Shown here in pieces: positions 1 through 64,000 of a DNA stretch of 64,000 nt. Source of the stretch: Paracoccus alcaliphilus. Its GTDB lineage: Bacteria > Pseudomonadota > Alphaproteobacteria > Rhodobacterales > Rhodobacteraceae. The stretch covers positions 2,614,001 through 2,678,000 of the forward strand of contig NZ_CP067124.1 of NCBI RefSeq assembly GCF_028553725.1, read 5' to 3'. Each line of letters opens with the position of its first letter. Position 1 is the stretch's first letter. Below the pieces are notes generated by a model, which was given only the letters and a program-made list of their open reading frames with translations, did not search any database and was not told where the DNA came from. The translations under genes were made by a program, and so were the position numbers.

Positions 1-22
1 GCGTCGCGGGACGCAAACCCGC

Positions 23-934
23 TCATGCCATCTCGCGCCGGCCACGGATCAGCCGGACGCCCCCGGTTTCCTGCATCAGCCGGGCCGCAGTTGGCCCGGT
101 ATCGGGCAGGGCCAGGACGGTCTCGCGCAGTTGGGCGATCGCCTCTTCGCTGCCTTTGGGCAGGGTGTCGGGGTCGATCGGCAGGCCGATGGTCACGCGA
201 TAGGTCTGGCGATGCTTGTTCAGCACCTCGTTGAACAGGGTCACGTCGCGCAAGGTCGGGTGCAGCGCGTCCAGCAGATAGAACAGTGCCGAATTGTGCG
301 CCCGGATCCGCAGCGGAATGACCGGCACCCGGAACTTGCGCGCGATCATCGCGGCCGAGGCCATCCAGGGCCGCTCATGCAGGCGCAGGCCCCGGCGATG
401 CGCCAGCCGGCCCGAGGGGAAGATCAGCCCGATCCGTCCCGCCTCCAGGGCCGCGCGGGTATAGTCCATCGTCGCCTTGGTCTTGGCATGGCTGCGCTTT
501 TCCACCCGCCATTCGACCCCGGCGATCAGGTCTGCCGTTTGCGGCAGGACCCGGATCATGTCGTGATTGGCATAGATGAACAGATCATTGCGCAGTTGCG
601 AGATCAGCGCATGCAGCACGATGCCGTCGGCGATGCCGGTCGGGTGGTTCGACACGATCAGCGCCGGACCCGAGGCGGGCAGATGCTCCAACCCCTCGAC
701 CCGGACATCGCGCAGGATCAGCCGGGCCATGCGGCGCATGATCTCATCCACCGGCAGGTCGCGGAATTCCGCCCCCAGATCCAGCGTGCGTGGATAGCGC
801 AGCAGCGGCATCATTACCGCCCGCGCGATGGCCGGAAGGACGCCGCGGGAATGAAGCCAGGGGGCCCGCTCGGCGATCAGCGGGTCAAGGCGGGCCTGCA
901 TTTCGGCCCGGGCTTCGGCAAGGGTCTCAGTCAT
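23..934 (-). CDS. PlsC-like lysophospholipid acyltransferase family protein
   Basis: Predicted membrane-associated acyltransferase that transfers an acyl chain to a lysophospholipid or related acceptor. The family block NHPTGIADG is visible about a third of the way in; it corresponds to the NHxxGxxDG active-site motif of the hemolysin-like LPLAT subgroup. FPSGR follows about 90 residues later. I chose the ATG at 934 because an AGG lies 9 nt upstream; in-frame ATGs at 940 and 970 are alternatives. The stop lies 42 nt from the downstream end of pepN on the same strand, so the two may be cotranscribed. Substrate (glycerolipid or ornithine lipid) cannot be told from sequence. Confidence 0.8.
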   Translation of the reverse strand: MTETLAEARAEMQARLDPLIAERAPWLHSRGVLPAIARAVMMPLLRYPRTLDLGAEFRDLPVDEIMRRMARLILRDVRVEGLEHLPASGPALIVSNHPTGIADGIVLHALISQLRNDLFIYANHDMIRVLPQTADLIAGVEWRVEKRSHAKTKATMDYTRAALEAGRIGLIFPSGRLAHRRGLRLHERPWMASAAMIARKFRVPVIPLRIRAHNSALFYLLDALHPTLRDVTLFNEVLNKHRQTYRVTIGLPIDPDTLPKGSEEAIAQLRETVLALPDTGPTAARLMQETGGVRLIRGRREMA

Positions 935-976
935 CTGCATGATCCTGCCCCGCCACCCCCAAGCGCACAAGCTGGA

Positions 977-3550
977 TCATTTCCGGGCGGCGATCATCCG
1001 CGAAACCATCTCGCGCAGGTTGCGGCTGATCCCCTCCATCGCGGCCATGCGCTGCAACGCCGCCAGCGCCTTTTCGCGCCGTCCCGCGTCATAGCGGGTC
1101 CAGGTCTCGAAGGCGGTGGACATGCGCGCCGCGATCTGCGGATTGGCGCGGTCCATCTTCATCAGCCAGTCGGCGGTGAAAGCGTAACCCGCGCCATCGG
1201 CCCGGTGAAAGCCCGCGTGATTCGCCGCCAGCCCGCCCAGCAGGGCGCGAAAGCGGTTCGGGTTCTTCCAGTCGAAATCCTTCCGCTTGGCAAGGGTTTG
1301 CGCGATCTGCACCGATTCGGCCACCGGCGCGACCATCGGCTGGATCATGAACCACTTGTCCATGACCAGTCGGTTGTCGCCGAACTCCTCTTCCAGCAGG
1401 CGCAGGGCGGTCTGGCCGCGTCCGCGACGGATCAGGCAGACCAGCGCCGCCATCCGTTCGGTCATGTTGCCGGCGGTGCCGAACAGCACCTCGGCGCGGT
1501 CGCCGCCGTCGATCCGGCTCAGCAGCCCCAGAACCGCGATGCGCAACGACCGCCGCGCCGCCGCATCCGCATCGGGGGAATAGGCGCCCGGTACCGCCAT
1601 CAGGCGGTAAAGGTTGGACAGCAGCGCCTCATGCGTCTCGGCGATGCGGCGGGCAAGATCGGTTCTGGCGGCATGGATCGCATCGGGGTCGGGCACAACC
1701 CCCCGCGCTGAAAGGCGGGTGGCGATTTCCTCTTCGGACGGCAGGTTCAGGCACAGCGCGCGAAAGGCCGGATCGGCATTCTCATCCGCGATCAGCTGGC
1801 CGATGGCGGCGATATAGTCATCCCCTGCCATGTTCCCCTGCGCCAGTTGTAACAGCGCCGACAGCGCCAGATCGCGACCGGCCTCCCACCGGGCGAAGGG
1901 ATCGCTGTCATGGGCCAGCAGAAAGGCGCGGGTCGCATCGTCGATTTCCCGCTCCAGAATCACCGGGGCGGAAAAGCCGCGCAGCGCCGAGACCACGGGC
2001 CGCGCCCCCAGACCATCAAAGCTGAAGCTCTGGCTGGCCTCGGTCATCTCGAGGATCTGGCTGGGCAGAACCTCATCGCCATTGGGGCCGATCAGCCCCA
2101 CCGAGATCGGGATCACGCGGGCGGGTTTGTCGGGTTGTCCGGGGGTGGGCGGGGTGTTCTGCGTGAAACGCAGGGTCAGCCGGCCATCACCCCAGTCCTC
2201 GGCCATCTTCAGGCGCGGCGTGCCCGCATCGGTATACCAGCGCTTGAACTGGGTCAGGTCGCGGCCGGTGGCATCCTCGAACACCTGCAACCAGTCCTCG
2301 ATGGTCGCGGCATCGCCGTCATGGCGCTGGAAATACAGGTCCAGCGACTTGCGATAGCCGTCGTCGCCCACCAGCCGCTTCAGCATGCCGATCACCTCGG
2401 CGCCTTTTTCATAGACCGTGGCGGTATAGAAATTGTTGATTTCCTCATAGTGATCGGGGCGCGGCGGATGGGCCAGCGGACCCTGATCCTCGCGGAACTG
2501 GCGCGCGCGCAGGGATTGCACGTCCGAGATCCGCTTGACCGCCGCCGAACGCATGTCAGCGGTGAACTGCTGGTCGCGAAAGACCGTCAGCCCCTCTTTC
2601 AGGCACAGCTGGAACCAGTCGCGACAGGTAATCCGGTTGCCGGTCCAGTTGTGGAAATATTCATGCGCGATCACCGATTCGATACGCTCGTAGTCGGCAT
2701 CCGTCGCCGTGTCCGGGCTGGCCAGAACCAGTTTGGAATTGAAGATGTTCAGTCCCTTGTTCTCCATCGCGCCCATGTTGAAGTCATCGACGGCGACGAT
2801 GTTGAACACGTCCAGATCATATTCGCGGCCATAGGCATCCTCGTCCCATTTCATCGACTTGATCAGCGATTCCATGGCGAAACCGGCGCGGTCCTGATCG
2901 CCGGGACGGACCCAGACATTCAGCGCCACATCGCGGCCCGACCGCGTGGTGAAGTGGTCGCTGACCGCCACCAGATCGCCTGCGACCAGCGCGAAAAGAT
3001 AGCTGGGCTTGGGCCAGGGATCGTGCCATTCCGCCAGCCCGGGTTCCTGCCGGACCGGGTTGCCGTTCGACAGCAGTACCGGCTGATCGCTGCGGACCAG
3101 CACGCGGAAAGTCGTCATCACATCGGGCCGGTCGGGATAGAAGGTGATGTGCCGGAACCCTTCGGCCTCGCATTGGGTGCAGAACATGCCGCCCGACAGA
3201 TACAGCCCCTCGAAGGCGGTATTGGCCGAGGGATCTATCTGGACTTCGGTTTCCAGCCGGAAGGGACCGGAGGGCAGGGCGGCGGCGGCGATGGTCAGGG
3301 TCTCGTCGTCGCGGCTGACATGGGCGGCGTCCGGCACCGCGCCATCAATGGTCAGCGACAGCAGCTTGATCTGCTTGCCGCCGTCCAGAACCAGATCGGC
3401 CCCCGATTCTCGGGGCTGGAAATCCAGCGCCGCCAGAACCCGCGTGGCGGCTGGCGCCAGGTCGAATTCCAGCGCGACCTGCTTCAGATCGAACGGATAG
3501 GGGCGATAATCGGCAAGAAATTGCTCATTCGCGGTGGCCTCGATGGTCAT
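977..3550 (-). CDS. pepN: Aminopeptidase N (M1 family zinc metallopeptidase)
   Basis: Cytosolic M1 aminopeptidase that removes N-terminal residues from peptides during protein turnover. The exopeptidase signature GAMEN is followed by the zinc site HEYFHNW (HExxH) and the downstream KEGLTVFRDQ, which supplies the third ligand Glu. The 857-residue length fits proteobacterial PepN. The frame stays open for 50 more codons upstream, but the ATG at 3550 (MTIEAT) has a GGGAGAAG ribosome site directly upstream and matches the usual family N-terminus. Long open frames on the opposite strand are GC-driven shadows. Confidence 0.95.
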   Translation of the reverse strand: MTIEATANEQFLADYRPYPFDLKQVALEFDLAPAATRVLAALDFQPRESGADLVLDGGKQIKLLSLTIDGAVPDAAHVSRDDETLTIAAAALPSGPFRLETEVQIDPSANTAFEGLYLSGGMFCTQCEAEGFRHITFYPDRPDVMTTFRVLVRSDQPVLLSNGNPVRQEPGLAEWHDPWPKPSYLFALVAGDLVAVSDHFTTRSGRDVALNVWVRPGDQDRAGFAMESLIKSMKWDEDAYGREYDLDVFNIVAVDDFNMGAMENKGLNIFNSKLVLASPDTATDADYERIESVIAHEYFHNWTGNRITCRDWFQLCLKEGLTVFRDQQFTADMRSAAVKRISDVQSLRARQFREDQGPLAHPPRPDHYEEINNFYTATVYEKGAEVIGMLKRLVGDDGYRKSLDLYFQRHDGDAATIEDWLQVFEDATGRDLTQFKRWYTDAGTPRLKMAEDWGDGRLTLRFTQNTPPTPGQPDKPARVIPISVGLIGPNGDEVLPSQILEMTEASQSFSFDGLGARPVVSALRGFSAPVILEREIDDATRAFLLAHDSDPFARWEAGRDLALSALLQLAQGNMAGDDYIAAIGQLIADENADPAFRALCLNLPSEEEIATRLSARGVVPDPDAIHAARTDLARRIAETHEALLSNLYRLMAVPGAYSPDADAAARRSLRIAVLGLLSRIDGGDRAEVLFGTAGNMTERMAALVCLIRRGRGQTALRLLEEEFGDNRLVMDKWFMIQPMVAPVAESVQIAQTLAKRKDFDWKNPNRFRALLGGLAANHAGFHRADGAGYAFTADWLMKMDRANPQIAARMSTAFETWTRYDAGRREKALAALQRMAAMEGISRNLREMVSRMIAARK

Positions 3551-3745
3551 GCTCTTCTCCCGCAGCGAAAAAAAGACCCGGGGCAAGGGAACCCGGCTTT
3601 TATCCTTGGTGTTATTCGCCTGAATGCCGGGTCGCAAGACAGGCCGATGGTTGCAGGCGAATTGTGCAATTGACAGCCGTGACCGGATTGTCGAAACCAT
3701 GAAACGCTAAACCGGTGTTTATAAAACTGAATCTGGAGGCCAGCG

Positions 3746-4459
3746 ATGACCCATGACCCAAATGATCCGAACCGGACCCAACCGGACGAGCCGAAGGAAA
3801 CCTATGTGGAGCCGGTAGAGCGTCGTTCGTCGCCCCTGCCGCTGATCATCGGTGTCCTTCTGGCACTGGCGCTGGCCTATTTCGTGCTGCAGCGTTTCAT
3901 GGCTGATGACACCGTGGCCGTCGAAGGCGACACCACCACCGTCACCACCGAAGAACCCGCCGCCGAGGAAGCCGCCGACGATGCGGCAGCCGCTGCGGAT
4001 GAGGCAGCAGACGCTGCGGGCGACGCCGCCGATGCGGCCTCGGATGCCGCCGATGACGCCGCCACCGCTACGGGCGAGGCTGCCGAAGCCGCCGCCGAAA
4101 GCGCAGCGGATGCCGCCGAAACCGCCGCCGACGCTGCCGGAGAGGCTGCCGATGATGCCGCTGACGCCACTGGCGCGGCCGTCGACGACGCTGCCGAAGC
4201 GGCTGGCGAGGCTGCCGATGCCGCCGCGACCGAGGCGGAAAACGCCGCCGACGCCGCCAGCGACGCGGCTGCCGAAACGGGCGCAGCGGTCGATGGCGCG
4301 GTGAATGACGCCGTGGATGCGGCAGAGGACGCCGCCGCCGAAGCCGAGGCTGCGGCCGACAATGCCGCCGACGCGCTGGACGACGCGATCTCGGTCGAGG
4401 ACGAACCCGCCACGACGGGCACCGGGGGCACCACCACGACGACCCCTCCGGCGAACTGA
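3746..4459 (+). CDS. Alanine-rich single-pass membrane-anchored protein
   Basis: Unrecognised 237-residue protein. A short acidic/proline N-terminus (about residues 1-30) is followed by one hydrophobic segment (LPLIIGVLLALALAYFVL, about 32-49). Then come about 160 residues of Ala with Asp and Glu in AADAA/ADDAA patterns, ending in a Thr/Pro tail. The arrangement suggests an inner-membrane anchor with a long acidic helical or extended periplasmic arm. It is divergent from pepN and followed by a strong terminator. Low complexity makes homology unreliable, and the reverse strand is also open (Ser/Ala-rich), which I regard as a compositional shadow. Confidence 0.6.
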   Translation: MTHDPNDPNRTQPDEPKETYVEPVERRSSPLPLIIGVLLALALAYFVLQRFMADDTVAVEGDTTTVTTEEPAAEEAADDAAAAADEAADAAGDAADAASDAADDAATATGEAAEAAAESAADAAETAADAAGEAADDAADATGAAVDDAAEAAGEAADAAATEAENAADAASDAAAETGAAVDGAVNDAVDAAEDAAAEAEAAADNAADALDDAISVEDEPATTGTGGTTTTTPPAN

Positions 4460-4484
4460 TCCGATCCACGCCGCGAATACCATG

Positions 4485-4512
4485 AACACCGCGCGAATTC
4501 TCGCGCGGTGTT
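4485..4512 (+). terminator. Rho-independent terminator
   Basis: Perfect 12-bp inverted repeat AACACCGCGCGA / TCGCGCGGTGTT around an ATTC loop, followed by TTTTC. It sits 25 nt after the stop of the Ala-rich gene and 180 nt before pntA, so it isolates the two units. Confidence 0.85.
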
Positions 4513-4653
4513 TTCATTTCTGCGGCCATTTTCGCGGCAAGGTTGCTACGACTTTGGTCACACGCAACTATCCGCAACCGCCGAACGATCCGTCCTTTAG
4601 GTGCAACGGCGATGTTAGCGCACTTGTGAAAGATTGTTTCGCGATGGTATGGG

Positions 4654-4671
4654 TTGCCCAATTCTGGGCAA
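4654..4671. promoter_or_regulatory. Inverted repeat in the pntA leader (possible operator)
   Basis: TTGCCCA-ATTC-TGGGCAA is a perfect 7-bp inverted repeat 24 nt before the pntA start codon. No T-run follows, so a terminator is unlikely. A regulator binding site or a small leader hairpin near the ribosome site are the alternatives. Confidence 0.35.
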
Positions 4672-4695
4672 TAGGAACTGGGGGGCCTTCATAGG

Positions 4696-6270
4696 ATGAA
4701 GATCGGCGCGTTGAAGGAGAGTTTTGAGGGGGAGGCTCGTGTTTCGATCACGCCCTCCTCGTCCTTGCATCTCCAGAAACTGGGACATGAGGTATTCATC
4801 GAATCCGGGGCTGGCGCGCGCGCCGGTTTCTCGGACGAGGATTACGCGGCGGCGGGGGTGACGGTCGAGGCGACGGCGGCCAGCCTTCTGGCGGCGGTCG
4901 ATGTGGTGGCCAGGGTGCGCCCCCCCAGCGAGAGCGAAATCGGCCAGATGCGCGAAGGCCAGACGCTGATCTCGTTCTTTTATCCGGCGCAGAACAGCGA
5001 GTTGCTGGAAGCAGCCCGCCAGCAGGGCATCACCGCCATCGCCATGGACATGGTGCCGCGGATCTCGCGGGCGCAGAAGATGGACGCGCTGTCCTCGATG
5101 GCCAATATCGCCGGTTACCGTTCGGTGATCGAGGCGGCCAACAATTTCGGCCGTTTCTTCACCGGTCAGGTGACGGCGGCGGGCAAGGTGCCTCCGGCCA
5201 GGGTTCTGGTGGTGGGCGCGGGCGTGGCCGGTCTGGCGGCGATCGGGGCTTCGGTCAGTCTGGGCGCGCAGGTTTATGCCTTCGACGTGCGCCCCGAAGT
5301 GGCCGAGCAGATCGAATCGATGGGGGCCGAGTTCGTCTTTCTCGATTTCGAGGAACAGGCGCAGGACGGGGCCGCGACCGGCGGCTATGCCGCGCCCTCC
5401 AGCCCGGAATTCCGCGAAAAGCAGCTGGAGAAGTTCCGCGAGCTGGCGCCGCAGATGGATATCGTCATCACCACGGCGCTGATCCCGGGCCGCGATGCGC
5501 CCAAGCTGTGGACGAAGGACATGGTCGAGGCGATGAAGCGCGGCAGCGTCATCGTCGATCTGGCCGCCGAAAAGGGCGGCAATTGCGATCTGACCGTGCC
5601 GGACGAGCGGATCGTGACCAACAATGGCGTGACCATCATCGGCTATACCGATTTCCCCTCGCGCATGGGTGCACAGGCCTCCGAGCTTTACGGCAACAAC
5701 ATCCGCCATTTCATGTCCGATCTGACGCTGAAGAAAGACGGCGTGATCGACCACAACATGGAGGACGACGTGATCCGTGGCGCCACCGTCACCCGCGATC
5801 ACGACATCACCTGGCCGCCTCCGCCGCCGAAGGTTGCGGCCATCGCGGCGCAGAAGCCCAAGGAGAAGAAGAAGGAACTGACGGTCGAGGAGCGCCGTGC
5901 CGCCGAGGTCGCGGCCTTCCGCGCCGAGACCAGAAGCCAGGTCACGCTGCTGGTGGCCGGGGGTCTGTTCCTGCTGCTGATCGGGCTGGTCGCTCCGGCC
6001 AGCTTCCTGTCGCATTTCATCGTCTTCGTGCTGGCCTGTTTCGTGGGCTTCCGGGTGATCTGGAACGTCGCCCATTCGCTGCACACGCCGCTGATGGCGA
6101 TCACCAATGCGATCTCGTCGATCATCATTCTGGGGGCGCTGATGCAGATCGGCTCGGGCTCGGCCTGGGTGGTGGTGCTGGGGGCGCTGGCGGTGCTGAT
6201 GGCGGGCGTCAACATCTTCGGCGGCTTCCTCGTCACCCGGCGCATGCTCGCCATGTTCCAGAAATCGTAA
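4696..6270 (+). CDS. pntA: NAD(P) transhydrogenase subunit alpha
   Basis: Alpha subunit of the proton-translocating transhydrogenase, which uses the proton gradient to make NADPH from NADH. Domain I starts MKIGALKES and carries the Rossmann motif [11 protein letters not shown] near residue 175. After a charged linker ([13 protein letters not shown]) come four hydrophobic helices in the C-terminal 140 residues. At 524 residues it is the fused long form, as in E. coli, rather than the split PntAA/PntAB form. pntB follows after 10 nt. Confidence 0.95.
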
Positions 6271-6280
6271 GGAGGGGCTG

Positions 6281-7723
6281 ATGGAATACGGATTTACCAC
6301 TGCCGTCTATGTGGTTGCTTCGATCCTGTTCATCCTCTCGCTGGGGGGGCTGTCGGGTCAGGAAAGCGCCAAGCGCGCGATCTGGTACGGCATCGTCGGC
6401 ATGGCGCTGGCGGTGCTGGCGACGCTGTTCGGGCCGGGCGCGGGCAACTGGTGGCTGTCGGCGATCATGATCGCCATCGGCGGCAGCGTCGGTTTCGTCA
6501 TCGCCAAGCGCGTGCAGATGACCGAGATGCCGCAGCTGGTCGCGGCGATGCACAGCCTCGTCGGTCTGGCGGCGGTCTTTGTCGGCTTCAACGCCCAGAT
6601 CGAGCTGGCCCGGGTGCTGCGCGAAAAGGCCGCCGATGCCGCCGTCACCTTCGAGGGCTTCGCCGCCGTTCTGGCCCACAAGACCCCGGCCGAGATCGCG
6701 GTGCTGAAGATCGAGGTGTTCCTTGGCATCTTCATCGGCGCGATCACCTTCACCGGCTCGGTCGTGGCCTTCGGCAAGCTGGCGGGCCGCATCGACGGCA
6801 AGCCGAAAAAGCTGCCGGGCGGGCATATGCTGAATGCCACCGCGCTGGCGCTGTCGATCCTGTTCGGGGTGCTTTACTGCGCCGATGTCGGATCCCCCGT
6901 GCTGTGGCTGGTGCTGATCACCCTGCTGGCCTTCTTCATCGGCTATCACCTGATCATGGGCATCGGCGGCGCCGACATGCCGGTGGTTGTGTCGATGCTG
7001 AACAGCTATTCCGGCTGGGCGGCGGCGGCGATCGGCTTCACCCTTGGCAACGACCTGCTGATCGTCACGGGCGCGCTGGTCGGCTCGTCAGGTGCGATCC
7101 TCAGCTATATCATGTGCAAGGCGATGAACCGCCATTTCGTCAGCGTGATCCTGGGCGGCTTCGGCGGCGAGACCGGCCCTGCCGCGGAGATCGAGGGCGA
7201 ACAGATCGCCATCGACGCCGACGGCGTGGCGGCGGCGCTGAACGATGCCGACAGCGTGGTGATCGTGCCGGGTTACGGCATGGCGGTGGCGCAGGCGCAG
7301 GCGGCGGTCAGCGAGTTGACCCGCAAGCTGCGCGCGGCGGGCAAGGAGGTGCGTTTCGCCATCCACCCGGTCGCGGGCCGTCTGCCCGGCCACATGAACG
7401 TGCTGCTGGCCGAGGCCAAGGTGCCCTATGACATCGTGCTGGAGATGGACGAGATCAACGACGATTTCCCCTCGACCGACGTGGTGATCGTGATCGGCAG
7501 CAACGACATCGTGAACCCGGCGGCGCAGGATGATCCCAACAGCCCCATCGCCGGGATGCCGGTGCTGGAGGTCTGGAAGGCGAAACAGGTCTTCGTGTCG
7601 AAACGCGGTCAGGGCACCGGCTATTCCGGCATCGAAAACCCCCTGTTCTTCAAGGACAACACCCGAATGTTCTATGGCGACGCAAAGGACAGCATCAATA
7701 AACTCATGCCAATGGTCGAGTGA
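6281..7723 (+). CDS. pntB: NAD(P) transhydrogenase subunit beta
   Basis: Beta subunit of the transhydrogenase. About 260 residues of multiple transmembrane helices are followed by the cytosolic NADP(H)-binding domain, where [15 protein letters not shown] and later [14 protein letters not shown] are typical family blocks. The 480-residue length is standard. A GGAGGGGCTG ribosome site fills the 10-nt gap after pntA, and a terminator lies 23 nt after the stop, so pntA-pntB form a two-gene operon. Confidence 0.95.
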
Positions 7724-7746
7724 AGGGCAGCATCGGCATGACCAGG

Positions 7747-7773
7747 AAAGGGCGCGCGTGACGCGCCCTTTTT
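7747..7773 (+). terminator. Rho-independent terminator after pntB
   Basis: AAAGGGCGCG / CGCGCCCTTT with a CGTGA loop and a run of five T. It closes the pntA-pntB operon. Confidence 0.85.
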
Positions 7774-7914
7774 CATATCCTGACGAAACCCTTGGCATTG
7801 CGGCTTTCCGGTCAATGCCGAGGGGCTTTTTGCGATGATCGGATGCCATGCCGGTTGGAAAATGCGCGCGATCATGGCAGGGAAAACAGACGGGCATCCT
7901 GCCCCGCACCGAAT

Positions 7915-9228
7915 ATGGAGGCCCGCGTGGGTCCGGCAACCGAACATCCCCTGCGCTATGAACTGGCAAGCGAGCTGCACGCCCGGCCCTCGCCACGGCT
8001 GACGGCACCCGCGACCTGCGCCTTCGTCGCCTTCAAGGAGCCACGCAACGCCGCCAATCGCGACCGGGGTCAGGATGTCGCGCACCTGTCGCAACTGACC
8101 ACCCGCCACGGCGGACCGCGCCCCGATCCCGAGGACAGCCATTATCAGGGCAAGCTGGGCCGCCACGATCTGAAATGGGAAAGCCACACTGAATTCGTGA
8201 CCTATATGGCGACGGTGCCGGGCCTGCCGATCCGCCCATTCGATCCCAGCGCCGGGGCGATCTTTCCCGAGGACTGGCAGCGTCAGGCGCCGGGCAAACG
8301 GATCGCGGCGGTGCTGGTCCAGATCGACTTTCTGCCCGACGATCCCGCCGAGGCGCTGGAGCGGATGGGCAACTGGTTCGCCCGCGACAGCCTGACCTCT
8401 GTCTGGGTGCTGGACGAATCGGCGATGATCGCCGGCGATTTCCGCATCGATTCCGACGGCTGGATGCGTTTCGCGCTGTTCGTGCGTCCGGATGTCGGGG
8501 CAGGGCGGATCGGTCGCATCCTGCACCGTCTGGTCGAGCTGGAAACCTATCGCGCCATGTCGATGCTGGGTCTTGGCCGCGCTCGTGGCCTGTCACGCCG
8601 CCTGAACGAGCTGGAACCGCGCCTGACCGCCATTGTCGAGGGAATGACCGACGGGCGGGAACCGGACGAGGTGCTGCATGACCTGCTGGCGGTTTCCGCC
8701 GAACTGGAGGCGCAGGCGGTGCAGCACAGTTTCCGCTTTGGCGCGACGGCGGCCTATGAGGCGATCGTCATGGACCGAATCCAGGCCCTGCGCGAGAGCC
8801 GCTTTCATGGCCGCCAGATGCTGACCGAATTCATGCGCCGCCGCTATCAGCCCGCGATGCGCACCGTCAAATCCGCCGAGGCGCGACTGAACCAGATGAT
8901 CGACCGCACCGAACGCGCAGGCGAGTTGCTGCGCACGCGCGTGGATGTCCAGCGCTCGGCCCAGAATCAGGACCTTCTGTCGCGGATGGACCGGCGCGCG
9001 GATCTGCAATTGCGGCTGCAACACACGGTCGAGGGGCTGTCTGTCGTCGCCATCAGCTATTACGCGGTGGGGCTGCTGTCCTATGCCTTGGCGCCGGTCG
9101 CTTCGGCTTTGGTGCTGGACAAGGCCATTCTGGTCGCCGCATTGACCCCCATCGCCGTTCTGGTGGTGTGGTGGGGGATGCGCCGCGTCCGCCGCAGCCT
9201 GCATGACGGCGATACGCCGCATTCCTAG
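7915..9228 (+). CDS. DUF3422 family membrane-anchored protein
   Basis: A 437-residue protein of unknown function. The N-terminal LHARPSPRL block and the overall pattern match DUF3422, a family common in alphaproteobacteria. The C-terminus has two hydrophobic segments (AISYYAVGLLSYAL and AALTPIAVLVVWWGM) preceded by a predicted coiled-coil region rich in Arg and Gln, so it is probably anchored to the inner membrane by its C-terminus. The ATG at 7915 gives the family-typical start; the upstream open stretch has no family character. It probably has its own promoter after the pntB terminator. Confidence 0.8.
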   Translation: MEARVGPATEHPLRYELASELHARPSPRLTAPATCAFVAFKEPRNAANRDRGQDVAHLSQLTTRHGGPRPDPEDSHYQGKLGRHDLKWESHTEFVTYMATVPGLPIRPFDPSAGAIFPEDWQRQAPGKRIAAVLVQIDFLPDDPAEALERMGNWFARDSLTSVWVLDESAMIAGDFRIDSDGWMRFALFVRPDVGAGRIGRILHRLVELETYRAMSMLGLGRARGLSRRLNELEPRLTAIVEGMTDGREPDEVLHDLLAVSAELEAQAVQHSFRFGATAAYEAIVMDRIQALRESRFHGRQMLTEFMRRRYQPAMRTVKSAEARLNQMIDRTERAGELLRTRVDVQRSAQNQDLLSRMDRRADLQLRLQHTVEGLSVVAISYYAVGLLSYALAPVASALVLDKAILVAALTPIAVLVVWWGMRRVRRSLHDGDTPHS

Positions 9229-9254
9229 AAATTCACTGACCCCGAGGTATTCCT

Positions 9255-9599
9255 ATGACCAGAACGCTGACCCTTTACGGCCTTGCCCATTGCTCGACCT
9301 GCCAGAAGGCGCAGGCCGAACTCGAGGCCAATGGCTGGAGCGTGTCGTTCCGCGACGTGCAGAAACAGCCGCTGGACGAAGAGTTGCGCCGCAGGCTGGT
9401 GGCGGAATGGAGCGACAAGATCATCAATCGCGCCAGCCTGACCTGGCGCGGCATGTCCGAGGCCGAACGCGCCGCCGATCCGGTCGCGATGATGGGCGAA
9501 AAACCCAGCGTGATGAAACGTCCGGCCATCGAGGCAGGCGATCTGCGCCTGCTGGGCTGGACCGCCAATGTCAAACGCGCGCTTGGCGTGCCGGTCTGA
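9255..9599 (+). CDS. Spx/ArsC-family thioredoxin-fold protein (YffB-like)
   Basis: A 114-residue protein of the arsenate reductase/Spx superfamily. The N-terminal TLYGLAHCSTCQKA places a CxxC motif at the end of the first strand, and SLTWRGM and EKPSVMKRP occupy the usual later positions. The family acts in thiol chemistry, but the substrate is unknown; it resembles the YffB branch more than true arsenate reductases. A GAGGT ribosome site precedes the ATG. It converges with the following minus-strand gene. Confidence 0.75.
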   Translation: MTRTLTLYGLAHCSTCQKAQAELEANGWSVSFRDVQKQPLDEELRRRLVAEWSDKIINRASLTWRGMSEAERAADPVAMMGEKPSVMKRPAIEAGDLRLLGWTANVKRALGVPV

Positions 9600-9602
9600 T
9601 CT

Positions 9603-10031
9603 TCAGCCCTTGTTGCTGGCCAGTGAGGCCAGCAACGGCCGCAGTCCGGACAGGTCATATCCAGCCTTTGCCGCCGTTTCGAGAATATCGGTTTCAGGCA
9701 GTTTTCCGGCCTGATTCAACGCCCAGAGCACCGTGCTGCGATTGCCCGAACGACAATAGGCAAAGACTGGCTGCTCACCGCTGATCGCCTGACCGAAGCC
9801 GGAAATCAGCTCGGGCGTGATCTGACCGGGGGTAAAGGGCAGATAGTGATATTCCATCCCCGCGGCCTTTGCCGCATCCTTGAAGACCTTGTGGTCGATA
9901 TCGGGCGTGATCTCGGCATCGGGGCGGTTGTTGATCAGCACCTTGAACCCGGCATCCGCCAGTCGCTGAACGTCCTCGGGGGCGATCTGCGGCGAAACGG
10001 CAAGATCGGGGGTCAATTGACGCAAATCCAT
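9603..10031 (-). CDS. TIGR01244/DUF442-type phosphatase-like or sulfurtransferase-like protein
   Basis: About 142 residues with the dual-specificity-phosphatase loop CRSGNRS (Cx5R) near residue 91, preceded by the block INNRPDAE. This combination is typical of the TIGR01244 (BLH-like) family. In other bacteria, relatives are linked to sulfide or persulfide metabolism. Start choice: ATG 10031 has AAGGG 7 nt upstream and gives the family start MDLRQLTP; ATG 10055 also has a purine-rich site. Function here is inferred only from family. Confidence 0.7.
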   Translation of the reverse strand: MDLRQLTPDLAVSPQIAPEDVQRLADAGFKVLINNRPDAEITPDIDHKVFKDAAKAAGMEYHYLPFTPGQITPELISGFGQAISGEQPVFAYCRSGNRSTVLWALNQAGKLPETDILETAAKAGYDLSGLRPLLASLASNKG

Positions 10032-10091
10032 GGCAAGCCCTTGCTGCGGTTTCATGCTGTCCCCCGGATTGCGGTTATTCGCCCCTGAATG

Positions 10092-10781
10092 TCAAGCAAC
10101 AGCCAGAATACGCGCCAGAGGCGGGGGCAGGGCGCCCGTCAGATCGGCGCAGATCCAGTCGGCCCCGCTGAAATCGCCATCATCGGTATAGGCCGAGGGC
10201 GTCACCAGAACCGGCAGACCCGCCGCCCTGGCCGCCGTCATGCCGGGCATGCTGTCCTCCAGCGCAAGGCATTGAACGGGTTGCATTTCCAGTCGATTTA
10301 GCGCCAGAAGATAAACATCCGGCGCGGGTTTCTTGGCCGCAACCTCATCGCCCGCAGCGATCACGTCGAAGATCTCACCCGCCGGTTTCCCCAGCGTCGC
10401 CGCGATCAGCGCATCGACATTCGGCCTGCTGGTCGTCGTCCCAATGGCCTGCCGCAACCCGGCGTCCCGAGCCGCCGCAATCAGATCCGCGACTCCGGGG
10501 CGCAGCGACACCTGACCAGATGCGACAAGACTTTCGTAATGTGCTGTTTTTAATTTATGAATTTCGGAGATTTGCTGATCTGTCAAATCCACCCCGGCTT
10601 CAGTCGCATAGGCCCGTACCCGCTCTTTTCCGCCGGTAACATGCAGCAGGCGGCGATAGAGGGCGCGGTCCCAGGTCCAATCCAGCCCCGCATCGGCAAA
10701 GGCGCTGTTGAAGGCCGCGCGATGTGTTTCCTCGGTCTCGGACAGGGTTCCGTCCACATCCCAGATCAGCGCCGAAATCAT
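10092..10781 (-). CDS. HAD-superfamily phosphatase, CbbY-like
   Basis: A 229-residue haloacid dehalogenase-like hydrolase. Motif I is DVDGTLSETEETHR, motif II is in the TTTSRPN region, and motif III/IV is KKPAPDVY plus LALEDSMPG. The phrase SETEETHRAAFN is typical of CbbY proteins, which in some bacteria remove the inhibitory sugar phosphate xylulose-1,5-bisphosphate. No Calvin-cycle genes lie nearby, so this role is only a family-based guess. Its start overlaps the stop of the upstream gph-like gene (ATGA), indicating coupling. Confidence 0.8.
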   Translation of the reverse strand: MISALIWDVDGTLSETEETHRAAFNSAFADAGLDWTWDRALYRRLLHVTGGKERVRAYATEAGVDLTDQQISEIHKLKTAHYESLVASGQVSLRPGVADLIAAARDAGLRQAIGTTTSRPNVDALIAATLGKPAGEIFDVIAAGDEVAAKKPAPDVYLLALNRLEMQPVQCLALEDSMPGMTAARAAGLPVLVTPSAYTDDGDFSGADWICADLTGALPPPLARILAVA

Positions 10782-11458
10782 GCCGGCGCCCCGGCTTCGA
10801 CAAGGTCGGGCAGGGCGGTGAAATCATCGAACTGCGCCTGCCATGTCAGTTTTTCCAGTGGTGTCTGGCGATAGCCGCGACTGTAGATCAGGAACGGCAC
10901 CGGCACCGCGGCCGCACAACTGGCATCGAATTCACTGTCGCCGACATAAAGACCCTGAGGCGAACGCGGATCGGCGCCCAACTGCTCGAAAGCCAGCCGG
11001 AGCGGGGCCGGATCGGGCTTCTTTTCCGGCAGGGAATCGCCGCCGACAATGCAGGAAAAGACCGAGGCGATTCCGAAATGATCCAGAATGGCGCGCGTCG
11101 GCACCAGCGGCTTGTTGGTGCAGATCCCCAGAGGATGCCCCCGATCCGCCAGCACCCCCAGCGCATCCGTCACCCCCGGAAACAGCCGGGTCAGCGCCGT
11201 GGCCGCATGATAGCGCGCCATGAAAGAAGCCACCAGATCACGCTGGCTGTCGGCCGGAAGGCCCAGGGCATGAATGATCTTTTGCCAAAGGATATCAACG
11301 CCCCCGCCGATAAAGCTGCGAACCTGCTGCAAGGTCAGCGCCGGATGGTCGTGCTGGCGCAGAACCGCGTTGACGCAGGCATGAATATCCGGTGCGCTGT
11401 CGATCAGCGTCCCGTCCAGATCGAAAACGATGGGGCACGGAGCCATACAAACTGTCAT
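10778..11458 (-). CDS. gph: Phosphoglycolate phosphatase-like HAD hydrolase
   Basis: HAD phosphatase with motif I FDLDGTLIDSAPDIH, a cap with SFIGGGV, motif II CTNKP, and motif III/IV EKKPDPAP plus GLYVGDSEFD. These match Gph, which dephosphorylates 2-phosphoglycolate. The start could be 11473, 11458 or 11446; any of the first two overlaps the 3' end of the thioredoxin-like gene, so three minus-strand genes form one translationally packed operon. Confidence 0.8.
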   Translation of the reverse strand: MTVCMAPCPIVFDLDGTLIDSAPDIHACVNAVLRQHDHPALTLQQVRSFIGGGVDILWQKIIHALGLPADSQRDLVASFMARYHAATALTRLFPGVTDALGVLADRGHPLGICTNKPLVPTRAILDHFGIASVFSCIVGGDSLPEKKPDPAPLRLAFEQLGADPRSPQGLYVGDSEFDASCAAAVPVPFLIYSRGYRQTPLEKLTWQAQFDDFTALPDLVEAGAPA

Positions 11459-12012
11459 TCTGCTGTCTTCCATTTGATCGAGCAGCCCATGGACGCGATC
11501 TGCTCTCTTGGGCCTTGTCCGGTTTCCGCAATGAGTTTCATCGCCTCGAACAACTCGCGCCGCGCATTTTCCGGTCCTGCGCTGCGGGTCGAACTGTCAA
11601 GGCGGCCACGATACTGAAGCTGTCCATCCGCGTTGTAGCCAAAGAAATCAGGCGTGCATTCGGCGCCATAGGCCCGAGCCGTGGCCTGCGTATCATCATA
11701 GAGATAAGGAAAGGTAAATCCGCGCCGTTCCGCCAGATGCTTCATCTCCTCGGGGCCGTCCTGCGGGTATTCGGTCACATCATTCGCGGATATCGCCACT
11801 ACGCCGATCCCGATCTGCTGCAACTCTTTGGCATCGCGGACGATACGGTCCATGATCGACTGGACATAGGGACAGTGGTTGCAGATGAACATGACCAGAG
11901 TGCCGCGCTCTCCGGCGATGTCGGTCAGTTTATGAATGCGTCCATCGGTGCCTTGCAGCGAGAAATCGTGCCAAGGGGCATCAAAGTCACAAACGGGCGG
12001 TGAAACAGCCAT
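11455..12012 (-). CDS. Thioredoxin-family (AhpC/TSA-like) protein
   Basis: A 185-residue thioredoxin-fold protein. FICNHCPYVQ is the active-site CxxC block characteristic of the redoxin group annotated as thioredoxin family protein. DFSLQGTDGRIHKL is the usual N-terminal strand, and the later ECTPDFFGYN contains the cis-Pro region. No signal peptide is seen, so it is cytosolic. It is the first gene of the three-gene minus-strand operon. Confidence 0.8.
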   Translation of the reverse strand: MAVSPPVCDFDAPWHDFSLQGTDGRIHKLTDIAGERGTLVMFICNHCPYVQSIMDRIVRDAKELQQIGIGVVAISANDVTEYPQDGPEEMKHLAERRGFTFPYLYDDTQATARAYGAECTPDFFGYNADGQLQYRGRLDSSTRSAGPENARRELFEAMKLIAETGQGPREQIASMGCSIKWKTAE

Positions 12013-12495
12013 GAAGAACTCCGTCTTGTGGTAAGCATGACTTTACGACGGAACCGCATGGCCGCAAGCCGGGCAATGGTCGCACAGTGATGTCAGGCGG
12101 TAATTTTGATCCATAATACGGATTATTCACATTAAAGACTGACACCTCCCTGCTATTGTCCTACCCGCGAAATAATGACCATTTGAACCGACGGCCAAAA
12201 AGAAGCCATTTTGTCCGTTTCGGCGACCATTGGTTGGCCAAATGTTTGCCATTGGACCGTCGATCTAAGCGATATTGTTATATTTCAATCGCTTACTGTC
12301 ATGACCGACTCTCTCGTTTTTACCTTCCAACCAGAGGCCGAGGCCAATGCGATACTCGATCCGCCCGATTGACGCAGCGGGAACATTTCAGCAACACCTC
12401 AGGCACTGACCAGCGATAGCCTCGGAGCACTGGCTGGCCAGCTACAATGTCGCCGCTGCTGCGTCGGAGAATCTTTGTTCCCTGAACGGCAGGTT
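12013..12495. other. Intergenic stretch, no convincing gene
   Basis: This stretch is visibly AT-richer than its flanks and separates the conserved host block from the accessory strip. It holds only short open frames, for example 23 codons at 12301-12372, with no recognisable product. I see no clear terminator, tRNA or insertion-sequence end in it. Confidence 0.5.
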
Positions 12496-13062
12496 ATGCT
12501 GAAAGGTCCGCTGAAGATGCTGTCCTGTTCTATCAACTCACGCGCTCCGGCTGCCGAGCAACTGTCACCATCCCTTCACGGCCACTCAAAGGTCACAACA
12601 GGCCCTACGTCGATCACCGAAACGCATTTCGGGCGCATTCTTGCCTTGCTTTGCGCAGACCCGCCCTGCCCCAATGATCTCGCAGACGCAATCTTCCTTG
12701 AGGCTTGGCAGCCCTGCCTTTCCATGCAAGGGTTTCCTGCGCTTTGGGGGGTTCTGATGGATGATCCCCGCCTCGGGCGCCGCCCCGTGTTGACACCGCG
12801 ACTGCTGGTGATTGACCGATCTGCTGGCTGGGCCCGCAGCTTGCAGGGCTTGATCCGTCTGGGTCTTTCCTTCGCCCAGCAACGGTCACGGGCACCCTCG
12901 CATTTGAACGGCATCGCGCGCCAGATAGGCATGATCGAGACCGCAGGCTATATGCCCATCGACCCGAGGATGCTGGAAAGTCTGCTTTCGGAATTTGCTC
13001 GGACTGTTCGCCTGATGCATGCCTGCCGGCCACCCCCTACCCTCTTGAGGGCTTCGCAGTGA
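12496..13062 (+). CDS. DUF6634-like hypothetical protein upstream of tnpB
   Basis: About 188 residues. The middle section reads W.P-PALWGVL-PRLGRRPVLT-GWARSL-RLG, a spacing I recall from DUF6634-type proteins in alphaproteobacterial mobile DNA. This is memory-based and weak. The stop overlaps the tnpB start as GTGA, the coupling usual between the first two IS66 genes, so the protein may occupy the TnpA position, although no HTH is obvious. The start is uncertain: TTG 12475, ATG 12496 or ATG 12517, none with a strong ribosome site. Confidence 0.4.
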   Translation: MLKGPLKMLSCSINSRAPAAEQLSPSLHGHSKVTTGPTSITETHFGRILALLCADPPCPNDLADAIFLEAWQPCLSMQGFPALWGVLMDDPRLGRRPVLTPRLLVIDRSAGWARSLQGLIRLGLSFAQQRSRAPSHLNGIARQIGMIETAGYMPIDPRMLESLLSEFARTVRLMHACRPPPTLLRASQ

Positions 13063-13454
13063 TTTCCCCCGCCGGCAGCTTCCGCATTTTCCTGTCATCC
13101 GAACCGATCGATTTCCGCAAGGGTATGGACGGGCTGGTGGCGCATGTCGCCAACCATTTCGAGCTCGATCCTTTCGATGGCGCCGTCTACGTGTTCCGCT
13201 CCCGCCGCGCCGACCGGCTGAAACTGCTGGTCTGGGACGGCACCGGCCTGGTGCTGACCATGAAGCGCCTGAACGGCGGGGGGTTCACCTGGCCGAAGCC
13301 GCAGGCCGGGCCGGTGGTGCTCACCAAGGTGCAGTTCGACGCGCTGTTCGATGGCATCGACTGGCGCGCCGTGACGGCGGCCTCGGTGCGCAAACCCTCG
13401 TTCCTCTGGCCAACCCAGAGATCGGGAGCTTCCTTCCGGTTTCCATCCGCATAG
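13059..13454 (+). pseudogene. tnpB: IS66 family accessory protein TnpB, element remnant
   Basis: The N-terminal 110 residues are typical IS66 Orf2: IDFRKGMDGLVAHV, VYVFRSRRADRLKLLVWDGTG and GFTWPKP are family blocks. After about residue 112 (TAASVRKP) the sequence reads into a tail that does not look like TnpB. No tnpC transposase follows and no terminal inverted repeats are evident, so the element is broken. The start is a GTG overlapping the previous stop. Function is presumed lost. Confidence 0.75.
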
Positions 13455-13513
13455 CGCCGGGCATGTCGTGCCACGGCTCCGATCCATCATGCCTGCTTTC
13501 GAAGGGTATATCC

Positions 13514-13645
13514 ATGCTGTCCGCACATTCTCGCGACCAGGTCGCCGTTCCGCTCCCCATCATCACGCCGGCCAAGGCCGGCCACGCTACAGCCGGGCAC
13601 GGTGCGCCCAACCCCATTCTCGCCGCAGGGGCGCGCGGCCAATGA
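13514..13645 (+). CDS. Small hypothetical protein coupled to metallophosphoesterase
   Basis: A 43-codon frame starting MLSAHSRDQ with AAGGG 7 nt upstream. Its stop overlaps the ATG of the next gene (ATGA). Ala/Pro/Gly-rich, no recognised domain. Its reality rests on the ribosome site and the overlap; the frame is also open upstream to 13463. Confidence 0.3.
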   Translation: MLSAHSRDQVAVPLPIITPAKAGHATAGHGAPNPILAAGARGQ

Positions 13646-14052
13646 ACATCCTGATTACGGCCGACCTGCACCTCGACCTCTGGACCGACGCCGGGCGCGA
13701 TCCGTTCGCTGGCATCCTGCCGGTGCTGCGTGACCTCGACGCGCTGATCATCGCGGGCGATCTGGCCAACGATCCGCAGCGGAATTGGCCCTGGGCGCTG
13801 TCCCGGATCGCGCGGCTGGTCTCGCCCGCACGGATCTGGGTCATTCCCGGCAACCATGACTATTACGGTGCCACGCTCGACGACGATGTTCTCGCCCGGA
13901 TCACAGCGGAGGCCGGGGCGAACCTTGCCCAGAAGCGGGTCCTGACCTTCGGAAGCTACCGCCTGCTGTGCTGCACGCTCTGGACCGACTTCGCGCTGAC
14001 CGGCGATCCGGAAACGGCTATGGACCGCGCGGCGATGGCAATGCCGGATTGA
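13642..14052 (+). pseudogene. Metallophosphoesterase, C-terminally truncated
   Basis: The first 136 residues of a calcineurin-like phosphoesterase: ITADLHLDLW (DxH motif), IAGDLAND (GD), PGNHDYYG (GNHD). The reading frame stops after AMAMPD, where the family normally continues with another 80-100 residues carrying the remaining metal-binding His motifs. The sequence beyond 14052 belongs to a different, oppositely oriented open frame, so the gene was cut by a rearrangement and is probably inactive. Confidence 0.7.
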
Positions 14053-14234
14053 CGCGGCGGACGCTTCAGCTGCCGCATGTCAGCCAAGGCACGAACCAGA
14101 TGGCCCCGAACCCGCCGCTGCCAGACGGCTTTTTCCGCTACCTGCTGATTGAAGCGGGCGGCGACGAGTTTGCGTAGCCGCTCGATTTTTGGTGGCATGT
14201 CTCCATTTTTCGAGACCTTGGGTTCGTCCGTCAT
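13956..14234 (-). pseudogene. Truncated hypothetical gene joined to metallophosphoesterase antisense
   Basis: The start (MTDEPKVSKNGD) overlaps the stop of the upstream minus-strand gene as ATGA, which supports it as the fourth gene of that operon. About 60 residues of basic helical sequence follow. From about 14055 down the frame is simply the antisense of the metallophosphoesterase fragment, so the original 3' part is missing. No family recognised. Confidence 0.4.
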
Positions 14235-14788
14235 CTTCTTCTGCGGCTTTCCAGTTCCTCAAACACCCTCTTCATCTCCTCCCGACGTCTTGCCTCCACC
14301 TCGTCACACAGCGTCCACGGGTCCGGGCCGTCCCAATATTTCAGCAGGCGCTCCACCGTCTCATCAATGTAGTCGATCATGATTTCCCCAGACATCAGGT
14401 CAGCGTTCGGCAAAACGTTTATGTTGAAAACCTTTGCGACACTGTCCAATCGGTGCTTCTGAAACCGAACGCCTTGCGCATCGAAGCGAAAAAAGCCTGA
14501 TCTGGCCAAAGTTGAATCTACCAGAAGTTTTGAGACTGGCCCCACTACGGGCAACTCGCCCCGGAAGACAGAGCGTCCGCCAACGCATTCGCCGTCGATC
14601 TTTTCATAGCCGAGATATTCCGCCATGGCGCAGGCAGGAGGCATGGCGTGTTCATATAACATATCTTCAGCCGGATAGTGTTCCAAGGCCTGTCCCGGCA
14701 ACGCCGTCATCAACATTACGACGCCAGCGGCGGCAAGGACCTGCCAGCGTTTCCCTGCGCCCCGGCGGTTCAACTGAACCTCCGCCAT
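14231..14788 (-). CDS. Hypothetical exported protein
   Basis: Unrecognised protein of about 185 residues. A signal-peptide-like N-terminus has basic residues, then VLAAAGVVMLMTALPGQA, with a plausible AQA-type cleavage site. The mature part has three well-spaced Cys and ends in a charged helical tail. The ATG at 14788 overlaps the preceding small membrane gene; a GTG at 14818 is the alternative. It belongs to a small envelope-protein operon read on the minus strand. Confidence 0.5.
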   Translation of the reverse strand: MAEVQLNRRGAGKRWQVLAAAGVVMLMTALPGQALEHYPAEDMLYEHAMPPACAMAEYLGYEKIDGECVGGRSVFRGELPVVGPVSKLLVDSTLARSGFFRFDAQGVRFQKHRLDSVAKVFNINVLPNADLMSGEIMIDYIDETVERLLKYWDGPDPWTLCDEVEARRREEMKRVFEELESRRRR

Positions 14789-14946
14789 GCCCAACGGATC
14801 GTCCGGTAGCAGAGCCACAGACCGACACCGATAATCCCGAGGAAAACAACAATGACCATCAGCATCGGGTCCACCGAAGCCAGATAAGCCAATGCGGCAA
14901 TCGCTGCGGCAAGGCCGAGGACGAGGCGGAGCTGATCGGCGCTCAT
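14770..14946 (-). CDS. Small two-helix membrane protein
   Basis: A 58-residue protein starting MSADQLRLV, consisting almost wholly of two hydrophobic segments (LGLAAAIAALAYLA and MLMVIVVFLGIIGVGLWL) and a basic tail. It lies between a lipoprotein gene and an exported-protein gene on the same strand, with overlap at the downstream end. Function unknown. Confidence 0.5.
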   Translation of the reverse strand: MSADQLRLVLGLAAAIAALAYLASVDPMLMVIVVFLGIIGVGLWLCYRTIRWAWRRFS

Positions 14947-14986
14947 TGCGAAGCCGCCTCGTACGGGTGCAAACTCGTGAAGGCCA

Positions 14987-15274
14987 TCATAGTCCCGCCC
15001 GCTGCTTGCATTCATTGGCACGGGTCCGCAGGTGGCCTGCGCGCGTGAGATCCGGTTGGATTGCCAAAGCTGCCGTTCCGACAATGGGAAACCACGACAG
15101 GCTACTGCGCGTCTGGCGGGCTTGCTTGTTCGCTGTCTCTTGCCGCTGCAGTTCCTCATGTATGGTGCTGCATGGCCAGATGGAGGGATGTGGCCGTGTC
15201 GCTGTTTCCGGGGCCGCAACGCAACCCGCCAAGACGGCAGTTGCCGCCAGAACCCCGGCCAGTTTGAACAGCAT
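14987..15274 (-). CDS. Small putative lipoprotein
   Basis: A 95-residue protein whose start MLFKLAGVLAATAVLAGC ends in a lipobox (LAGC), so signal peptidase II processing and outer- or inner-membrane anchoring are predicted. GGGAG lies 9 nt upstream of the ATG at 15274. The mature part is short and polar with no recognised domain. It is the first gene of the minus-strand envelope operon and is divergent from the XRE regulator. Confidence 0.55.
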   Translation of the reverse strand: MLFKLAGVLAATAVLAGCVAAPETATRPHPSIWPCSTIHEELQRQETANKQARQTRSSLSWFPIVGTAALAIQPDLTRAGHLRTRANECKQRAGL

Positions 15275-15275
15275 A

Positions 15276-15340
15276 TCGACTATCTCCCTGAAAAATTGAA
15301 GCGTGCTACTAATATCCACTAAAAACAAAGCATAGTCGAT
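15276..15340. promoter_or_regulatory. Divergent intergenic region with separated inverted repeat
   Basis: ATCGACTAT (15276-15284) and its exact complement ATAGTCGAT (15332-15340) bracket the region between the lipoprotein and XRE genes. Such paired half-sites could be operator arms for the adjacent regulator. Spacing is large (47 nt), so chance is possible. Confidence 0.3.
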
Positions 15341-15374
15341 TTATTTGGTCAAGGTATGAAGTCTACTTGGCGAC

Positions 15375-15716
15375 ATGGACAAAGACCTCAAGCGCTTCAT
15401 CGCGGGCCAGCTTCGTGCCTACAGGCGCGCGGCGAAGCTGAACCAAGCCGAGCTTGCCGAGCGGATCGACCGCACCTCCGAGGCGATCTCGAACATCGAA
15501 CGCGGCAAGAGCCTGCCCGCGCTGGACACGCTGATGGCGATATCGCAGACGCTCGGGGTGCCGATCCGTGAATTCTTCCCCGATCAGGGCTTTGACGACG
15601 ACAAGAGCCCCAACCGACTGCGGTTGGAGGCCGAGGCGCAAGCCTCCTTGCGCAGCCTCAGCGACGAGCGCGCCAAGATCGCATTGGCACAACTGAAGGC
15701 GCTGGCGAGCGCGTAG
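15375..15716 (+). CDS. XRE-family HTH transcriptional regulator
   Basis: A 113-residue DNA-binding protein. A Cro/CI-type HTH spans about residues 8-62 (KLNQAELAERIDRTSEAIS then NIERGKSLPALDTL), followed by a short C-terminal region with no S24 peptidase. It probably regulates itself and the divergent lipoprotein operon. No ribosome site is strong; the ATG at 15375 is the only sensible start. Confidence 0.75.
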   Translation: MDKDLKRFIAGQLRAYRRAAKLNQAELAERIDRTSEAISNIERGKSLPALDTLMAISQTLGVPIREFFPDQGFDDDKSPNRLRLEAEAQASLRSLSDERAKIALAQLKALASA

Positions 15717-15780
15717 GGCGGCAAGCGGATTTCGACTACCCCACGCAACCGCGAAACGCGCCGCAGACAACGGCGTCACG

Positions 15781-16416
15781 GTGGAACACAGCCCAGACGA
15801 CTGGACCGACACCGGCTGGACCGCGACCAAGGGCGAAGCCAGCTGGACCCACGAACAGGCACCCATCGCCCTCGACGCCGCGATATTCGACGCCTTGATC
15901 CGGGCGGAATATCCGGCACTGACGCTGATCGAGGCAGACGGCCTCCAAGTCACGGCGGCGAACGACGAAGGCGAGGAAATCCGGCTGTTCCACGACGCCA
16001 AGCCGCCCAAGTCTACCGACCTCGCGGACATTCTCGACGCTGCCGATATCGCGGGCATCGACCCCGCCGAAGGCTACGAGGAAGACGACGATCGGAAGGG
16101 CGGATCAGTCGTCGATCCGGGCTACAAGCGCCAATACGCCGAGGACGGGCACCCGAACAACAACGGGGACTGGCTGGCAATGACGCTGGAAGATCTGGGC
16201 ATCGTCACGCGCGAGGGAAAGAAGACCCGCACGGACGTCCAGACGCTGAACACGCTGTTTGCCGACAACGGCATCGTCACCGAGGATCGCAAATTCGGCG
16301 GGGCATTCCACGGCACCGCGCCCCGGTCCAACGGGTGGCAAGGCCGGTTCCGGATGAGCGGCAGGTTTGCAGTTTTTCGGCAGGCGTGCTTTTGTGGACC
16401 GCGTCAACAGCTTTAA
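15781..16416 (+). CDS. Hypothetical acidic protein
   Basis: Unrecognised 211-residue protein with a GTG start. The first 100 residues are acidic; a later block (GSVVDPGYKRQYAEDG, then NGDWLAMTLEDLG and WQGRFRMSGR) resembles phage- or plasmid-borne proteins I have seen but cannot name. The last 15 residues, after RMSGR, have a different character, so a frameshift or junction near 16370 is possible. Confidence 0.5.
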   Translation: MEHSPDDWTDTGWTATKGEASWTHEQAPIALDAAIFDALIRAEYPALTLIEADGLQVTAANDEGEEIRLFHDAKPPKSTDLADILDAADIAGIDPAEGYEEDDDRKGGSVVDPGYKRQYAEDGHPNNNGDWLAMTLEDLGIVTREGKKTRTDVQTLNTLFADNGIVTEDRKFGGAFHGTAPRSNGWQGRFRMSGRFAVFRQACFCGPRQQL

Positions 16417-16421
16417 CGATC

Positions 16422-17357
16422 ATGCCTGACACCGGACCAGATAATCGCGCCAAGGGTGCTTTGATTGGCCTCGCCATCGGGGATGCTCTCGGGGCGCCGG
16501 TCGAGTTCCAGCCGCGCGGCGGCTTTGCCCCCATCATCGGGATGCGGGCCGGGGGCCGATTCCGCCTGCCCGCAGGAGCATGGACGGATGACACCGCAAT
16601 GGCCCTCTGTCTTGCCGAAAGCCTGCTTGCGAATCCGGACCTTGATGAACGGGATCTGCTCGAACGCTTTTGTCGATGGGCGCAGCATGGCGAAAACAGC
16701 AGCACGGGGGTTGCGGTCGGCATCGGCCAGATCACTCTGCGCCGTTTGGGCGACTTCCGGCGGACCGGATCACTTCATGCGGCCCCGAGAAGCCGGGGGG
16801 ATGGCAATGGCGCGCTGATGCGGGTAGCCCCGGTGGCGATCCGCCATTTCCGCGATCCGCGAAAGGCTGCTGAAATCGCAATCCGGCAGAGCCGGACCAC
16901 CCATGCCTCGGTGCTGTCCGAACAATGCTGTGCATTCAGCGTGCAGTTAATTAGTCGCCTTGTTCTTGGCGAGGAATGGAGCACCGCGCTTGCCGAGGCG
17001 CAGGTGGAACTACAGGCCCCAGAATTGCTGGCGATGCTTGATCGCTGCAACTCGGCAGGTGAGCCACCTTCTACTGGTTACGTCGTGGACACGCTGGAGG
17101 CTGCGCTTTGGGCGGTTTCCCGAACGCAGAGCTTCGAGGAGGCGCTGCTGGCGGCGGTCAACCTCGGCCACGACGCGGATACGGTCGGGGCCGTTGCTGG
17201 GCAGATCGCTGGTGCGCGATATGGGTCGGAGGCGATTCCGGTGGCGTGGGCGGAAACTCTCGTTCAGAGAGCGCGAATTGAAAAGCTGGCGGATCTGGTT
17301 CCCGGCTGTCATGCTGACCCCAAGAACGGCAAGACCCGCACAGCCGCAAGGAAGTAA
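16422..17357 (+). CDS. ADP-ribosylglycohydrolase (DraG/ARH family)
   Basis: A 311-residue protein of the ADP-ribosylglycohydrolase family, which removes ADP-ribose from modified proteins or related substrates using two metal ions. AIGDALGAPVEF near the start, TDDTAM near residue 48 and the C-terminal GHDADTVGAVAGQIAGA supply the conserved Asp/Thr metal ligands. I chose the ATG at 16422 (MPDTGPDN); the frame is open 29 codons upstream but with no family match. A secreted-protein gene follows after 6 nt. No ADP-ribosyltransferase is visible in the window. Confidence 0.85.
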   Translation: MPDTGPDNRAKGALIGLAIGDALGAPVEFQPRGGFAPIIGMRAGGRFRLPAGAWTDDTAMALCLAESLLANPDLDERDLLERFCRWAQHGENSSTGVAVGIGQITLRRLGDFRRTGSLHAAPRSRGDGNGALMRVAPVAIRHFRDPRKAAEIAIRQSRTTHASVLSEQCCAFSVQLISRLVLGEEWSTALAEAQVELQAPELLAMLDRCNSAGEPPSTGYVVDTLEAALWAVSRTQSFEEALLAAVNLGHDADTVGAVAGQIAGARYGSEAIPVAWAETLVQRARIEKLADLVPGCHADPKNGKTRTAARK

Positions 17358-17363
17358 AGAAGA

Positions 17364-18098
17364 ATGGCAAGGACAGCTTTGAAACCGGCCGCTTGCGCCC
17401 TTGCCCTACTGATCGTCGCGCCCGCCGCCGCGACCCCGCCTGATATAGTCGATCTGCATGACGAGCTGTTCGGGATCGGGCTTGAGGAGGTCTTGGTCCT
17501 GCGCACCGTGACCGACAACATGGGCCTGCATGCCACCGGGCTGAGCACGGTGTTCCTAGCCGCGATTGACGGCGCGACGGGCGAGGAAACGCTGTGGCCT
17601 CTCTACCGTGCGCGCTTCGCCCCCGACCACGACCGCGATCCGACCGGCAATACGATGGGTATCGAGACATGGCCCCTGACAGATCCCGCCGACCCCTTCG
17701 CGATCCTGACCGAGCGCAAGGTCGTGCCCGCCGGGACGGCAGGCCTGCTCTGGCCGCAGGCGGGGACGGTGACGGTGACGCTGGATGCCGAAGGGCTTTC
17801 GGTCAGCCACGACGACGGCGCGTCGTTCCACTTGCCCGCCCCGCAACTGGCGGAGATTCTGGAACGCACCACCGGACAACTGGCCGAATTGGCGCAACCT
17901 TACAGCCGCCCGAATACGCTGACGCTTGCCGACCTGCTGGCTGGCCGCGACATTGCCCCCGATGGCTGCACGGCATCCGAGGACGCGTTGCTGCGCTTCC
18001 CGGCCCAGACCGCGCCGATCCAGCTCGTGCGCATCACCTGCGGCGACCCCGAGGAAGACTTCACCCTCTCGCGCCTCGTGGTGGTGCCCCAAGGCTAG
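17364..18098 (+). CDS. Hypothetical secreted protein
   Basis: A 244-residue protein with an N-terminal signal peptide (ALALLIVAPAAA, cleavage after AAA or AAAT). No domain recognised; the body is rich in Asp and Thr with two widely spaced Cys near the C-terminus that could form a disulfide. The 6-nt gap from the ADP-ribosylglycohydrolase gene suggests cotranscription, though one product is cytosolic and the other exported. Confidence 0.55.
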   Translation: MARTALKPAACALALLIVAPAAATPPDIVDLHDELFGIGLEEVLVLRTVTDNMGLHATGLSTVFLAAIDGATGEETLWPLYRARFAPDHDRDPTGNTMGIETWPLTDPADPFAILTERKVVPAGTAGLLWPQAGTVTVTLDAEGLSVSHDDGASFHLPAPQLAEILERTTGQLAELAQPYSRPNTLTLADLLAGRDIAPDGCTASEDALLRFPAQTAPIQLVRITCGDPEEDFTLSRLVVVPQG

Positions 18099-18248
18099 CG
18101 GCAGGTAACCGTACGCGACACACATTTGGGTTGTCCCGCATTGTATCTCCGCTGCCACATTTTTGGCCTGAACCAGTTTCGCCCATTTTGTGTGCGTATT
18201 CTACGCCCTGCTACCCTGACTGCCAGCAACACAAGAGGAGCAGGATAC

Positions 18249-18401
18249 ATGCAACAGGACAAGAACGGCGCAGTCTGGGGAACGATCACGATGGCCATGC
18301 CGCAGTTGATCGAATGGCAGATCGAGGGCGGTGAGAACCGGTTGGAGGCGCAGCCTCAGGGAGTTCCTGGCTGCCTTGGCAACAGCCAGCGAGGGGCGTG
18401 A
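18249..18401 (+). CDS. Small hypothetical protein
   Basis: A 50-residue frame (MQQDKNGAVWG...) with AGGAG 9 nt upstream. No recognised domain. It is the last plausible gene before the prophage; the 190 nt that follow contain only a 27-codon frame and may be the worn end of a lost element. Confidence 0.35.
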   Translation: MQQDKNGAVWGTITMAMPQLIEWQIEGGENRLEAQPQGVPGCLGNSQRGA

Positions 18402-18589
18402 GGCCGTGTTGCGGCTTAACCTTGTGGTTTCCCTGTGACGCAGTTTCGCCGTAATCCGGTGACAGTAGGCCATGACACCGAGTGACCGTGCGGTGACCGC
18501 GGACATCTTCGGATATGGTGACAAGGTGTCAGACCCCGCCTCCAAGGGCGTCTAAGCACCTCGGAAGTATACTAAAAACGGCGCAGGGG

Positions 18590-18637
18590 AATGGTGGGCG
18601 GTGAGGGATTCGAACCCCCGACATCTTCGGTGTAAAC
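18590..18637. repeat. attL, copy of the tRNA-Val 3' part
   Basis: 48 bp identical to 59894-59941 except for A at 18621 versus G at 59925. It spans the encoded CCA, acceptor 3' strand, T arm, variable loop and the anticodon stem-loop up to the anticodon. Beyond 18637 the sequence diverges from the tRNA. The mismatch falls in the tRNA variable loop (about position 47), where it would be neutral. Confidence 0.9.
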
Positions 18638-18745
18638 AACTCGACCCTAGCGCAACCTACTGAAAACCATTGAAGGGAACGCTTTTTATTCGGGGGCCAA
18701 TCGCTGTTTTCGCAATCTGTTCCGGTTCAGGTTGGTTCACTGAAC

Positions 18746-18764
18746 CGGGGAGCACTTCGTAAAT
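18746..18764 (+). promoter_or_regulatory. Putative integrase arm-type site, left
   Basis: CGGGGAGCACTTCGTAAAT, preceded by CTGAAC, recurs in the same orientation with a one-base difference at 59857-59874, just inside the other att site. Paired repeats inside both att sites are what phage integrase arm sites look like. Inferred from position and repetition only. Confidence 0.45.
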
Positions 18765-18778
18765 CGCCCACCATGTTT

Positions 18779-18997
18779 TCAGGTCACGCCGCCGAACTTC
18801 TTGGCGATCCGCGACCAGATGAACGTTCCAATGGCCAAACCGCCTCCAGCAGCAAGACCAACGCCGCCAGTGATGGCATCGGCAAGCGCGGGAATATTCA
18901 GGCAGGCATTGTCCGGCCCGGTCATGGTGATTGCGCCGGTCCAAGCCGTAGCGCCTGCGACGGCGTAGAACGCCACGCGAATAATGAGTGCCAGCAT
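18779..18997 (-). CDS. Small membrane protein, holin candidate
   Basis: A 72-residue protein with two hydrophobic segments (about residues 2-24 and 40-62, the second Gly-rich) and a basic C-terminus (SRIAKKFGG). It lies directly downstream of the endolysin gene (12-nt gap) at the very end of the late operon, where a holin would be expected. The assignment rests on size, membrane pattern and position. Confidence 0.55.
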   Translation of the reverse strand: MLALIIRVAFYAVAGATAWTGAITMTGPDNACLNIPALADAITGGVGLAAGGGLAIGTFIWSRIAKKFGGVT

Positions 18998-19009
18998 TTT
19001 GTGATCCTT

Positions 19010-19651
19010 TCACATGAAGAACACGAACGCCGCGATGATCGCGCCGCCGATGAGGATTGCGGGGATGGGCAGGAGTGAGCCTGCGGGGGCAGATGGCTTG
19101 GTGACCGCAGGGCTTCGGTATCGCTCACGGCAGATGGCCAGTGACCGCTCTACCTCTGCAATGGTGGCGTGGGCCTTGTTCAGCCCGTCGCCAGCATAGT
19201 AGGACTGACCGGCGAGGATCTGACGGCTCGCCCCTTTCATCGCGCTGGGGACGGGGAATGACGCCCATTCTTTTGCCAGCGCCAGCATCATATCGTCTGC
19301 ATCTACCTGGCCATCCAGAAACCGCTGAAATCCTCTCTGCCTCAGCAGGTGCATGCCCATTTCATCCTGCGCGGCTTTGTCGAACTTCCGGGCGACATTG
19401 ATGCCGGTCGCGGCTACGATGCCTTGCAGGGTCTTGCGGATGATCTGGTATTTTCCAGCCGCCGATGATTTCGCCCCGCGCGCCACGACATTGTTCTGCC
19501 ACTCCATCACCTGCGCGATGGTCATGGCGGTCAGCGACACCGGGCGCAGGCTTTTCTGGATGCCGCCCCAGACGATTTCATAATCGCCGCGGCTCTCGTA
19601 TTTGCCGATCAGGTCAAGGATCGGTTCGGCGTGTTTCAGGGTGAAGGCCAT
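19010..19651 (-). CDS. Endolysin, lambda R-like (COG4678) with C-terminal membrane anchor
   Basis: A 213-residue peptidoglycan-degrading enzyme for host lysis. KYESRGDYEIVWGG provides the candidate catalytic Glu near residue 19, and SSAAGKYQIIRKTLQG matches the conserved block of lambda R-type lytic enzymes. Unusually, the C-terminus ends in a hydrophobic helix (LLPIPAILIGGAIIAAFVFF), so it may be membrane tethered until holin triggering, or the helix may assist release. A terminator lies 15 nt before its start codon. Confidence 0.75.
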   Translation of the reverse strand: MAFTLKHAEPILDLIGKYESRGDYEIVWGGIQKSLRPVSLTAMTIAQVMEWQNNVVARGAKSSAAGKYQIIRKTLQGIVAATGINVARKFDKAAQDEMGMHLLRQRGFQRFLDGQVDADDMMLALAKEWASFPVPSAMKGASRQILAGQSYYAGDGLNKAHATIAEVERSLAICRERYRSPAVTKPSAPAGSLLPIPAILIGGAIIAAFVFFM

Positions 19652-19665
19652 GGCAGTTCTCCATG

Positions 19666-19701
19666 AAAAAAGCCCGCGACAGAGGTGGTGCTCTGCGCGG
19701 G
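19666..19701 (-). terminator. Rho-independent terminator
   Basis: On the minus strand: CCCGCGCAGAG, a CACCAC loop and CTCTGTCGCGGG (one bulged base), followed by a T-run. It stands between the 65-aa gene and the endolysin gene in the late operon. Confidence 0.75.
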
Positions 19702-19764
19702 AGGTAATCGGGGTTTAGACCAGCTATTGCTGGGAGAAGTGGTGGTGCTCTGTAGTATTGGGGA

Positions 19765-19962
19765 TTAGCGGATTGCGCGGCTGATCCGCTCCGTCAGCCA
19801 GATGCGGCGGCAGTGGTCACGCTCACCGAATGCCATATCCATGAGACGCAGGAACGCGCGCCGGGCCGCACAGTCGGGGGCGGCGTAGACGATGGCGCAG
19901 ACAGGCCGCGCCCTGCCCGTCAGCAGCAGGCCGATAGCTGAGGAAACGCGCCAGTGCAGCAT
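19765..19962 (-). CDS. Small hypothetical phage protein
   Basis: A 65-residue basic protein (MLHWRVSSAIG...). It contains a moderately hydrophobic start and three Cys. The ATG at 19962 has GGAAGCTGCG upstream; the frame is open further but lacks other support. Function unknown, position suggests a lysis-cassette accessory gene. Confidence 0.35.
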   Translation of the reverse strand: MLHWRVSSAIGLLLTGRARPVCAIVYAAPDCAARRAFLRLMDMAFGERDHCRRIWLTERISRAIR

Positions 19963-20103
19963 CGCAGCTTCCTTGATTAAGCAAAAATTCAGGTGGACAA
20001 AACATCCACGGATCGTGTAGGAAGGGGTGGGAGCGTTTCTTTTCCCCACCCGGTTCGCGATACCTGACCGCCAAGAAAGGTATCGCGAACTATATTTTCC
20101 TCA

Positions 20104-20370
20104 TCATCTCGGCGGCTGGGTCTTATCGTCCCAATGAACAACGCGCCCACGGCCAAGCAGCGTCTTGATGTCGCGGTTCTGCTCGGCCAGCATGTCTTTC
20201 AGGTCGGCCAGCGTCTCGCGCGTGTCTGATCGCTCGCGGTCGATGCGCTGGTCCATCCGAATGAGATCCTTGGAGTTCGCGTTCACCCTGCCCTCCAATC
20301 GCACCAGCCATATCCCCAGCCCGATGAGCGCCATGATGACGGCCCCGAATTCCCGCAGCGCATCAAGCAT
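20104..20370 (-). CDS. Small membrane protein with coiled coil
   Basis: An 88-residue protein with an N-terminal transmembrane helix (AVIMALIGLGIWLV, about residues 10-23) and a long charged helix (about 28-75) likely to form a coiled coil. The layout resembles XhlA-type or spanin-like lysis accessory proteins. It lies just after a terminator and before the endolysin region. Role inferred from architecture and neighbourhood. Confidence 0.5.
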   Translation of the reverse strand: MLDALREFGAVIMALIGLGIWLVRLEGRVNANSKDLIRMDQRIDRERSDTRETLADLKDMLAEQNRDIKTLLGRGRVVHWDDKTQPPR

Positions 20371-20388
20371 GGCGGCTCCTGTTGCATG

Positions 20389-20414
20389 AAAAAACCCGCC
20401 GGTGAGGGCGGGTT
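20389..20414 (-). terminator. Rho-independent terminator
   Basis: Minus strand: AACCCGCC, loop CTCACC, GGCGGGTT, followed by TTTT. It separates the SGNH protein gene from the small membrane protein gene. Confidence 0.8.
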
Positions 20415-20445
20415 GGGTTGGGTCAGCTTGTCGGCGGCTGTCTGG

Positions 20446-22206
20446 TCAGGCCTCGGCCATCGCAATCGCCGCCTGCGCCCATGCCCGAGCCGCCGCACGT
20501 TCTTCCGGCGCAGGGACATAATCGCAGATGCCGATGGCGGCGACGTGGCAGGACATTTCATCGACAGCGAACAGCCTGACGCTGACAGTTTCAGGGGAAA
20601 CCCCTGAAACGATCATGGAATCTACTCCGTTGATCACGCCATGCATGCCCTCGGTATCCGTCCAGATTTCCAGTGTATACCATGTGGCAGCAGATGCACT
20701 GTCAGACGTGTCGCTCCCTACACCGGCTAAACCTATTTCAAATACACCTAAAAACCCATTATAGACTACATATATAGGCCCGTGGTCATTCCAGACGGGG
20801 GTGTCGATAGCCCTAAACCCAACTATGGCCGGGCTGCTGCCTTGGGGTAGGGCGCCGGGGATCATGAAGGATATGACCAAGTATCTATCTCCCAAGATCA
20901 GGTCGCCATCAAGGGCCTCACCTCCTGCGAATTTCAGCACCCCATCTTCAACGGTCGGCTGCGTCCCTGTCATACCCGTCAGGTCTGTCAGATCGTCAGC
21001 AGAAGCGGTGAACACAAATTCCGGCAGATCGCCCGGTTCCGGGTCGGGGTCAGGATCACCGCCGCCACCGGTATTGGGATTGGCCAGCGTCCAGTTCGGC
21101 ATCGGGTCGCCATCGGATGGTTGCCACCGCAACGCCGCGCCCTCAGTTCCGCCCATCCCGACAGGCTCATATGCGGTCGCGATCTCCCATGCGATCTGCC
21201 AGAAATACTCTGCCAGAGCCTGCGGCACGGCAGGCTGCGGCCCGTCAAGGCTTTCCCATTCTGGCATGATCCAGACGTTTTCAGCCTCGGTCAGATTGAC
21301 CTGATACAGGCAGGTCGCCACGAGGCACGACAGGCCATAACATGCGGTAGTGTCGGGATGAATATCATCCCCGAACAGTTCCTGAATATCCGTGATGCCC
21401 GGCACCAGATCATTCTGAATGTCGTCGTAAACACGTTCCATCCATTTGTGGCCGGGGAACATCCAAACGCGCCAGTCTTCGGGCAGCGACGGATAAAGCT
21501 GTTTCATCTTCCACGTCGCATAGTCTGCCATGTATTTGAAACTGTCCTCATATTCAGGCAGGCCGGTGCGGAACGTATATCCTGCCCAATCGCCGGACGG
21601 GATAGGGTTCTCGACGCTAGTTCCGGGGCCGTTCAGAGCAGGCCAGATCGACCACAGGATAACCTCGTTACCAGCGCCATTTTCGACGGTGTTGGCAGTG
21701 AACCGGCAGAAATAATCCAGCGTGTTGACCATACCTTCGCTGGTCGTGCGCGGGGGTGGACCGCCCTCGGTGATCATCAGGGTGTGGAATTGGCCGATAT
21801 CTTCTACAGCGCGTTCGCCCACGCCGATCTCGTCATCGTGGTCCCACCGCCACATCAGATTACTGCCGGGGATGGTGGATTTTATGACGTTGCCCCACGT
21901 ATCTGTATAGCCGACAGATTCAAGGATAGCCCTCATATTGCCGGGGAACGGTCCGATATGCACATAGGAGTCCGTCAGGCTGTGGCCGCTGTGGACCGAC
22001 ATGGTGGAATTGGTTGATGCCGCGCGGGCGAATTCGCCGTGTTCTGGGTCAGGACCCAACCCCTGAACGACAAACGGTGCGCCCAGATCAGACAGCACAA
22101 TCGGGATGCCGCGACCGTTCCCCGCCACCTGCATCACAGGTGCGTTCCCCTCGACGGCCCGGACAGGGATGCCGCGACCGTTGGAGGCAATTACGACCGG
22201 GATCAT
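20446..22206 (-). CDS. SGNH-hydrolase-like virion protein (putative esterase fibre)
   Basis: A 586-residue protein. GHSLTD near residue 76 resembles the GDSL-type block I of SGNH hydrolases, and GDDIHPDT near residue 280 carries the DxxH catalytic pair of block V. After a linker rich in Gly, Pro and Asp (about 390-405) a C-terminal beta-rich domain follows, possibly glycan binding. It likely deacetylates or cleaves host surface polysaccharide. The start at 22206 (MIPVVIAS) overlaps the preceding stop and has GAGG upstream. Positioned in the tail-fibre cluster. Confidence 0.65.
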   Translation of the reverse strand: MIPVVIASNGRGIPVRAVEGNAPVMQVAGNGRGIPIVLSDLGAPFVVQGLGPDPEHGEFARAASTNSTMSVHSGHSLTDSYVHIGPFPGNMRAILESVGYTDTWGNVIKSTIPGSNLMWRWDHDDEIGVGERAVEDIGQFHTLMITEGGPPPRTTSEGMVNTLDYFCRFTANTVENGAGNEVILWSIWPALNGPGTSVENPIPSGDWAGYTFRTGLPEYEDSFKYMADYATWKMKQLYPSLPEDWRVWMFPGHKWMERVYDDIQNDLVPGITDIQELFGDDIHPDTTACYGLSCLVATCLYQVNLTEAENVWIMPEWESLDGPQPAVPQALAEYFWQIAWEIATAYEPVGMGGTEGAALRWQPSDGDPMPNWTLANPNTGGGGDPDPDPEPGDLPEFVFTASADDLTDLTGMTGTQPTVEDGVLKFAGGEALDGDLILGDRYLVISFMIPGALPQGSSPAIVGFRAIDTPVWNDHGPIYVVYNGFLGVFEIGLAGVGSDTSDSASAATWYTLEIWTDTEGMHGVINGVDSMIVSGVSPETVSVRLFAVDEMSCHVAAIGICDYVPAPEERAAARAWAQAAIAMAEA

Positions 22207-22376
22207 TCGGGGGCCTCGTCGGCAACCCATTTGCCGCCGATCCATTCGTAACCAGCGCCGGGTTTCAGCGGAACGCGGATCGTGCCGTCAGGATAGCCGT
22301 CCAGAACGTTCTGCGAAGGCTCGCTGATGGCCTGCCAGTATCCGCGATCAGGGTGAAAAAATCCGACTTCTTCCAT
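22203..22376 (-). CDS. Small tail-fibre-associated protein
   Basis: A 57-residue protein starting MEEVGFFHPDRGYWQ. Its start overlaps the stop of the fibre gene (TAATG) and its stop overlaps the next start, so all three are translated as a block. The pattern (PSQNVLDGYPDGT, GYEWIGGKWV) is typical of short phage tail-fibre partner proteins, but I cannot name the family. Confidence 0.5.
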   Translation of the reverse strand: MEEVGFFHPDRGYWQAISEPSQNVLDGYPDGTIRVPLKPGAGYEWIGGKWVADEAPE

Positions 22377-23566
22377 TAGCGCAACTCCGCCCAATGATTT
22401 ATGTTTACGCCGCCGCCCTTTAGGTTGGCCCGGTAATAATGACCGTTAGGGACGATGAAACACGGCGACTGCCATCCGTCTATGTTCCCCGAACTCTCCC
22501 CGACCGTTATCCACGACCCGGTTCCTGTGGTGCTGACCTGATAGAGGCAGTTATGTGCTGAAATGCTGACCTGGATGGGTCGCCCGGTGGTGTTCTGGTA
22601 AACCGTGTTTACGCTGCGGCTCGGGGATGCCCACGATTGCAGGACGCCCATTGTCGCCTGCGCCACACGCAATGGCGTCATGACCTTGTTGTTGACCGCG
22701 CCAGCCTGCGCTTCGTTCACAGTGGCAGCGTCAATCGACAGGGTTCGGTTATTTTCCAGTGTCCCGCCGCCGGTCAGGCCTGCGCCTGCGGTGATGGTGG
22801 TGCCAGACCCCGCGAGATTGAAGTTCGCTTTCAATGGGCCTTCTGCGAGGCGGACATGAGATGATCCGTCCATCGCAATCAGTCTCGGCAACGTCATCGT
22901 GCCAGAGGCGAGCGGCAGAGGATTGAAATCAATCGACAGCGTCCGGTTTGACCCCAGATTTCCCCCGCCAGTCAGGCCAGTGCCGGTGTTGATCTGACGC
23001 GACGTTCGAACAACAGTCCCGTCAACCGCCAGCGTCCGATTGGCCGCGCCGCTGCCGCCACCCGTCAGGCCTGCGCCTGCGGTCAAGGTCCATGACTGTT
23101 GCATGTAACGGCCATCGCCAGAACCACGGGTTACGATATCCAGCGCCGTTGAAAGTGCTGTGCCGACATTCAAACGGGCCATCAGTGTCCCGCCAGCGAC
23201 GAACCGGACGGCCTGTCCTGCGACCCAATTTATCCCATCGTCAGAGCTTCCGAACTGCAATCCCGGCGTTCCGTCAGACCCCTCTGGCACACGCAAAGGA
23301 CCGCTCATCGTCCCGCCCGTCACTGGCACCACCTGATCGTATCGCGGTGCATGTCCAGCCGCGGTTGCCGCCGCCAGCCCAGTGATCCGGTTGCCGCCCA
23401 TCGGCAGGTTGCCAGACATCCCCGCCGAGCCGTCGCGAGGCAGGCTGTCCGTCAGCGCCTGCGCGATATCCTCCAGTGGGGGGTTGTGCTGCGATGGCTG
23501 GATGATCTCGCCAGACACGGCGAAATATCCGGGCGGAAGCGTGTATTGGCCGGAAACGCGGGGCAT
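22376..23566 (-). CDS. Tail fibre protein
   Basis: A 396-residue fibre-like protein. Three copies of an AGLTGGG...NRTLSID type repeat (the GTGLTGGG and AGLTGGG blocks) occupy the middle, a pattern seen in phage fibre shafts. The N-terminal 90 residues probably attach to the tail, and the Trp/Tyr-rich C-terminus may bind receptor. The ATG at 23566 has GGAG 6 nt upstream; an ATG 12 nt earlier is the alternative. No S74 chaperone is present. Confidence 0.75.
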   Translation of the reverse strand: MPRVSGQYTLPPGYFAVSGEIIQPSQHNPPLEDIAQALTDSLPRDGSAGMSGNLPMGGNRITGLAAATAAGHAPRYDQVVPVTGGTMSGPLRVPEGSDGTPGLQFGSSDDGINWVAGQAVRFVAGGTLMARLNVGTALSTALDIVTRGSGDGRYMQQSWTLTAGAGLTGGGSGAANRTLAVDGTVVRTSRQINTGTGLTGGGNLGSNRTLSIDFNPLPLASGTMTLPRLIAMDGSSHVRLAEGPLKANFNLAGSGTTITAGAGLTGGGTLENNRTLSIDAATVNEAQAGAVNNKVMTPLRVAQATMGVLQSWASPSRSVNTVYQNTTGRPIQVSISAHNCLYQVSTTGTGSWITVGESSGNIDGWQSPCFIVPNGHYYRANLKGGGVNINHWAELR

Positions 23567-23578
23567 TGGCTTCTCCAT

Positions 23579-23603
23579 AAAAAAACCGCCCGGTCAGGGG
23601 CGG
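23579..23603 (-). terminator. Rho-independent terminator
   Basis: Minus strand: CCGCCC, loop CTGACC, GGGCGG, followed by seven T. It lies immediately before the tail fibre start codon and downstream of the reverse-oriented cassette. Confidence 0.8.
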
Positions 23604-23671
23604 CGTGTTCTTCGATGTTCTGGGTGGGCGAATCGTCTCAGGGGCGATTATCTGGGGGAAAGGGGGATGAC

Positions 23672-23923
23672 ATGGCTGACAGTTTCGAAGGATGGGAAAT
23701 TGCAGGATATCTGCTGTCCATATCAACTCTGAACAACCTTAGGGGATTAGGGGTCCTTGATGACGATCAGGTAGAAGCCATTTACGATGATGTATTGATG
23801 GCCCTTGAGGTCAATCAGGCTTCTTCTGGGTCTCGTGCCCCGGAGATTGCGGCTGCTCGCAGGCTGATCGAGATCCAGATCGAGCGCGACAGGCAGACCC
23901 GTCCCGAGGCAAGGCGGAAGTAA
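23672..23923 (+). CDS. Moron candidate 1, hypothetical protein
   Basis: An 83-residue protein (MADSFEGWEIAG...) read against the late operon. A strong AAGGGGGATGAC ribosome site precedes the ATG. Helical and charged with no recognised family. Orientation opposite to all surrounding structural genes suggests independent expression, possibly from the lysogen. Confidence 0.55.
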   Translation: MADSFEGWEIAGYLLSISTLNNLRGLGVLDDDQVEAIYDDVLMALEVNQASSGSRAPEIAAARRLIEIQIERDRQTRPEARRK

Positions 23924-24069
23924 GCCTCTTCGCCAGATCAAGGCTGCTGCTGGATTCGCTCATATCCTATCCTTTCGATGGCTTCCCCTGCCCGTGATCT
24001 TCACTATATTGCGGGGATGTTCAGGCGAGGGGTTGTGATGAGAGGGTTGGTTTTGGATAGGGTTTCGGG

Positions 24070-24387
24070 ATGACGTTGCGAGAATGGATAAAATCAAGTC
24101 TGGACTGGGCCGATGTCTTCTGGAGAACGGTCTCAAGCGAAAGCGTTCTTGACTGGCCTTTATCCTATTTTGCATACATCTTAATATTTGGATTTGTCGC
24201 ACTTGTGGCTTTTTTGCTCATTGTCGCTGTGATTTCCGACACTTTATCAAACATACATAGGCAAGAAAAATATCGCACGATGGAAGCAGAAAGATTGGCG
24301 AAGGAAGATGCCGAAATGGAACGTCAGGAACGGGAGAACAGAGCCCTATCTGAACACGCCAAGTGGAGGGAGAGCAATAATGACTAA
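24070..24387 (+). CDS. Moron candidate 2, single-pass membrane protein
   Basis: A 105-residue protein with a hydrophobic segment at about residues 35-56 (ILIFGFVALVAFLLIVAVI) and a long charged C-terminal helix (EAERLAKEDAEMERQE), likely a coiled coil facing the cytoplasm. The DNA is clearly AT-richer than the flanking structural genes, suggesting separate origin. It overlaps the next start by 8 nt. A superinfection-exclusion role is possible but unproven. Confidence 0.6.
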   Translation: MTLREWIKSSLDWADVFWRTVSSESVLDWPLSYFAYILIFGFVALVAFLLIVAVISDTLSNIHRQEKYRTMEAERLAKEDAEMERQERENRALSEHAKWRESNND

Positions 24388-24574
24388 TATTGCTTTCTGG
24401 CAAACAGTCGCCGCCGTGATCGTTGGCAATTCCCTTTTGGGGGTTACGGTTTATCTGATATGGCGAGTCAGTAAGGAAGAAAAGGGAATCGGACGAAGGG
24501 TGCCTTTATGGCTTTTCCCTGCCGCCATGATCGCTCCCGCCTTGGTCATACTGGCCGGTTTCACCCTGCCTTAA
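24380..24574 (+). CDS. Moron candidate 3, two-helix membrane protein
   Basis: A 64-residue protein made of two hydrophobic helices (TVAAVIVGNSLLGVTVYLIW and LFPAAMIAPALVILAGF) separated by a charged loop (SKEEKGIGRR). It overlaps moron candidate 2 and its stop overlaps the stop of the convergent 726-aa gene by 4 nt. Family unknown. Confidence 0.55.
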   Translation: MTNIAFWQTVAAVIVGNSLLGVTVYLIWRVSKEEKGIGRRVPLWLFPAAMIAPALVILAGFTLP

Positions 24575-26751
24575 TATGGGTTCCCTACCCTCTCCATTGA
24601 ACGCATCAAGGCCTCCACCACCGCCGAACTTTTTGCATTCTGGATTTGGCGCTGAACAGCCGGGGCAACTGCCCCGCGAACATCACCGGACATGAGTAAC
24701 CGGGCGATTTCCTCGCGCGTGGCGGTATTTCTGCCAGAAATAGCGTTTAGGGCCGCGTCTCCAAGCTGAGACGCTGCCGCCCCCCACCGTCCAGACAGCA
24801 GATTGATGACGGGGTTTGCGCTAAGCGACGAAATATCTGCCTCATCAGCAAGGTTATCTGCCGTCATCGATCCACCGCTTGCCGCGTTCGCGGTTCGGAA
24901 CATATCGTTCTCGCGCGTGATCTGGCGTTGCAGCAATTCTGGATCCCGGGCCATCGCCCCTAGTTCGGCCCTCGACCCTTCGGAAAGCAATGGCCGAGCA
25001 TTGTTTACGCCCGGCGCGGCATTTTCCAGCCTGCCCATGATCGGGTCGGCATACCCGGATCGGAATGCGGCCTGCTCGTCCATCGACAGGGCGTTGTAAG
25101 ACGAGAGAGTATTATCAACCCTCGCGCTAGGCCGTGTCGCGGCAGACCCGGCATCGATCTGATCAATCACCCTGGATGATCTGGCAAAATCATCATTCGC
25201 CTGCCGGTAAGCGGGACTGGCGGATTCCAGAGCCTCATCAAGTTGAGCGGAAATCCGTCCGAGTTCTCTGGCTTCATTATTCCGTCCTGCACGAACCGCC
25301 GCGCCGATATCATCCTGAATGGACTGCTTGACACCCAGAACCCTGTCGAAATCCGACAGTTCGACCGAGGATGCCCCTTGATAAGCCTCTCCACCCGGCT
25401 GCGATGCAAGGCGCGACCGATAGCGCGACAACGTGGCGTCGATACCGTCACCAGTGACCCCGCTGCCCTGCATCGGCCCGATGCGGTCATCAATGGCTGC
25501 CAGCGCGCCGCGCACATCCACCGGCCCCGCGCCCTGTCTGGCTGCGTCATATGCCACATCAGCCGCGCGACCTCTCGCGCCAGTCAGTCGGCCTCTAACC
25601 TGTTCGGCGGTCATGCCGGTGAAATCAGCGGGGTTGTTTCCGGGAATGACAGGCAGGTTTCCGGTATTGCGAGGTGCGTTCAGGCCCTCATCCAGAAAAC
25701 CACCGATGCGTCGGGCTTGACCATCCTGACGACTGGCGAGGTGTTCAATGATCTGCTGCCGACCATCGCCCGGCGTCCGTGCCGCCCCTGCGAGCATCCG
25801 CTGGCCGGAATAGCCAGTCGCATCGGCAACCGAATACATCGGCTGCCCTTCAATCGATGCCTGACGCAGCGCCGCGTCGATTTCATCAAGGCTACGGCCA
25901 GAACGATCAACTGCCGACTGAACTGCGCGGCTGGCGCGGACTTGGCTGGGCGCGGATCTGGCAGATGCGATAGGGCCACCAAGGGCATAATCGAACGCCC
26001 TCCTTCCTCCTTCAATAGCTATGGGGGAGAGGGCACCTGTTCCAGCACCAATAAGCGCCCCTCTGCCAGCATTTGAGAACCTGTTTTCGACGCCTTCTCC
26101 AGTTCCAAATCCATATAATGCCCCTTCTGCTCCACCTATCGCGGCACCTTGAGCCACGCGTCCGCCAAGGGTCGGGGCAGCCCTTACGCCAAGCGCAGTA
26201 GCGCCACCGATGGATGACAGCGCGCCACCGCCGATTTCCGACCCGTAGGCGATGACAGGATGGTTCTCGCGAGCAGAGGCCAGATCCGACCGCATCGAGG
26301 CCAGCGCGTAATCCCGGTTCTGCTCGTAGGTTCCGGGTCCGGTCATGCCGTAAAGCCCGCCGACGACTTCATCCATCGTCCCGAAGCTGACACCCTGACC
26401 CAGACCCTGCGCAGCGGCGTCCAGACGGCCACGCCCCTGCCGCAGGTCCATATCCTCCATGCGACCGGTTGCCGGGTTGAATGCCACGCTATCAGGCGCA
26501 GTGCCATCCTGCGTGGCGGCATAGGACGCTTCACGCAACAGCCGGTCAGCAGTTTCATAGTCGCCCGCCGCCTCGGCCTGCTTGTATTGGTCCATCAACT
26601 GCTGAGACTGCGGGCGCTCAGCAGGAACATCAGGTTCTGGCGTGGCGGTATTCGGCGCGAACGCTTGCCGCATCACCCGGTCAATGGTGGCATCATCGGT
26701 TCCATCAGGAAACTGGATGATGGTTCCGTCCGGCGCTTGGATCTGGATCAT
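24571..26751 (-). CDS. Large ejection/internal virion protein
   Basis: A 726-residue protein of the type injected with podovirus DNA. An N-terminal fragment (MIQIQAPDGTIIQFPDG) is the short ligand-like motif seen at the start of several phage ejection proteins. The middle has Gly/Ala-rich hydrophobic stretches (IGGGALSSIGGATALG, GRGALIGAGTGAL) that could enter membranes, and the rest is helical. It is the last gene of the ejection block and is translationally coupled (ATGA) to the transglycosylase gene. Confidence 0.6.
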   Translation of the reverse strand: MIQIQAPDGTIIQFPDGTDDATIDRVMRQAFAPNTATPEPDVPAERPQSQQLMDQYKQAEAAGDYETADRLLREASYAATQDGTAPDSVAFNPATGRMEDMDLRQGRGRLDAAAQGLGQGVSFGTMDEVVGGLYGMTGPGTYEQNRDYALASMRSDLASARENHPVIAYGSEIGGGALSSIGGATALGVRAAPTLGGRVAQGAAIGGAEGALYGFGTGEGVENRFSNAGRGALIGAGTGALSPIAIEGGRRAFDYALGGPIASARSAPSQVRASRAVQSAVDRSGRSLDEIDAALRQASIEGQPMYSVADATGYSGQRMLAGAARTPGDGRQQIIEHLASRQDGQARRIGGFLDEGLNAPRNTGNLPVIPGNNPADFTGMTAEQVRGRLTGARGRAADVAYDAARQGAGPVDVRGALAAIDDRIGPMQGSGVTGDGIDATLSRYRSRLASQPGGEAYQGASSVELSDFDRVLGVKQSIQDDIGAAVRAGRNNEARELGRISAQLDEALESASPAYRQANDDFARSSRVIDQIDAGSAATRPSARVDNTLSSYNALSMDEQAAFRSGYADPIMGRLENAAPGVNNARPLLSEGSRAELGAMARDPELLQRQITRENDMFRTANAASGGSMTADNLADEADISSLSANPVINLLSGRWGAAASQLGDAALNAISGRNTATREEIARLLMSGDVRGAVAPAVQRQIQNAKSSAVVEALMRSMERVGNPY

Positions 26752-28529
26752 TGCAGGCCTCCGTCAGGCGTCCATGTGCGAACGGCAGGCTGCCCCCCGG
26801 CCTGTGGTGCCGGTTGCGCCTGTGGTGCCGGTTGGGCTTGCGGCACAGCCTGTCCCGATTGGTTCCGCTCGATCCACATCGCAAGCGTGTTCCCCGGCGT
26901 TGAAAGGAAGCTTGCGGCGTCCATCATCGTAATCATCGCCATTTCCTGCGCATGCTTCTTGCGCTCCAGCCAGCTACGCAGTTCAGCGGGCCGCAGATCA
27001 CGCGGCATGGCCGTATCTAGAGCGAAGGCCATCTCGCCCTCGGACAGCGCGCCGAAGGTGGTGGCACCGATGATATCGAGGCCCATCTTGTTCGCGGCAT
27101 TGTTCAGGCTGGCCGATGCCTCGGTGATGTTCGGCAGGTATTTGGCGAATGTCCCCGACTTCGCCCCGCTATCAATCGCCGAAATGGCCTCATCGATGTT
27201 GCTGATTGCCGTGCGGACCTTTCCGGCTTCCTCGTAAGCCTCGCGGCCCATCTCGATTGCCATTTTACCGGCCTGTTCAGCCCCTGCGGCGGTCCCGCCC
27301 AGTTCGATATCTGCGCCCAGCGTTCCCTCACGTCGGCCGCCATAGATCGCTCGCTGGTTCTGAACGCCATAATCCCTCGCCGCGCGGATCGCATCAGCGG
27401 CGGCTTGCCCGGTCAGTACCTCGCCGGTTGGCGACGTGACGCGAGGGCTTCCGTCGCTCATCACGGTGACAATAGTCCCGTCATCGAGGATGTCACTGGA
27501 CTGCACCCGGCTGTCACGGCCAAGGCCCATGCGATCCTGTTCAAGATTGAACTGCGCTTTCTGCAACTGCGCCTGATACATCGGATCTGACTGTCGCAAC
27601 TGCTGCTGATACGACATGTTTCCGCGCTGCATCTCCTGCCCCATCAGCGCCTCCATGACCGGGCCGTATTTCTGCGCAACCCACGGGTTGCCCATAGCCT
27701 GCGCCAGAGCGCCCACGACAGGAGAGGGGCCTTGCTGGGGCATGCCACCTCCAGACATTCCTCCGGTTGCCACACCACCGCCATGCCGCGCTGCATAGTC
27801 GCGCAGGCTGGTCCCGAAGCTATCGGAGGGGTTGCTTGCCCCTCCGCTTTCGAGGAACCGCTTTGCCCCGCCGATGCCGCCGAGATGGGCCATTGCTCGG
27901 ATGCCGTCCTGCGTGATCGGAACGCCGCCGACCTCTTGACCGACAAAGTTGTTCAGACCCATTCTGTCGGCTTGCTGGTCAATATCGGCAAAATGCCAGT
28001 TTTCGACCGACTGCTGAACCTCTGGCGGCTGCTGCGCGAACTGCTGCGGCGTCATTGCGGGGATTACACCGGCATTGGCCGCGTCCTGCAACCGTGCATG
28101 GCCGAACTGCAAGCGTCCGCCGTGCCCGCGCCCGCCTGCGCCCTGTTCATCGTTCAGAGCATTCCAATTGCCACCGCTTTCTGTCTCGATCAACGATGCA
28201 GGAAACGCGCCACTAGACGTTGTGGCGACTGGTGACGGCTGCTGCATCGTCACCTGATCGCCGCCCAAAAGCGCCGCAAGAACCGGGTTAGACTGGATCG
28301 CCTCATCTGCGGAAGCCAGTCCGGATGTCTCCTGCCGCCCTGCTCTGATATTCCCCCGGTATCCGCCGTAAGCGTCAACCAGCCGCGCCAAACCCGCGGA
28401 CCAATGTGCGACGGGAGAAGTGTCAGAGCCGCGCTGCGCAGCCAGTCCGGACGACTGGCGAAGGCGTTCAACCTGTTCAGGGGTTAACTGTTCTTCTCCG
28501 GGAACGGATAGTGTGGGAAGTAGAGCCAT
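26748..28529 (-). CDS. Virion lytic transglycosylase-domain ejection protein
   Basis: A 593-residue protein. At about residues 108-240, SLIETESGGNWNALN supplies a catalytic Glu in the SLT/lysozyme-like ESGGNWN context, followed by GRLQFGHARL and GIRAMAHLGGIGGA, the usual later helices of phage transglycosylases. The remainder is Gln/Ala-rich and helical, ending in PAPQAQPAPQ repeats. It probably makes a hole in the peptidoglycan during DNA ejection. It is coupled to both neighbours (TAATG upstream, ATGA downstream). Confidence 0.75.
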   Translation of the reverse strand: MALLPTLSVPGEEQLTPEQVERLRQSSGLAAQRGSDTSPVAHWSAGLARLVDAYGGYRGNIRAGRQETSGLASADEAIQSNPVLAALLGGDQVTMQQPSPVATTSSGAFPASLIETESGGNWNALNDEQGAGGRGHGGRLQFGHARLQDAANAGVIPAMTPQQFAQQPPEVQQSVENWHFADIDQQADRMGLNNFVGQEVGGVPITQDGIRAMAHLGGIGGAKRFLESGGASNPSDSFGTSLRDYAARHGGGVATGGMSGGGMPQQGPSPVVGALAQAMGNPWVAQKYGPVMEALMGQEMQRGNMSYQQQLRQSDPMYQAQLQKAQFNLEQDRMGLGRDSRVQSSDILDDGTIVTVMSDGSPRVTSPTGEVLTGQAAADAIRAARDYGVQNQRAIYGGRREGTLGADIELGGTAAGAEQAGKMAIEMGREAYEEAGKVRTAISNIDEAISAIDSGAKSGTFAKYLPNITEASASLNNAANKMGLDIIGATTFGALSEGEMAFALDTAMPRDLRPAELRSWLERKKHAQEMAMITMMDAASFLSTPGNTLAMWIERNQSGQAVPQAQPAPQAQPAPQAGGQPAVRTWTPDGGLQ

Positions 28530-29869
28530 CAGTTAACCCTCGAATAATCAACTTTCAGGAAGCCGCTTTCGTCCTGAATGGCCGCTTCCGGCACATCCTG
28601 AGCCATTACGCCCATCATCACCGGGCCACCCCAGATATAGCGATAGGTATAAACCGGGACGCCCCCATCGGTCGTGCCGACACGCTGAACATCAGTTTTC
28701 AGGCGTTCATCGGAGAATAGAGCGCCGAAGCCGCCAGCATTTCCAGCAGCGCCAAGCAAGGACCCGCCAAGGCCGAACAATCCACCCATAGCCCCCTGCG
28801 ATGCGCCGAGACGGTTCTGATAGTCCTGCTGTATCATCCCAGCGATGTTTGTATTTGCCACCCCTGTCTGCGGCGTGGCGGCACTCATCTGCGCCGGGTT
28901 GCTCACCTGCGATCCGCTCAACAGCGCGGTAATTTCATTCAGAGGCTGGTTTCGCTGCGCGAACTGCTCTGCCACTCCCTGCTGGCGGGCTGCGTTGTTG
29001 AACCCGGCCTGACCAGCCACAGCCGCGTTCTGCGCCTGCTGTGCGCCCATGCCGAACATGCCCTGCTGTGCCAGCGCGTCATTACCGAACTGCGCCCCTG
29101 CAAGCTGCGCTGCGTTCTCTGCGCCGAACCGGCCAAGGATGCTGTCATTGCCGAACATCGCCGCCTGCCGCGACATGTCGACCATGCGCTGCTGTTCCTG
29201 ACCGCCTGCCATGATGGTGGCCATGCGCGCATCAGTGTTCTGGCGCTGCATCCGCTCCATTTCGGCATTCCAGGCGGCTGAGCCTTCCTTGATGCCCTTG
29301 TTCGCCAGCGTGGTGCGCATCTGCGCTTCCTGCGCCGACCGATCACCCGCCGTCCGATCCCACAGCGCATCCTCATACCGCTGCCGGTCTGCGCTGAAAT
29401 CGTCAGCCCCGGCGTAGCTGGTCGCATAGCCCGGCCCGACGCTGGTTTGCAGGCCCGCATCGGTTTGCAGGCCCAGATTGCCGTTGAAATTCGGGTTGTA
29501 TCCCGGACCATAGGACGATTGCAGGCCGGGAACGCCTGACAGGTCAATGCCGCCCTTGAGGTAGTCTGTCAGAAATCCTGACTGGTCCTGCGCGATCTGG
29601 GCGAGGTTCTGCTCTGCAGCCTGTGTCCGATCAAAGATGGCCTGCTGCGACGGTGACAGGTTCGTCGTCTGGGTGTATTTCGGCGTGGTGACGACATTGC
29701 CCTGCGAGTCGGTGAAGGTGTTTTCGCCGGTCTGGTCATAGATGGTCGATCCCCACGGATTTACCGTGTCGATCATGTTCATCTGGCCCTGAGTGATCGC
29801 GGTATCCCTGTTCATCCCCGCTTGCGCTTGGGCGGTGTCATAGGGATCGGGAGCCTTTGGCGCTTTCAT
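28529..29869 (-). CDS. Gln/Ala-rich ejection protein with short S74-like C-terminus
   Basis: A 446-residue protein. The bulk is Gln/Ala/Asn-rich helical sequence with N-terminal KAPDPYDTAQAQ, as in podovirus internal virion proteins. The last 61 residues start FSDERLKTDV and include YTYRYIWGG and MGVMAQDVPEA, the signature of the peptidase S74 intramolecular chaperone with its Ser and Lys dyad. The domain is shorter than usual for fibre chaperones. The start at 29869 has GGAG 6 nt upstream and overlaps the previous stop. Confidence 0.7.
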   Translation of the reverse strand: MKAPKAPDPYDTAQAQAGMNRDTAITQGQMNMIDTVNPWGSTIYDQTGENTFTDSQGNVVTTPKYTQTTNLSPSQQAIFDRTQAAEQNLAQIAQDQSGFLTDYLKGGIDLSGVPGLQSSYGPGYNPNFNGNLGLQTDAGLQTSVGPGYATSYAGADDFSADRQRYEDALWDRTAGDRSAQEAQMRTTLANKGIKEGSAAWNAEMERMQRQNTDARMATIMAGGQEQQRMVDMSRQAAMFGNDSILGRFGAENAAQLAGAQFGNDALAQQGMFGMGAQQAQNAAVAGQAGFNNAARQQGVAEQFAQRNQPLNEITALLSGSQVSNPAQMSAATPQTGVANTNIAGMIQQDYQNRLGASQGAMGGLFGLGGSLLGAAGNAGGFGALFSDERLKTDVQRVGTTDGGVPVYTYRYIWGGPVMMGVMAQDVPEAAIQDESGFLKVDYSRVN

Positions 29870-30246
29870 CGGTATCTCCACTCATTCCGGGCGAACCCGA
29901 TCATCACCCCGTCCCGGCCATCGCCGAACAGGTCTCGCATATGCCCTTCGACGCGCCCGCCGATCCTCTCGGCAAGCGCCACGACTTTCTCTTGTTCCGT
30001 CACAGCCGAAATCCTCAGGCAGCCAAGCTGGCCGAACGCATATTCACCCACGGCCCGCAGCAAAGCGCGGCTCCAGCCGTAACCCCCAACGGTCATATGA
30101 ATGTCAGGGCCGGTGAAGTCGTTAAACACGACGCCAGCGATGACTTGGCCGTCTTTCTCGATGCCAATGCAGGTGTATGGCGGTATGATCGGACGCCCTA
30201 TCGATCGCTCGACAAGCTGGACGACCCGCGCGTCAGTGACGATCAC
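29866..30246 (-). CDS. GNAT-like acetyltransferase encoded in the tail cluster
   Basis: A 126-residue protein with the fold pattern of GNAT enzymes: GIEKDGQVIAGVVFNDF (strand 2-3), then a helix and RISAVTEQEKVVALAERIGG, ending FARNEWRY. Such genes are common between the tail and ejection genes of podoviruses; they may modify a virion or host protein. The GTG start overlaps the preceding stop (GTGA). Substrate unknown. Confidence 0.65.
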   Translation of the reverse strand: MIVTDARVVQLVERSIGRPIIPPYTCIGIEKDGQVIAGVVFNDFTGPDIHMTVGGYGWSRALLRAVGEYAFGQLGCLRISAVTEQEKVVALAERIGGRVEGHMRDLFGDGRDGVMIGFARNEWRYR

Positions 30247-31841
30247 GAGATCAGGCCCGCCGTCTCGAAAAGCGCGTCCAAACGGATCAACTCCACGTCC
30301 AGCGGCGTCACGTCACCGCTCGTCACCTGCAAGCAGACAGAGACATCCTGACCTGATCCGCCAAGCGAAACCCACCGTCCGGTGACAACCTCACTCGCGC
30401 TTTCACCCCATTGGGACTCACCCCAGATGCCAGCACCCCAGACTCCGCCAGACGCAAATTCGGCCGCATTCGGGGGTGGTGGCGTTGCGGTGCTGAAATC
30501 GAATTTCGCGGTCAGTTTCTCCAGCGCCGGATATCGCGACCGTTTCACCACGCGACCGTTGCGGGCGATCTTTCGGGATGCAGGCGCGCCCAGATCCTCA
30601 TAAAGAGGGATGCAAACCCCGACATATGGCTGTGCGTCACCATCGACACCCGAGACATTGCCGATCCACAGATTGCCCGCGATATCGCCGAAATGCAGTT
30701 GGCCGTTGAATGTCTCCATCGCAGCCATGTCCCAGCCGGTGAAGCGGCACCACGCCCCAGTGTTGGCATTGGCCACAAACGCAACGCGATCCTCCGAAGC
30801 CAGACGCGGCGGCGAGACGACCACCATCTTGCCCTCCGGCCAGATGAAGCACCGCCAATTCTGCATGCCACGCTCGTTCAGCATGGCTGACCACGCCTCC
30901 TCAATGGGATAGCTGACCGCAGCATTCCCCAGCGCCGCCAGATCGCGCCGTGACGCCTCTGCCAGACTGATAAGCCCCACGCTCGTCGCAATCAGAAGAT
31001 CGCCGCCAGCGCGCACGAAAGCCCGCGTTCCAAGCGGCTTGCCGATCCGGTAAAGACCAGCCTTGTTCCAATCGCTGGCGCTGGCCGGGTTCTGTCCCTG
31101 ATAGGCCAGCACCTCGCCCTCGGTGGTGGTGAACACGCATTGCTCTGACAAGCCACCAGAGCCGCCGCTGGACAGGGACCACGACTGGCCCCACAGCAGG
31201 ACGCCGCCGCGCTCGAATACACCCCCGAGAGGCATTTCCTCCAACTCTCCGACCACCTCATCAACCGGTAGATACCACGCCGACATGCTGTCTCTCTGGA
31301 TGAACCACAGCCGACCGGCATAGAGCCAGATAAAGGCCAGATCAGATGTGCTGGCCGTTGACCCGCTCGGGAACTCGATGCCGCTGCCCATGTCGGAAAT
31401 CGGCCCAAATGTCGTGCCGTCATACACCCACGGCTCATCTACGCCATTCACGCCGATCAGGAATGTCCCCCCGGCAGTCGTGATCTGCTGGACATGCCAA
31501 TCACCGCTGGTCAGGCCGGAATACACGCTGACAGCCGGATCAGACGACACGTCGAATATCTCGGTTTCCGACGCCGCAAAAAGACGAGTAGCCGCGCCAG
31601 AGACATAACGAAACATGGTCCGAACCGGGCCAGAGTCGATATTGTAACGCAGATCAGATCCGCGCCGCAGCAAGATGCCGGTCGATGTGGGAAACCAGTT
31701 GTCCAGCACCATGGCCCCCGGCGCTAGATTGGGGTCCCGACCGATGGCCAGCGACCTGTTGGCGATCCAGCCGCCAGTCGGTGCCGGGAAGTTGACCGGG
31801 CGGCTCTTGCCGGGCTTGCGCCGCTGCGTCGGGCTGCGCAT
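30243..31841 (-). CDS. Propeller-like tail/DNA-stabilisation protein
   Basis: A 532-residue beta-rich protein full of short Trp/Gly strands (AFIWLYAGRLWFIQRDSM, NANTGAWCRFTGWD, GQLHFGDIAGNLWIGN) that read like beta-propeller blades, as in P22 gp10-type and related podovirus tail proteins. It follows the head-tail adaptor gene with TGATG coupling, so I use the ATG at 31841 rather than the earlier in-frame ATG. Probably a tail-hub or DNA-stabilising component. Confidence 0.6.
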   Translation of the reverse strand: MRSPTQRRKPGKSRPVNFPAPTGGWIANRSLAIGRDPNLAPGAMVLDNWFPTSTGILLRRGSDLRYNIDSGPVRTMFRYVSGAATRLFAASETEIFDVSSDPAVSVYSGLTSGDWHVQQITTAGGTFLIGVNGVDEPWVYDGTTFGPISDMGSGIEFPSGSTASTSDLAFIWLYAGRLWFIQRDSMSAWYLPVDEVVGELEEMPLGGVFERGGVLLWGQSWSLSSGGSGGLSEQCVFTTTEGEVLAYQGQNPASASDWNKAGLYRIGKPLGTRAFVRAGGDLLIATSVGLISLAEASRRDLAALGNAAVSYPIEEAWSAMLNERGMQNWRCFIWPEGKMVVVSPPRLASEDRVAFVANANTGAWCRFTGWDMAAMETFNGQLHFGDIAGNLWIGNVSGVDGDAQPYVGVCIPLYEDLGAPASRKIARNGRVVKRSRYPALEKLTAKFDFSTATPPPPNAAEFASGGVWGAGIWGESQWGESASEVVTGRWVSLGGSGQDVSVCLQVTSGDVTPLDVELIRLDALFETAGLIS

Positions 31842-32542
31842 CAGGAACCTAGCGCCCACGGATAGGCGATCCCGACATCGGCTCGCCGGGTCCGGGTTTC
31901 ACGGATGACGCGCGCACCCTTGTCCCGCGCCTGCTCTTTTTGCAGCGCCAGTTCAAAGGTTGCCATGTCCTCGGAGTAATCCAGACCCTTCTGGGCCTTC
32001 CACCGCCAGATCAGGCCCAATGTCAGCAAACGGCCATCCAGAACAAACTCATCATCGTCCGCCGTGAATTGAGCCTTCGGCTGTCCGCTTTCCGAACGCG
32101 CCCATTGATTGGAAATATACGGAAACGCCGCCTGATCAGTCGGGGCCGGATAGAACTGGAATTCCCCGCCAATGATGATCCATCCACCGGGCTGCACCAG
32201 GCCATACCCGCCATTGACGAACTGCATCCACTCATTGACTGACCGGAAGGGGTGATAGCCCCAGAACCAATTGGCCACGTCATCGACAGCAGACGACCCG
32301 ACCATGCGATCATAGTCCGCAGGCTTCGGGAATGCGGTCTGCACCCCGTCGCCCGTGATCGTGTGGACTTTGGTCAGGTCGCGCCAGTCATGGCCTTTCG
32401 CGATATCCGCCGCGACCTCGTTTGCCAGATCCGCCATTTCAAGCGCCACCTGATCCGACGACGAATATGCCTCGGTGATGGTCGTTCCGGATGTCCGAAG
32501 GACAGCGCGCTTGATGCTGGCGAATACGGTCATATCAGACAC
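31841..32542 (-). CDS. Head-tail adaptor (connector) protein
   Basis: A 233-residue protein with an N-terminal helical section (VALEMADLANEVAADI) followed by KGHDWRDLTKVHTI, GEFQFYPAP and a helical C-terminus rich in Glu and Lys. This order is typical of connector proteins of gp4/gp11 type in short-tailed phages. It lies after the capsid genes and before the propeller-like tail protein, which supports the role. Specific fold family not certain. Confidence 0.6.
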   Translation of the reverse strand: MSDMTVFASIKRAVLRTSGTTITEAYSSSDQVALEMADLANEVAADIAKGHDWRDLTKVHTITGDGVQTAFPKPADYDRMVGSSAVDDVANWFWGYHPFRSVNEWMQFVNGGYGLVQPGGWIIIGGEFQFYPAPTDQAAFPYISNQWARSESGQPKAQFTADDDEFVLDGRLLTLGLIWRWKAQKGLDYSEDMATFELALQKEQARDKGARVIRETRTRRADVGIAYPWALGS

Positions 32543-33242
32543 CCTGCGGCTGGAGTTCGGACAGCGTCTTTTCCAGCGTCTCGACGGAGGGGTTCCCCTT
32601 CGGACGTGCGCCGGTCAGTTCCTCGATCTTGTCTTTCAACGCCACGCGGGGATCGTCCTCGCCGGTGTTGGCGCGCTCCAGCGCAGCTTCCAGCGCCTCG
32701 ATGCGCGCCTTCATTGCCGCTTTGTCCTCGGCGTCGGCCAGCGCGTCACGGCTGCCCTCGGCTGTCTGCAAGAACGCCAGTGCCTGCTGCTGCCATTTCC
32801 GACCCGAAGGCCCGAGATTGCGCAGCGGTGCGCCGCCCATGTCGGAAAGCTGTTCGACGCTGTAGATGTTCTGGGCCTCCAGCATCGACACCTCGGCTTT
32901 GCTGAGGAACGGGCAGTGTTTCAGCGGCAGCCCGGTGATGGCCGCGCCCTGACCGCTCTGGAACCGCTCGTAATCCTCGGGGAACCGCTCGCAATAGCGA
33001 ACCTGATCGCCGCTCGGCATCGTGCAGGACGAATTGGCCGGGGCGTTGATCGTCAGTTGCTTGTCGCCCGGGACGTTGATCGAAACCATCTCGACATTCT
33101 CGTAAACGGCATAGCCGCGCTCGCGCGTCAGCTTCTCGTTCTTCCGGTCATCGATGAAGAATTTCACAACCAGATGCTCATCGCCGGGAAACGGGCGATA
33201 GGTCGAGTTGTTGCGGGGGGAATAGTGCATGCCGTGCTGCAT
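32535..33242 (-). CDS. Hypothetical virion-associated protein
   Basis: A 235-residue protein with two parts. Residues 1-110 have a small beta-rich region (MHYSPRNNSTYRPFPG), and residues 130-225 are helical with a segment (SVEQLSDMGGAPLRNLG) reminiscent of a helix-hairpin-helix fold found in phage head proteins. ATG at 33242 or 33230 are both possible; AAAGG lies upstream. It is the second gene after the capsid and is preceded by a terminator. Confidence 0.5.
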   Translation of the reverse strand: MQHGMHYSPRNNSTYRPFPGDEHLVVKFFIDDRKNEKLTRERGYAVYENVEMVSINVPGDKQLTINAPANSSCTMPSGDQVRYCERFPEDYERFQSGQGAAITGLPLKHCPFLSKAEVSMLEAQNIYSVEQLSDMGGAPLRNLGPSGRKWQQQALAFLQTAEGSRDALADAEDKAAMKARIEALEAALERANTGEDDPRVALKDKIEELTGARPKGNPSVETLEKTLSELQPQGV

Positions 33243-33249
33243 GGCTTGG

Positions 33250-33267
33250 CCTTTCTGAGAGGATGCG
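33250..33267 (-). repeat. Shared 18-bp ribosome-site leader, copy 1
   Basis: The minus-strand sequence CGCATCCTCTCAGAAAGG stands 7 nt before the start codon of the 235-aa gene and is repeated exactly at 35801-35818 before the scaffold gene. The AAAGG end is the ribosome site. Either shared ancestry of the leaders or a common translational control element. Confidence 0.6.
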
Positions 33268-33270
33268 CAT

Positions 33271-33298
33271 TAAAAAAGGGCAGCCGAAGCCGCCCTTT
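33271..33298 (-). terminator. Rho-independent terminator
   Basis: Minus strand: AAAGGGC-G-GC, TTCG loop, GC-T-GCCCTTT with one internal mismatch, ending in TTTTTT. A UUCG-capped hairpin between the 71-aa gene and the 235-aa gene. Confidence 0.8.
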
Positions 33299-33316
33299 CC
33301 GTTATCGTTGACGGGA

Positions 33317-33532
33317 TTAACCGTCGCCGCCGCCTTCTTCCTCGACTTCGACCCAGCCAAGCGTGGTCATCTCGTAACGCGCGCTTTCGCCGGTATCGTC
33401 ATCGAGAACATCGACAATCGAGCCGAGTTGCGGGGATTTGCCCGCGTCAACGCCGGTCCAGTAGGGGATGGCGTCGGGGGCGGTGAAAACTTCCGGGGTG
33501 AAGCCCAGAACGGGGGTGGTGCAGATGAGCAT
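33317..33532 (-). CDS. Small virion protein, decoration-protein candidate
   Basis: A 71-residue acidic protein (MLICTTPVLGFTPEVF...) with beta-strand-like sequence and an EVEEEGGGDG tail. It sits directly after the major capsid gene and before a terminator, where head-decoration or head-completion proteins are common. No family recognised. Confidence 0.5.
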   Translation of the reverse strand: MLICTTPVLGFTPEVFTAPDAIPYWTGVDAGKSPQLGSIVDVLDDDTGESARYEMTTLGWVEVEEEGGGDG

Positions 33533-33590
33533 GGTGATGCCTTTCTACTGATGTGGGATTGTCGGGGCGGATCAGCCGCCCCGCTCAAGA

Positions 33591-34610
33591 TCAGTTTGCC
33601 GGATCGCTGTCATACAGACGGGCGTGGAACACGGGGTTCGTCATCGTCATGTTGCCCATCCAGCCGACGAACTGCGCGATGGCGTCCTGGTTGATCGGCT
33701 TGGCACCGTCGCCCGAGAACAGCGTGTCGAAGTTGCGCTCGGGATTGTAGCGCATGCGCAGCGTGTCGGTGTTCAGGAAGAAGCTGGTGTCGTTGGGCAT
33801 ATTCGTGCCGCGACCCCCGCCCCAGACGATTTCCGCCCGGCCACCCGGCCCCACATATTGCAGGGTGCGGAAGCCGAGACGGCCAACGCCGCCCTCGTTG
33901 GTGTTGATCCGCTGGATCGCGACCGTGGCAGCAGCATAGGCTTCCCAGTGTTGCGCCGACGCGAGGATCAGGTCCGGAGCGTTGTTCCCCCGGGTGTGTT
34001 GTCCCATCACGCGGTCGAAGATCGGCTTGACCGTGGTGGCATCCAGTTGCGTCCCGATATCAGGGAAGTCGCTGTCGATATCGTAGCTTCCGGTCTGCCA
34101 GATGGTTTCCGTCGACCGGTTGATGCCGCCATACAGGTTCGTCGGCGTCACGGGCACAGCAGCGCCCAGACCGTCCAGCGCTTTGCCGCCAGCCCCGGTG
34201 CCGTCGCCATACAGCGCAGCATCCAGACCCTGCGCCAGTCCGGTTTCAGCGGCGCGGATATACTCGCGCAGCACCGGCAGAAGCTGGTTTTCACCGCGGT
34301 TGTTCAGAATCTCGGTCATCGACAGCGAGATCGGAACGGCGGCCTGCTTCGGCGTCCAGTATGCGTCGTTGAACAGTTCGCGCGGCGCATTCTGGAGGAA
34401 ATCGTAGTCACGATACCACTGGATGCCCGGCAGATCGATCAGAAGGGTCTGACGGATGCGCGGGCCGCTGTAGCTTTCCCACAGGCCTTTGCGGCGCAGA
34501 ACGTCGAACAACGGGATGTTGTCCGAAACAAGATCCTGCCATGCGGTGGAGCGATCCTCCAGCGCCATCGACAGCACCTGCTGATAGTGAACGTTATCGT
34601 TGATGGGCAT
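33591..34610 (-). CDS. Major capsid protein
   Basis: A 339-residue protein directly downstream of the scaffold gene. QYVGPGGRAEIVWGG and the region LYGDGTGAGGKALDGLGAAV (a loop seen in phage major capsid proteins around the capsid E-loop and P-domain) support an HK97-fold capsid protein. Size, gene order (portal, scaffold, capsid) and strong predicted expression context agree. No protease gene is nearby, so the capsid is probably not processed. Confidence 0.75.
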   Translation of the reverse strand: MPINDNVHYQQVLSMALEDRSTAWQDLVSDNIPLFDVLRRKGLWESYSGPRIRQTLLIDLPGIQWYRDYDFLQNAPRELFNDAYWTPKQAAVPISLSMTEILNNRGENQLLPVLREYIRAAETGLAQGLDAALYGDGTGAGGKALDGLGAAVPVTPTNLYGGINRSTETIWQTGSYDIDSDFPDIGTQLDATTVKPIFDRVMGQHTRGNNAPDLILASAQHWEAYAAATVAIQRINTNEGGVGRLGFRTLQYVGPGGRAEIVWGGGRGTNMPNDTSFFLNTDTLRMRYNPERNFDTLFSGDGAKPINQDAIAQFVGWMGNMTMTNPVFHARLYDSDPAN

Positions 34611-34629
34611 GACCCATTACTCCGTTTGC

Positions 34630-35793
34630 TCAGGAAGCCCGGCGCACTGCGTTGGCAAGGGCTTCATCGATTGAGGGGGGCGATTTCTTCTTGCCTGACG
34701 GTGTGAGCGTCCCGGCGGAAGGAGATCCGCTGATCGATTTCCGACCCTCGGGCTTTGGCTGCCGGGGTTCGGGGGTCTGGGTCTGAGCCAGTGTGTCAGT
34801 GCCGGTATGAGCGGCGCTCGGAGCAGGGTTGCGGGCAATGACGATGGCATAAGCATCGGCAAGGCGCTCCCTGATCGTTATGTTATCACTCGCCGGATAC
34901 TTTTTCAATGTATCCGCGATTTCCTCTTGCAATTCCTCGGCGCGCGGGTTCTCGCGGGCGAAGGATTCCCATTCGCTGGATGCGGCTGCCTCTCGCTGCT
35001 GCACCTCTTGGCGCTGGAAATGCTGCTGGACGCCGCCAAGCTGTTGCGTCAGGGCCTGAACCTGCTGTCGCAACTGCATGATGGTCGCGTCCTGCTGTGA
35101 CGTCACCTTGTCCTGCGGCTGACCGACGACATGCGCCGCGATGGCCCGGAATGTCAGCGGCTGGCCGTTCGGACCTTTCAGACCCATGTTGCTCACGATC
35201 TGCTCAAGCCCCGCAATGGGGTTCTGGCGCAGCGCCTGCTCAAGGCCAACATAGCTGTCCAGAGCGGCTTTCAGCGTCGTTCCGCTCTGCTTTGCCATAT
35301 CCGCGTATTGGCGGACCTCTTCGTATTCCGCGACCTGCTGCCGGTATTTCTCGATCCCCGTTTCCAGCTCTCGCTGCATCCGGTGGACATTGCCCCGAAC
35401 GCTTTCCGGAACCGCTTCCCATTCGCCCTTGGCGCTGTCGTCGAACCGCTGGGGCGGCTCGCGGAATGCCGTGGGTTTCGTCTGAGGGTTATCCTTGGCG
35501 ATTGGCTCGGCAGGCTTATCCTCGGCTGGCTGTTCTTCGGCAGGTTTCGCCTCAACCTTCTCGGCCTTGGCTTCCGCCTTCCTCTCGGCAGCCTCGCGGC
35601 CCTTCTTGAAGGCCTCTTTCAGGCTGTCATCGAGGGATTTTTTCGGCTTCTCGGCCTCAACAGGCTCGGCTTTCGCTTCCGGCTGTTCCTCGGGCGTTTC
35701 AGGCTCGGGGATGTTCATCTGCCCCTCAAGCGCGGTCGGGCCGGGCTGCGAGGGTTCAACAGGGATCATCTCCGGCGCGGGTGCGTCAGTCAT
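34630..35793 (-). CDS. Capsid scaffolding protein
   Basis: A 387-residue, very charged, Glu/Lys/Ala/Pro-rich protein. The N-terminal third is disordered (EPETPEEQPEAKAEPVEA), the middle forms long coiled coils (MQRELETGIEKYRQQVAEYEE, TIMQLRQQVQALTQQLG) and the C-terminus is basic (PSGKKKSPP). This composition and the position directly before the capsid gene are typical of podovirus scaffolds. Confidence 0.75.
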   Translation of the reverse strand: MTDAPAPEMIPVEPSQPGPTALEGQMNIPEPETPEEQPEAKAEPVEAEKPKKSLDDSLKEAFKKGREAAERKAEAKAEKVEAKPAEEQPAEDKPAEPIAKDNPQTKPTAFREPPQRFDDSAKGEWEAVPESVRGNVHRMQRELETGIEKYRQQVAEYEEVRQYADMAKQSGTTLKAALDSYVGLEQALRQNPIAGLEQIVSNMGLKGPNGQPLTFRAIAAHVVGQPQDKVTSQQDATIMQLRQQVQALTQQLGGVQQHFQRQEVQQREAAASSEWESFARENPRAEELQEEIADTLKKYPASDNITIRERLADAYAIVIARNPAPSAAHTGTDTLAQTQTPEPRQPKPEGRKSISGSPSAGTLTPSGKKKSPPSIDEALANAVRRAS

Positions 35794-35800
35794 GGCAGTT

Positions 35801-35818
35801 CCTTTCTGAGAGGATGCG
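35801..35818 (-). repeat. Shared 18-bp ribosome-site leader, copy 2
   Basis: Exact second copy of the sequence at 33250-33267, 7 nt before the scaffold start codon and running into the 3' end of the preceding gene. Confidence 0.6.
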
Positions 35819-36154
35819 TCAGGCGTTGAGGCGCGAAATGGCCTTCTGGATGCTGGCGTCGATGCCAGAGGTGTCAGTCTCCGGCGGCGTCAGCGGGATG
35901 GTTTCATTGCCCACTTCGTCGTAGCGGATGCCGTCCGGGTTGCCGCTCGGCAGGTAGGATGCCCGCAGCGCGGCCTTGCTGGTGTAAAGCTTGCCGTCCG
36001 CGCCGCTGTAGAGCGGTTCATCCAGCATATCGCTGGCCAGCATCGGGCATGGAAAAGCCCCGCGCGCTGGTGCGATGCGGGGCTTGTGGATCTTCGGCAG
36101 AGGTTTTGACCAGTCGATGAGGTCATACCCGCGCCGGTATGCGTCGTCAGCCAT
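35819..36154 (-). CDS. Hypothetical phage protein upstream of scaffold
   Basis: A 111-residue protein. AGGAGG stands 5 nt before the ATG at 36154, an unusually good ribosome site. The C-terminal part (EPLYSGADGKLYTSKAALR) looks like small head-region proteins of alphaproteobacterial phages, though I cannot name a family. A terminator-like hairpin lies inside the gene at 36053-36085. Confidence 0.55.
   Translation of the reverse strand: MADDAYRRGYDLIDWSKPLPKIHKPRIAPARGAFPCPMLASDMLDEPLYSGADGKLYTSKAALRASYLPSGNPDGIRYDEVGNETIPLTPPETDTSGIDASIQKAISRLNA
36053..36085 (-). terminator. Terminator-like hairpin inside a coding region
   Basis: Minus strand: AAGCCCCGC and GCGGGGCTT around a 13-nt loop, then TTCC. 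The T-run is short. It lies within the 111-aa gene, so it could attenuate late transcription or be an incidental coding feature. Confidence 0.45.
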
Positions 36155-36163
36155 CGCGGCCTC

Positions 36164-36373
36164 CTATTCCGGGATCATGTGCGCGGCGCTGGCGTATGCA
36201 CCTGTCACTTCGCGGCTGAATGTTTTCATATCAGCACGGGAAAGAACGCGTCCCGACAGGGGGCACGCGGCGATTGGGTGCTGTTGATTTTCAGGCCCCA
36301 AGGGAAACGTTCTTGCCTTGCAGATTGCACACTCGAACGCGTCATTTTGTTGGCCCTGAACAAGCAAAGACAT
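36164..36373 (-). CDS. Small Cys-containing phage protein
   Basis: A 69-residue protein starting MSLLVQGQQND with a GAGGT ribosome site 4 nt upstream. It contains CAIC and a later Cys (AACPLSG), suggesting a small zinc-binding module. Its start lies just beyond the stop of the SDR gene and its stop just before the ribosome site of the next gene. Confidence 0.5.
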   Translation of the reverse strand: MSLLVQGQQNDAFECAICKARTFPLGPENQQHPIAACPLSGRVLSRADMKTFSREVTGAYASAAHMIPE

Positions 36374-36380
36374 GACTACC

Positions 36381-37121
36381 TCAAAAATTGGCCCGATCAG
36401 CGGGAACTTGGTGCTTGACAAGCGGTCCGCCAATAAAACTCCATCTGTCGGCATCGACCAAGGGAAATTTATCTGCATTATCCACGGCGTCGAACCGTCC
36501 GTCAGAGTGTATCCACTCGTGATCTTCATTAGTCCCCGAGCAACCCCAGATAACCGGGCAGCGTGGGCTTGTGATATCTGCCGCGTAACGGATGCAGGTC
36601 GCCAGATCGCGCGGTGAAATCCAGATTGCGCGATCTCGTCTCGTTCCTCTCGGCTTTGGCGATACAACCCCTATGCGGATGATGCTGGCCGACAGCCCAA
36701 ACTCCCTAACCATCTTCTCTCGAAGCACATGCATTTGCCCATAGAAGCTGCTCGTCCTCGGAGGGGATGCAGGGGATATGCCTTCGCCTAGTTCGTAGTC
36801 TGCCACGACGTGCATGCTGCTCAGCAGAACAATGCGCTTCACGCCAGCAACCTTCATCGCATCGAGGACGCACCGAAAGGGCGGGATCATGGATGCCTCG
36901 ATCTCAGCATCCGGCTTCTTCCACCCCACCCCGACAGCGTGAATGACCGTGTCATGGCCCGCCATCGCCTCGGCCACGAGACGCGGATCGCACAGGGCCA
37001 GTTCCGCGACATCATCTGCGCGTCTTACATCCGTTCGTGTGATCTCGTCGCGGTCGAAGTAAGGCGAAATGAGAGTCGCCGCCACACCGGCACCGCCTGT
37101 CATGAAAAATTTCTTCGCCAT
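36381..37121 (-). CDS. NAD(P)-binding extended-SDR (epimerase-like) protein
   Basis: A 246-residue protein with an N-terminal nucleotide-binding loop (MTGGAGVAAT), HAVGVGWKKPD and IVLLSSMHVVADY, the usual strands of NAD-dependent epimerase/dehydratases. The family active site YxxxK is represented by YGQMH, so the catalytic Lys is replaced by His. It might modify a surface sugar, or have lost catalysis. It lies with the tailspike gene between portal and scaffold genes, an insertion in the head cluster. Start ATG 37121 gives the family N-terminus; 37136 is also possible. Confidence 0.65.
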   Translation of the reverse strand: MAKKFFMTGGAGVAATLISPYFDRDEITRTDVRRADDVAELALCDPRLVAEAMAGHDTVIHAVGVGWKKPDAEIEASMIPPFRCVLDAMKVAGVKRIVLLSSMHVVADYELGEGISPASPPRTSSFYGQMHVLREKMVREFGLSASIIRIGVVSPKPRGTRRDRAIWISPRDLATCIRYAADITSPRCPVIWGCSGTNEDHEWIHSDGRFDAVDNADKFPLVDADRWSFIGGPLVKHQVPADRANF

Positions 37122-37145
37122 CCCGTCCTCCATCACACCGTTACG

Positions 37146-38969
37146 TCACGACGGGATCGCGTCGGCGAGCGCCTGTAGCGCCTCCGTCAGCGATCCGCCC
37201 GCGAAGCTGAAATTGGCAGCCGTGATGGCCCCGATCTGGATGTTGTCCGGGTGCGAAGGCTCTAACCACCCGGAGCCGTCCCACCAGATCGGCCTACCAA
37301 TCGTCATGTCGAAACTAAGTTCGCCAAGCTGGGCGTTGGTTGGGCGGGCCGCTGTCGTCGTCGCCTGCTGCGTGGCGAGGAACATCCAAGTCGTCCACGC
37401 ATTTCCGGTCGTGTTGCGGTGCCGGATCGCCATGCGGTTGCGCCCGTTGAAGGTGTTGCAATATGCGATCTGGGTGGAGACGGTTTCTCCGGTATAGATG
37501 TTCTCGATCACCCATCCTTGGTTGGCGATGGGGTTTCCGGTCGCACTGAGGGCGGTCCTGACGCGGCGATGTGCGTTGGCCATCGTGTCTATGTTCGCGA
37601 CTTGAGGCGGCAGTCTCTGGCCCGTCATGGCCCCGTGCCCGATCTTCATCAGCCGACCTTCGGTGCTGTCGTCGGGGTTGCTCTCGACGGCTGTTCCGGT
37701 CACTTCTCCCGGAATGATCGTGATCTGATCCGTTCCCGCTCCGCCGCGATCTACGGTCATTTCAACGCGGTCCTGCGTTCCGACCGTGCCGGTGTAGGCA
37801 GGGTTTCCATTGCCGATGAATACGGTGGCAAAATATTTGTTGTAGTTCCCGCCATCGAAATCAAACGGTGTCAGGCCACCAGTAGCCGACACGGTGAATT
37901 CGCTCTTATCACCAGAGTTGCTCACAATTGGGATAGTGGTTGACCCAAGGCCGCCCGGCTGACACACCACGTCGAACAGGTTGTAGTAGCCCTCGTTGCG
38001 GACATAAGCCCCGTCGATCTGGTTATAGACATAGACCGAAAAGCGGTTGCGGTCGCCAGCATTGAAAACGCCCGCCGTCTTGGCAGTCTCGACGTTGACG
38101 CCGAAATACGACCCGCCGCCGCCTGCGACCACGCCGATGCCGTAGCGGTGGCAATTCGTATGGATGCCCTTGCGCCAGATCGCGCCATTGGACCAGCGCA
38201 CCAGCTTGGTGATGTGCGCGGCGTCGAAGGTGTTATCAGCCGCCTGCGACGGGCTGGCGATGTTGATGTTTGACCAGTTGCTGTCGCTAATTTGCCAGTC
38301 AATCCCATGCCCGCCGCATACGTCGATAAAAACGCCCTCAAGGTTGGCGTTATACGGGCTGGTCCCCGACCCGCCGACATTCATGTAATAGCAGCGCAGG
38401 CCATGCCGAGGCGCATTGCGAACGTAAAAATTACGCAGCAGGAAATCCCGACCGTAGATGCAGACGCCATCGCCTGCCACATCGCTGAAACCGCCGCGGC
38501 CCGATTGGTTCGCGTCAATCTCCAGATCATCGAGGACGAAGCCCTGTGAGCCTCCCGCCGCGCTGTTGCCGTTGGCGGAAAGCGTAGCCCAGTCCCGCGT
38601 CTCCAGAACGTTGCCGGTCAGGCTATCCAGCGCCCGGATAACCGCCCGTCCCGCGTGACCCCTGATCGAGGTCTTGGTCCCAAGCAGCAGCGTCTGGCCC
38701 GTATTCCACGCCCATCCGAGCGCAGGCAGCCAAAGCGTCCCGCCGCCTTGATCGTCCAGAAAGTCCAGAGCCGCCTGAATGGCGGGGCCATCGTCCCCGA
38801 CGCCGGTTGCTCCGAAGTCGAACGGGGTGACGCCAGCGGCCAGCTTGGCGCGCTCGGCAATCGCAAGCGCCTCGGAGCCATCCGCCTCGTCGATCTCTTT
38901 CGCGACCTCGACCGACAGTCGGTAGGGCATGCCCAGACGCGTGAACCGCAGCGATTTATGCATGGCCAT
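37146..38969 (-). CDS. Tailspike with pectate-lyase-like beta-helix
   Basis: A 607-residue protein. FDFGATGVGDDGPAIQAAL near residue 50 is the classic entry motif of pectate-lyase-superfamily tailspikes, followed by about 250 residues of beta-helix-like repeats (CIYGRDFLLRNFYVRN, GVFIDVCGGHGIDW). The C-terminal third (TYTGETVSTQ-like region, then IGRPIWWDGSGWLEPS) resembles fibre tip modules. It probably binds and degrades host polysaccharide. Its place between portal and scaffold genes is unusual, since such genes normally sit in the tail cluster. Confidence 0.75.
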   Translation of the reverse strand: MAMHKSLRFTRLGMPYRLSVEVAKEIDEADGSEALAIAERAKLAAGVTPFDFGATGVGDDGPAIQAALDFLDDQGGGTLWLPALGWAWNTGQTLLLGTKTSIRGHAGRAVIRALDSLTGNVLETRDWATLSANGNSAAGGSQGFVLDDLEIDANQSGRGGFSDVAGDGVCIYGRDFLLRNFYVRNAPRHGLRCYYMNVGGSGTSPYNANLEGVFIDVCGGHGIDWQISDSNWSNINIASPSQAADNTFDAAHITKLVRWSNGAIWRKGIHTNCHRYGIGVVAGGGGSYFGVNVETAKTAGVFNAGDRNRFSVYVYNQIDGAYVRNEGYYNLFDVVCQPGGLGSTTIPIVSNSGDKSEFTVSATGGLTPFDFDGGNYNKYFATVFIGNGNPAYTGTVGTQDRVEMTVDRGGAGTDQITIIPGEVTGTAVESNPDDSTEGRLMKIGHGAMTGQRLPPQVANIDTMANAHRRVRTALSATGNPIANQGWVIENIYTGETVSTQIAYCNTFNGRNRMAIRHRNTTGNAWTTWMFLATQQATTTAARPTNAQLGELSFDMTIGRPIWWDGSGWLEPSHPDNIQIGAITAANFSFAGGSLTEALQALADAIPS

Positions 38970-38984
38970 ACGTCACCTCAATGC

Positions 38985-39003
38985 AAAAAGCCCCGCGCGG
39001 GGC
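38985..39003 (-). terminator. Rho-independent terminator after portal
   Basis: Minus strand: GCCCC-GCGC-GGGGC followed by TTTTTG, 26 nt after the portal stop and just before the tailspike gene. Confidence 0.75.
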
Positions 39004-39029
39004 GGGGTTGGTGTGGTCTGTCTGGCGGG

Positions 39030-41297
39030 TCATTTCGGCGGCTGCCTCTCGGCTATCTGCTGCTGTCGGTCAGCCCGTTCCTCGCCTCGCGCCCGGAACT
39101 GAGCCTCGGTCTGCCGGTCCTGCGCAGCCATTGCCTGATCGGCGCTGCGCATCTCGATATCGACCGCGGTCTTGATGTCCTCGCGTTCCTCTCGCTGTGC
39201 TTCCAGCCCCAGCTTTTGCTCGGCAAGCATGATTTCCGCGTGGATCTTCTCGATATCCGCCTGCGTCTTGGCGATCTTGCCTTCCGCATCCTGAACGGAC
39301 AGCGCGAATTCCTGCTGCGACTGGCTGGCCTTCTCTTGCGCCTCTGCCGCCTTTAGCTGCAACTCCTGCATCTTCAACTGCGCATTCGCCTGATTAGCCT
39401 CGGTCTGCGACTGGACCTTGGCCATTTCCGCCTCTGCCAGCTTCATCTGGGCGGCAGCCAGACCTTCATCTTCGCCTTCGCCTTGCTGACCCATGCGGTC
39501 GGCGATCTGCGGCGCGCTATCCACGAAATCATCAATCAGGCCCTCAAGTTCTCGACCCACACGATACGGGGCCAGAGCGAATTTGATCGTCGCTCCAGCC
39601 AGCGCCAGCGCCTCAGGACCCATCTGCGCCATAGGTGCAAGCCCCGCCATCGACCCCATGAATACCTGCATGAACTCGGCCCGGCTGGCCTTTTCCTCGG
39701 CCTCGTCGGGATAGATCGTGCTGTCCGTCTCGATATCCAGCACGAAAGGCCGAAGCTTCTCGTCCTGCAAAAACTCCATGACCTGATCAATCGTGACCTG
39801 ATCACCAGCCTGACGGATCTGCGGTGCCCATTTGGCTAGGATTTCCTGCTGCTGCGCCTGTAGCTGCTGCGGGTCCGCCTGACCCTGCTGGACAGCCTGT
39901 TCCGCCTGCTCGGCAAAACCCTCCAGTTCGTCCTTGGCCTGCTTCTCCAGCGCCGCGACCTGTTTTTTCACGTCAGCATCAGTCGGCAGGTCCATCTGCG
40001 CCATATCGATCAGCGTGTCCTGGTCGAAATCCTCGGCCATGATTTCCGCGCCGAGGCGAACCAGATCCCGCGCAATGCGGACCAGCGCCTGCTGTTTGTC
40101 GCGGACCCGCGCCGAACCATTCTGCTGTTTGATCCGCTGCGCGCCATACGTCTCATCAGCCTGCGTCTGACCGCGCATGATGTCGGACAGGCCGACGATC
40201 TGATACACGTCATCGATCAACTGACGGCGCAATTCAGCGCAGGCGAGGATGGTCTGCGCCACCTGATCGATCGGCAGCCATACAATCCCGTCGCTGCCGC
40301 TGCCGAATGCCGCCAGAGACGACACCGGCACCATGATTTTGCCATCGTCCTGCAGGCTCATCGCCGCCTCGATGGCGTCACCAATCTCACCGCCCGCTGC
40401 GTAAAATCCCTTTAGAACCAGCGCCTTGCCTAGACCATGCATGCGGGACGTAAGGTCGTTAATTTCCTCCAACTGATCCTTGTAATAGACCATATCCGGC
40501 ACGGGGATGAGTGTGCGCCGCTGCACAGTCGAATATGCAGGCTCGGGGCACGGAAAGAACCCCTCCAGCGTCAAATGCGGCTCGGCGTCCTCCAGCACCG
40601 TCTCGACGCCCTCGCTGACCCAGACGACGCGATTGCCGGGTTTGTGCCAGATCTCCCAGACCCCGCATTTCTCGCGGTGATCCGTGGCACCTGTGACGAC
40701 CTGTCCCTCACCGGGTCGCGTCGAATAGCTGGCATTCGCGGCAGCCTCTGCGCCGAAACGCTCGCGCATCTCCCTGCGGGTCAGCCAGCCACGCCGGGCA
40801 ACCCATGACACATCGCACCAGCGGCGCGCAGGCTCGTGCAGGAAATCGCGCCGGTCAACATGCTCGTAGCAAACACGCTCGCCGTTGTCGTCGTCCTCGT
40901 AGCGCACCCACGCGGCCCCACGCCCGACAATCGCCAGATCATCGCGCAGTGCCTGCATGGTCCCGTCGATATCGGCCATGTCGAAACTGACCACGCAGCC
41001 GCGTTCGAGGAACTCAGACGCCGTGCGATACAGCGGGCGGCGGTCCTTGAATTTCGGCGTGACAACCGGGATTGGCGACCGGGCATAGATCGCGGGAAGC
41101 ATGACCTGGATGTTGGACCAGAACAGCGCAAACTGCCGATCACGCGCAGCCCCTGCCATCCGCTCCAGATCGGAATACAGCCGGTCGATATTGTCGGCCT
41201 TGCCCTGCCATCCGTCGAAATACCGCTCGGCATCCTCGATCATTTCCAGCCATTCAGCCGACCGGGACGGCTCGTCGATGTCGTCAATGTCGGTCAT
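39030..41297 (-). CDS. Portal protein (P22-sized)
   Basis: A 755-residue portal through which DNA enters and leaves the capsid. The N-terminal half contains AERYFDGWQGKADNIDRLYSD, FWSNIQVMLPAIYARSPIPVV and TSRMHGLGKALVLKG-like blocks typical of large podovirus portals. The C-terminal 150 residues are a long Gln/Glu/Ala coiled coil (EMAKVQSQTEANQANAQ), fitting a barrel extension as in P22. It overlaps the terminase stop by 4 nt. Confidence 0.85.
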   Translation of the reverse strand: MTDIDDIDEPSRSAEWLEMIEDAERYFDGWQGKADNIDRLYSDLERMAGAARDRQFALFWSNIQVMLPAIYARSPIPVVTPKFKDRRPLYRTASEFLERGCVVSFDMADIDGTMQALRDDLAIVGRGAAWVRYEDDDNGERVCYEHVDRRDFLHEPARRWCDVSWVARRGWLTRREMRERFGAEAAANASYSTRPGEGQVVTGATDHREKCGVWEIWHKPGNRVVWVSEGVETVLEDAEPHLTLEGFFPCPEPAYSTVQRRTLIPVPDMVYYKDQLEEINDLTSRMHGLGKALVLKGFYAAGGEIGDAIEAAMSLQDDGKIMVPVSSLAAFGSGSDGIVWLPIDQVAQTILACAELRRQLIDDVYQIVGLSDIMRGQTQADETYGAQRIKQQNGSARVRDKQQALVRIARDLVRLGAEIMAEDFDQDTLIDMAQMDLPTDADVKKQVAALEKQAKDELEGFAEQAEQAVQQGQADPQQLQAQQQEILAKWAPQIRQAGDQVTIDQVMEFLQDEKLRPFVLDIETDSTIYPDEAEEKASRAEFMQVFMGSMAGLAPMAQMGPEALALAGATIKFALAPYRVGRELEGLIDDFVDSAPQIADRMGQQGEGEDEGLAAAQMKLAEAEMAKVQSQTEANQANAQLKMQELQLKAAEAQEKASQSQQEFALSVQDAEGKIAKTQADIEKIHAEIMLAEQKLGLEAQREEREDIKTAVDIEMRSADQAMAAQDRQTEAQFRARGEERADRQQQIAERQPPK

Positions 41298-42676
41298 AGG
41301 CTAATTCTCCCGCTCTTGTTGAGCGTCGGCGGCACCATGCGGACACGGGCGGCGGTGGTTTCTGCGATGTGGGGGCGCAGGAATGCAGTTGACGGCACCG
41401 TGCGCCATGCCAGCGACAGGTAGCGAAAACTATCCGCTAGGTGGCTCGTCCAGTCATGCAACGGGTTGGCCTTGAATGCCTTTTTGTCGTCGTCCCACTC
41501 GCGTCTGTATTGCTCCAGCGCGGACAGGCCTACATCCTCGCACCGGCTGTGGAACACGCAGCGTGGCAGCGTCTGGCGCACCGCGTTGATGCCGTCCAGC
41601 AATCCTGCGTTCGTCACTAGCTGAGGATGCAGGCCAAGACCTCTCATCGTCTCGACGCGCGTCCGCCCGCTTCCCCATTCCTTGACTTTGGCATCATGCG
41701 GCACGAAATCAATGCCGTCCTGCCAGCCGTGCTCATCGCGGCGCTTGGCGATCACCTCAGCGTAGTGATCAACCCCAGCCCCGCTGGCGCTGTAGCAGTC
41801 CAGCACGAACACCTGACCGCCTGCGACCTGAAACCACCAGATGCTGGTATCGTCCCGCACCCCGATGTCCCATGCGCGATGCACGGGCCTGCCGGGGATG
41901 GCCTCCAGCGTCGGATCGATCCGCCCCTCGTTGCGAACCGCCACCATCTCGCGGGCGTAGAATGCGCCGAGGATGGCAGCGTTGAAACTGCACAGGTATT
42001 CCTGCTCGAATTGAGCCTGCCCGATATCCTCGCCGAACAGGGCGATGTAATCCGTCAGCCGGATTTCCTCTAACTCCGCGCCCTCATATGCCCGCGTATG
42101 CTCAACGCTCAGGCGCTCAGCGAACCAGTCAGGGTTATCCTGCGCCATGTTGAACAGGGCGTGGGCGTGGTTTCGCCCCCTAGGGGTTGTGATAAACGCA
42201 GCCCAGCCGTCATTCTCTCGCATCATCGGACTGATGAAGCCCCACGACGCCGGATTGCAGAGCGCCCACTCGGAAAACGTGACCCCGGCAACACCAGCCC
42301 CCACGAGGCTGTTATAGCGGTCTGACCCGATCACCTGCCATGTCGCCCCGTTCTTGAAGCGAATGAACATCTCGTTATCGTTGATGCCGTCCCTGATGGC
42401 GTTAGGAAACGCCTCGTCTATCCGCCTGATGCCCGTGTGGGGGTTGACCGCGTTCCAGATGGCTTTCCGCGCCTGCGCATATTCAGGCAGGCAATGCCAG
42501 TATGTCGCGGGCCTCTCAAATGCAGCGACAGCAGCACGGTGCAGCATCAGGTCGTCTTTACCTGCTCGTCGGTGCCATATGCCGATAGCGCGCTTGCCGC
42601 CCTTCTCCAGATAATCCCACAGCGGGCGCTGATATGGCCGAGGCGCCCAGCCGTTCGGCAGATCAATCGTCGCCAT
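41294..42676 (-). CDS. Terminase large subunit
   Basis: The 460-residue DNA-packaging motor. The Walker A variant HRRAGKDD lies near residue 37, the Walker B region VAGVTFSEWAL near 130, and nuclease-domain Asp residues in AWDIGVRDDTSIWW near 250. Length and motifs are normal. It overlaps the small-subunit gene by 14 nt and the portal start by 4 nt. Confidence 0.9.
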   Translation of the reverse strand: MATIDLPNGWAPRPYQRPLWDYLEKGGKRAIGIWHRRAGKDDLMLHRAAVAAFERPATYWHCLPEYAQARKAIWNAVNPHTGIRRIDEAFPNAIRDGINDNEMFIRFKNGATWQVIGSDRYNSLVGAGVAGVTFSEWALCNPASWGFISPMMRENDGWAAFITTPRGRNHAHALFNMAQDNPDWFAERLSVEHTRAYEGAELEEIRLTDYIALFGEDIGQAQFEQEYLCSFNAAILGAFYAREMVAVRNEGRIDPTLEAIPGRPVHRAWDIGVRDDTSIWWFQVAGGQVFVLDCYSASGAGVDHYAEVIAKRRDEHGWQDGIDFVPHDAKVKEWGSGRTRVETMRGLGLHPQLVTNAGLLDGINAVRQTLPRCVFHSRCEDVGLSALEQYRREWDDDKKAFKANPLHDWTSHLADSFRYLSLAWRTVPSTAFLRPHIAETTAARVRMVPPTLNKSGRISL

Positions 42677-42947
42677 ATCGCCGGATGATTACCTGCAACG
42701 GGCCACCATCAGCATCTGCCAGACCGAGAGACTGGTGCGGCCTGCCAAATCCTCGATCCAGAATGGCATTCGCGGCGGACACCCTGGCGCTATGCGGAGC
42801 CTCTGCATCCTGCATGACATCAACCAACGCCGACAGCGCGGCCTCTCCGTGCGTCTTGGCCCGCTCTGCTATGTCCATCTTGGCCTTTGCGACAGCGCCC
42901 GGCCTACGGCCTGCGCCGGGGCGCGCGCCTCCATGACCCTTTGCCAT
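42663..42947 (-). CDS. Putative terminase small subunit
   Basis: A 94-residue protein starting MAKGHGGARPGAGRRPG, a DNA-contacting N-terminus common in small phage packaging proteins, with a helical body (AALSALVDVMQD, ANAILDRGFGRP). It directly precedes and overlaps the large-subunit gene. Identification rests on position and the GGARPGAGRR motif. Confidence 0.65.
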   Translation of the reverse strand: MAKGHGGARPGAGRRPGAVAKAKMDIAERAKTHGEAALSALVDVMQDAEAPHSARVSAANAILDRGFGRPHQSLGLADADGGPLQVIIRRYGDD

Positions 42948-43070
42948 CTTGATTTCCTTGATTGTTATTCAAGTCTCCGCTGTCAGACTTGCTGCTGATG
43001 TGAGCGGGATGGTTTGCCAGAATCACCGGCCTGTGCTGAGATGGGGTTTCAGCTTTGAAAGGGTATGGCG

Positions 43071-43244
43071 ATGAGCGATAATATCAGCGTTAATTCCGAA
43101 CCGCTTCGTGAAGCTATTTCGCGAGCCATTCTTCAGGCTTGCTCTGATCTGGGAATCTCTGAAAAGGATGCCGTTGAAATCCACGACAGGGCAATTCGGA
43201 ACCTGAAAGATCAGGGATCTGTAGATCTTACCGTAAGCGAGTGA
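43071..43244 (+). CDS. Small plus-strand hypothetical protein (57 aa)
   Basis: A 57-residue frame (MSDNISVNSEPLREAIS...) with GAAAGGG upstream of its ATG, read against the late genes. It is AT-richer and uses codons less biased to G/C at third position than its neighbours. Its 3' end overlaps the 3' end of the minus-strand zinc-ribbon gene by 34 nt. Helical; family unknown. A possible further moron. Confidence 0.4.
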   Translation: MSDNISVNSEPLREAISRAILQACSDLGISEKDAVEIHDRAIRNLKDQGSVDLTVSE

Positions 43245-43447
43245 CCCGCACAGAATTGATTGATTGTAGAACCCCACGCTACCGAGCCGGGAACTCCATC
43301 AGCTGATCCGCACCCCGAAGAAAGCGAATACGGCCAGTTTGTGACCGGGACGCCGGGGTATGGCATCATCTTCATCGGAACGCACGGGCATCTCGTGACG
43401 CTTGGCGCGTTGCCGCCGCCGCATTTAGGGCAAATCCATCCCTGCAT
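43211..43447 (-). CDS. Small zinc-ribbon protein
   Basis: A 78-residue protein starting MQGWICPKCGGGNAPSV with a CPKC and a nearby CPC, a zinc-ribbon arrangement common in small phage proteins located before terminase genes. AAGGAGG lies 9 nt upstream of the ATG, an excellent ribosome site. It is the first late gene after the putative late promoter. Confidence 0.6.
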   Translation of the reverse strand: MQGWICPKCGGGNAPSVTRCPCVPMKMMPYPGVPVTNWPYSLSSGCGSADGVPGSVAWGSTINQFCAGHSLTVRSTDP

Positions 43448-43860
43448 CCCGATGCCCTCCTTGAATGAATGACCCGGCCACCGCGTTAGCGACGCCGGGC
43501 TGTGCCTGCCTACAGGCTTGGCGGATGACAGGCGGTGGAGGCCATCCCACCGGCCACGCTCTGAACGTGGACTTCAAGCCCGGATACTTGCGGTGATCAA
43601 TCCGCGCAGAGCCGGATACGATGTGAGCGCGGGCCTCAGCCACGATCGGCAAGCAACACCATGTCGTCACATGGCCGGTGGCACGGTTGCCGCTGTTGCG
43701 TTGGCTCTGTTCCGCGTGATCCGCGCTCAGGAGGATGTGACGGATGGGATTTGCACCCACCTGCCCGTGAGGGTCTGCAACTTGGCATCACATCCACCAA
43801 AGAGCGGAAGTGAGAAAAGGCGCAGCTTTCGCATACGCCCGTCCCGATCTTATAAAAATC
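43448..43860 (-). other. Long untranslated leader between late promoter and first late gene
   Basis: About 410 nt with no convincing gene. On the minus strand it contains a 63-nt element with an 8-bp closing stem (GGATGTGA / TCACATCC) and a 5-bp arm with a 7-nt loop (GTGGG TGCAAAT CCCAT) that resembles a T-arm, but no proper D or anticodon arm. It could be a structured leader, a decayed tRNA or an antitermination site. Confidence 0.4.
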
Positions 43861-43888
43861 ACCATAGCGACATCATGGATATTGTCAA
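43861..43888 (-). promoter_or_regulatory. Candidate late promoter
   Basis: Minus strand: TTGACA (43888-43883), 16-bp spacer, TATGGT (43866-43861), in a locally AT-rich gap between the end of the early operon and the late genes. Good sigma-70 consensus. It points into the terminase and structural genes. Confidence 0.55.
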
Positions 43889-43893
43889 GCGCC

Positions 43894-44541
43894 TTATAGC
43901 CTGCCTCTATATTGCATGCGTTTTCCCTTGATCCCATCAGACACACAGCGCAGAGCCGATATCAGCCCGGCAGTGTCCACGCAGATGGCATCATCCAGGA
44001 CAACCCGCTTTGCCTCACTGGCGGCGGTCTTGTCGGTGTAGCCCAGCCACCCCTCTATCCGCATCAGGGCTGACGTCGCCTGCCGCTGTTTGTCGGCATC
44101 GCTGCGTGTGTCGGCGGGCGGCGTCTCTGCGTCTGCCTCCATTGCGTCCATCGGGGCCAGAAGGCGCAGGCAGACGGCGTGGCGGCGAGGCGCGCCGATG
44201 GCGGCGTCATGTGACGTGACCACCCGGCGCATATGGACGATAGCCGACCACAGGTCTTTGCGCGTGGTTTCGTCCATGATCTCCCGACCAATCACCCTGC
44301 CTGCGGTGCAGCCCCACCACGGCGCGCGCATCTCTCTGATATTTGCTGGCGTGATTTCTTTCCCCATCTGGATGCACCTCGCTTTCAGGGTCTCGATATC
44401 AGGGCTGCGCGCCTTCCCTCGGCGGGATGGCTGGCCGTTCCTCTCTCGTCTGGGGATGGGTGCCAGACCGGGCATTTCGGCGTCTGACGCATTGCGGTTG
44501 CGCTTGTCTGCCAGCTTCCGTGCTTTTGTCCGCGCCTTCAT
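43894..44541 (-). CDS. Hypothetical phage protein (215 aa)
   Basis: A 215-residue protein starting MKARTKARKLADKRNRNASD. The first 55 residues are very basic; the rest is helical with AIVHMRRVVTSHDAAIG and CVDTAGLISALRCVSDG. The start overlaps the preceding stop (ATGA). It is the last gene of the early operon, directly before the late promoter, a place where late activators or antiterminators are often found, but no motif shows this. Confidence 0.55.
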   Translation of the reverse strand: MKARTKARKLADKRNRNASDAEMPGLAPIPRRERNGQPSRRGKARSPDIETLKARCIQMGKEITPANIREMRAPWWGCTAGRVIGREIMDETTRKDLWSAIVHMRRVVTSHDAAIGAPRRHAVCLRLLAPMDAMEADAETPPADTRSDADKQRQATSALMRIEGWLGYTDKTAASEAKRVVLDDAICVDTAGLISALRCVSDGIKGKRMQYRGRL

Positions 44542-44675
44542 TGCTTGTCCCTCGTTAGCTTGTGGTCTGCCTGCTTCCTCGCCCTGCGGGCCTTGCGTTT
44601 TTCCAGCCGCGCCTGCTCTTTCAGGCTGCGGTCTTTGCGGCGGGTGGTCGTCGGCGGGTCGGGTTTGTCCGTCAT
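44538..44675 (-). CDS. Small basic protein
   Basis: A 45-residue, highly basic helical protein (MTDKPDPPTTTRRKD..., then KEQARLEKRKARRARKQ). ATGA overlaps at both ends tie it to its neighbours. Possibly nucleic-acid binding; function unknown. Confidence 0.45.
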   Translation of the reverse strand: MTDKPDPPTTTRRKDRSLKEQARLEKRKARRARKQADHKLTRDKQ

Positions 44676-44866
44676 GGCAGGTCCCCCACCGGCTCGCCGT
44701 TGCCGTCGATGCGCACATTCCGACCGTCCAGCGCCACGGTGTAGCGGTCTCCTGCGCAATACGCGCCATACCACGCCATGATGTCAGGCACCGATGCTGT
44801 GTCGCAACGGATCGTCGTGTTTTTCGGTGTCGCGTCGGCATTGCTGAATACGAGTGTGCGGATCAT
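44672..44866 (-). CDS. Small hypothetical protein
   Basis: A 64-residue protein (MIRTLVFSNADATPKN...) with a beta-strand-like C-terminus (YTVALDGRNVRIDGNG). Overlaps the neighbours' starts and stops by 4 nt. No family recognised. Confidence 0.45.
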   Translation of the reverse strand: MIRTLVFSNADATPKNTTIRCDTASVPDIMAWYGAYCAGDRYTVALDGRNVRIDGNGEPVGDLP

Positions 44867-45051
44867 ATCGCGAGCCTCCCCTGTTCTGGCGTGGTGTCGA
44901 TTGATGCTGCCTCGGCACGGGCGCGGGCGGCGCATTCCAGCAGCCATTCCGCGAATTCAGGCTGGTGCTGACGGGCTGCGGCTTCCCGCTCATCCACGGC
45001 TGCGATGTAAAGCAGCGTGGCGAGTCGCTCGGCTGGGGTCTGCGGCCTCAT
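44863..45051 (-). CDS. Small helical protein
   Basis: A 62-residue helical protein (MRPQTPAERLATLLYIAAV...). It overlaps the preceding HTH gene (ATGA) and the following gene. Unknown function. Confidence 0.45.
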   Translation of the reverse strand: MRPQTPAERLATLLYIAAVDEREAAARQHQPEFAEWLLECAARARAEAASIDTTPEQGRLAI

Positions 45052-45317
45052 GCCTCTGCCCTCACGATGATCTGACTGACACGCTGCTGACAGACCCCGA
45101 CGCGCCTGCCGATCTCCGACAGGGACACCCCCGCATCTCTCATGGCAAATATCTCGCGCTCGCGGTCGATTTTGCGATTGGGCCGGATAGGGCTGCCCAG
45201 CATTTCCAGATGGCCATACCGCTCCAGATGATTTCGGACCGTATTTTTATGGACGCCAGCCGCCTCTGCTACCTCGCGCTGGGTGTCGTATAGCTGGTCG
45301 CGCCATAGGTAGGTCAT
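45048..45317 (-). CDS. Two-HTH DNA-binding protein
   Basis: An 89-residue protein with two HTH-like segments: DTQREVAEAAGVHKNTVRNHL (about residues 12-32) and GVSLSEIGRRVGVCQQRVSQII (about 62-83). Probably a transcriptional regulator of the phage. It is coupled to both neighbours. Which promoter it controls is not evident. Confidence 0.55.
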   Translation of the reverse strand: MTYLWRDQLYDTQREVAEAAGVHKNTVRNHLERYGHLEMLGSPIRPNRKIDREREIFAMRDAGVSLSEIGRRVGVCQQRVSQIIVRAEA

Positions 45318-45628
45318 GCTGCGGCCTCCACGATCTTTTGCCGGGCTGCCACGATGGACGCCGCGCCGCCGGTGACAAACGCCATCGCCATGTCGGGCCG
45401 GTAGCCGATGCCTGCCAGATCGCAGACCTCGCGCCAGTCCGGGCTGTTGAAATACATGCGGGCCTGCTCGATCTCGCGGGCCTCGCTGCATACGATGTGG
45501 CGGACGCTGTCGATGACGGCGGAATGACCGCGGCGCGCGGCGCTGATGCGGCGGTGGTGGTCTTTCAGCGCCATGACGGCCACCGACTGCCAGAGATTGC
45601 GCATCCCCTCGATTTCGTGCGGTGTCAT
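45314..45628 (-). CDS. Hypothetical phage protein
   Basis: A 104-residue protein. I chose the ATG at 45628 (MTPHEIEGM) because it overlaps the stop of the preceding gene; 45646 is possible. Helical with RMYFNSPDWREVCDLAGI. It resembles small phage proteins of unknown function near replication genes. Confidence 0.5.
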   Translation of the reverse strand: MTPHEIEGMRNLWQSVAVMALKDHHRRISAARRGHSAVIDSVRHIVCSEAREIEQARMYFNSPDWREVCDLAGIGYRPDMAMAFVTGGAASIVAARQKIVEAAA

Positions 45629-46047
45629 GCTGCCCTCCCATTCCATGCGCGGCTCACCGTGGTTCTGGCGCAGCCCATCATTCTCGCGACCTGGCTGTAG
45701 GACAGGCCCTGACGAACCAGCGCCACGATCTGCTCATCGCGCTCTGTGTTTTTGGTCCTGATCGGTGCCGGGATGTCATGCTCGCGGATGATGCGTTTTA
45801 CGGTCCCCTCGCTCACTCCGATGCGATCTGCGATCTGATGCACATGCAGGCCCTCGATGCGCAGTCGGCTGACCTCGGCTGCGCGTTCATCGCGTCTCTG
45901 CCGGGCGCTTTCGCAGGCACCGCCAGCCATGCGCAGATCCTGCCGCTGTGGGCGCAGTTCCTCGGGGATGCTGGCCAGCCAAGCCTCGCGGATCGCGTCT
46001 TGCAGAGAGACGCCGGGGGCCATGTAGGGGGCGAGACGATCCATCAT
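45625..46047 (-). CDS. HTH DNA-binding protein
   Basis: A 140-residue protein with two HTH-like segments, GLHVHQIADRIGVSEGTVKRII and GLSYSQVARMMGCARTTVSRAW, after an N-terminal helical domain. This double resolvase-type HTH arrangement parallels the 89-aa neighbour, so they may be distant duplicates. Likely a phage regulator. Starts overlap the methyltransferase stop. Confidence 0.55.
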   Translation of the reverse strand: MMDRLAPYMAPGVSLQDAIREAWLASIPEELRPQRQDLRMAGGACESARQRRDERAAEVSRLRIEGLHVHQIADRIGVSEGTVKRIIREHDIPAPIRTKNTERDEQIVALVRQGLSYSQVARMMGCARTTVSRAWNGRAA

Positions 46048-46772
46048 AGCAAAACCTCCTGTCGTGCATCGATCCTGTCCATCCACCGAAAATCCGGGTC
46101 GGCCTTGCCCTGCGCCCGCCCGCGCGGATCGCGCCGGTCCCAGACGAACCAGGCATTGCGCTGCGGTGGGCTTCCCTCGCCGGTGAAGTCCAGCTTCCAG
46201 CGCATCAGGTAGCACCAGCTGAACGGGTGACGGTCCAGCAGCTCGCCTAGTCCGTTGGCGCGGGCGGCAGGCCAGTCCCACGACAGCAGCAGCGCCAGAT
46301 AATCCCAGCCCGGTAGATCGAGAGTATGACGCAGCCAGCGGCCCCTGCCGTCGCGCGCGTTGATCTCGCAAAAGGGCGGATTCGTGATGATCGCACCAGC
46401 CGGACTGTGGGTCGCGCTGTAGAAGTCCGCCACCGTGCTGTCGGGGCAGCCCCGATCAATCAGGTCCGACGCGGCGCATTTGAGGCCCAGTGCGCGGATC
46501 TCGCGCACAAGAGCGCCGTCGCCGCAGGCGGGTTCCCACACGCCCCCGCTATCCCAGATTCGCTGGCCGTCATAGGCAAGCAGCGCCCGGATCGCCTCGG
46601 GCTGGCCGGTGGGGTAGAAATCTTCAGCGCGGCGTGTGGCGGTAGGTTGCGGCTTGGCCTGTTCCGGCAGGTCCGCGAACATCGGAGCGGCAGCAGGCGC
46701 ACGCTTGGCCTTGCCGCTGATGGCGCGGAACAGGGGCTTGGCGGACGGTGCGGCGGTGCGGTTCTGGGTCAT
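46044..46772 (-). CDS. DNA adenine methyltransferase-like protein
   Basis: A 242-residue SAM-dependent methyltransferase. WEPACGDGALVREI is motif I, SDLIDRG motif II and ITNPPFCEIN motif IV, with NPPF indicating N6-adenine (or N4-cytosine) methylation. The order I then IV fits the gamma-like class used by many phages. It may protect phage DNA from host restriction. No cognate nuclease gene is adjacent. Confidence 0.75.
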   Translation of the reverse strand: MTQNRTAAPSAKPLFRAISGKAKRAPAAAPMFADLPEQAKPQPTATRRAEDFYPTGQPEAIRALLAYDGQRIWDSGGVWEPACGDGALVREIRALGLKCAASDLIDRGCPDSTVADFYSATHSPAGAIITNPPFCEINARDGRGRWLRHTLDLPGWDYLALLLSWDWPAARANGLGELLDRHPFSWCYLMRWKLDFTGEGSPPQRNAWFVWDRRDPRGRAQGKADPDFRWMDRIDARQEVLL

Positions 46773-47044
46773 GCCGATGCCTCCGATTTGCGCTTGGCGA
46801 CTGCGTGGATAGCGTGACGCACCGATGACGGATGGCAGCAGAATTGCCGGGCAATCTCGTTCATCCGCATGCCGTCATCGTAGAGCCGGGCCTGTGCGCG
46901 CTGGCGAGCATGGGCGATCATCGGCTCCTTGCTGTCGCTGAGAATGGCATCGCGCGATACGCCGGTTTCCAGCGCCACGCAGTCGATGGCAGCGCTGGCC
47001 ATGTCGGCTGGACGCGGTGCGTCGATGAAGCGGGGGAGCATCAT
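46769..47044 (-). CDS. DnaA domain IV-like DNA-binding protein
   Basis: A 91-residue protein whose C-terminal two thirds (ILSDSKEPMIAHARQRAQAR, then MNEIARQFCCHPSSVRHAI) closely follow the pattern of DnaA domain IV, the DnaA-box-binding helix-turn-helix. The ATPase domain is absent. It may bind the phage replication origin or compete for host DnaA boxes. It is coupled to the methyltransferase and replication-protein genes. Confidence 0.65.
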   Translation of the reverse strand: MMLPRFIDAPRPADMASAAIDCVALETGVSRDAILSDSKEPMIAHARQRAQARLYDDGMRMNEIARQFCCHPSSVRHAIHAVAKRKSEASA

Positions 47045-47505
47045 TCCTTCACCTCGGGCATGCGCTTGGCGATGGTCGGGAAAAGCTGAGAGACGACTTC
47101 CAGATTGCGCTGGCGGGCTTCCTCGGTGACGACCGGCTGCGCTTCCGCAGGCTTCGGCAGCGCGGCCAGCTTCTGGGCGTATTGCTCGCCACGGCGTTTT
47201 TTCAGCATCTGCACGATGTGGCCGGGGTTCGGGCGGCGGTTCGGATTGTCCATCTGCCACGCGATCAGAGCGCCACGAACCTGATCCAGCGGCCAGTCCT
47301 CCAGCGCGTCCAGCCAGTGAGCGAGGACCGCCTTCTGCATCTCGGGGCTTTCGTCAGGCTGCCAGTATCCGTTGAGGATGATCCGAACCTCAACGCCAAT
47401 CCGCCCCCGATGTTCTGCGCATTGCTGCGGCGTCATTGATGAGGTCGCGGAAGGCGTCGGATTGGGCAGCGGCGCGAGGCTGTGAACGGGAAGATTTGCG
47501 GTCAT
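47041..47505 (-). CDS. Phage replication-associated protein
   Basis: A 154-residue protein. The helical block WLDALEDWPLDQVRGALIAW followed by NPNRRPNPGHI is typical of phage proteins encoded just after the replication initiator. AAGGG lies 7 nt before the ATG at 47505, which places 116 nt of the gene inside the upstream initiator gene. A partner in helicase loading is inferred from position only. Confidence 0.55.
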   Translation of the reverse strand: MTANLPVHSLAPLPNPTPSATSSMTPQQCAEHRGRIGVEVRIILNGYWQPDESPEMQKAVLAHWLDALEDWPLDQVRGALIAWQMDNPNRRPNPGHIVQMLKKRRGEQYAQKLAALPKPAEAQPVVTEEARQRNLEVVSQLFPTIAKRMPEVKE

Positions 47506-48250
47506 CGTATTGCCCTTCCATCAAACGGGTGAATTTTTCTTTGCTGATGAGGAAGTCGAAACTTGCGACCCATCCGCGTTCATTGTCGCCAGTGCAGAGC
47601 GGCGAAGCGCGGGCCTTGGACATGGCGACCCGCCATCCCTCGATCCCTCCAGCTTCACGGAGACGGGCAGCCAGTTTGCCCCGGCGCTCACGGCTCAGCT
47701 TCTGAACCTTTGACCACCCGACAGCTTCGGCCGCTTCGTTGTAAGCCGAGACAGCCTGCGAAATTTCATCGACATGGGCGAGGTCCGGCAAAGTCGGCTG
47801 TGCCGACAAGGAAGCTTTAGCTTCCTCTCTTGTTGTATTGTTATATTCTTTCTTTACTGCGTCTTCGGCGCGTCCCCGGTGCGTCCCCGGTGCGTCTTTG
47901 GTGCGTCCGTCTATCTGATACTTGTCGTAATTACATATAGTTACATGCGTCTTTGGTGCGTTCGCCGAGCCCACTGTCGTGCGTCCGATCATGCCCTCCC
48001 TTTCGAGCACGGTCAGAAACGTCCTGACGCGCTTGTCAGACCGCCACATGAAAACGGACTGCATCTCGCGGAGCGTGGTGACGAACGATCCTCTCGGGAC
48101 CTCGATCATCTCAGAGCCTACACGGTGGCGGGTATCGTCCCACGCCGACTGCGCCAGCATCCACATCCATGCTTCGCGCTCGGTCATCTCAGAGCGCTTG
48201 AAAAGCGGGTGATCCCACAGGTCGCGCTCAATGGTGATGAAGCCAGCCAT
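47390..48250 (-). CDS. Phage replication initiator-like protein (winged-helix)
   Basis: A 286-residue protein starting MAGFITIERDLWDHPLFK. The N-terminal region (WMWMLAQSAWDDTRHRV, RGSFVTTLREMQSVFMW, VRTFLTVLEREGMI) matches the winged-helix domain of phage replication proteins of the DnaD/initiator type. A variable linker and a C-terminal block (WRVAMSKARASPLCTG) follow. The phage origin often lies inside such genes, but no iterons are obvious to me. Confidence 0.7.
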   Translation of the reverse strand: MAGFITIERDLWDHPLFKRSEMTEREAWMWMLAQSAWDDTRHRVGSEMIEVPRGSFVTTLREMQSVFMWRSDKRVRTFLTVLEREGMIGRTTVGSANAPKTHVTICNYDKYQIDGRTKDAPGTHRGRAEDAVKKEYNNTTREEAKASLSAQPTLPDLAHVDEISQAVSAYNEAAEAVGWSKVQKLSRERRGKLAARLREAGGIEGWRVAMSKARASPLCTGDNERGWVASFDFLISKEKFTRLMEGQYDDRKSSRSQPRAAAQSDAFRDLINDAAAMRRTSGADWR

Positions 48251-48711
48251 TATTCCGCAGCCTCCGACACGATCCGGTCACGCAGATCGCGATAATCGTT
48301 GGGTTTCCACGCAGGCCATTCGGCCATGATTTCGCGCGCCAGAAGGCAGAAGCCGTCCAGCGTGACCTCGGCCCATTGATCGGCAGGCCATGCGTCACAC
48401 AGGGCGCTGAGGGGGATGGCAACGCGGGTCGGCTGGCGGTCGAACCGGAAGATCACCGCCGGGCGCTTGCCGGTGGCGGTGGCGGCTGCAACGGCCTGCA
48501 CCTTCCATGCGGCCAAACAACTGATGCCGGTCGCATGGCGCTTGCATTCCAGAGCGAACGGGAAGGCCGGATCGTCGGCAATCAGGTCGCCATGCTCGGC
48601 TGCGCGGTATTGTTCCAGATCGCGGCGGAAGGTGATGCCGAGGCGGTCATGCAATTGCCCTGCGACCTCGCGCTCGAATGAAGCACCCTTTTCACGGGAT
48701 TTGCGGCTCAT
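48250..48711 (-). CDS. PD-(D/E)XK nuclease, Holliday-junction resolvase-like
   Basis: A 153-residue protein. KGASFEREVAGQLHDRLG, then GDLIADDPAFPFALECKRH supply the Glu, Asp and ExK residues of the PD-(D/E)XK fold used by phage resolvases. It overlaps the initiator gene by 1 nt. Likely resolves branched replication or recombination intermediates. Confidence 0.7.
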   Translation of the reverse strand: MSRKSREKGASFEREVAGQLHDRLGITFRRDLEQYRAAEHGDLIADDPAFPFALECKRHATGISCLAAWKVQAVAAATATGKRPAVIFRFDRQPTRVAIPLSALCDAWPADQWAEVTLDGFCLLAREIMAEWPAWKPNDYRDLRDRIVSEAAE

Positions 48712-48714
48712 GCC

Positions 48715-48975
48715 CTACCCTCCGAACAGGTCAGATTGAGCAGCAGCATCGTCAGCGCCTGTGCCTGCCCTTGGTGGTAGCGCCGGTTCGGTCCGGTCTT
48801 GGCGAGGCGGCAGGCCCGTTCCCGAGCCTCCGTAATGCTGGCGATGCCAATCTGATGCGGCATCGACATGCGCGGCGCAGGCCCAGACGGTTGGCCCTTG
48901 CTGATCATGGGCCGGTCCGAAGCCTCGGATTGCCCATGAGCCGCAGCGGCCACAGCGATGTGCGCGAGGGGCCAT
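48715..48975 (-). CDS. Small zinc-finger protein
   Basis: An 86-residue protein starting MAPRAHRCGRCGSWA, with RCGRCG and a later WACAAH as likely zinc ligands, a pattern I know from phage early regions (CxxC ... GFGP ... CxxH). The stop lies 3 nt before the nuclease start. A competing frame (48708-48980) has the better-spaced ribosome site, but its protein has no family character. Confidence 0.5.
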   Translation of the reverse strand: MAPRAHRCGRCGSWAIRGFGPAHDQQGPTVWACAAHVDAASDWHRQHYGGSGTGLPPRQDRTEPALPPRAGTGADDAAAQSDLFGG

Positions 48976-48979
48976 GTCA

Positions 48980-49216
48980 TTACCGCGCCCCTTGACGTGA
49001 GGGGAAACTATCCCCACGTCCAGATTTATGCACAGCGCCGTTTTCATCCATGAAGGCGCGGAGCCTGTCGGCCACCTTCATGGTCGGGCTGGATTCGCCG
49101 ATCTTCCACTTCTGCCATTGGCCCCATTGGGCGTTGATGGCGTCACGCAGCAGCTTCTGTGGCGTGATGCCGACACGCTCGCAGTAAGCCTCAATGTCTG
49201 AGATGAGTTGTTCCAT
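48980..49216 (-). CDS. Cro-like HTH regulator
   Basis: A 78-residue protein (MEQLISDIEAYCERVG...) with a degenerate HTH (ITPQKLLRDAINAQWGQWQKW) and a basic tail, divergent from the repressor. The start at 49216 is chosen because the CATAAT -10 ends 8 nt upstream, predicting a leaderless transcript; ATG 49225 lies inside the -10 and is less likely. It is the first gene of the minus-strand lytic operon. Confidence 0.6.
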   Translation of the reverse strand: MEQLISDIEAYCERVGITPQKLLRDAINAQWGQWQKWKIGESSPTMKVADRLRAFMDENGAVHKSGRGDSFPSRQGAR

Positions 49217-49223
49217 GCGTGAC

Positions 49224-49253
49224 ATTATGGGGTATAAATACCCCACAAAGCAA
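49224..49253 (-). promoter_or_regulatory. Promoter of the cro-like operon
   Basis: Minus strand: TTGCTT (49253-49248), 18-bp spacer, CATAAT (49229-49224). Operator O1 fills the spacer, so repressor binding would block RNA polymerase. Predicted start of transcription coincides with the ATG at 49216. Confidence 0.55.
49228..49245. promoter_or_regulatory. Operator O1
   Basis: TGGGGTATAAATACCCCA, a perfect 8+8 palindrome with a two-base centre, between the -35 and -10 of the cro-like promoter. Confidence 0.75.
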
Positions 49254-49269
49254 GAGCATATTTACTCCA
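49252..49269. promoter_or_regulatory. Operator O2 (weak)
   Basis: AAGAGCATATTTACTCCA resembles the O1/O3 consensus (right arm TTACTCCA) and lies 24 bp centre-to-centre from O1. The left arm is poorly conserved. Confidence 0.45.
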
Positions 49270-49298
49270 TTCATGCCGCAACGACCATAGGGTATATT
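49270..49298 (+). promoter_or_regulatory. Repressor (PRM-like) promoter
   Basis: TTCATG (49270-49275), 17-bp spacer, TATATT (49293-49298). Predicted transcription start is at 49304-49306, i.e. at the ATG of the repressor, so its mRNA is probably leaderless, as for lambda cI from PRM. O3 overlaps the -10. Confidence 0.5.
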
Positions 49299-49305
49299 TG
49301 CCCCA
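49288..49305. promoter_or_regulatory. Operator O3
   Basis: TAGGGTATATTTGCCCCA, an imperfect copy of the operator palindrome, covering the repressor -10 and ending on its start codon. Suited to autorepression. Confidence 0.65.
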
Positions 49306-49673
49306 TGGAAATGTCGTTTAAAGAAGCACTTGAGCATGCAATGCGCGTGTCTAAGCGCGGGAAATCCAAGCGTAATGTCGCCATTCTGGCTGGCATATCT
49401 CCTGACATTATGAAGAACATAAGTCAGAACAAATCGCGGACGCCCAACGCCGAAGCAGCAACGAAAGTGGCCGATTTCTTCGGTGTGTCATTGTCCGACT
49501 TTTATGCGGGAAACATTCCTGAGGATATCGGCGAGGACGCGACCGAGATTGCAGAGGATGCAGCCAAGGTCAGCGGGGTTGTTCGAGGACTCAGCAAGGA
49601 AAGTCGGGAGAAGGTTCAGGCGTTTGCTGAAGCCCTTCGTCAGACAGAAGAAGCTGCTCGGCGTAGCGAATGA
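49305..49673 (+). CDS. Lysogeny repressor (short CI-like HTH protein)
   Basis: A 122-residue protein with a HTH at about residues 24-55 (RNVAILAGISPDIMKNIS, then RTPNAEAATKVADFFGVS). The C-terminus is a short helical motif (GLSKESREKVQAFAEALRQ). There is no S24 peptidase domain, so RecA-stimulated self-cleavage is not expected. It is divergent from the cro-like gene across three operators. The ATG at 49305 (MEMSFKE) sits at the predicted transcription start; ATG 49311 is the alternative. Confidence 0.75.
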   Translation: MEMSFKEALEHAMRVSKRGKSKRNVAILAGISPDIMKNISQNKSRTPNAEAATKVADFFGVSLSDFYAGNIPEDIGEDATEIAEDAAKVSGVVRGLSKESREKVQAFAEALRQTEEAARRSE

Positions 49674-49740
49674 CCTCCTGCCGCCCTTCCGGACTCAGCC
49701 CTTTGAATGTCATTTCAACCCACTCATCTACATCATCCAT
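49591..49740 (-). CDS. Small antisense protein overlapping repressor 3' end (49 aa)
   Basis: A 49-residue frame starting MDDVDEWVEMTFKGLSPEG, with GAGGGAG upstream of the ATG. GLSPEGRQEVIRYAEQLL fits the short helical motif found at the end of many small phage regulators, and the repressor on the other strand ends with a similar motif. It overlaps the repressor gene tail-to-tail by 83 nt. An antirepressor or an antisense control element are possible roles. Confidence 0.5.
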   Translation of the reverse strand: MDDVDEWVEMTFKGLSPEGRQEVIRYAEQLLLSDEGLQQTPEPSPDFPC

Positions 49741-49882
49741 TCCACGTCTCCCTCACCCTACACGAGAACAATAGGCGAACTCCCGCCGATTCTGGCACCT
49801 GTCTAAAACGACAAGTTTTGCCGAGATGCTGTGCTGACGGGGTGAAATATCTAGATGTTGTGTCTAATTGGAGAGTCCCGAG

Positions 49883-50113
49883 ATGAACGATAAAGACCGC
49901 ATAGCCCAACTCGAAGCCGAACTCGCCGCCACCAAGCGCGCCGCCACGCACATGATGGTCGGCATGGCCATGGGCATCGCGTCAACGCCTGAGGGGCGCG
50001 AGGAACTGGCGGCGGGGTTTGCCGAGGCGGCAGACGATCCAGACCCGGCGATTGCCGAGATGGCGCAGGCTGTGGCGGATGCGATCAGGGCGGCGCTGTT
50101 GGCGGATGAGTGA
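49883..50113 (+). CDS. Small helical protein, first gene of the GHKL/STAS cassette
   Basis: A 76-residue protein (MNDKDRIAQLEAELAATK...) with an N-terminal coiled-coil-like helix and an acidic Ala-rich C-terminus. GGAGAG precedes the ATG. Its stop overlaps the GTG of the ATPase gene, so the two are coupled. Family unknown. Confidence 0.5.
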   Translation: MNDKDRIAQLEAELAATKRAATHMMVGMAMGIASTPEGREELAAGFAEAADDPDPAIAEMAQAVADAIRAALLADE

Positions 50114-51012
50114 GTGGGGGTGATGTGAGTGAAATTATTGTCCCGCTAATTGGGCAGCTAAGCTACCCAAGCGTTGTAGTTGATCTGAACTCAGCGGGCT
50201 TGATTGTGACAATCCCACCAGAAATGGTTATATTTGACCTTGCGAGGGTTGGGTTTGTTGAGCCGTCAGGCGTGGTGATGCTCCACAACCTCACTCGCTT
50301 CCTCATCCATCAGGGATGTCGGGTCGCCTACCGAAATTATGCGGTCCAGCGTCCCGGCCTGATGTTCCTTGATGGAGCAGGGTTCTTTGAGGATGTGCTA
50401 AAGCAAAAAGCTTTCGTCGGCACGCGGAAACAACCGACAACACTAAGTTTGAGGGAAATCCGAACGATTGACGCTCACGGTTGGGTGCAAACTGACTTCC
50501 TGCCATGGCTATCGCATTGCTCAAGACGATCTGCGGCGGCTCTTGGGCACTTCGGCTCGTGCATCAGCGAAATCTTCAATAACATTCGTGACCACAGCGC
50601 GCATCAAGTCGGCAGCATATTCGCTCAGTGGTATCCAAACATAGACACTCTGAAACTAGCCGTTGGCGACTTCGGTCGAGGCATCCCCGCGACGGTGGCA
50701 ACGGTGGAGCCGGGCCTGACGGGCGCTGCCGCAATAGAACGTGCTTTCGCCCCCAACTTCACCAGTCAAAGCACGCCCAAAAACCGGGGCGCAGGGCTGG
50801 ACTTCACACTCAACAACGTGTGCATCGGGCTGAACGGAATGATGACCGTCTACTCCGGCGGCGCTGCGCTGCAAGCCCTTGCAGGTGGACAAATCCGGCA
50901 CCTTAACCCTATATTTGGGAATAGCGGCTATACTGGAACATTGTTCGAGATCATCCTGCCAACCCATGCGATACCAGAGTTCAACCCGCAAGAAGAGGAA
51001 ATGATATGGTAA
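50110..51012 (+). CDS. STAS-like/GHKL ATPase fusion protein
   Basis: A 300-residue protein. Residues 15-80 resemble a STAS domain (IFDLARVGFVEPSGVVMLHN). Residues 130-290 are a GHKL ATPase: N-box ISEIFNNIRDHS (Glu154, Asn158), G1 box GDFGRGI (Asp187) and G2 box NRGAGLDF. There is no HisKA dimerisation helix, so it looks like an anti-sigma/serine-kinase type (SpoIIAB-like) ATPase rather than a sensor kinase. It overlaps both neighbours. The GTG at 50125 with GGGGGTGAT is an alternative start. Located in the immunity region. Confidence 0.7.
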   Translation: MSGGDVSEIIVPLIGQLSYPSVVVDLNSAGLIVTIPPEMVIFDLARVGFVEPSGVVMLHNLTRFLIHQGCRVAYRNYAVQRPGLMFLDGAGFFEDVLKQKAFVGTRKQPTTLSLREIRTIDAHGWVQTDFLPWLSHCSRRSAAALGHFGSCISEIFNNIRDHSAHQVGSIFAQWYPNIDTLKLAVGDFGRGIPATVATVEPGLTGAAAIERAFAPNFTSQSTPKNRGAGLDFTLNNVCIGLNGMMTVYSGGAALQALAGGQIRHLNPIFGNSGYTGTLFEIILPTHAIPEFNPQEEEMIW

Positions 51013-51296
51013 TTCACGTCAAAGACCACCTCTCGGGGTGCGCCACCAATGAGGACGGGGAAGCCCTGCTTACTCTGGTGGACCGCGAGATTCGGGACCG
51101 TGGTGTCGCGCATGTCGATTTCCACGGCGTGATCTACGTCACCACATCATTCGTGAATTCTGCCTTCCTTCCGCTTCTCGACCGAATGTCATTTGATGAG
51201 GTAAAGGGCCGCCTGAAAGTGACAGGCGCCCTTCCGCAGATCGCTGACATGGTGCGAAGAAGGATGGCGGACACCGCCTCACGAGTAGCAGCCTAA
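51006..51296 (+). CDS. DUF4325 STAS-like protein
   Basis: A 96-residue protein. VDFHGVIYVTTSFVNSAFLPLL (split at residues 38-59) is the characteristic DUF4325 core, in which a STAS-like fold replaces the usual phosphorylatable Ser region with TTSFVNS. It overlaps the ATPase gene by 7 nt. By analogy with SpoIIAA/SpoIIAB partners it may be bound or phosphorylated by the ATPase, but this pairing is inferred. A terminator follows 5 nt after the stop. Confidence 0.7.
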   Translation: MVIHVKDHLSGCATNEDGEALLTLVDREIRDRGVAHVDFHGVIYVTTSFVNSAFLPLLDRMSFDEVKGRLKVTGALPQIADMVRRRMADTASRVAA

Positions 51297-51300
51297 CCCC

Positions 51301-51326
51301 AGCCCCGCCCCGAGCGGGGCTTTTTC
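51301..51326 (+). terminator. Rho-independent terminator
   Basis: AGCCCCGC, loop CCCGA, GCGGGGCT, then TTTTTC. It ends the GHKL/STAS operon and lies between convergent genes. Confidence 0.85.
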
Positions 51327-51330
51327 ATGC

Positions 51331-51675
51331 CTACCAGCGCCGCATCTTGTACGGCCTGTTCCGCCTCCCATTCGTCACATGCGGCGAATTGTAGACGATG
51401 GATTCCGTCCCATCCGCCAGCTTGAACTCCGGGAACGCCTCCAGGAACCGCACCGCGTCGGCCAGTGACCGCGTGTAGAGCGCGTATCCGTCCCGCTCGT
51501 GGACCGTTGACCAGCCGTAGAACTCTGCGTTGCCCAGCCCGTATGTCTCGCTGAGCCAGATGTGCGGATCGCGTCCCGGCCCCAGATCCTTCGCGAAACC
51601 GCCCGGCAGCCCTTGTAGCAAAACGCGCACGGGGAATGCGAGGTCGTCGGTTTTTTTCTGCGGTGTCCGGGCCAT
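51331..51675 (-). CDS. Hypothetical phage protein (114 aa)
   Basis: A 114-residue protein (MARTPQKKTDDLAFPV...) with mixed alpha/beta sequence and a basic C-terminus (GRRNRPYKMRRW). It is divergent from the right lytic operon; the intervening 195 nt carry two operator palindromes, so it may be controlled by the repressor. Unknown family. Confidence 0.5.
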   Translation of the reverse strand: MARTPQKKTDDLAFPVRVLLQGLPGGFAKDLGPGRDPHIWLSETYGLGNAEFYGWSTVHERDGYALYTRSLADAVRFLEAFPEFKLADGTESIVYNSPHVTNGRRNRPYKMRRW

Positions 51676-51748
51676 GGCCAGAGCATGCCCTGAACGCGGG
51701 TGATTCTGGAAGGGCGGTGGAGTAGGCAGATATGCCCGAAATCATTTA

Positions 51749-51766
51749 TGGAGTTATTTTACCCTT
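51749..51766. promoter_or_regulatory. Operator O4
   Basis: TGGAGTTATTTTACCCTT, an imperfect palindrome matching the operator consensus, 31 bp centre-to-centre upstream of O5 and just before the TTGACA hexamer. Confidence 0.6.
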
Positions 51767-51772
51767 TTCTGG

Positions 51773-51801
51773 TTGACAGTGGGGTAAAGTTACCCCATTC
51801 T
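51773..51801 (+). promoter_or_regulatory. Right lytic promoter (PR-like)
   Basis: Consensus TTGACA (51773-51778), 17-bp spacer, weak -10 CATTCT (51796-51801). O5 occupies the spacer and the -10 start. It points into the recombination/integration operon. Confidence 0.6.
51780..51797. promoter_or_regulatory. Operator O5
   Basis: TGGGGTAAAGTTACCCCA, a perfect 8+8 palindrome of the same type as O1, overlapping the right promoter. About 2.55 kb from O1. Confidence 0.75.
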
Positions 51802-51870
51802 TCATCTCATAGCAGGACGCGAAGAAGCACCCGCCGATCCGCCTGCGTCCCTCAAGAGATGGAGATTTCA

Positions 51871-52602
51871 GTGAACCATTCCGTTGCATTCCCCGACGCC
51901 CCGGCTCGCATTCAAGCGGCCATCGACGCTGGCATCCTCAAGGCTGGATCGTGGGGCGATGGCACCGAAACCGTATGCATGATGAGCGCCATCGTCACTG
52001 GCGCGGACAGCACGAGTGATTGCGTGACTGCTGGCTGGCCGGAATGGCTGGCGTCGCTCAATGTGTCGCTGTTTGACGCCCAAGTCGGCGCTGTCGATGA
52101 AGGTAAGGCGCGAGCGCAATTCGCGCTGGACCTGACCATGTCAGCCTCGGAGCCGTTCGATCACGAAGCAGCTCGCACCCGGTTCCTGATCTCCCGGATT
52201 GATACAGGCGAACATAGCGCGCTCAAGTCTCTCCGTCTCAATCCTGTGGATGCAGATTGGTGGCGAGAGGCCGAACGGGTTGTCCAGTGGATCAGCGATC
52301 TGCTGCGCCGAAAGTTGGCAGGTGATGATGTGGCGGAAGAAATGGACGCCGCCGATGCCGCCGCCTATGCCGCCGATGCCGCCGCCGATGCCGCCGCCGA
52401 TGCCGCCGCCCGTGCCGCCCGTGCCGCCGCCTATACCGCCCGTGCCGCCGCCTGTGCCTCCGCCGATGCCGCCGCCTATGCCTCCGCCGATGCCGCCGCC
52501 GATGCCTCCGCCGATGCCGCCGCCGATGCCGCCGCCGATGCCGCCGCCCGTGCCGCCCGTGCCGATCTCATCAGCGCAATCGAACAGTCGAGGATTGAGT
52601 AA
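51871..52602 (+). CDS. Early protein with Ala-rich repeat tail
   Basis: A 243-residue protein, first gene of the right operon. Residues 1-160 form a globular region (AAIDAGILKAGSWGDGTETVCMMSAI-type block; later WWREAERVVQWISDLL). The last 75 residues are near-perfect ADAAA/AYAA/ARAA repeats from a GCCGAT GCCGCC DNA repeat. I use the GTG at 51871, which has ATGGAG 6 nt upstream; the ATG at 51859 is possible. The repeat style recalls immunity-like proteins with Ala repeats. Function unknown; repressor-controlled. Confidence 0.55.
   Translation: MNHSVAFPDAPARIQAAIDAGILKAGSWGDGTETVCMMSAIVTGADSTSDCVTAGWPEWLASLNVSLFDAQVGAVDEGKARAQFALDLTMSASEPFDHEAARTRFLISRIDTGEHSALKSLRLNPVDADWWREAERVVQWISDLLRRKLAGDDVAEEMDAADAAAYAADAAADAAADAAARAARAAAYTARAAACASADAAAYASADAAADASADAAADAAADAAARAARADLISAIEQSRIE
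52350..52565 (+). repeat. GCC-rich tandem codon repeat
   Basis: About 215 bp of imperfect 6-, 9- and 12-bp units built from GCC GAT/TAT/CGT/TCC GCC. It keeps one reading frame and encodes the Ala-rich tail. Such repeats can expand or contract by slippage. Confidence 0.8.
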
Positions 52603-52799
52603 TGACCCTGATCGACCGCGAAACCCTCAGCCGCGATCCGCGATACTACCGCGCGCTGGCTGACGAATACGAGCGCCAGAACAGCATCAAGCTGACCCGC
52701 TCACCGTGGGACGTGCGCAACAGCATCACGCTGGACGACTACCATGCCATCCCCGCTCACATCGCAGCCGACGCGCTGGCGAAAGGAGGCCGCAAATGA
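52602..52799 (+). CDS. Small hypothetical phage protein
   Basis: A 65-residue protein (MTLIDRETLSRDPRYYRAL...). TAATG coupling to the Ala-rich gene and ATGA overlap with the next gene show it belongs to the operon. Family unknown. Confidence 0.5.
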   Translation: MTLIDRETLSRDPRYYRALADEYERQNSIKLTRSPWDVRNSITLDDYHAIPAHIAADALAKGGRK

Positions 52800-52999
52800 C
52801 CCGCATTGACCCTCTCAACGCCACCATCTGGATCGGCGGTCTGATCTTCGCCGCCGCCGTCTGGGCGTTCGCCATCTGGGGCGCATTCGACATCGGCAGC
52901 CGTGTCATTCCGTGGCTGTTTCAGGACGCCGGGACGCTGACGGGCTGTGAGGCTCTGAACGCGGCGGATTGTGTCGCCTTCGCTCAAGGGGGCCTGTGA
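52796..52999 (+). CDS. Small membrane protein
   Basis: A 67-residue protein with one hydrophobic helix (IWIGGLIFAAAVWAFAIWGAF, about residues 11-31) and two Cys near the C-terminus. Coupled to both neighbours. A role in superinfection control is possible but not shown. Confidence 0.5.
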   Translation: MTRIDPLNATIWIGGLIFAAAVWAFAIWGAFDIGSRVIPWLFQDAGTLTGCEALNAADCVAFAQGGL

Positions 53000-53325
53000 T
53001 GACCGACTACAACGATGGGCGCTGGCATGGCTGGAATGGCGGGGAATGCCCGGTTCATCCTGAGACGCTTGTGGAAATCGTGTATTTTGAAGAAGGAATT
53101 ACCCACAACGAGGCCCTCTGCAAATATTGCGATTTCAGTGATGAGGCTGATCTGCCCATCATCGCCTTCCGCGTCGTGAAGGAACACCGCGAGCCGCGTG
53201 AATGGTGGATCGTGCCCGGTCGCACTGAAATGCCCTGCAGCATTCCGGGATATTACACGAAACCGTGCGTCGGCGCTGTCCGCGTTCGCGAGGTCTTCGA
53301 TGACGAAAAATCGGAGGGGCTGTGA
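52999..53325 (+). CDS. Hypothetical phage protein with Cys/His residues
   Basis: A 108-residue protein (MTDYNDGRWHGWNGGECPVH...). C-P-V-H near residue 17 and CKYC near residue 43 could bind zinc. Overlaps the next gene. Family unknown. Confidence 0.5.
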   Translation: MTDYNDGRWHGWNGGECPVHPETLVEIVYFEEGITHNEALCKYCDFSDEADLPIIAFRVVKEHREPREWWIVPGRTEMPCSIPGYYTKPCVGAVRVREVFDDEKSEGL

Positions 53326-53570
53326 TGCGCTGGACGTTCTACTACGACCGCGAGGCCGAAAATCATTTCATCAGCGACAGCCGCGACAAAACCGTTGCGA
53401 TGGTCCATCAGCCCGACCTGGTACCGCTGCTGGCATCAGCGCCGGATCTGGTGGACGAGGTTGCGAGGCTGCAATCGCTGCTGACCCGCGCGCAAAAACT
53501 GGTCCCGGCCTGCCACTCACGCTGGCATATCGACGCCACCGCAATTCTGTCTCGCGAGGTGGCAGCATGA
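53325..53570 (+). CDS. Hypothetical phage protein
   Basis: An 81-residue protein (MRWTFYYDREAENHF...) with a helical middle (LVDEVARLQSLLTRAQ). A GTG three bases earlier is an alternative start. ATGATG at its 3' end couples it to the next gene. Confidence 0.45.
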   Translation: MRWTFYYDREAENHFISDSRDKTVAMVHQPDLVPLLASAPDLVDEVARLQSLLTRAQKLVPACHSRWHIDATAILSREVAA

Positions 53571-53923
53571 TGGACGACAACGCCGCAGATTTCCGCATCG
53601 ACTGGTTGCGCGACGATGATGGGCACGAGTTCACCGGGTTCACCGACGAATACCGCGCCATCGTTATGGAGGATGAGACGCGCAAACGCGAGGCGTTCGA
53701 GGCCTACCAGCGCAGCTTTTCCGACGACGCCGTCACCGGCCCAGACGCCTGCCGCGTCTGCAATGGAGAGGGGCATATCGTGGAGGCATCAGAGCCGTAT
53801 CGCGGTCGTGAACTGATCCCATGTTTCGCCTGTGCTGGCAGCGGTGGCCGCGCCTCGATCACGCCCGAAGTCGCTGATTACACCGGACAGATGCTGACCC
53901 AGATGTTGGGTCGCGTCACCTGA
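53567..53923 (+). CDS. DnaJ-type zinc-finger phage protein
   Basis: A 118-residue protein. CRVCNGEGH and CFACAGSGG form a DnaJ-like double CxxCxGxG zinc site near residues 64-95, after an acidic N-terminal helix. It probably binds protein or nucleic acid. The exact start is either of two adjacent ATGs. Confidence 0.55.
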   Translation: MMDDNAADFRIDWLRDDDGHEFTGFTDEYRAIVMEDETRKREAFEAYQRSFSDDAVTGPDACRVCNGEGHIVEASEPYRGRELIPCFACAGSGGRASITPEVADYTGQMLTQMLGRVT

Positions 53924-53951
53924 ACCCTGCGCTACTGTCCCGCAGGAAACT

Positions 53952-53974
53952 GCCGGGAAACCGGCTCTTTTATT
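53952..53974 (+). terminator. Weak Rho-independent terminator
   Basis: GCCGG-GAAA-CCGGC followed by TCTTTTATT. A short 5-bp stem with a GNRA loop inside the right operon; read-through is likely. Confidence 0.5.
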
Positions 53975-53986
53975 CGAGAGGATGCA

Positions 53987-54214
53987 ATGGAACGCCCTCA
54001 ATTAACCCACCCCCTGCGCCCCTTCACCGCTGCATGGCTGGCCGGGGGAATCACCGCGCTGCAATCGCTGGAAATGCAATACCGCGCGGAAATCCAGCGC
54101 CACACCGCAATTCTGCGCGACTGTTGGACGCCCGGCAACATCGGGTTTCACCGCCGTGAGCGGGCGAAGGCCTACGGCAAGCTGCGCGCGCTGCGCAAAC
54201 GGAGGATGCAATGA
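53987..54214 (+). CDS. Small hypothetical phage protein
   Basis: A 75-residue helical, basic protein (MERPQLTHPLRPFTAAW...). GAGAGGATGCA upstream provides the ribosome site. ATGA overlap with the annealing-protein gene places it in the recombination module. Confidence 0.5.
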   Translation: MERPQLTHPLRPFTAAWLAGGITALQSLEMQYRAEIQRHTAILRDCWTPGNIGFHRRERAKAYGKLRALRKRRMQ

Positions 54215-54837
54215 CCAATCTCGCACATTGGGATCGGTTCGCCGACATCGATCCCCAATTCACCAAGCCGATCACCGGCAAGCAATACAAAGGCACGTCG
54301 CCCAATCCGCAATATGTGATCCGCTGCCTGACCGAGATGTTCGGCCCTGTTGGTCATGGCTTTGGCTGGGATGTGGTGGCCGAGGATTTCATCCCTCTCG
54401 GCGATGAGGTGCTTCACTGGTGCCGGATCAAATTCTGGCACACCGACCGGAGCAATACCTTCGACGCATACGGCCAGACCAAGGCGCTGATGAAAACGCG
54501 TAACGGCATGATGATGGACGAGGATGCACCGAAAAAGAGCCTGACCGACGCCATCATCAAGGCAGCGTCACAGATCGGGATCGCCGCCAATATCTTTCTG
54601 GGGCGTTGGGACGATCAGAAACACGTCGCCAAAGTCGAGGCGGAATATCGGGCCGAGGACCGAAAGGCCGAAGCCGATGCCGCGCAGATCGCCATCGACA
54701 GCCTGAACAGCGCCGCCACCATCGAGGCGATGGCCGCGATCTGGTCTGACCTGCCCCGCAATATCCAAGCTGACCGCCGCGTCATCGCAGCGAAGGATCA
54801 GCGCAAGAACGAACTCCAACCGAAAGCAGCAGCATGA
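54211..54837 (+). CDS. Rad52-like single-strand annealing protein
   Basis: A 208-residue protein. TKPITGKQYKGTSPNPQYVI followed by LTEMFGPVGHGFGWDV near the start and APKKSLTDAIIKAASQIG near residue 115 parallel the Rad52-family core, in which a KxAxTDAxKRA helix follows the DNA-binding beta sheet. The C-terminal 60 residues are a charged helix. SSB and NinB genes follow, making a phage recombination cassette. Family assignment is by pattern, not alignment. Confidence 0.6.
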   Translation: MTNLAHWDRFADIDPQFTKPITGKQYKGTSPNPQYVIRCLTEMFGPVGHGFGWDVVAEDFIPLGDEVLHWCRIKFWHTDRSNTFDAYGQTKALMKTRNGMMMDEDAPKKSLTDAIIKAASQIGIAANIFLGRWDDQKHVAKVEAEYRAEDRKAEADAAQIAIDSLNSAATIEAMAAIWSDLPRNIQADRRVIAAKDQRKNELQPKAAA

Positions 54838-55115
54838 AAATGTCCCTGATGTGCGATGCGAGCGGGTGTGACCATATCGAATATGTCGATGGCATCACCT
54901 CAGACCTCATTGGTAAGCCATGCCCAAAGTGCGGCGAAAACCTCCTGACTGATGAGGATTACAAGGAATCAATGCCCATTTTTGCTGCCTGGAAAATCAT
55001 TCTGGCAATGGGCATTATTTCATCCCCCGATGACCCACGTAGCGAAGGCACCCTTGTGGAAGTTCGACACCATGACGGGGAAACCACCGTAAAAACGAAA
55101 GTCCACAAGCCATGA
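54834..55115 (+). CDS. Zinc-ribbon phage protein
   Basis: A 93-residue protein with LMCDASGCDH and PCPKCGENL, a four-Cys zinc-ribbon, followed by a beta-rich C-terminus. It lies between the annealing-protein and SSB genes with 4-nt overlaps, so it is presumably part of the recombination module. Confidence 0.55.
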   Translation: MKMSLMCDASGCDHIEYVDGITSDLIGKPCPKCGENLLTDEDYKESMPIFAAWKIILAMGIISSPDDPRSEGTLVEVRHHDGETTVKTKVHKP

Positions 55116-55507
55116 AAAATCTTACCATCGCAGGCGGCATCGGCAAAGACGCCGTGACCCGCACCACCCAAGGCGGTGACAAAGTGACCGGATTTTCGGT
55201 CGCGGTCGAGGAACGCAACGGGCAGGACAAGCGGACGCTGTGGTTCGATTGCTCGCTCTGGGGCCGTCGCGGCGAGGCTCTGGCGCAGTATCTGACCAAA
55301 GGCACCCGCGTCACCGTTTCTGGCGATCTGTCCACGCACGAGCATGAGGGCCGCACCTATCTGACTGTGCGGGCCAATGATGTCACCTTGCAAGGTGGAG
55401 GTCAGCGCAATGACAGCGGCTCGGCAGCGGGTGGCGCTGCAACCGGATCAGCGCCGGGTCGCGCGGACTACGAGGACTCGATCCCGTTCGCCCCACAGGT
55501 TTTGTGA
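55112..55507 (+). CDS. ssb: Single-stranded DNA-binding protein
   Basis: A 131-residue SSB. The OB-fold has typical blocks (LTIAGGIGKDAVTRTTQGG, WFDCSLWGRRGEALAQYL, GTRVTVSGDL), then a Gly/Ser linker. The C-terminus DYEDSIPFAPQVL contains an SSB-like acidic DSIPF element, although with five extra residues after it. Works with the annealing protein in replication and recombination. Confidence 0.85.
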   Translation: MKNLTIAGGIGKDAVTRTTQGGDKVTGFSVAVEERNGQDKRTLWFDCSLWGRRGEALAQYLTKGTRVTVSGDLSTHEHEGRTYLTVRANDVTLQGGGQRNDSGSAAGGAATGSAPGRADYEDSIPFAPQVL

Positions 55508-55704
55508 TGCGCCGCCTGCCGACATACACCCCTGACCAGATCCGCGATGCCCTGCGCACAGCGGTTCTGCAAACGGGATGGAGCGAGACAAGCCCCGACA
55601 CCGCGTCAGTCGCTGCATGGCGGCTGGCAGGGTATCAGGCTGATGATGTGGCGCTGGATCACGCGGAAGCCGCTGTGGCTGCCTATCAGGCGGGGACGAA
55701 ATGA
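55507..55704 (+). CDS. Small hypothetical phage protein
   Basis: A 65-residue helical protein (MRRLPTYTPDQIRDAL...). Start ATG 55507 overlaps the ssb stop; a GTG three bases earlier is possible. Overlaps ninB by 4 nt. Unknown. Confidence 0.5.
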   Translation: MRRLPTYTPDQIRDALRTAVLQTGWSETSPDTASVAAWRLAGYQADDVALDHAEAAVAAYQAGTK

Positions 55705-56102
55705 GCCGTCACGCCATCACCATCCGCCCAGAGACGGAACCGCGCGACCGTGCCCGTCTGGCTCACTGGATCAGCCGGATACCGGTCGGGTGGCGATGCG
55801 AATTCAAGGAAGCCAAACGCAGTCACGAGCAAAACGACCGCCTGTGGGAACTGCTAGGCCGCGTGTCGAAGCGCATGACCGTCAATGGCGCGCGGTTCGA
55901 TCCTGAAAGCTGGAAGTGCATCTACATGAAGGCGATGGGCAAAGAGGTCCGCGTTCTGCCGATGCTGGACGGAAACGGTATTTTCCCCACTGGTTTCAGG
56001 TCATCTGACCTGTCTGTGCGCGAGATGTGCGACCTGCAAACATTCATCGAGGCTCATTGCGCCGAGCAGGGCGTGGATATCTGGGCGACGGAGGACGCAT
56101 GA
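55701..56102 (+). CDS. ninB: NinB/Orf-family recombination protein
   Basis: A 133-residue protein. WRCEFKEAKRSHEQNDRLWELL and ESWKCIYMKAMG, with the C-terminal FIEAHCAEQGVDIW, match NinB (lambda Orf), which binds ssDNA and helps RecBCD/RecFOR-independent phage recombination. The context with SSB and an annealing protein agrees. Confidence 0.8.
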   Translation: MSRHAITIRPETEPRDRARLAHWISRIPVGWRCEFKEAKRSHEQNDRLWELLGRVSKRMTVNGARFDPESWKCIYMKAMGKEVRVLPMLDGNGIFPTGFRSSDLSVREMCDLQTFIEAHCAEQGVDIWATEDA

Positions 56103-56293
56103 TCCACCAGAACCACACCCAGCAATTCACGCCCCCGCCACACATCGCGGGATGCACCGGCAAGCGGTCATTCGCGACCCAGAAGCAAGCCGCCCGACGC
56201 GCCAAGCTGATGCGCCGGAAATACGCCGAACCGCTGACGGAATATTTCTGCCGCCACTGTAACCGCTGGCATATTGGAGGGAACGGGGAATGA
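56099..56293 (+). CDS. Small zinc-binding phage protein
   Basis: A 64-residue protein with CTGKRSF and YFCRHCNRWHIG; the CRHCNRWH motif is a compact zinc knuckle found in phage ninB-linked proteins. Overlaps both neighbours. Confidence 0.55.
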   Translation: MIHQNHTQQFTPPPHIAGCTGKRSFATQKQAARRAKLMRRKYAEPLTEYFCRHCNRWHIGGNGE

Positions 56294-56637
56294 GCTTCAT
56301 CCGTCTGGAAGGTCCGCAATTCAAGACGCCGCCATGCGTCAGCAAGGCTGCGCGAGACTTCGCCCGAGGCCAGACATGCACCCTGCGGCTGGATGGCTGC
56401 AACGGGGGCACGGACACAACCGTCCTGGCGCATATCAGGCGGTATGGATGGGCGGGCGTGGGGCAGAAACCGCATGATTTCCTCGCGGTCCATGCCTGCC
56501 AGAATTGCCACGATCTGCTCGATAGCAGGTCAGCATCTGCGCCCATCGGAGATGACGACATTCTGCGCGCCCTCGGCGAGACGCAATCACGCCTCTACGC
56601 CGCTGGCCTGCTCACGCTGAAAGGATCACGGAAATGA
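56290..56637 (+). CDS. DUF1364 family putative nuclease
   Basis: A 115-residue protein. CTLRLDGCNGGTDTTVLAHI and GQKPHDFLAVHACQNCHDLL are the characteristic blocks of DUF1364, an HNH-like four-Cys/His protein of the lambdoid nin region. It may cut recombination intermediates. Located after ninB as in lambdoid phages. Confidence 0.75.
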   Translation: MSFIRLEGPQFKTPPCVSKAARDFARGQTCTLRLDGCNGGTDTTVLAHIRRYGWAGVGQKPHDFLAVHACQNCHDLLDSRSASAPIGDDDILRALGETQSRLYAAGLLTLKGSRK

Positions 56638-57068
56638 CTGACACGGCAGAACTGGAACGGCTGGCGGCAATCATCCCTCATAGCCCTTGGATATCGTCAA
56701 ATGACCATCCAACGAATGCCTGCGCTTATGTGCGGGACCAAGACGGTCATGATGTGTGCACGATTTATGAGGCGGGCGATAACGTCCCATCACCGCGCGA
56801 TGGTGAGAGTTGGGCGGATCAACCCATCAGGGACCAAACCGCCCGCGCCATCGCTCTTGTGCCTGAACTTCTGGCCGAGGTGATCGCGCTGCGGGCCGAG
56901 GTGGAGCGGTTGGCGGAGGCGCTGACATCCCTTGTCGAATTGAACGACGAATATTCACCGTTCGGTGGCGAGATTTATCAGGATCGTATCGAACGGACAT
57001 GGGACAGGGGGCGACAATCCCTCGCTGCCCACACCCAGCGCGTGAACGCAAAGGAGAACAGCCAATGA
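56634..57068 (+). CDS. Hypothetical phage protein (144 aa)
   Basis: A 144-residue protein. The N-terminal half has beta-like sequence (YVRDQDGHDVCTIYEAGD) and the C-terminal half a long helix (AEVIALRAEVERLAEALTSL). Similar layouts recur in the two following genes. Unknown function. Confidence 0.5.
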   Translation: MTDTAELERLAAIIPHSPWISSNDHPTNACAYVRDQDGHDVCTIYEAGDNVPSPRDGESWADQPIRDQTARAIALVPELLAEVIALRAEVERLAEALTSLVELNDEYSPFGGEIYQDRIERTWDRGRQSLAAHTQRVNAKENSQ

Positions 57069-57361
57069 CCGACGACCCCGTGGCCGATCTGGTGGCCGTG
57101 CGCCAGAAGATCGCAAAGATTATCTCTGAAGATTGGGCGGACTTCGTGGGGGTCGGTCCATCCGAACTGGCGACCGCTGATCGCATCCTCGCCGCCCTGA
57201 CCCCGACCAGCGCGGAGCCGGTGGCGGTGGCGGTGCGACATTCATTCGATGGTTATGGGTGGCAGTATGCTGACCAAGGGGACGGGTCAGATTGGCTCGC
57301 CCGTGCATTAGCAAAGCCGGACGCACAGCCCCTCCGCGCCCTGACCGGGGAGAAGTCGTGA
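57065..57361 (+). CDS. Hypothetical phage protein (98 aa)
   Basis: A 98-residue protein (MTDDPVADLVAVRQKIAK...), with AGGAG upstream. ATGA-type overlaps with its neighbours. No family recognised. Confidence 0.5.
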   Translation: MTDDPVADLVAVRQKIAKIISEDWADFVGVGPSELATADRILAALTPTSAEPVAVAVRHSFDGYGWQYADQGDGSDWLARALAKPDAQPLRALTGEKS

Positions 57362-58170
57362 TGGATGACCAGAACAAACCCCCTGAGCGGATTTGGGCAA
57401 CCGGGGACGCCAGAAACGGCAGTTGGACTGATACTGCACCGGCTCGGGATTGGGATGCACACGCGGTTGAATACGTCCGCGCCGAGAAAGCAGGGGCCGA
57501 ACGTGACCACTGGAAACGTATTGCAAGACACGCTGGCGTTTGCATGACTTGCCAAGGACCTAATGGCGCACCGGAACCTTATGGCTGTTCCGATTGCCTC
57601 AACACTGGATGGTCTGGGGAGTATCACAACGGTTTGGCCGATGCCGAAAATGAACTCAGCCAAGCCCTTGCCACAAACGAACGCTGGCGGCGAAACAGCA
57701 CAGAGACGTGGGAAGCCATGACGGCCATGCGTAATGAAATCAATCAGCACATTCCCATGCCCAGCATTGAAAGCGATCTACTGCAAGGGCCGGAAAACAG
57801 CATATTCTGCGCATCGGTCGCGGAAGCCGTCATAAGCGGCATTCAAGCCCGTGCAGCCGCTGCGGCGATGGAAATGAGGGAACGGGCGGTGTCACTAGCA
57901 ACATATGAACCAGAGGAATGTGATCGGCTAGGGTCAACCTCACAAATGGAAGTTTGCGACTTTGGCGAGTGGATAAATATCGATGACGTCCGCGCCCTGC
58001 CCATCGACCCCGACGCCCAGAAGGCGCTGGATAAGATGCTGGCGAGGGCAAGGGAAGATGCGATCCGGGAGGCGGCTCATTTGATCGAATGCGACGGTGA
58101 CGCATTGGGAGGCAAGTCTGGCGCTGCTAATGCCATCCTCGCCCTGCTCAACGATGGTGGCCAGCCATGA
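57361..58170 (+). CDS. Hypothetical phage protein (269 aa)
   Basis: A 269-residue protein. The N-terminal region (RIWATGDARNGSWTD, VEYVRAEKA) is typical of phage proteins of unknown role; the middle carries CMTCQGPNG and CSDCLNTGW, a probable zinc site; the C-terminus is helical. Mosaic appearance suggests domain shuffling. Function unknown. Confidence 0.5.
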   Translation: MDDQNKPPERIWATGDARNGSWTDTAPARDWDAHAVEYVRAEKAGAERDHWKRIARHAGVCMTCQGPNGAPEPYGCSDCLNTGWSGEYHNGLADAENELSQALATNERWRRNSTETWEAMTAMRNEINQHIPMPSIESDLLQGPENSIFCASVAEAVISGIQARAAAAAMEMRERAVSLATYEPEECDRLGSTSQMEVCDFGEWINIDDVRALPIDPDAQKALDKMLARAREDAIREAAHLIECDGDALGGKSGAANAILALLNDGGQP

Positions 58171-58463
58171 CCCACACTGACCTGATCGCCCGGCTGCGGG
58201 TTAACTCAAACCCCGACAATTACGACCCTCGTTCTCTGCTCTGCAAATACGAGATTGAGCGCATTGAAGCCGCCGGCGCGCTGACCGCCGCGCAGGAGCG
58301 GATCGAGGCGCTGGAGGAGGCGTTGCGTGAGACAATTCGTGCCATACCGAAGCAGAATTATCATTGCGAAAACGATGAGCAGGATACCACGCTAACATCC
58401 CGGAGAAACGCAATCGCGTCAGCCCGCGCCGCTCTCGACGCCACCGGGAAGGGGGAAGGGTGA
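58167..58463 (+). CDS. Hypothetical coiled-coil phage protein
   Basis: A 98-residue protein with a central coiled coil (AAQERIEALEEALRETIRAI). It overlaps both neighbours. Similar helices appear in the 144-aa gene product. Confidence 0.5.
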   Translation: MTHTDLIARLRVNSNPDNYDPRSLLCKYEIERIEAAGALTAAQERIEALEEALRETIRAIPKQNYHCENDEQDTTLTSRRNAIASARAALDATGKGEG

Positions 58464-58666
58464 TGGATTACCAATGCCCCGACTGCGGCGGAGGAATGCA
58501 TACATCAGCAATTCTTTCCGATCCCCCCATATACGAGGCGCGGTGCAGCGATTGCGGAGTCTTGTATCGAAAACGAGCGGTTTTAAAGCGTCAGCTACCG
58601 AGGGAATATGAGCGGATTGGAAAGACCTCCCGCCGCGCCGCACAGCAGCCGACACAGGAGGGGTAG
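58463..58666 (+). CDS. Small zinc-ribbon protein
   Basis: A 67-residue protein (MDYQCPDCGGGMHTS...) with CPDC and a later CSDC, a classic zinc ribbon. It directly precedes the excisionase-like gene. A GTG three bases earlier is an alternative start. Confidence 0.55.
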   Translation: MDYQCPDCGGGMHTSAILSDPPIYEARCSDCGVLYRKRAVLKRQLPREYERIGKTSRRAAQQPTQEG

Positions 58667-58948
58667 ATGGCAGCCACAACACCATTCACGCCGGAAACAC
58701 TTGCCGACAGGTGGGGCGTCAGTGCAGCGTCAATCCGCAACAAGTGCAATGCCGGGGATCTGCGCCATTTCCGTTTCGGACGGCTTTACCGTATCCCGGC
58801 GGCAGTCGTAGAGGAGATTGAGGCATGCCAGACATCAGCATCGGACGATTCAGGGGCGGGTTCTGCGTCTATTGGCGCGTCGATGGCCGAAGAACACGGC
58901 ATCAGCTTGCGGCACGCACCCGAGCGGAAGCGGAAGCAGAGGCAATAG
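58667..58948 (+). CDS. xis: Excisionase-like HTH protein
   Basis: A 93-residue protein. FTPETLADRWGVSAASIRNKCN followed by LRHFRFGRLYRIPAAVV is the AlpA/Xis-type winged HTH layout (wing near residue 38). The last 40 residues overlap the integrase gene in another frame. Position directly before int supports a role in directing excision. Confidence 0.7.
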   Translation: MAATTPFTPETLADRWGVSAASIRNKCNAGDLRHFRFGRLYRIPAAVVEEIEACQTSASDDSGAGSASIGASMAEEHGISLRHAPERKRKQRQ

Positions 58949-59832
58949 ACGTCTATCGGCGCGAGACATTCCATCGCGCCCCAAAGGGCCAAACAGTCGC
59001 AGAGATGTGGGAGGCCTATCGGCAGGATCTGGGCGACAAGCCGACCGCCACGACGATGGGCTACACCGGCAAGGCCGTTCTCGCGCATTTCGGCCACTAT
59101 CGCCCCGACCAGATCACCACCGCCCTATGCCGGGACTATGCGAAAAAACGCACCGACAGCGGCATATCGCAGGGATCTGTCCACACCGAATTGGGCCACC
59201 TGCGCAGCGCAATGACATGGGCGAAGAACAACCGTCTGATCGATGCCGCGCCGCATATTGAGCGCCCAGCCAAGCCCACGCCCAAAGAGCGATTCCTGAG
59301 CAAGGCCGAGGTGGCATCACTGATCGAGAGTGCAAGCGCCCCTCATATTGGCCTCGCGATCCACCTGCTTTTCGCCACCGCTGGCCGGGTGGGCGCGATA
59401 CTGGACCTGACATGGGATCGGGTGGACATGGACCGCGCCATCATCAACCTGCGGCTGGACGACGCCACGACACGCAAGGGCCGCGCCATTGTGCCGATCA
59501 ACCGCGGCCTCATGGCTGCGCTGCAAACCGAAAAAGATGCCGCCCTGTCGGATTATGTCGTTGAGTATGGTGGCCAACAGGTCAGCAGCATCCGCAAAGG
59601 GTTCACGAATGCCGTGACGCGCGCCGGTATGGACGGGATCACCCTGCACACCCTGCGTCACAGTTCTGCCGTGGCCATGGTGTCCAGCGGCATCCGCATC
59701 GAGAAAGTCGCGCAGTATCTGGGGCACAGCAATGTGGCCGTGACCTATTCGACCTATGGCAGATTCGCCCCCGAACACCTGACAGACGCCGCCGAGGTGC
59801 TGGAATTCACGAACCTGAGGGTGGTCAAGTGA
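58825..59832 (+). CDS. int: Tyrosine integrase
   Basis: A 335-residue site-specific recombinase. The N-terminal arm-binding region (ISIGRFRGGFCVYWRVDGRR) precedes a core-binding domain (about 55-150) and a catalytic domain with Arg188 (TAGRVGA), Lys218 (TRKGRA), His275/Arg278 (LHTLRHS), His301 (LGHSNV) and Tyr311. GAGGAG 8 nt before the ATG fixes the start inside xis. attR lies 61 nt downstream. It catalyses insertion at tRNA-Val. Confidence 0.9.
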   Translation: MPDISIGRFRGGFCVYWRVDGRRTRHQLAARTRAEAEAEAIDVYRRETFHRAPKGQTVAEMWEAYRQDLGDKPTATTMGYTGKAVLAHFGHYRPDQITTALCRDYAKKRTDSGISQGSVHTELGHLRSAMTWAKNNRLIDAAPHIERPAKPTPKERFLSKAEVASLIESASAPHIGLAIHLLFATAGRVGAILDLTWDRVDMDRAIINLRLDDATTRKGRAIVPINRGLMAALQTEKDAALSDYVVEYGGQQVSSIRKGFTNAVTRAGMDGITLHTLRHSSAVAMVSSGIRIEKVAQYLGHSNVAVTYSTYGRFAPEHLTDAAEVLEFTNLRVVK

Positions 59833-59856
59833 AGCGCCCCTTGAGTTCGCTGAACT

Positions 59857-59874
59857 CGGGGACACTTCGTAAAT
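59857..59874 (+). promoter_or_regulatory. Putative integrase arm-type site, right
   Basis: CGGGGACACTTCGTAAAT, preceded by CTGAACT. Matches the left site at 18746-18764 except for one extra base there; the exact 12-bp core is CACTTCGTAAAT. Confidence 0.45.
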
Positions 59875-59893
59875 TCAGGCTAAGCTATTGAAT

Positions 59894-59941
59894 AATGGTG
59901 GGCGGTGAGGGATTCGAACCCCCGGCATCTTCGGTGTAAAC
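59894..59941. repeat. attR, tRNA-Val 3' part
   Basis: 48 bp matching 18590-18637 with one difference at 59925. The crossover most likely lies in the 7-bp anticodon loop (GTGTAAA on the plus strand, 59934-59940), flanked by the CTTCG/CGAAG stem as inverted core sites. Confidence 0.9.
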
Positions 59942-59971
59942 GAAGCGCTCTACCAGCTGAGCTAACCGCCC
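59896..59971 (-). tRNA. tRNA-Val (UAC anticodon)
   Basis: A full cloverleaf of 76 nt including encoded CCA: acceptor GGGCGGT/ACCGCCC, D arm GCTC AGCTGGTA GAGC, anticodon stem CTTCG with loop TTTACAC (anticodon TAC), T arm GGGGG TTCGAAT CCCTC. It is the phage attachment gene and remains intact because the phage supplies an equivalent 3' part. Confidence 0.95.
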
Positions 59972-60075
59972 TCATTGTTTTTCTAATCAGAAAAAAAAGA
60001 ATGAACAGCACTTTTTCTTCACGTTCCTGGTAATCCTGGAACTACTCCCCGATCATTGGCAGGATCTGGCGTAAT

Positions 60076-60430
60076 TTAAGCTACTCTCCGCACCTGCTGG
60101 TCGGTTTTGATCTGGTTGACGTAGACCACGGCGGGCGGCTGTCCGCCATGGGTGGCGTGAGGCCGCTGGTGGTTATGGAATAATCCATCTGCCAACGCCG
60201 GCCCTGGCCTGCGATTCGGTTTCCCAGGTGCGCAGGTAAACGCACTCATACTTCAGGGATCGCCACAGGCGTTCAATGAAGACGTTGTCGATGCACCGCC
60301 CCGTGCCGTCCATCGAGATCCGGGTGCCGATCCGCTTCAGCCGATCGATCCAGGCAAAGGAGGTAAATTGCGAACCTTGATCGGTGTTAATGATAGCGCC
60401 GGGCGGCGGGGCCGCCCGTCCTCTGGATTG
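60076..60430 (-). pseudogene. IS3-family transposase remnant (OrfB C-terminal part)
   Basis: Minus strand encodes IINTDQGSQFTSFAWIDRL (second DDE Asp), GRCIDNVFIERLWRSLKYE (catalytic Glu) and the C-terminal HNHQRPHATHGG block of IS3-type transposases. The N-terminal half is missing at the junction with argF (about 60425-60436), and a one-base frameshift at about 60183 separates the RWII and HNHQRPH parts. Inactive. Confidence 0.8.
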
Positions 60431-60435
60431 CGAGC

Positions 60436-61365
60436 TCACACCCCCAGGCACCACCTCATCACCGCCTTTTGTGCATGCAGACGGTTCTCGGCCTCGTCCC
60501 AGATCACCGAATGCGGGCCGTCCATGACCGCGCTGGTCACCTCGTCCTCGCGATGGGCGGGCAGGCAATGCATGAACAGCGAATCGGGTCTGGCCCGGGC
60601 CATCAGCGCCTCGTTCACCTGATAGCCGCGCAGTTGGTTGTGGCGGCGTTCCTTGGCCGATTGCGGATCGTGCATGCTGACCCATGTATCGGCCAGCACC
60701 AGATCGGCGCCCTCGACCGCCTTTGCCGGATCGCGTTCGATTGCGGCCTTGACGCCCTGCGCGCGGGCGAATTCCAGCGCCGCGGGTTCAGGATCCAGCG
60801 TCGGCGGCCCCGAGAAGGTGAAGTCGTAACCGAACTGCCCGGCACCGTGGATGACGCTGGCGCAGACATTGTTGCCGTCGCCCACCCAGACCACCTTCTT
60901 GCCCGCGATCGGGCCGCGATGTTCCTCGAAGGTCATGACATCGGCCATGATCTGGCAGGGATGGGTGCGGTTGGTCAGCCCGTTGATGACCGGCACCGTC
61001 GCATATTCCGCCATCTCTTGCAGTGTCGCCTCTTCGAAGGTGCGGATCATAATCAGATCGACATAGCGCGACAGGACGCGGGCGGTATCGGCGATGGTCT
61101 CGCCATGGCCCAGCTGCATTTCCGAGCCCGACAGCACCATGGTCTGTCCGCCCAGCTGGCGCACGCCGACATCGAAGCTGACGCGGGTGCGGGTCGAGGG
61201 TTTTTCGAAGATCAGCGCGACCATGCGGCCGGCCAGCGGCTGCTCATCATCCGGCGTGCCCTTGGGCCGGCCATTCCGGGCCAGTTTCATGGCAAGGGCC
61301 TGATCGATGATCGCGCGCAGGTCGGCCTTGTCCGTGGCGTGGATGTCGAGAAAATGTTTCATCAT
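60436..61365 (-). CDS. argF: Ornithine carbamoyltransferase
   Basis: A 309-residue enzyme that makes citrulline from ornithine and carbamoyl phosphate in arginine synthesis. [12 protein letters not shown] (carbamoyl phosphate site), [19 protein letters not shown] and MHCLPAHR (ornithine/HCLP motif) are all present. Full length. Two adjacent ATGs (61365, 61362) are possible starts. It is the last gene of the argD-GNAT-argF series and its 3' end abuts an IS3 fragment without loss of the C-terminus. Confidence 0.95.
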
Positions 61366-61408
61366 TGTGACTTTCGGCGATGTGACTCAAAAAAGCCTGC
61401 TTGTGTCG

Positions 61409-61480
61409 CGGGGGTCAAGAGGGGCTCTGCCCCCGCCGCGCAAAAGCGCGGCTCCCCCGGGATATTTGTTGCACCAAAGA
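61409..61480. repeat. Rhodobacterales-type intergenic repeat with hairpins
   Basis: GGGGTCAAGAGGGGCTCTGC, a CCGCGC-AAAA-GCGCGG hairpin (61436-61451), then CTCCCCCGGGATATTTG. I recognise this sort of block from many Rhodobacterales genomes, where it recurs between genes. On both strands it could also act as a weak terminator between the GNAT gene and argF. Confidence 0.55.
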
Positions 61481-61496
61481 TAGGCTGAAAATGGAG

Positions 61497-61973
61497 TTAT
61501 CGTCGGCGGGTCAGGATCCGGCAGGGCTGTCCTTCGCCATCCGGGCGGATTTCGTGACCGCTGAACCCGGCCTTTTCATAGGCACGGATGGCGCGCAAAT
61601 TCCGGGGATCGGGATCGATCACCAGAAGCGGCGCCTGTTGCAGCAGGCGGTCGCCAAGCAGGCGCAGCCATGCGCCTCCATGTCCCATGCCAGCGGGGCC
61701 TGAGAATACGTCGATGGCGATGGCGTCCTGTGGCAAGTCGGCGAAATGCGGGGCGGGCCATTCATGGGCCGGGTAGTGCTGGGCATAGGCGATGGGTGTG
61801 TCATCATGCAGCACGATCAGTTGCCGCATGGCGGGGTTGTCCAGATCCTCGACCACCAGCGCCCGCTGATGCTCGGGGTCCAGCCACCAGAGCGCGACCT
61901 GCCCTGTCGCCAACCATTCGGCCAGCATCGGCAGGTCGGCCCTTGTGACCGGTCTGAAGCCATAGTCAGGCAT
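61497..61973 (-). CDS. GNAT acetyltransferase, AAC(6')-like
   Basis: A 158-residue GNAT protein. MPDYGFRPVTRADLPMLAEWL is the usual N-terminus, GMGHGGAWLRLLGDRLL the acetyl-CoA loop region and RNLRAIRAYEKAGF the final helix-strand. The WLATGQVALWW feature resembles the AAC(6') aminoglycoside acetyltransferase branch, but such housekeeping relatives are common and resistance is not implied. It overlaps the argD stop by 8 nt. Confidence 0.75.
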   Translation of the reverse strand: MPDYGFRPVTRADLPMLAEWLATGQVALWWLDPEHQRALVVEDLDNPAMRQLIVLHDDTPIAYAQHYPAHEWPAPHFADLPQDAIAIDVFSGPAGMGHGGAWLRLLGDRLLQQAPLLVIDPDPRNLRAIRAYEKAGFSGHEIRPDGEGQPCRILTRRR

Positions 61974-63138
61974 TGAGGTCGGCGGCGGCCTTGTCCAGCC
62001 TGCTGACCGCTTCGGCGATATCCTCGTCGCTGATATTCAGCGGCGGCAGCAGGCGCAGGGTATTGTCGGCGGCGGGCACGGTCAGGATCTGCCGGGCATA
62101 GCCCGCCTTGACCAGATCGGCAGGCGCCACCCTGCATTTCAGGCCCAGCATCAGCCCCTGCCCGCGCACACCCTCGAACACCTGCGGGTGGGCGGCGACC
62201 AGACCTTCCAGCTTTTGCCGGAACAAGGCGGATTTGCGGTTCACCTCGGCCAGAAAGGCGTCGTCCGCGACGATCTCCATCACCCGGCTGCCCACGGCGC
62301 AGGCCAGCGGGTTGCCGCCATAGGTCGAGCCATGCGTGCCGGCGATCATGGGTTTCGCGGCCTTTTCCGTGGCCAGCACCGCGCCGAGGGGGAAGCCGCC
62401 GCCGATGCCCTTGGCGACCATCATGATATCGGGGGTGATGCCCGCATATTCATGCGCGAACAGTCGCCCGGTCCGGCCCATGCCGCATTGCACCTCGTCC
62501 AGAACCAGCAGCGCGCCGGTCTGGTCGCAAAGCGCGCGGATCTCGCGCAGGTCGGCGTCGGGCAGCGGGCGGATGCCGCCTTCGCCCTGTATCGGTTCCA
62601 GCAGCACGGCCGCCGTCCGGTCGGTGATCGCGGCTTTCAGCGCCTCGATATCGCCCCAGGGCAGCGTGCGGAAACCCGGCATCAGCGGGCCAAAACCTGC
62701 GGTCATCTTTTCCGACCCTGCCGCCGCGATGGCCCCGGTCGAGCGGCCGTGGAAGGCGCCCTCGAAGGTCAGGATCTCGATACGGTCGGGCTGGCCCGCG
62801 TCGTGCCAGTATCTGCGCACCATCTTGATCGCCAGTTCGGCGGCCTCGGTGCCGGAATTGGTAAAGAACGCGGTATCGGCGAAGGTCTTTTCCACCAGCA
62901 GATCGGCCAGCCGTTCCTGCTGCGGGATCTGGTAGAGGTTCGAAACATGCCAGATCCGGCCCGCCTGTTCGGTCAGGGCGGCAACCAGTTCGGGATTGGC
63001 ATGACCCAGCACGTTCACCGCGATCCCGGCGCCAAGGTCCAGATATCGGGTGCCGTCGGTGGCAATGGCCCAGGCGCCCTCGCCGCGTTCGAACGCGACA
63101 GGGGCACGGTTATAGGTCGGCAGAACGTGCGAAATCAT
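61966..63138 (-). CDS. argD: Acetylornithine/succinyldiaminopimelate aminotransferase
   Basis: A 390-residue PLP-dependent aminotransferase of arginine (and possibly lysine) synthesis. NSGTEAAELAIKMVRRY, AFHGRSTGA, LDEVQCGMGRTG and MVAKGIGGGFPLGA (PLP-binding Lys) are typical ArgD blocks. ATG 63138 has GGGGAA 6 nt upstream. It begins the argD-GNAT-argF operon. Confidence 0.95.
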   Translation of the reverse strand: MISHVLPTYNRAPVAFERGEGAWAIATDGTRYLDLGAGIAVNVLGHANPELVAALTEQAGRIWHVSNLYQIPQQERLADLLVEKTFADTAFFTNSGTEAAELAIKMVRRYWHDAGQPDRIEILTFEGAFHGRSTGAIAAAGSEKMTAGFGPLMPGFRTLPWGDIEALKAAITDRTAAVLLEPIQGEGGIRPLPDADLREIRALCDQTGALLVLDEVQCGMGRTGRLFAHEYAGITPDIMMVAKGIGGGFPLGAVLATEKAAKPMIAGTHGSTYGGNPLACAVGSRVMEIVADDAFLAEVNRKSALFRQKLEGLVAAHPQVFEGVRGQGLMLGLKCRVAPADLVKAGYARQILTVPAADNTLRLLPPLNISDEDIAEAVSRLDKAAADLNA

Positions 63139-63294
63139 GGCGGATTCCCCGAATGGCATGACAGATTGTAATGGCAGAAAGGATCGGACGGTGACAGTTT
63201 CCCCAAGGCGGGGTTGTCAACGTCGGGGACGGGCGGCAAGGGCGGTCCATGCGATCATGCCACCGCCCATAGCGCGGATTTCGGGGTTGTGCAA

Positions 63295-64000
63295 TCACGC
63301 TTTGAGACGATAGCCGGATTTCAGCCAGCGCCATGCCAGCATCAGCACCCCCAGCACGCACAGCCCGCAGATCGCCAGCCCGCGCAGCGCCGGCGCATCG
63401 CTGACGCCGGTCACGCCAAAGCGGGCGCCGTCGATCAGATAGAAGATCGGGTTCCAATGCGACAGCGTATCGAAGGGCGCGGGCAGGTTCTGCACCGAAT
63501 AGAAGGTGCCCGACAGGAAGGACAGCGGCGTGATGACGAAATTGTTGATCGCCGCCATCTGGTCGAATTTCTGCGCAAGGATGCCCGCAAGGATGCCCAG
63601 ACCGCCCAGCAGCAGCGCCGCGAGCAGCACGAAGGTCAGCGCCCACAGCGGATGGGCGATGCCCCGCCCCGTCACCAGCACCACGCCCAGCCCGATCACC
63701 AGCGCCACTAGCCCCGCCCGCGCGACGGCCCCGATCAGATAGCCCGCCAGCAGCTCCCCGGCCGACAGCGGCGGCATCAGCGTATCGACGATATTGCCCT
63801 GCACCTTGGCCGAGGTGATCGAGCTGGAGGTATTGGCAAAGGCGTTCTGGATTACCGTCATCATCAGGATGCCGGGGCCAAGGAAAACCAGGTAGGGCAG
63901 GCCCATCACCTCGCCCCGGTTCTGTCCCAGCGCCAGGGCGAAAACCAGCACGAACAGCCCCGCCGTCATCAGCGGCGCAAAGACGGTCTGCTGCCAGACC
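63295..64000 (-). CDS. ABC-2 type transporter permease (5' end beyond window)
   Basis: About 234 residues of an ABC-2 membrane component. Six hydrophobic segments are visible, with the family signature NFVITPLSFLSGTFYSVQNL (the ABC-2 helix 5 region). The frame continues in-phase to the window edge (WQQTVFAPLMTAGL), so the N-terminus is missing from view. The ATP-binding partner presumably lies outside the window. Substrate unknown; polysaccharide or drug export are common roles. Confidence 0.8.
   Translation of the reverse strand, partial: VWQQTVFAPLMTAGLFVLVFALALGQNRGEVMGLPYLVFLGPGILMMTVIQNAFANTSSSITSAKVQGNIVDTLMPPLSAGELLAGYLIGAVARAGLVALVIGLGVVLVTGRGIAHPLWALTFVLLAALLLGGLGILAGILAQKFDQMAAINNFVITPLSFLSGTFYSVQNLPAPFDTLSHWNPIFYLIDGARFGVTGVSDAPALRGLAICGLCVLGVLMLAWRWLKSGYRLKA

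Follow-up and report, generated by a model that had tools for sequence, protein, structure and literature searches.

The window analysed here, a stretch of 64,000 nucleotides from Paracoccus alcaliphilus, contains a prophage immunity region in which a repressor-like gene is followed on the forward strand by three ORFs, coding for a protein of 76 residues, a GTG-initiated protein of 300 residues with STAS-like and GHKL domains, and a STAS/DUF4325 protein of 96 residues (Table 1). All three ORFs are present as the initial annotation described them. Its statement that they overlap holds for the genes as called (4 nt between the first two; 7 nt, ATGGTAA, between the kinase and STAS genes); however, a second in-frame GTG of the kinase gene at 50125 would yield a protein of 295 residues, equal in length to its database copies P0001 and P0002, and with this start the first overlap vanishes. 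The operon was also correctly said to have its own terminator: a terminator-like site lies 3' of the STAS gene and is followed by an ORF on the opposite strand.

Table 1. Features of the immunity region and of the kinase-STAS pair (window positions)
Feature	Position	Strand	Basis
Palindrome GGGGTATAAATACCCC, probable operator	49229..49244	.	mismatch-free
Second palindrome, probable operator, abuts repressor ATG	49289..49304	.	one mismatch
Prophage repressor-like HTH protein, 122 aa from ATG 49305	49305..49673	+	HTH_19/HTH_26 matches, weak CapH-like match
76-aa protein	49883..50113	+	no Pfam/PADLOC match
STAS-GHKL kinase-like protein, 300 aa, alternative start 50125	50110..51012	+	Pfam matches, AlphaFold2 model
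N-terminal STAS-like domain, residues about 8-97, probable sensor/regulatory part	50131..50400	+	secondary structure of model
GHKL ATPase/kinase domain, residues about 108-290, SpoIIAB-like	50431..50979	+	
N box E154-H162 (EIFNNIRDH), including invariant N158	50569..50595	+	E154, N158, H162 in 99/99 two-gene rows
G1 box D187-P193 (DFGRGIP)	50668..50688	+	D187, G191 in 99/99, G189 in 98/99 two-gene rows
G2 box N225-L230 (NRGAGL)	50782..50799	+	G227, G229 in 99/99 two-gene rows
Bare STAS/DUF4325 partner, 96 aa, probable kinase substrate	51006..51296	+	Pfam, PDB match, AlphaFold2 model
Thr47 codon (ACA), aligned with phosphosite Ser of VapS	51144..51146	+	alignment to 9z7o_A
Intrinsic terminator-like site, closes operon	51301..51321	+	terminator prediction
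Palindrome GGGGTAAAGTTACCCC, probable right operator	51781..51796	.	mismatch-free, ahead of rightward genes

The three palindromes are of one type, and their positions, two beside the repressor and one ahead of the rightward genes, support the earlier placement of the operon between the repressor and the right promoter. Mismatch-free matches within the window are restricted to 49229 and 51781; with two mismatches allowed there are 11, no more than chance would give, as 14 of 100 shuffles yield at least that many. The middle palindrome ends right at the repressor start codon, suggesting autoregulation or a leaderless message. The repressor-like protein, scanned minus its first Met, shows no S24 peptidase match in Pfam, and its gene is context, lying outside the conserved cassette described below. 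As no terminator is predicted on the + strand between the repressor and the kinase-STAS pair, the pair may plausibly share a transcript with the repressor in the lysogen. Behind the right operator (51862-52602) the window encodes a protein with a long low-complexity Ala/Asp stretch.

The 76-residue protein has no match in Pfam or PADLOC and only chance-level matches in PHROG and NCBIfam. Among the loci examined its gene is present only in copies of the window's own sequence, and it shows weak similarity (E 1e-4 in a single comparison) to a 67-residue protein encoded upstream in the Paracoccus siganidrum relative. The gene, which had been counted as a member of the unit, is not conserved and probably lies outside it.

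The architecture of the larger protein emerges mainly from its AlphaFold2 model (mean pLDDT 92.5), which opens with a STAS-like fold at residue 8 and continues into a GHKL domain whose closest predicted fold is the anti-sigma kinase SpoIIAB. The corresponding Pfam matches are HATPase_c (E 6e-4; 20.6 bits, under the cut-off of 26.4) and STAS_2 (E 0.09), and a family profile matches the prestin STAS domain (E 0.0012). No HTH match was found in the protein, and it has no Pfam match to HisKA. An alignment of 102 pairs retained after length, adjacency and 95% redundancy filters, comprising 99 two-gene and three VapC-linked rows, shows seven GHKL residues (E154, N158, H162, D187, G191, G227 and G229) to be identical in all 99 two-gene kinases, the window's included. 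The initial reading of complete N, G1 and G2 boxes without a HisKA helix is thereby borne out. The protein also matches PHROG 3364 (1.4e-28), listed as being of unknown function.

The partner is a bare STAS domain: it matches DUF4325 (PF14213; E 4.4e-5) with 23.6 bits, above the gathering cut-off of 23, is modelled as a single domain (mean pLDDT 94.2), and shows no DNA-binding domain in Pfam or in the model. It matches PHROG 9989 (3.9e-16), likewise listed as of unknown function, and among PDB entries only VapS (9z7o) is clearly related to it in sequence. The initial annotation had taken the phosphorylatable site of partner-switch proteins to be replaced by TTSFVNS, but this motif holds the site, because its Thr47 aligns with the phosphosite serine of VapS, at the S48 position. 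Position 47 is Ser or Thr in 96 of the 99 two-gene rows; in a set of 109 aligned STAS proteins, with those of L155 and the window among them, 107 have one of these residues there. The coevolutionary couplings between kinase and STAS protein show no concentration at the phosphosite helix, which takes part in 12 of the top 60 and makes up 17 of the 96 positions. The predicted folds, the conserved catalytic residues and the constant pairing of the two genes together support the partner-switch architecture that had been proposed. No toxin domain was matched in either protein with Pfam, PADLOC, PHROG or NCBIfam. A known defence family of PADLOC 2.0.0 was rejected as an identity for them, since the profile matches are partial only: kinase residues 151-259 match just 108 of 1750 DrmA positions (E 1.1e-8), and the STAS protein just positions 9-81 of the 228-position MTase_II profile (6e-4).

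Two kinase-STAS systems, CapK-CapS and VapK-VapS-VapC (vapKSC), were published in June 2026 in EMBO J (PMC13373217). In that account, ssDNA switches on CapK (HTH-STAS-GHKL), and CapS (STAS-wHTH), once phosphorylated by this kinase, comes off DNA; the proposed role of VapK (STAS-GHKL) is to phosphorylate VapS and so to free the VapC toxin, whose inhibition needs the VapS C-terminal tail; and in the models VapK F54 and CapK W68 are the ssDNA-contacting aromatic residues (PMC13373217). The claim that no characterised system of this form exists thus fails for the family as a whole but stands for the two-gene form without wHTH or toxin, which we did not meet as a named system in the open-licence literature, where few preprints are covered. 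Like the VapK system, the window pair consists of an HTH-free STAS-GHKL kinase and, encoded behind it, a small STAS protein in which a Ser/Thr is conserved, but it differs in having no gene for a VapC PIN toxin, no VapS-like tail on the partner and Met57 at the F54 site. With CapK-CapS it shares a kinase gene directly followed by that of a STAS partner; unlike that system it has neither the N-terminal HTH of the kinase nor the winged helix of the partner, and no immune operon lies downstream. The GHKL fold is that of the SpoIIAB/RsbW subgroup, again without HisKA, but the SpoIIAB-SpoIIAA and RsbW-RsbV switches are set apart by the extra N-terminal STAS-like domain of the window kinase and by the lack of a sigma factor seen in linkage with it. 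In the absence of an HTH, a winged helix, a VapS tail or a VapC-like ORF, the pair was rejected as either VapKSC or CapK-CapS.

A VapC profile built from four VapCs, which also found four outside the building set (L172-L175), detected no VapC-like ORF in copies of the window's locus and detected the toxin in one (L155, Methylomicrobium) of the 128 loci with the pair and at least 700 nt beyond it. Besides L155, the VapC-linked systems comprise L165 (= L170, Streptococcus phage Javan172), L166 (a Deinococcus plasmid), L168 and the viral contigs L172-L175. Ten residues follow R86 in the window STAS protein and a median of 12 (range 0-24, n=99) in the two-gene rows; the three aligned VapC-linked proteins have 25, 28 and 29 after this column, so that the two ranges nearly touch. 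STAS proteins of at least 110 residues account for 8 of 109. In a tree built by a quick method with a midpoint root from 61 two-gene kinases (the window's and 60 chosen randomly) and 7 VapC-linked ones, a single branch with SH-aLRT 99 parts the two sets, although this does not imply a strict clade. We slightly favor viewing the two-gene form as a sister branch of VapK-VapS.

The two branches also appear to differ in their sensor parts. The column of the ssDNA-contacting aromatic, assigned via L155, which also has F at position 54, holds F in 101 of 111 VapK-like proteins (from 120 listed of 770 found, taken irrespective of VapC linkage) vs 18 of 98 two-gene kinases. Given the rarity of F in the latter and Met57 in the window, their signal may not be ssDNA; however, the VapC-linked kinases L165 and L166 have Y and V in this column, which therefore does not decide the signal. 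The two-gene kinases have conserved sensor residues of their own, namely N60 (84 of 98), an LDD-FF stretch, T110 (87 of 98) and T111 (83 of 98), which suggests a signal unlike that of VapK. Three VapK-like proteins of 392-394 residues (P0145, P0159 and P0173) have an extra N-terminal part with Cys pairs, possibly binding zinc. In Javan172 (L165:2171-6169) a repressor, a HELGH-motif protein, VapK, VapS, a VapC-like ORF (4263-4793, unannotated) and an integrase lie in a row, an array which is a vapKSC operon within a phage immunity region; its HELGH motif we take to resemble that of ImmA-type peptidases. On plasmid P5 of Deinococcus gobiensis (L166:2414-4814) an HTH regulator precedes a vapKSC operon.

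The neighborhood search for GHKL-DUF4325 pairs that had been suggested as a check uncovered them in phages and chromosomes of several phyla. Profile scans yielded 71 viral loci and 79 genome loci, the latter from the best 80 of 94 matches; when three phage records and the copies of the window's locus are added, the loci with a kinase ORF number 154 and form 119 groups at 95% identity. The STAS gene adjoins the kinase gene in 109 of these; of the remaining ten, three carry it as a longer ORF that overlaps, six break off at or near a contig edge, and L144 carries it on the opposite strand. The two genes overlap in 86 of 108 groups, by exactly 7 nt in 59. In the 105 groups whose pair is intact (L155 and L006, a copy of the window's locus, are among them), the gene that comes next downstream lies on the other strand in 59; it is on the same strand at more than 100 nt in 18, at 41-100 nt in 8 and at up to 40 nt in 16, and the contig ends first in 4. 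For comparison, a same-strand spacing of up to 40 nt is seen in 41% of 2010 background neighbor pairs. No recurrent third gene accompanies the pair, judged by mechanical gene calls and with 50 of 141 pair-bearing loci extending over more than 20 kb; the largest neighbor cluster, an integrase, occurs in 18 groups. Within the 101 genomes around the window's, a kinase match of any strength occurs in 6 and one of full family strength in 2, the window's own included; the kinase of the Paracoccus siganidrum copy (L077) is 47% identical to that of the window.

Several copies depart from the usual form. The kinase ORF is shorter than 240 residues in 10 of 154 loci, some of them with split reading frames; L070, L119, L128, L129, L151 and L153, in which the kinase frame is split into two matching ORFs, are probably decayed copies. 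In Paenibacillus ferrarius (L113:9902-11613) one kinase gene is followed by two STAS genes (10780-11085 and 11284-11613), a tandem that the simple pair model leaves unexplained. In L102, L106, L109 and L143 the pair lies downstream of a Gln/Glu-tRNA synthetase-like gene, possibly a shared insertion site.

Phage accessory genes that serve the lysogen typically sit beside lysis genes or the integrase. In a scan of 145 of 161 neighbor proteins from 49 viral loci, which matched 222 PHROG families, the best-represented of the 25 largest families listed are endolysin (up to 10 members), integrase (8) and holin (8). The two-gene form is a self-contained cassette that in phages is often found beside lysis genes or an integrase. 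Around the chromosomal copies (146 of 148 proteins from 40 of 68 groups) 216 PADLOC families were matched at 1e-5, each by at most 3 of the 146 proteins, with type I restriction-modification subunits at the top of the 25 largest listed; the chromosomal neighbors examined include genes for a tRNA synthetase, UvrB, NAPRTase, an ABC transporter and CorA. Defence genes are not prominent beside the chromosomal copies, and the neighbors do not support a defence association; the superinfection defence proposed at the outset draws nothing from them, but may nevertheless be a role of the pair.

We consider it somewhat better than an even chance (about 0.55) that the conserved unit consists of two genes, for a STAS-GHKL protein kinase and its STAS substrate, sister to VapK-VapS, and that it constitutes a mobile switch used in lysogenic conversion or defence and with a target that is not linked to it. 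At rest, the small STAS protein would be unphosphorylated, and hold or be held by another protein. By analogy with CapK, where the signal is ssDNA, the N-terminal STAS-like domain of the kinase may sense stress or infection, upon which the GHKL domain would phosphorylate Thr47 and cause the STAS protein to change its partner. The simplest reading of the lack of a recurrent third gene across phyla is that the target is probably unlinked and widespread. In the Paracoccus lysogen the pair would probably be transcribed with the repressor as an accessory gene set, most likely for stress- or infection-triggered protection of the lysogen and less likely for control of the prophage itself.

Among the other explanations is a toxin-antitoxin or abortive-infection system made up of the two proteins, with either the kinase or its STAS partner as the harmful component. 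It would agree with the accessory positions of the pair in phages and with the protection of about 2 logs that the related VapKSC gives against phage Bas42 in E. coli (PMC13373217); but there the toxin is VapC, which was not found at the window locus, and with no toxin domain matched in either protein we regard this as unlikely. It is also conceivable, if quite unlikely, that the pair controls the prophage, the STAS protein binding the repressor and phosphorylation leading to induction without RecA-dependent cleavage. The location of the pair between repressor and right operator with no intervening + strand terminator predicted, and the repressor without an S24 match, would suit such a role, as would Francisella phage KIRK, where a 293-residue gene and a DUF4325 gene also lie behind the CI gene; yet that CI carries an S24/LexA domain (PMC7924643). 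The genes adjoin a repressor in the window and, in the VapC-linked form, in Javan172; however, in Streptococcus phages the pair lies behind the lysin, in LYGO9 the integrase separates it from the repressor, several chromosomal copies adjoin housekeeping genes, and the STAS protein has no DNA-binding domain. Since the cassette also occurs away from repressors and in chromosomal settings unlike phage, the lysogeny decision once suggested for it is not a general function.

Host sigma-factor control, another of the early suggestions, found no specific support: a classical anti-sigma switch, in which the kinase binds a sigma factor that the STAS protein releases, is very unlikely, as no sigma-factor family is among the neighbor matches listed, the 25 largest families included, and the cassette occurs in Streptococcus, which to our knowledge has no sigma-B pathway. 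That the pair is a decaying VapKSC remnant left after toxin loss is highly improbable, for although VapC and the VapS tail are absent and some copies have broken kinase frames, copies from several phyla retain the catalytic residues and the phosphosite, and the two-gene form occupies one side of a well-supported branch rather than representing scattered losses.

The preferred explanation, a kinase-STAS switch with an unlinked target, makes the pair a variant within the CapK/VapK family, its novelty being the two-gene form without the known outputs. The work published in 2026 linked the kinase-STAS relay to a transcription repressor in one case and to a toxin in the other; the two-gene branch has neither output, yet it is widespread and keeps the kinase and the phosphosite. 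This raises the possibility, to which we would give rather less than even odds, of a third output class of CapK/VapK systems, a minimal mobile switch that lacks a linked effector and whose STAS protein exerts direct control over a protein common to hosts of several phyla. If so, about 1.2 kb would suffice for a general stress-to-response switch in phages and chromosomes alike. The predicted phosphosite Thr47 and the putative catalytic residue N158 offer defined positions for a simple first test, and the target, once found, would reveal either a new means of host protection or reprogramming by prophages, or a control point that is new for bacteria as a whole.
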